Source: Deltaproteobacteria bacterium RBG_13_61_14
GTDB lineage: Bacteria > RBG-13-61-14
DNA length: 7,044 nucleotides
Assembly (NCBI GenBank): GCA_001797815.1
Contig: MGQK01000112.1
Location: forward strand, 1,064 to 8,107
Reading direction: 5' to 3'
Both the position numbers and the translations under genes were made by a program. Shown here one piece after another: positions 1 through 7,044 of this stretch. Positions within the stretch are counted from its first letter, which is position 1, and every line of letters begins with the position of its first letter. The notes beneath the pieces were generated by a model. The model searched no databases. It saw nothing but the letters and a program-made list of their open reading frames with translations, and was not told the DNA's origin.

Positions 1-224
1 GCGAGCCGCACGATCGCCCGGTATTCCTTTTCATGCCCTTCGAGAAATCGGGCCAGGCGGGTGGCCTTGCCCAACAAGATCGGGAGCACCCCGGTAGCGA
101 GCGGGTCCAGGGTGCCGAGGTGCCCGGCCCGCTTCTCCTGAAAGAGCCGGGCCACGGCCGTGGTCAGGGACCGGGAGGTCCGGCCTTGGGGCTTGTCCAC
201 CACCAGGATCCCATCGGCGCTCAT
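1..224 (-). CDS. truB: tRNA pseudouridine(55) synthase TruB, N-terminal part (runs off the window)
   Basis: TruB converts uridine 55 in the T-loop of tRNAs to pseudouridine in the cytoplasm. The first 74 codons are present; the rest lies beyond base 1. The N-terminus reads MSADGILVVDKPQGRTS, the TruB opening block (GILLVDKPxGxTS), followed by the catalytic block GHLGTLDPLATGVLPILLGKATRLARFL at residues 34-61; Asp40 in GTLDP is the expected catalytic aspartate. The ATG at 222-224 was chosen because the TruB homology starts there and a GGAG (231-234) lies 6 nt upstream. A TTG at 228-230 is in frame but would add only two residues. It is the last visible gene of the rimP-to-truB cluster, 100 bp after nrnA. 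That gap is filled largely by a double-hairpin repeat ending 3 bp from the Shine-Dalgarno. The family identity is clear; the truncation is only the window edge. Confidence 0.95.
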   Translation of the reverse strand, partial: MSADGILVVDKPQGRTSRSLTTAVARLFQEKRAGHLGTLDPLATGVLPILLGKATRLARFLEGHEKEYRAIVRL

Positions 225-236
225 GGCCAACTCCGG

Positions 237-292
237 GTAGGGGCGTGATTGATCACGCCCAAGTCAGAGGGCGCAATCAATTGCGCCCCTAC
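237..292. repeat. BIME-like double hairpin (paired REP-like palindromes) between nrnA and truB
   Basis: Two 20-bp near-perfect palindromes lie 8 bp apart. The first has arms gggcgtgat (241-249) and atcacgccc (252-260) with a 2-nt centre. The second has arms gggcgcaat (269-277) and attgcgccc (280-288), again with a 2-nt centre. An outer inverted repeat, gtaggggcg (237-245) and cgcccctac (284-292), encloses both. This head-to-head layout is that of REP/BIME elements, which are often mobilised by RAYT (TnpA-REP) transposases; that kinship is inferred. No T-tract follows on the minus strand, so it is not an obvious intrinsic terminator. It is transcribed with the operon and ends 3 bp before the truB Shine-Dalgarno. 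Confidence 0.75.
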
Positions 293-324
293 GATTGTTG
301 CCAAGATGCCGTCTCCGGACATGA

Positions 325-1377
325 TTACTCGGAGGCTAAGAGGGCTGCGGCCAATTTTTCCTGGACCTGAAGCCGCACGCGCTCCAGGGAGCCGAGGAGC
401 GTGGTCCCGGCCGCCAGGCGGTGCCCGCCGCCGCCCAACTCCTCCGCGATCCTGGCCACGTTAATGCCGGGCGAGCCGTCGCCCTGCACCCGGCCGCGAA
501 AACTCACCTTCCATTTGTCTGGTCCCTGCTCGCGGAAGAGCACGGCCACTTTGACGCCTTCCACCGAGGCGGTGTGGTTGATAAAGCCCTCGGCATCCTC
601 CGCGCTGGTGCCGGTCTCCGCGAACATGGCCTGGGTCAGGACCATTTCCGCCACCCGGCCGGGGGCATCGAATTCCAGGGTGGAGAGCACCCGAGCAAGG
701 AGCTTGAGCTTGCCCTGGGGCTGGGTGTCGAAGACCTCGCGGGCCACGCGGGCCGGGTCCGCGCCGGCGCGGACCAGTTCGGAGGCGATGCGGAGCGCGT
801 TGGGCGTGGTGTTGGGGAAGCGGAAGGAGCCGGTGTCCATGAGGATGCCGGTGTAGAGATTGGTGGCAATATCCGTGGACAGTGGACGGTGCCCAGTGCT
901 CAGTGAAGAACCGGAGAGCAGAGGATTCTGTGCACTGTGCACTGTGCACTGTGCACTTACAATCAACTCATACACGATCTCACAGGTGCTGCTCGCATCC
1001 GGCCGGACCAGGTTGAGAGCGCCGAAGTTATCGTTGGTGTCGTGATGGTCAAGGTTGATGATCTCGCGGCCCTGGGCGAATTGGGCAAAGGCCGGGCCGG
1101 TGCGCTGGAGGTCGCCGCAGTCCACCACCACAATCAGCGCGGGCTCGCCTAAATCTTCGACCCGGCGGGTCATGGTGTCGGCGCCGGGGAGGAATCGGAG
1201 GAAGCTCGGCACCGGGTCCAGATTATAGGCCCGGGCGTCCTTGCCGGCGCTCTGGAGCCAGAGCGCGAGTGCCAGGGTGGAGCCCAGCGCGTCGCCTTCG
1301 GGGTTCTGGTGTGCGGCGACGGCCAACTGCGCGGCGGGCCGGAGGCGGTCAAGAATCTTCCGGATCATCGGATTCAT
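325..1377 (-). CDS. nrnA: DHH/DHHA1-family phosphoesterase (NrnA-type oligoribonuclease / pAp phosphatase) with an in-frame repeat insertion
   Basis: Members of this family are Mn-dependent bifunctional enzymes that degrade 2-5 nt RNA oligonucleotides and dephosphorylate 3'-phosphoadenosine 5'-phosphate. The protein is 350 aa. Visible DHH motifs are NPEGDALGS (25-33, with Glu27 where Asp is more usual), VVDCGD (84-89), the signature LDHHDTNDNFG (109-119) and GILMDTGSF (177-185). The C-terminal DHHA1 domain ends in the substrate-binding GGGGHRLAAG (315-324). All metal-site positions are therefore occupied. Residues 141-168 (SAQCTVHSAQ through RPLST) are not family sequence: they are encoded by an inverted array of 7-bp repeats at 874-957. 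They sit between the helix after DHH (EIVYELI) and IATNLYTGILMDTGSF. The ATG at 1375-1377 overlaps the end of rbfA by 29 bp; a second ATG (1366-1368) is equally possible, and neither has a strong Shine-Dalgarno, suggesting translational coupling to rbfA. Family assignment is firm; the exact substrate is inferred. Confidence 0.93.
   Translation of the reverse strand: MNPMIRKILDRLRPAAQLAVAAHQNPEGDALGSTLALALWLQSAGKDARAYNLDPVPSFLRFLPGADTMTRRVEDLGEPALIVVVDCGDLQRTGPAFAQFAQGREIINLDHHDTNDNFGALNLVRPDASSTCEIVYELIVSAQCTVHSAQNPLLSGSSLSTGHRPLSTDIATNLYTGILMDTGSFRFPNTTPNALRIASELVRAGADPARVAREVFDTQPQGKLKLLARVLSTLEFDAPGRVAEMVLTQAMFAETGTSAEDAEGFINHTASVEGVKVAVLFREQGPDKWKVSFRGRVQGDGSPGINVARIAEELGGGGHRLAAGTTLLGSLERVRLQVQEKLAAALLASE
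874..957. repeat. Inverted array of 7-bp tandem repeats inside nrnA
   Basis: The right arm (928-957) holds four consecutive copies of the heptamer read as AGTGCAC on the minus strand. The left arm (874-905) is a degenerate series of the same unit in opposite orientation: cgtggac, agtggac, ggtgccc, agtgctc, agtg. The arms align with about six mismatches over 30 bp around a 22-bp spacer, so the transcript can fold into a long imperfect hairpin. The whole element is 84 bp, exactly 28 codons, and has no stop in the nrnA frame. Because three heptamers make 21 nt, the right arm encodes a seven-residue peptide period (SAQCTVH-SAQ). Its architecture resembles the 8-bp array at 1736-1813. It is reminiscent of the heptameric STRR sequences of cyanobacteria, but no homology is claimed. 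Confidence 0.85.
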
Positions 1378-1723
1378 GGGCGGGGCTGACTTCTTTCAGG
1401 ATCTGCTCGATGCGCTCGGCGCGATCGAGCGTCTCGTCGTAATGGAACTCCAGGTCGGGCATGAAGCGGAGGTGGAGTTCGGCATCAATGGTTTTCTTGA
1501 ACAGCCCGGCGGCTCCGACCAGTCCCTGCCGGGCCGCTTCCTTGGCGGCGGCGTCTCCGGACAGGCAGTAGTAAACGCGGGCGAGGCGCAGGTCCCGGGT
1601 CAACCGGACCTGGGTGATGGTGACCGGCAAGATGCGGGGGTCGTCGAGCTTTTGCCGGATGGTGTCGGCGATGATCTGGAAGATCATCTGGCCGACCCGA
1701 TCGGCCCGGGAATACCTTTGCAT
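1349..1723 (-). CDS. rbfA: 30S ribosome-binding factor A
   Basis: RbfA binds the 30S subunit near the 5' end of 16S rRNA and assists late maturation and cold adaptation. The protein is 124 aa, the usual length for the family. It opens with the typical RYSRADRVGQMIFQIIADTI helix, continues with DPRI-PVTITQVRLTRDLRLARVYY (the first KH-fold strands), and has the Ala-x-Gly kink that replaces GxxG in RbfA (AAG, 71-73). It ends with the family block ELHLRFMPDLEFHYDETLDRAERIEQIL (82-109) and a short acidic tail. The ATG at 1721-1723 is preceded by a purine-rich AAAAGAG. Its last 29 bp overlap the nrnA start, and a repeat-filled 91-bp gap separates it from ylxP. It is the partner of RimP, at the head of the cluster, in 30S assembly. 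Confidence 0.96.
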   Translation of the reverse strand: MQRYSRADRVGQMIFQIIADTIRQKLDDPRILPVTITQVRLTRDLRLARVYYCLSGDAAAKEAARQGLVGAAGLFKKTIDAELHLRFMPDLEFHYDETLDRAERIEQILKEVSPAHESDDPEDS

Positions 1724-1735
1724 GGCTCTTTTCCA

Positions 1736-1813
1736 GGTGCCAGAGTGTCAGGGTGCCAAGGTGTCAGGGCCGCTTCTCACCTTGACACCTTGCCACCTTG
1801 CCACCTTGACACC
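1736..1813. repeat. Inverted array of 8-bp tandem repeats between ylxP and rbfA
   Basis: Left arm (1736-1767) units are ggtgccag, agtgtcag, ggtgccaa, ggtgtcag. The right arm (1779-1813), read on the other strand, gives ggtgtcaa, ggtggcaa, ggtggcaa, ggtgtcaa. Each unit is a variant of GGTGNCAR with period 8, and the fifth position varies most. The arms align with about eight mismatches over 35 bp around a spacer of about 11 bp, giving a long imperfect hairpin in the operon mRNA. It fills nearly the whole ylxP-rbfA gap, stopping 1 bp short of the ylxP stop codon (1815-1817). No U-tract follows, so it is not a classical terminator. Confidence 0.85.
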
Positions 1814-1814
1814 A

Positions 1815-2102
1815 TCAGAGGTGAATGATCTCGATCTGGTGGTCCACCAGCTCGGCGGCGCCCAGACGGTCCACGAAATTGAGCACCTGATCGAGGCAGG
1901 AGTTGATCACCGGCGCGCTCGAGCCGACCGCGGCCACCCCCAGTTCCGCCACTTGCCACTTGTCCTGTTCCCCCACTTCCGCCACTGCCACATCGAAATG
2001 GTTACGCACCTGGGCGATCACCTTGCGCAAGGGACCCCGCTTGGCTTTGAGGGAATGGGCCTCGTGAAAGTGAAGCGAAAGCCGGAGCACTCCGATAACC
2101 AT
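1815..2102 (-). CDS. ylxP: YlxP / DUF503 family protein
   Basis: This is a small protein of unknown function (95 aa) belonging to the DUF503 (YlxP) family, which is repeatedly found next to infB and rbfA. The family pattern is clear throughout: MVIGVLRLSLHFHEAHSLKAKRGPLRKV at the N-terminus, then RNHFDVAVAEVGEQDKWQVAELGVAAV, then the C-terminal VLNFVDRLGAAELVDHQIEII. The start is placed at the ATG 2100-2102 because DUF503 homology begins at MVIGVLRL. The open frame continues upstream to 2150, but those 16 extra residues are proline-rich and overlap the end of infB in another frame. With this start the gap to infB is 25 bp. There is only a weak AAGAAG-type Shine-Dalgarno, with a CGGAGG farther out. 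A role in ribosome function is inferred from context alone. Confidence 0.92.
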   Translation of the reverse strand: MVIGVLRLSLHFHEAHSLKAKRGPLRKVIAQVRNHFDVAVAEVGEQDKWQVAELGVAAVGSSAPVINSCLDQVLNFVDRLGAAELVDHQIEIIHL

Positions 2103-2127
2103 GCTTCTTGCCGGCAAGGCCTCCGGC

Positions 2128-4764
2128 TCAGGCCGGGGGCACCACTTCAATCGCGTAGGCCTCGATCACGTCGCCGAGGTGGATGTCGTTGTAGTTTTCC
2201 AGGGCCACGCCGCATTCACTGCCGGTGGCGACTTCGCGGGCATCGTCCTTGAAGCGCCGGAGCGAGGCGATCTTGCCATCGTGCACCACCACCTGGTCCC
2301 GGAGCAGGCGGACCCGGGCGCTGCGGGGGATGCTCCCGTCGGTGACATAGGACCCGGCCACCGTGCCCACCTTGGTGACGTTGAAGAGGTTGCGGACCTC
2401 GGCGTGCCCGAGCACCTTCTCCCGGGTCACCGGCTTGAGCATGCCCTTGAGCGCCGCCTTCATCTCGTCGAGCAGGTTGTAGATGATCTGGTAAAGCTTG
2501 ATCTCCACGTCCTGGTGCTCGGCCACCTTCACCGCCGAGCTCTCCGGCCGGACCATGAAGCCCAGGATCACCGCCTGGCCGGCCGAGGCCAGGAGCACGT
2601 CGTTCTCGGTGATGCCGCCCACGCCGTCGTGGATGACCTGGATTTTGGTCTGCTCGGTGTTCAGCTTTTCCACGGCCTGCTTGATCGCTTCCAGCGAGCC
2701 CTGGGTGTCGGCCTTGAGGATCACGTTGAGCTGGCGCACTTCCTCTTGCTGAGCCTGGCGCAGGAAATCTTCCAGCGAGATCTTGGAAAGCCCGGCCATG
2801 CCCCGCTGCCGCATCTCTTCGGCCCGGTGCTCGCTGACCAGCTTGGCCTTGCGCTCCTCCGCCACGGCCAGCAAGGTGTCGCCGGCCATGGGCAAGCCGT
2901 CCAGACCCAACACTTCGGCCGGAAGCGAGGGTCCGACCTCCCTCTGCGGCCGGCCCTGGTCATCAATCAGGGCCCGGACCTTGCCGGCCGAAGCCCCGCA
3001 GACGATGGCGTCGCCCACCCGCAAGGTGCCTTCCTGGATCAGGACCGCGGATACCGGCCCTTTGCCCCGGTCCAGACGCGATTCCAGGATCACGCCCTTG
3101 GCCTTCTTGTCGGGATTGGCCCGCAGCTCCATCACCTCGGCCTGAAGCAGGATCCCCTCGAGCAGATCCTCGACCCCCTGCCCGGTCTTGGCCGAGCATT
3201 TCACCACCATGGTAGTGCCGCCCCATTCTTCGGGGGTCAGGCCCAGCTCGCCCAGCTTTTGCATGACCCGGTCCGGGTCGGCGCCCGGCAGATCAACCTT
3301 GTTGATGGCCACGATGATGGGCACCTCCGCCGCCTTGGCATGGGAAGCCGCTTCCCGGGTCTGAGGCATGATCCCGTCATCCGCGGCCACGACCAGGATC
3401 ACGATGTCGGTGACCTTGGCCCCCCGCGCGCGCATGGCCGTGAAGGCCTCGTGGCCCGGGGTATCCACGAACACGATCCGGCCGGCCGGGATATCCACCA
3501 CCGAAGCGCCGATGTGCTGGGTGATCTGGCCGGCCTCCTTTTCCGCCACCCGGGTCTTGCGCACGTAATCGAGCAGCGAGGTCTTGCCATGGTCCACGTG
3601 ACCCATGACCGTGACCACCGGCGGCCGGGGCTTCAATTCCTCGGGCCGGTCCGGCGTCGGGAACATTAAAATCTTGGCCTCCTCAAAGGTGGTTTTGACC
3701 GCTTCAAATTGAAACTCGGCGGCGAGCAAGGAAGCCATCTCGTAATCCAGTTGATTCTCCGAGCCAGCCGCATGCCCCATCGCGGTCAGCTTTTCCACCA
3801 ACTGGCCGGCCTTGATCCCCATCCGCTTGGCCAGGTCCGGCAGATTGATGGTTTCACCCATGTGCACGATCCGTTTGGAAGGCTTGGGGACCGTGACCTT
3901 GGTCTTCTTGGGCGCCGGCTTCTTGCCCGGCCCTTTTTTCTTGCGGGCCGGCGTATACATCCGCTCGGCGCCGAGCAGCTCGATGCCGTCTCCGCCCAGG
4001 TAGGATTTAAAGGCAATTTTGCGGCGCAGACCTTTTTTCTTGGCCGGGAACTCGCCCTTGCCTTTCTTTTTCCCAGGCCGGCCCGGCGCCTTTTCCTCTT
4101 CCTCGGCCAGGGCCGCCAGCGGCTTGCCCTTTTTCTTCTTGGAGGGCGAAGGAGGGGGCACCACTTTTTCCGAGGGCTTCAGCGGCTTGGCCTCGGGCAA
4201 AGGAATATTGTCGACGGCCCGGGCGGTGCGGCGAATGCTGGGTTTGAGATAGGGCCGGCCGGCCCTGGCCCGCTTGGGAGGAGCCTTGGCTGCCTCGGGT
4301 TCCGGAGCAGCCTCAGCCGCCGGGGGCGGCGCCGGTTCAGGAGAGGGCGCGGCCTTGACCCGGGGCGGCTCGGGTTTCTTTTCCGGCTCTTGCTCCGGGG
4401 CCGGAGCGGCCGCGGCTTTGCCCGTTTTCTTGACCCCGGCTTTCTTGAGCGGGGCTTTCTTGGCCGCGGGTTTTTCTTCAGCCGAAGGCGGGGGCAAGGT
4501 CGCCGGGGCCGCCCCTTCAAGCGGGGGTTCAGCCTTGAGAGTCCGCCGGCGGATGACGTTGGACTTGACGCGCTTTTCCACGGTGGCGCTAAGAGATGGA
4601 GCGGCGGCCTCCTGGGCCAGACTGTTCTTCAGCTTCTCCACCTCCGCGGGTTCCAGGAGGCTCATGTGGCTTTTGACCTGGATCTGTAAGTCCCGCAGTC
4701 GGCTCAGGATCTCCTTGCTGTCCAGCCCCAACTCTTTGGCTAGCTCGTAAACCCGTTTCGCCAT
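2128..4764 (-). CDS. infB: Translation initiation factor IF-2
   Basis: IF-2 is the GTPase that delivers fMet-tRNA to the 30S P site and promotes 50S joining. Taken from the ATG at 4762-4764 the protein is 878 aa, a long form close to the E. coli length. Domains: an IF2_N helical module at about 1-47 ([20 protein letters not shown]); a low-complexity Lys/Pro/Ala/Glu linker at about 55-297; a second IF2_N-like module at about 305-350; the G domain with GHVDHGKT (388-395), GQITQHIGA (412-420), DTPGH (434-438), NKVD (488-491) and SAK (524-526); then the beta-barrel domain II, domain III (about 670-770) and the C-terminal fMet-tRNA-binding domain with [22 protein letters not shown] (786-807). The ATG was preferred to the in-frame GTG at 4771-4773 because conserved sequence starts with MAKRVYEL and an AGGTGG lies 5 nt before it. 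All GTPase motifs are intact. Confidence 0.97.
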
Positions 4765-4769
4765 CCCGT

Positions 4770-4775
4770 CCACCT
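4770..4775 (-). promoter_or_regulatory. Ribosome binding site that decides the infB start
   Basis: On the minus strand AGGTGG lies 5 nt before the ATG at 4762-4764, one mismatch from AGGAGG. It overlaps the alternative GTG (4771-4773), which argues that the GTG is part of the Shine-Dalgarno rather than the start. Confidence 0.55.
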
Positions 4776-4817
4776 GCCTTGAAGTTAAAAGTATCCTGCC
4801 TTCATTCCCGCAACGAC

Positions 4818-6218
4818 TTAAGGACCCGCCTCGGATTCCGGGCCTTTCTCTTCCGGCTCGGCCTCGGCTTCGGTCGGCTCCGGACCGGCTTCAGCCGCGG
4901 TCGCCTCTGCCTGGGCCGAGTCGGCCGCCGCAGCCGGCGAAGCCGATTCCGCGGTCTTCGGCGGGGCCGCTGCCGCTTCGGCGGCTTCTTGGGCCGCTAT
5001 CTTGGCCGCCTGGATAATCTTTTCCGCCTTGACCTTGCCGATGCCGGGCAGCGCGGTCAACGCTTCCGTATCCGCCTTGGCCAGGTCGCTGGCGGTGGTA
5101 AACCCTTCCAGGTAAAGCTTCTCCGCGATCACGCCCCCGACCCCGGAGATCTTGCCCAGGGTGTCCTGGGCCTTCTTGGTCAGATCCTTCATCTCGGTCT
5201 CGCCCTTGATGTCAATGTTCCAGCCGGTCAGTTGCACGGCCAAGCGCACGTTCTGGCCGCGCCGGCCGATGGCGAGCGAGAGCTGGTCGTCGGGCACGAT
5301 CACCAGCATCATGTGCTGGTCGTCGTCAATGATCATCCGGGCCACCTCGGCCGGGGCCAAGGCGTTGCAGACGTTGCCGGCGATATCCCGCGTCCAGGGG
5401 ATGATGTCAATCTTCTCGCCCCGCAGCTCCTGGACCACCGCCTGCACCCGGGATCCCTTCATGCCCACGCAGGCGCCGACCGGGTCCACCCCGGAATCGC
5501 GGGAGAGCACCGCGATCTTGGTGCGCACGCCCGGCTCCCGGGCGATGCTTTCCACCGTGACAATGCCTTCCGCAATCTCCGGCACTTCCATCGCGAAAAT
5601 TTTCTTGACAAACAGGGGCGAGCGGCGGGACAGCACCACCTGGGGTCCCCGGGACTCCTGGTGCACCTGCAGGACATAAGAGCGGATGCGGTCGCCGGCG
5701 CGGTAGGATTCGCGGGGCACCTGCTCGGAGTGAGGCAGAATCCCCTCGGTCCGGCCCAGGTCAATAATCATGTTGCCTTTCTCAAAGCGGCGGACCGTGC
5801 CGTTGATGATCTCGCCCACCCGGTCCTTGTATTCCTCGTAGATCATCAGCCGCTCGGCGTCGCGCACCTTCTGGATGATGACCTGCTTGGCGGTCTGGGC
5901 CGCGATCCGGCCGAAGTTTTCCGTATCCAGCTTCACCCCCAGGCTGTCGCCGATTTCCGCCTCGGAGTCCAGCTTGCGGCCGTCCTCCAACGAAATCTGG
6001 GTCAGGGGCTCGGTAACTTCCTCCACCACTTCCTTGAACTCGAACAGCTCGATCTCGCCCATGTCCATGTTGAAATGGGCCTCCAGCTCCAGGTTGGCGC
6101 CCATCTTCTTGCGGGCCGCGGTGAGCATGGCCATCTCCAGGGCCTCGACGATCACTTCCCGGGAGATTCCCTTGTCCTTCACCACACTGTCAATGACATA
6201 CAAAAGCTCTGAAGCCAT
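4818..6218 (-). CDS. nusA: Transcription termination/antitermination factor NusA
   Basis: NusA binds RNA polymerase near the RNA exit channel and modulates pausing, intrinsic termination and antitermination. The protein is 466 aa. In order: an N-terminal RNAP-binding domain (about 1-130, starting MASELLYVIDSVVKDKGIS, with LGRIAAQTAKQVIIQK-like sequence at 102-117 written here NFGRIAAQTAKQVIIQK); an S1 domain (about 133-200, GEIINGTVRRFEKGNMIIDLGRTEGILP); KH1 with GMKG at 252-255 in DPVGACVGMKGSRVQAV; KH2 with GRRG at 318-321 in LSLAIGRRGQNVRLA; then two helix-hairpin-helix turns (ISGVGGVIAEKL, 357-368; LPGIGKVKAEKI, 390-401). The last 60 or so residues are an Ala/Glu/Pro-rich acidic tail. The ATG at 6216-6218 has a good GAGGAG (6228-6233) 9 nt upstream. 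It follows rimP by 48 bp and precedes infB by 53 bp. Confidence 0.97.
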   Translation of the reverse strand: MASELLYVIDSVVKDKGISREVIVEALEMAMLTAARKKMGANLELEAHFNMDMGEIELFEFKEVVEEVTEPLTQISLEDGRKLDSEAEIGDSLGVKLDTENFGRIAAQTAKQVIIQKVRDAERLMIYEEYKDRVGEIINGTVRRFEKGNMIIDLGRTEGILPHSEQVPRESYRAGDRIRSYVLQVHQESRGPQVVLSRRSPLFVKKIFAMEVPEIAEGIVTVESIAREPGVRTKIAVLSRDSGVDPVGACVGMKGSRVQAVVQELRGEKIDIIPWTRDIAGNVCNALAPAEVARMIIDDDQHMMLVIVPDDQLSLAIGRRGQNVRLAVQLTGWNIDIKGETEMKDLTKKAQDTLGKISGVGGVIAEKLYLEGFTTASDLAKADTEALTALPGIGKVKAEKIIQAAKIAAQEAAEAAAAPPKTAESASPAAAADSAQAEATAAEAGPEPTEAEAEPEEKGPESEAGP

Positions 6219-6227
6219 TTCGCCTCA

Positions 6228-6233
6228 CTCCTC
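6228..6233 (-). promoter_or_regulatory. Strong ribosome binding site of nusA
   Basis: GAGGAG on the minus strand lies 9 nt before the nusA ATG, with a second GAGG (6223-6226) 4 nt before it. It is the clearest Shine-Dalgarno in the window and supports the chosen nusA start. Confidence 0.6.
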
Positions 6234-6239
6234 AAGTGG

Positions 6240-6259
6240 TGCGGGTGCCCTCACCCGCA
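6240..6259. repeat. Short hairpin between rimP and nusA
   Basis: A perfect 8-bp inverted repeat (tgcgggtg at 6240-6247, cacccgca at 6252-6259) flanks a 4-nt loop. On the minus strand no T-tract follows, so it is unlikely to terminate transcription. It lies between the rimP stop (6267-6269) and the nusA Shine-Dalgarno and could act as an RNA processing or stability hairpin; that role is inferred. Confidence 0.6.
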
Positions 6260-6266
6260 TCCATCC

Positions 6267-6740
6267 TTATTTGTCAAACTCATATTCCAGGTTCGCCCGC
6301 ACAATTCCTCCCAGCGGGATGACCACCGACTCACCATTCACCTGCAGGGTGATTTGGCTGTCATCCGCGGCGATCAGCAACCCCCGGAACCGGCGCCGGC
6401 CCTGGATTTTCTCCCCGGTTTCCACTTTCACCTTGGCCTGGAGAAACCGCTGGAAATCCCGGGGCTTACGCAAACGACGGTTGAGACCGGGAGACGACAC
6501 CTCCAGGATATAGCTTTCCGCGATGAAATCTTCCACATCCAGCAGGCGACTCAACTCCCGGTTAAGCTCCGCGCAATCTTCCACCGTGATCCCGCCTTCC
6601 ACCAAGTCCACAAAGAGCCGGACCAGGAGCTTACGGCCCAGCCGGGTCACCTCCAGGTCCACCAGTTCCATGACCCGTTCTTTCAGTAAAGGCTCAGCCA
6701 GCGCTTCCACTCGGGTTGTCAACTCCATCATGGCCGTCAT
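6267..6740 (-). CDS. rimP: Ribosome maturation factor RimP
   Basis: RimP binds the 30S subunit and assists assembly of its head domain. From the ATG at 6738-6740 the protein is 157 aa, the usual family length. The N-terminal alpha/beta domain carries VEALAEPLL-x-ELVDLEV, ITVEDCAELNRELSRLLDVED and the signature LEVSSPGLNRRL (79-90). The C-terminal Sm-like barrel (about 95-157) carries RFRGLLIAADDSQITL and ends IPLGGIVRANLEYEFDK. The frame stays open upstream to an ATG at 6798-6800. Those 20 extra residues are not family-like, contain the terminator hairpin, and that ATG falls at the expected transcription start of the only good promoter. Internal ATGs at 6729-6731 and 6726-6728 are also credible; none of the candidates has a strong Shine-Dalgarno. 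It is the first gene of the cluster and shares the 30S-assembly role with RbfA. Function is firm, the start uncertain. Confidence 0.92.
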   Translation of the reverse strand: MTAMMELTTRVEALAEPLLKERVMELVDLEVTRLGRKLLVRLFVDLVEGGITVEDCAELNRELSRLLDVEDFIAESYILEVSSPGLNRRLRKPRDFQRFLQAKVKVETGEKIQGRRRFRGLLIAADDSQITLQVNGESVVIPLGGIVRANLEYEFDK

Positions 6741-6743
6741 CCA

Positions 6744-6776
6744 GGAAATAAAAAGCGGGTCTTTTGAACCCGCTTT
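6744..6776 (-). terminator. Intrinsic terminator / putative attenuator in the rimP-nusA-infB leader
   Basis: On the minus strand a perfect 9-bp stem (AAAGCGGGT, 6776-6768; ACCCGCTTT, 6760-6752) with a 7-nt loop runs straight into a T-rich tract (TTTTTATTT counted from the stem base). This is a canonical rho-independent terminator reading toward rimP. It lies downstream of the promoter at 6806-6833 and upstream of the rimP ATG at 6740, so it would act on the operon's own transcript. An overlapping alternative hairpin (6772-6786) uses part of its 5' arm. Attenuation is inferred; the structure is seen directly. Confidence 0.75.
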
Positions 6777-6786
6777 CAGAGAAAGC
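6772..6786 (-). promoter_or_regulatory. Alternative hairpin overlapping the terminator stem (possible antiterminator or pause)
   Basis: GCTTTC (6786-6781), loop TCT, GAAAGC (6777-6772) on the minus strand form a 6-bp stem. Bases 6772-6776 are shared with the 5' arm of the terminator, so the two folds exclude each other. The stem is shorter than the terminator's, so it would need a bound factor, a ribosome or kinetic advantage to prevail. Confidence 0.4.
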
Positions 6787-6805
6787 AGACCTTGGTTCAT
6801 CTCTT

Positions 6806-6833
6806 ATGATACCCAAATCCAAAAAAATTGCAA
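6806..6833 (-). promoter_or_regulatory. Sigma70-type promoter for the rimP-nusA-infB cluster
   Basis: On the minus strand TTGCAA (6833-6828) lies 16 nt before TATCAT (6811-6806), one mismatch from the -10 consensus and two from the -35, in an AT-rich island unlike the rest of the window. Transcription should start near 6799-6801. A weaker pair, TTCACC (6885-6880) and CATAAA (6862-6857) with a 17-nt spacer, might be a second promoter upstream. Confidence 0.6.
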
Positions 6834-6834
6834 G

Positions 6835-6868
6835 AAAAAAGTAGGGGGACCGAGATTTTATGCCGGTC
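6835..6868 (-). terminator. Weak candidate terminator of the upstream gene
   Basis: On the minus strand GACCG (6868-6864) and CGGTC (6852-6848) can pair and are followed after 7 nt by TTTTTT (6840-6835). A longer bulged stem (6884-6894 with 6849-6857) is an alternative. The stem is short and separated from the T-tract, so this is only a suggestion; the position 31 bp after the upstream stop codon is suitable. Confidence 0.25.
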
Positions 6869-6898
6869 AACTGAGAAGGGGTGAATCTCCCGGTTTTC

Positions 6899-7044
6899 CT
6901 AGAGGTTCACGATGATCTGCACCTCCGGCCCGATCACTTGCTGCGTGTGAACCTCCGGATCATAAGGCAGCGCCACCTCCACCAGGATACTTTCGGTGCC
7001 ATCTACCCGCACCACCATCTGCGCCACCCCGTCCAGCGCGGTCA
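6899..7044 (-). CDS. C-terminal end of an unidentified protein (starts outside the window)
   Basis: The last 47 codons of a minus-strand gene end at TAG (6899-6901). The peptide reads TALDGVAQMVVRVDGTESIL, then VEVALPYDPEVHTQQVIGPE, then VQIIVNL. It is rich in alternating hydrophobic beta-strand residues, with a short conserved-looking turn (LPYDPEV) and no membrane segment. The pattern would suit a small C-terminal beta domain, for example a TOBE-like domain of an ABC transporter ATPase, but I cannot assign it. Codon use is GC-rich in third positions, like the neighbours, and the frame is open to the window edge, so I believe it is a real gene. It lies 98 bp upstream of the first possible rimP ATG and is separated from it by a promoter, so it is probably not part of the rimP cluster. 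Confidence 0.7.
   Translation of the reverse strand, partial: TALDGVAQMVVRVDGTESILVEVALPYDPEVHTQQVIGPEVQIIVNL

Follow-up and report, generated by a model that had tools for sequence, protein, structure and literature searches.

How an array of heptamer repeats with a non-coding style of sequence came to lie within the reading frame of an enzyme gene is the question raised by this locus. The array is located inside an nrnA-like gene of the window (i.e., the whole 7,044-nt stretch of DNA that was analyzed), and the gene order around nrnA is the common truB-nrnA-rbfA-infB-nusA-rimP (names assigned from translations). The features concerned are as follows:

325..1377, minus strand: nrnA-like gene encoding a DHH + DHHA1 phosphoesterase of 350 aa (ORF, Pfam, and Foldseek)
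874..957, minus strand: in-frame insert, an inverted heptamer-array pair, codons 141-168 (SAQCTVHSAQNPLLSGSSLSTGHRPLST; sequence, ORF frame, codon score, and pLDDT)
874..908, plus strand: left arm of five degenerate units, CGTGGAC AGTGGAC GGTGCCC AGTGCTC AGTGAAG
909..929, no strand: spacer between the arms, 21 bp (sequence)
930..957, minus strand: right arm of four perfect AGTGCAC units (TRF and sequence)

The host protein has DHH (2.2e-19) and DHHA1 (5.8e-11) domains in Pfam, and a Foldseek search with its modelled structure matched the T. maritima PDE TM1595 and Rv2837c. Because its score against the NCBIfam NrnA equivalog is below the cut-off (88.6 of 350 bits), "NrnA-like" is the safe name for this gene. 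The DHH, DTG, and GGGH motifs were all found, consistent with the preliminary description that the family motifs flanking the repeat are intact.

An inverted heptamer repeat had been described at 874-957, and both arms were confirmed there by the sequence, by TRF (928-957, period 7, 4.3 copies, 100%), and by a pattern search. In that search, a three-unit pattern with up to one mismatch has four matches in the window, all within the insert, and none in 200 shuffles. Among the arrays fetched from the genome, the right arm has the most identical units in a row. The left arm closes with AGTGAAG, which corresponds to the typical end unit AGTGA(A/T)N of the AGTGNNC family. Since this arm is a five-unit member of that family, a strict count leaves 21 bp for the spacer, instead of the 22 bp first described. 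The 84 bp correspond exactly to codons 141-168 of the nrnA ORF without a stop, and the ORF translation thus agrees with the earlier claim of 28 stop-free codons. For the insert as RNA, folding was not clearly above shuffles in stability (z -1.23), and as DNA the hairpin was moderately better than shuffles (z -2.49), such that a role as an mRNA hairpin is unsupported.

Three lines of evidence, namely homologue alignment, codon usage, and an AlphaFold2 model, identify 874-957 as an insert in nrnA. For the alignment, we compared the stretch between I139 and D169 among 36 proteins (35 homologues and the window protein). This stretch has nine residues in 29 homologues and 10 or 11 in four (i.e., 9-11 in 33 of the 35), versus 29 in the window protein. 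The other two homologues (L036 and L054) have 34 and 61 residues at the same loop, with sequences unrelated to the insert. In the same-order relative G001, which lacks the insert, the site has nine residues (SDSGKKIGK) and the two match segments abut there. The gain of about 28 residues proposed in the preliminary description should be corrected to a net gain of about 20 (29 versus 9 residues). Given that the insert itself encodes 28 residues, about 8-9 native loop codons may have been replaced or lost.

The mean codon score of the insert is -0.265, compared to 0.363 and 0.368 on the two flanks. It is the lowest-scoring 28-codon window of nrnA and falls within the lowest 0.4% of the 2498 windows from the long genes of this genome. 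The AlphaFold2 model, which was built on a seven-row alignment, has a confident core (mean pLDDT 88.9, core mostly >90), and pLDDT is <50 only at 147-162, between helices 131-146 and 168-181. The insert is predicted to form a disordered loop between two confident helices, with the DHH/DHHA1 fold intact. The preliminary description had called for both homologue alignment and structure modelling as checks of a non-coding-style insert in a normally short loop. Both agreed with it: the gap at 141-168 is present, no conserved segment of the same length was found in relatives, and the codon scores and the model point the same way.

A genome-wide search for similar arrays had also been proposed, and many were found. 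The RGTRNNCRGTRNNCRGTR pattern has 172 matches in the 4.74-Mb genome (G000), with none for the reversed control. This census combines genome-wide pattern searches, with the first 100 of the 172 places listed, and 79 fetched array-bearing stretches. Among the 91 array clusters in these stretches, the one in nrnA is the sole internal copy whose frame stays open and coding-like through both flanks. Approximately 78% of the sequence in these loci was called coding, yet the arrays are rarely inside genes. In its modal form, an array comprises five units, AGTG(G/C)AC AGTGCAC (A/G)GTGCAC AGTG(G/C)AC AGTGA(A/T)N, and the unit type depends on the position in the array (chi-square P about 7e-13). This position-specific order argues for copying of a ~35-nt module over separate slippage at each site. 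Elsewhere in the genome, the arrays vary in unit number and are located outside genes. The inverted-pair design is also found at C33 (L079) and C63 (L093), both outside genes. L079 was considered as an intragenic copy and was dropped, as its frame contains stops and its location is between genes. The pair at L093:2901-3030 is flanked by two parS-like palindromes (TTTCACGTGAAA). Separately, a large BadF/DUF2229 protein has a C-terminal tail (HSAQWTVH...) that is encoded in part by a heptamer array at L075:2928-2985.

For the distribution across genomes, AGTGNACAGTGNAC has no match in two genomes of the same order and at least one match in 27 of the 290 genomes searched. Several matches were found in the unrelated genomes G095, G107, G152, G185, G233, and G243, and in five of these the arrays that were read comprise 2-6 units each. 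On this patchy pattern, amplification of the AGTGNNC family took place in this lineage, and similar arrays arose or arrived elsewhere. In another unrelated genome (G065, 2.9 Mb), the reversed control CANGTGACANGTGA has 117 matches, which represent another heptamer family.

Outside nrnA, many arrays start at, or a few bases from, an upstream stop codon. When genes were called by a simple codon score, the start of 27 arrays lay no more than 12 bases from the stop codon of a same-strand gene, compared to three at the mirror position on the opposite strand; a few calls are possibly false (e.g., L089, with its neighbour on the other strand), but the bias is still large. At seven arrays (L097, L112, L113, L116, L123, L127, and L131), the upstream gene terminates in a TAG codon whose AG is the beginning of the array, with the T immediately before it. 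One tentative and rather doubtful extension of this pattern is that AGTGNNC arrays are tiny mobile modules that cross phyla and land preferentially at sense-strand stop codons, with the nrnA copy being a miss-hit turned protein.

We consider it likely that a chance copy of this lineage-amplified, normally intergenic repeat entered the nrnA loop and was kept as an in-frame, stop-free, disordered passenger. A heptamer module of about five AGTGNNC units (~35 nt), spread by copying via some enzyme or recombination, would have inserted as two inverted copies where a short loop links two helices of the DHH domain, and the native loop codons would have been lost at insertion or afterward. The insert would then be translated as a passenger loop of ~20 extra residues, disordered and with little or no function, in an NrnA-like protein that presumably still works. 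It may have survived because it is frame-neutral overall, stop-free in that frame, and located in a length-tolerant loop; the long inserts of L036 and L054 at this loop were counted in favor of such a landing place. By inspection of the unit, pure AGTGCAC runs are free of stops in all six frames, and among the arrays of this genome 60% of sense and 86% of antisense frames lack a stop, such that read-through of an in-frame landing is reasonably probable.

The mobility raised in the preliminary description is plausible. The position-specific units argue for module copying, but neither an empty site nor a target duplication was found. Searching the joined flanks of 96 arrays against the fetched loci returned only their own filled sites and one other filled site, and a target-site duplication, which along with terminal inverted repeats and empty sites characterizes MITEs, was not seen by eye at nrnA. 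As the fetched loci yielded only filled sites and the nearest relatives compared were two genomes of the same order, the insertion event is inferred. The unusual homogeneity of the right arm could mean local expansion after insertion. As to a possible mobilizer, the genome has 19 matches to Y1_Tnp (IS200/REP-type) transposases. None of the eight fetched Y1 loci has an adjoining heptamer array, and these transposases are thus at most a candidate mobilizer.

Slippage is the usual origin of perfect tandem runs, and the run in the right arm could reflect local expansion within nrnA, not the insertion of a dispersed module. However, the left arm has the family unit order and the end unit AGTGAAG, and the inverted-pair design recurs at C33 and C63 outside genes, which make a purely local origin quite unlikely. 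The preliminary description also suggested that copy-number changes could switch nrnA on and off; the same four perfect units, the longest identical run found, speak for this, as the gain or loss of a single 7-bp unit shifts the frame. This phase variation is unsupported here and very improbable, given that the perfect repeat extends over only 28-30 bp and that the other arrays varying in unit number sit outside genes. Moreover, the homologue search found this gene as the sole NrnA-type match in the genome, such that off cells would have no nrnA paralogue as far as the search found.

The preliminary description further considered that the insert may be domesticated, and the loop could in principle act as a new binding surface or regulator of the enzyme. 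The insert is in frame in the assembled genome, and the encoded peptide GHRPLSTDIA is akin to the G-x-P-(I/L)-x-x-D-I-A that homologues usually have ahead of the next helix. Nevertheless, domestication appears unlikely and is unsupported, as the insert is predicted to be disordered, its codons are not gene-like, and it is found in no relative. An assembly or binning artifact could be suspected in a fragmented assembly of 132 contigs, where the contig of the window is 8.1 kb, but is scarcely credible when a single gene continues across both flanks with order and frame preserved, within a common gene order, and 84 bp fits into a read length.

The passenger copy in nrnA can be compared with known repeat systems. 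Rickettsia palindromic elements (RPEs; Ogata et al., 2000, 2002) are known as in-frame palindromic repeats in housekeeping genes, with a length of about 150 bp and nearly half in ORFs (summarized in PMC10969869). Similar to RPEs, the nrnA insert is a multicopy palindromic repeat that sits in frame within a housekeeping gene and adds a translated segment to its product. Unlike RPEs, it consists of 7-bp-unit arrays, has only one of 91 clusters inside a gene instead of a large share of copies in ORFs, and has no conserved peptide beyond the heptamer. TAACTGA heptamer direct repeats are found in Beggiatoaceae, Cyanobacteria, and Bacteroidetes, where they overlap upstream stop codons and a minority is inside ORFs (MacGregor, 2015, PMC4679880). 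Both systems have tandem 7-bp units in few copies at many intergenic sites and overlap upstream stops. However, the AGTGNNC unit differs from TAACTGA, its middle bases vary, the order of its variants depends on position, and its arrays are tied to the upstream stop whereas TAACTGA is tied chiefly to the downstream start (PMC4679880). A literature search for a named AGTGNNC array family found none. In-frame palindromes of the RPE type and intergenic heptamer arrays are known; the insert in nrnA combines the two, with a different unit. This locus is a clear, individual example of protein sequence derived from intergenic repeat DNA within a housekeeping-type enzyme, from a repeat family other than those of Rickettsia, and the host enzyme is assayable with and without the loop. 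Furthermore, the placement at stop codons and the sporadic presence in unrelated genomes make the spread of heptamer arrays a testable question.

The arrays also resemble REP/REPIN elements (associated with Y1 = RAYT/TnpA-REP) in being short, dispersed, extragenic, and present as inverted pairs, in a genome that has Y1_Tnp genes (PMC3116915, PMC8266576, PMC3733652), but they lack the GTAG-tagged hairpin, which belongs to a separate repeat here. That repeat is located in the truB-nrnA gap (window 237-292) and contains two inverted hairpins, each strand starting with GTAGGGGCG, as a REPIN-like pair; its half-site pattern has 207 genome matches versus three for the reversed control. Another inverted array, with 8-bp units (GGTGTCAA / TTGACACC), is located between rbfA and a DUF503-like gene (window 1736-1813), and its strict unit pattern has 17 matches in the genome and none for the control.
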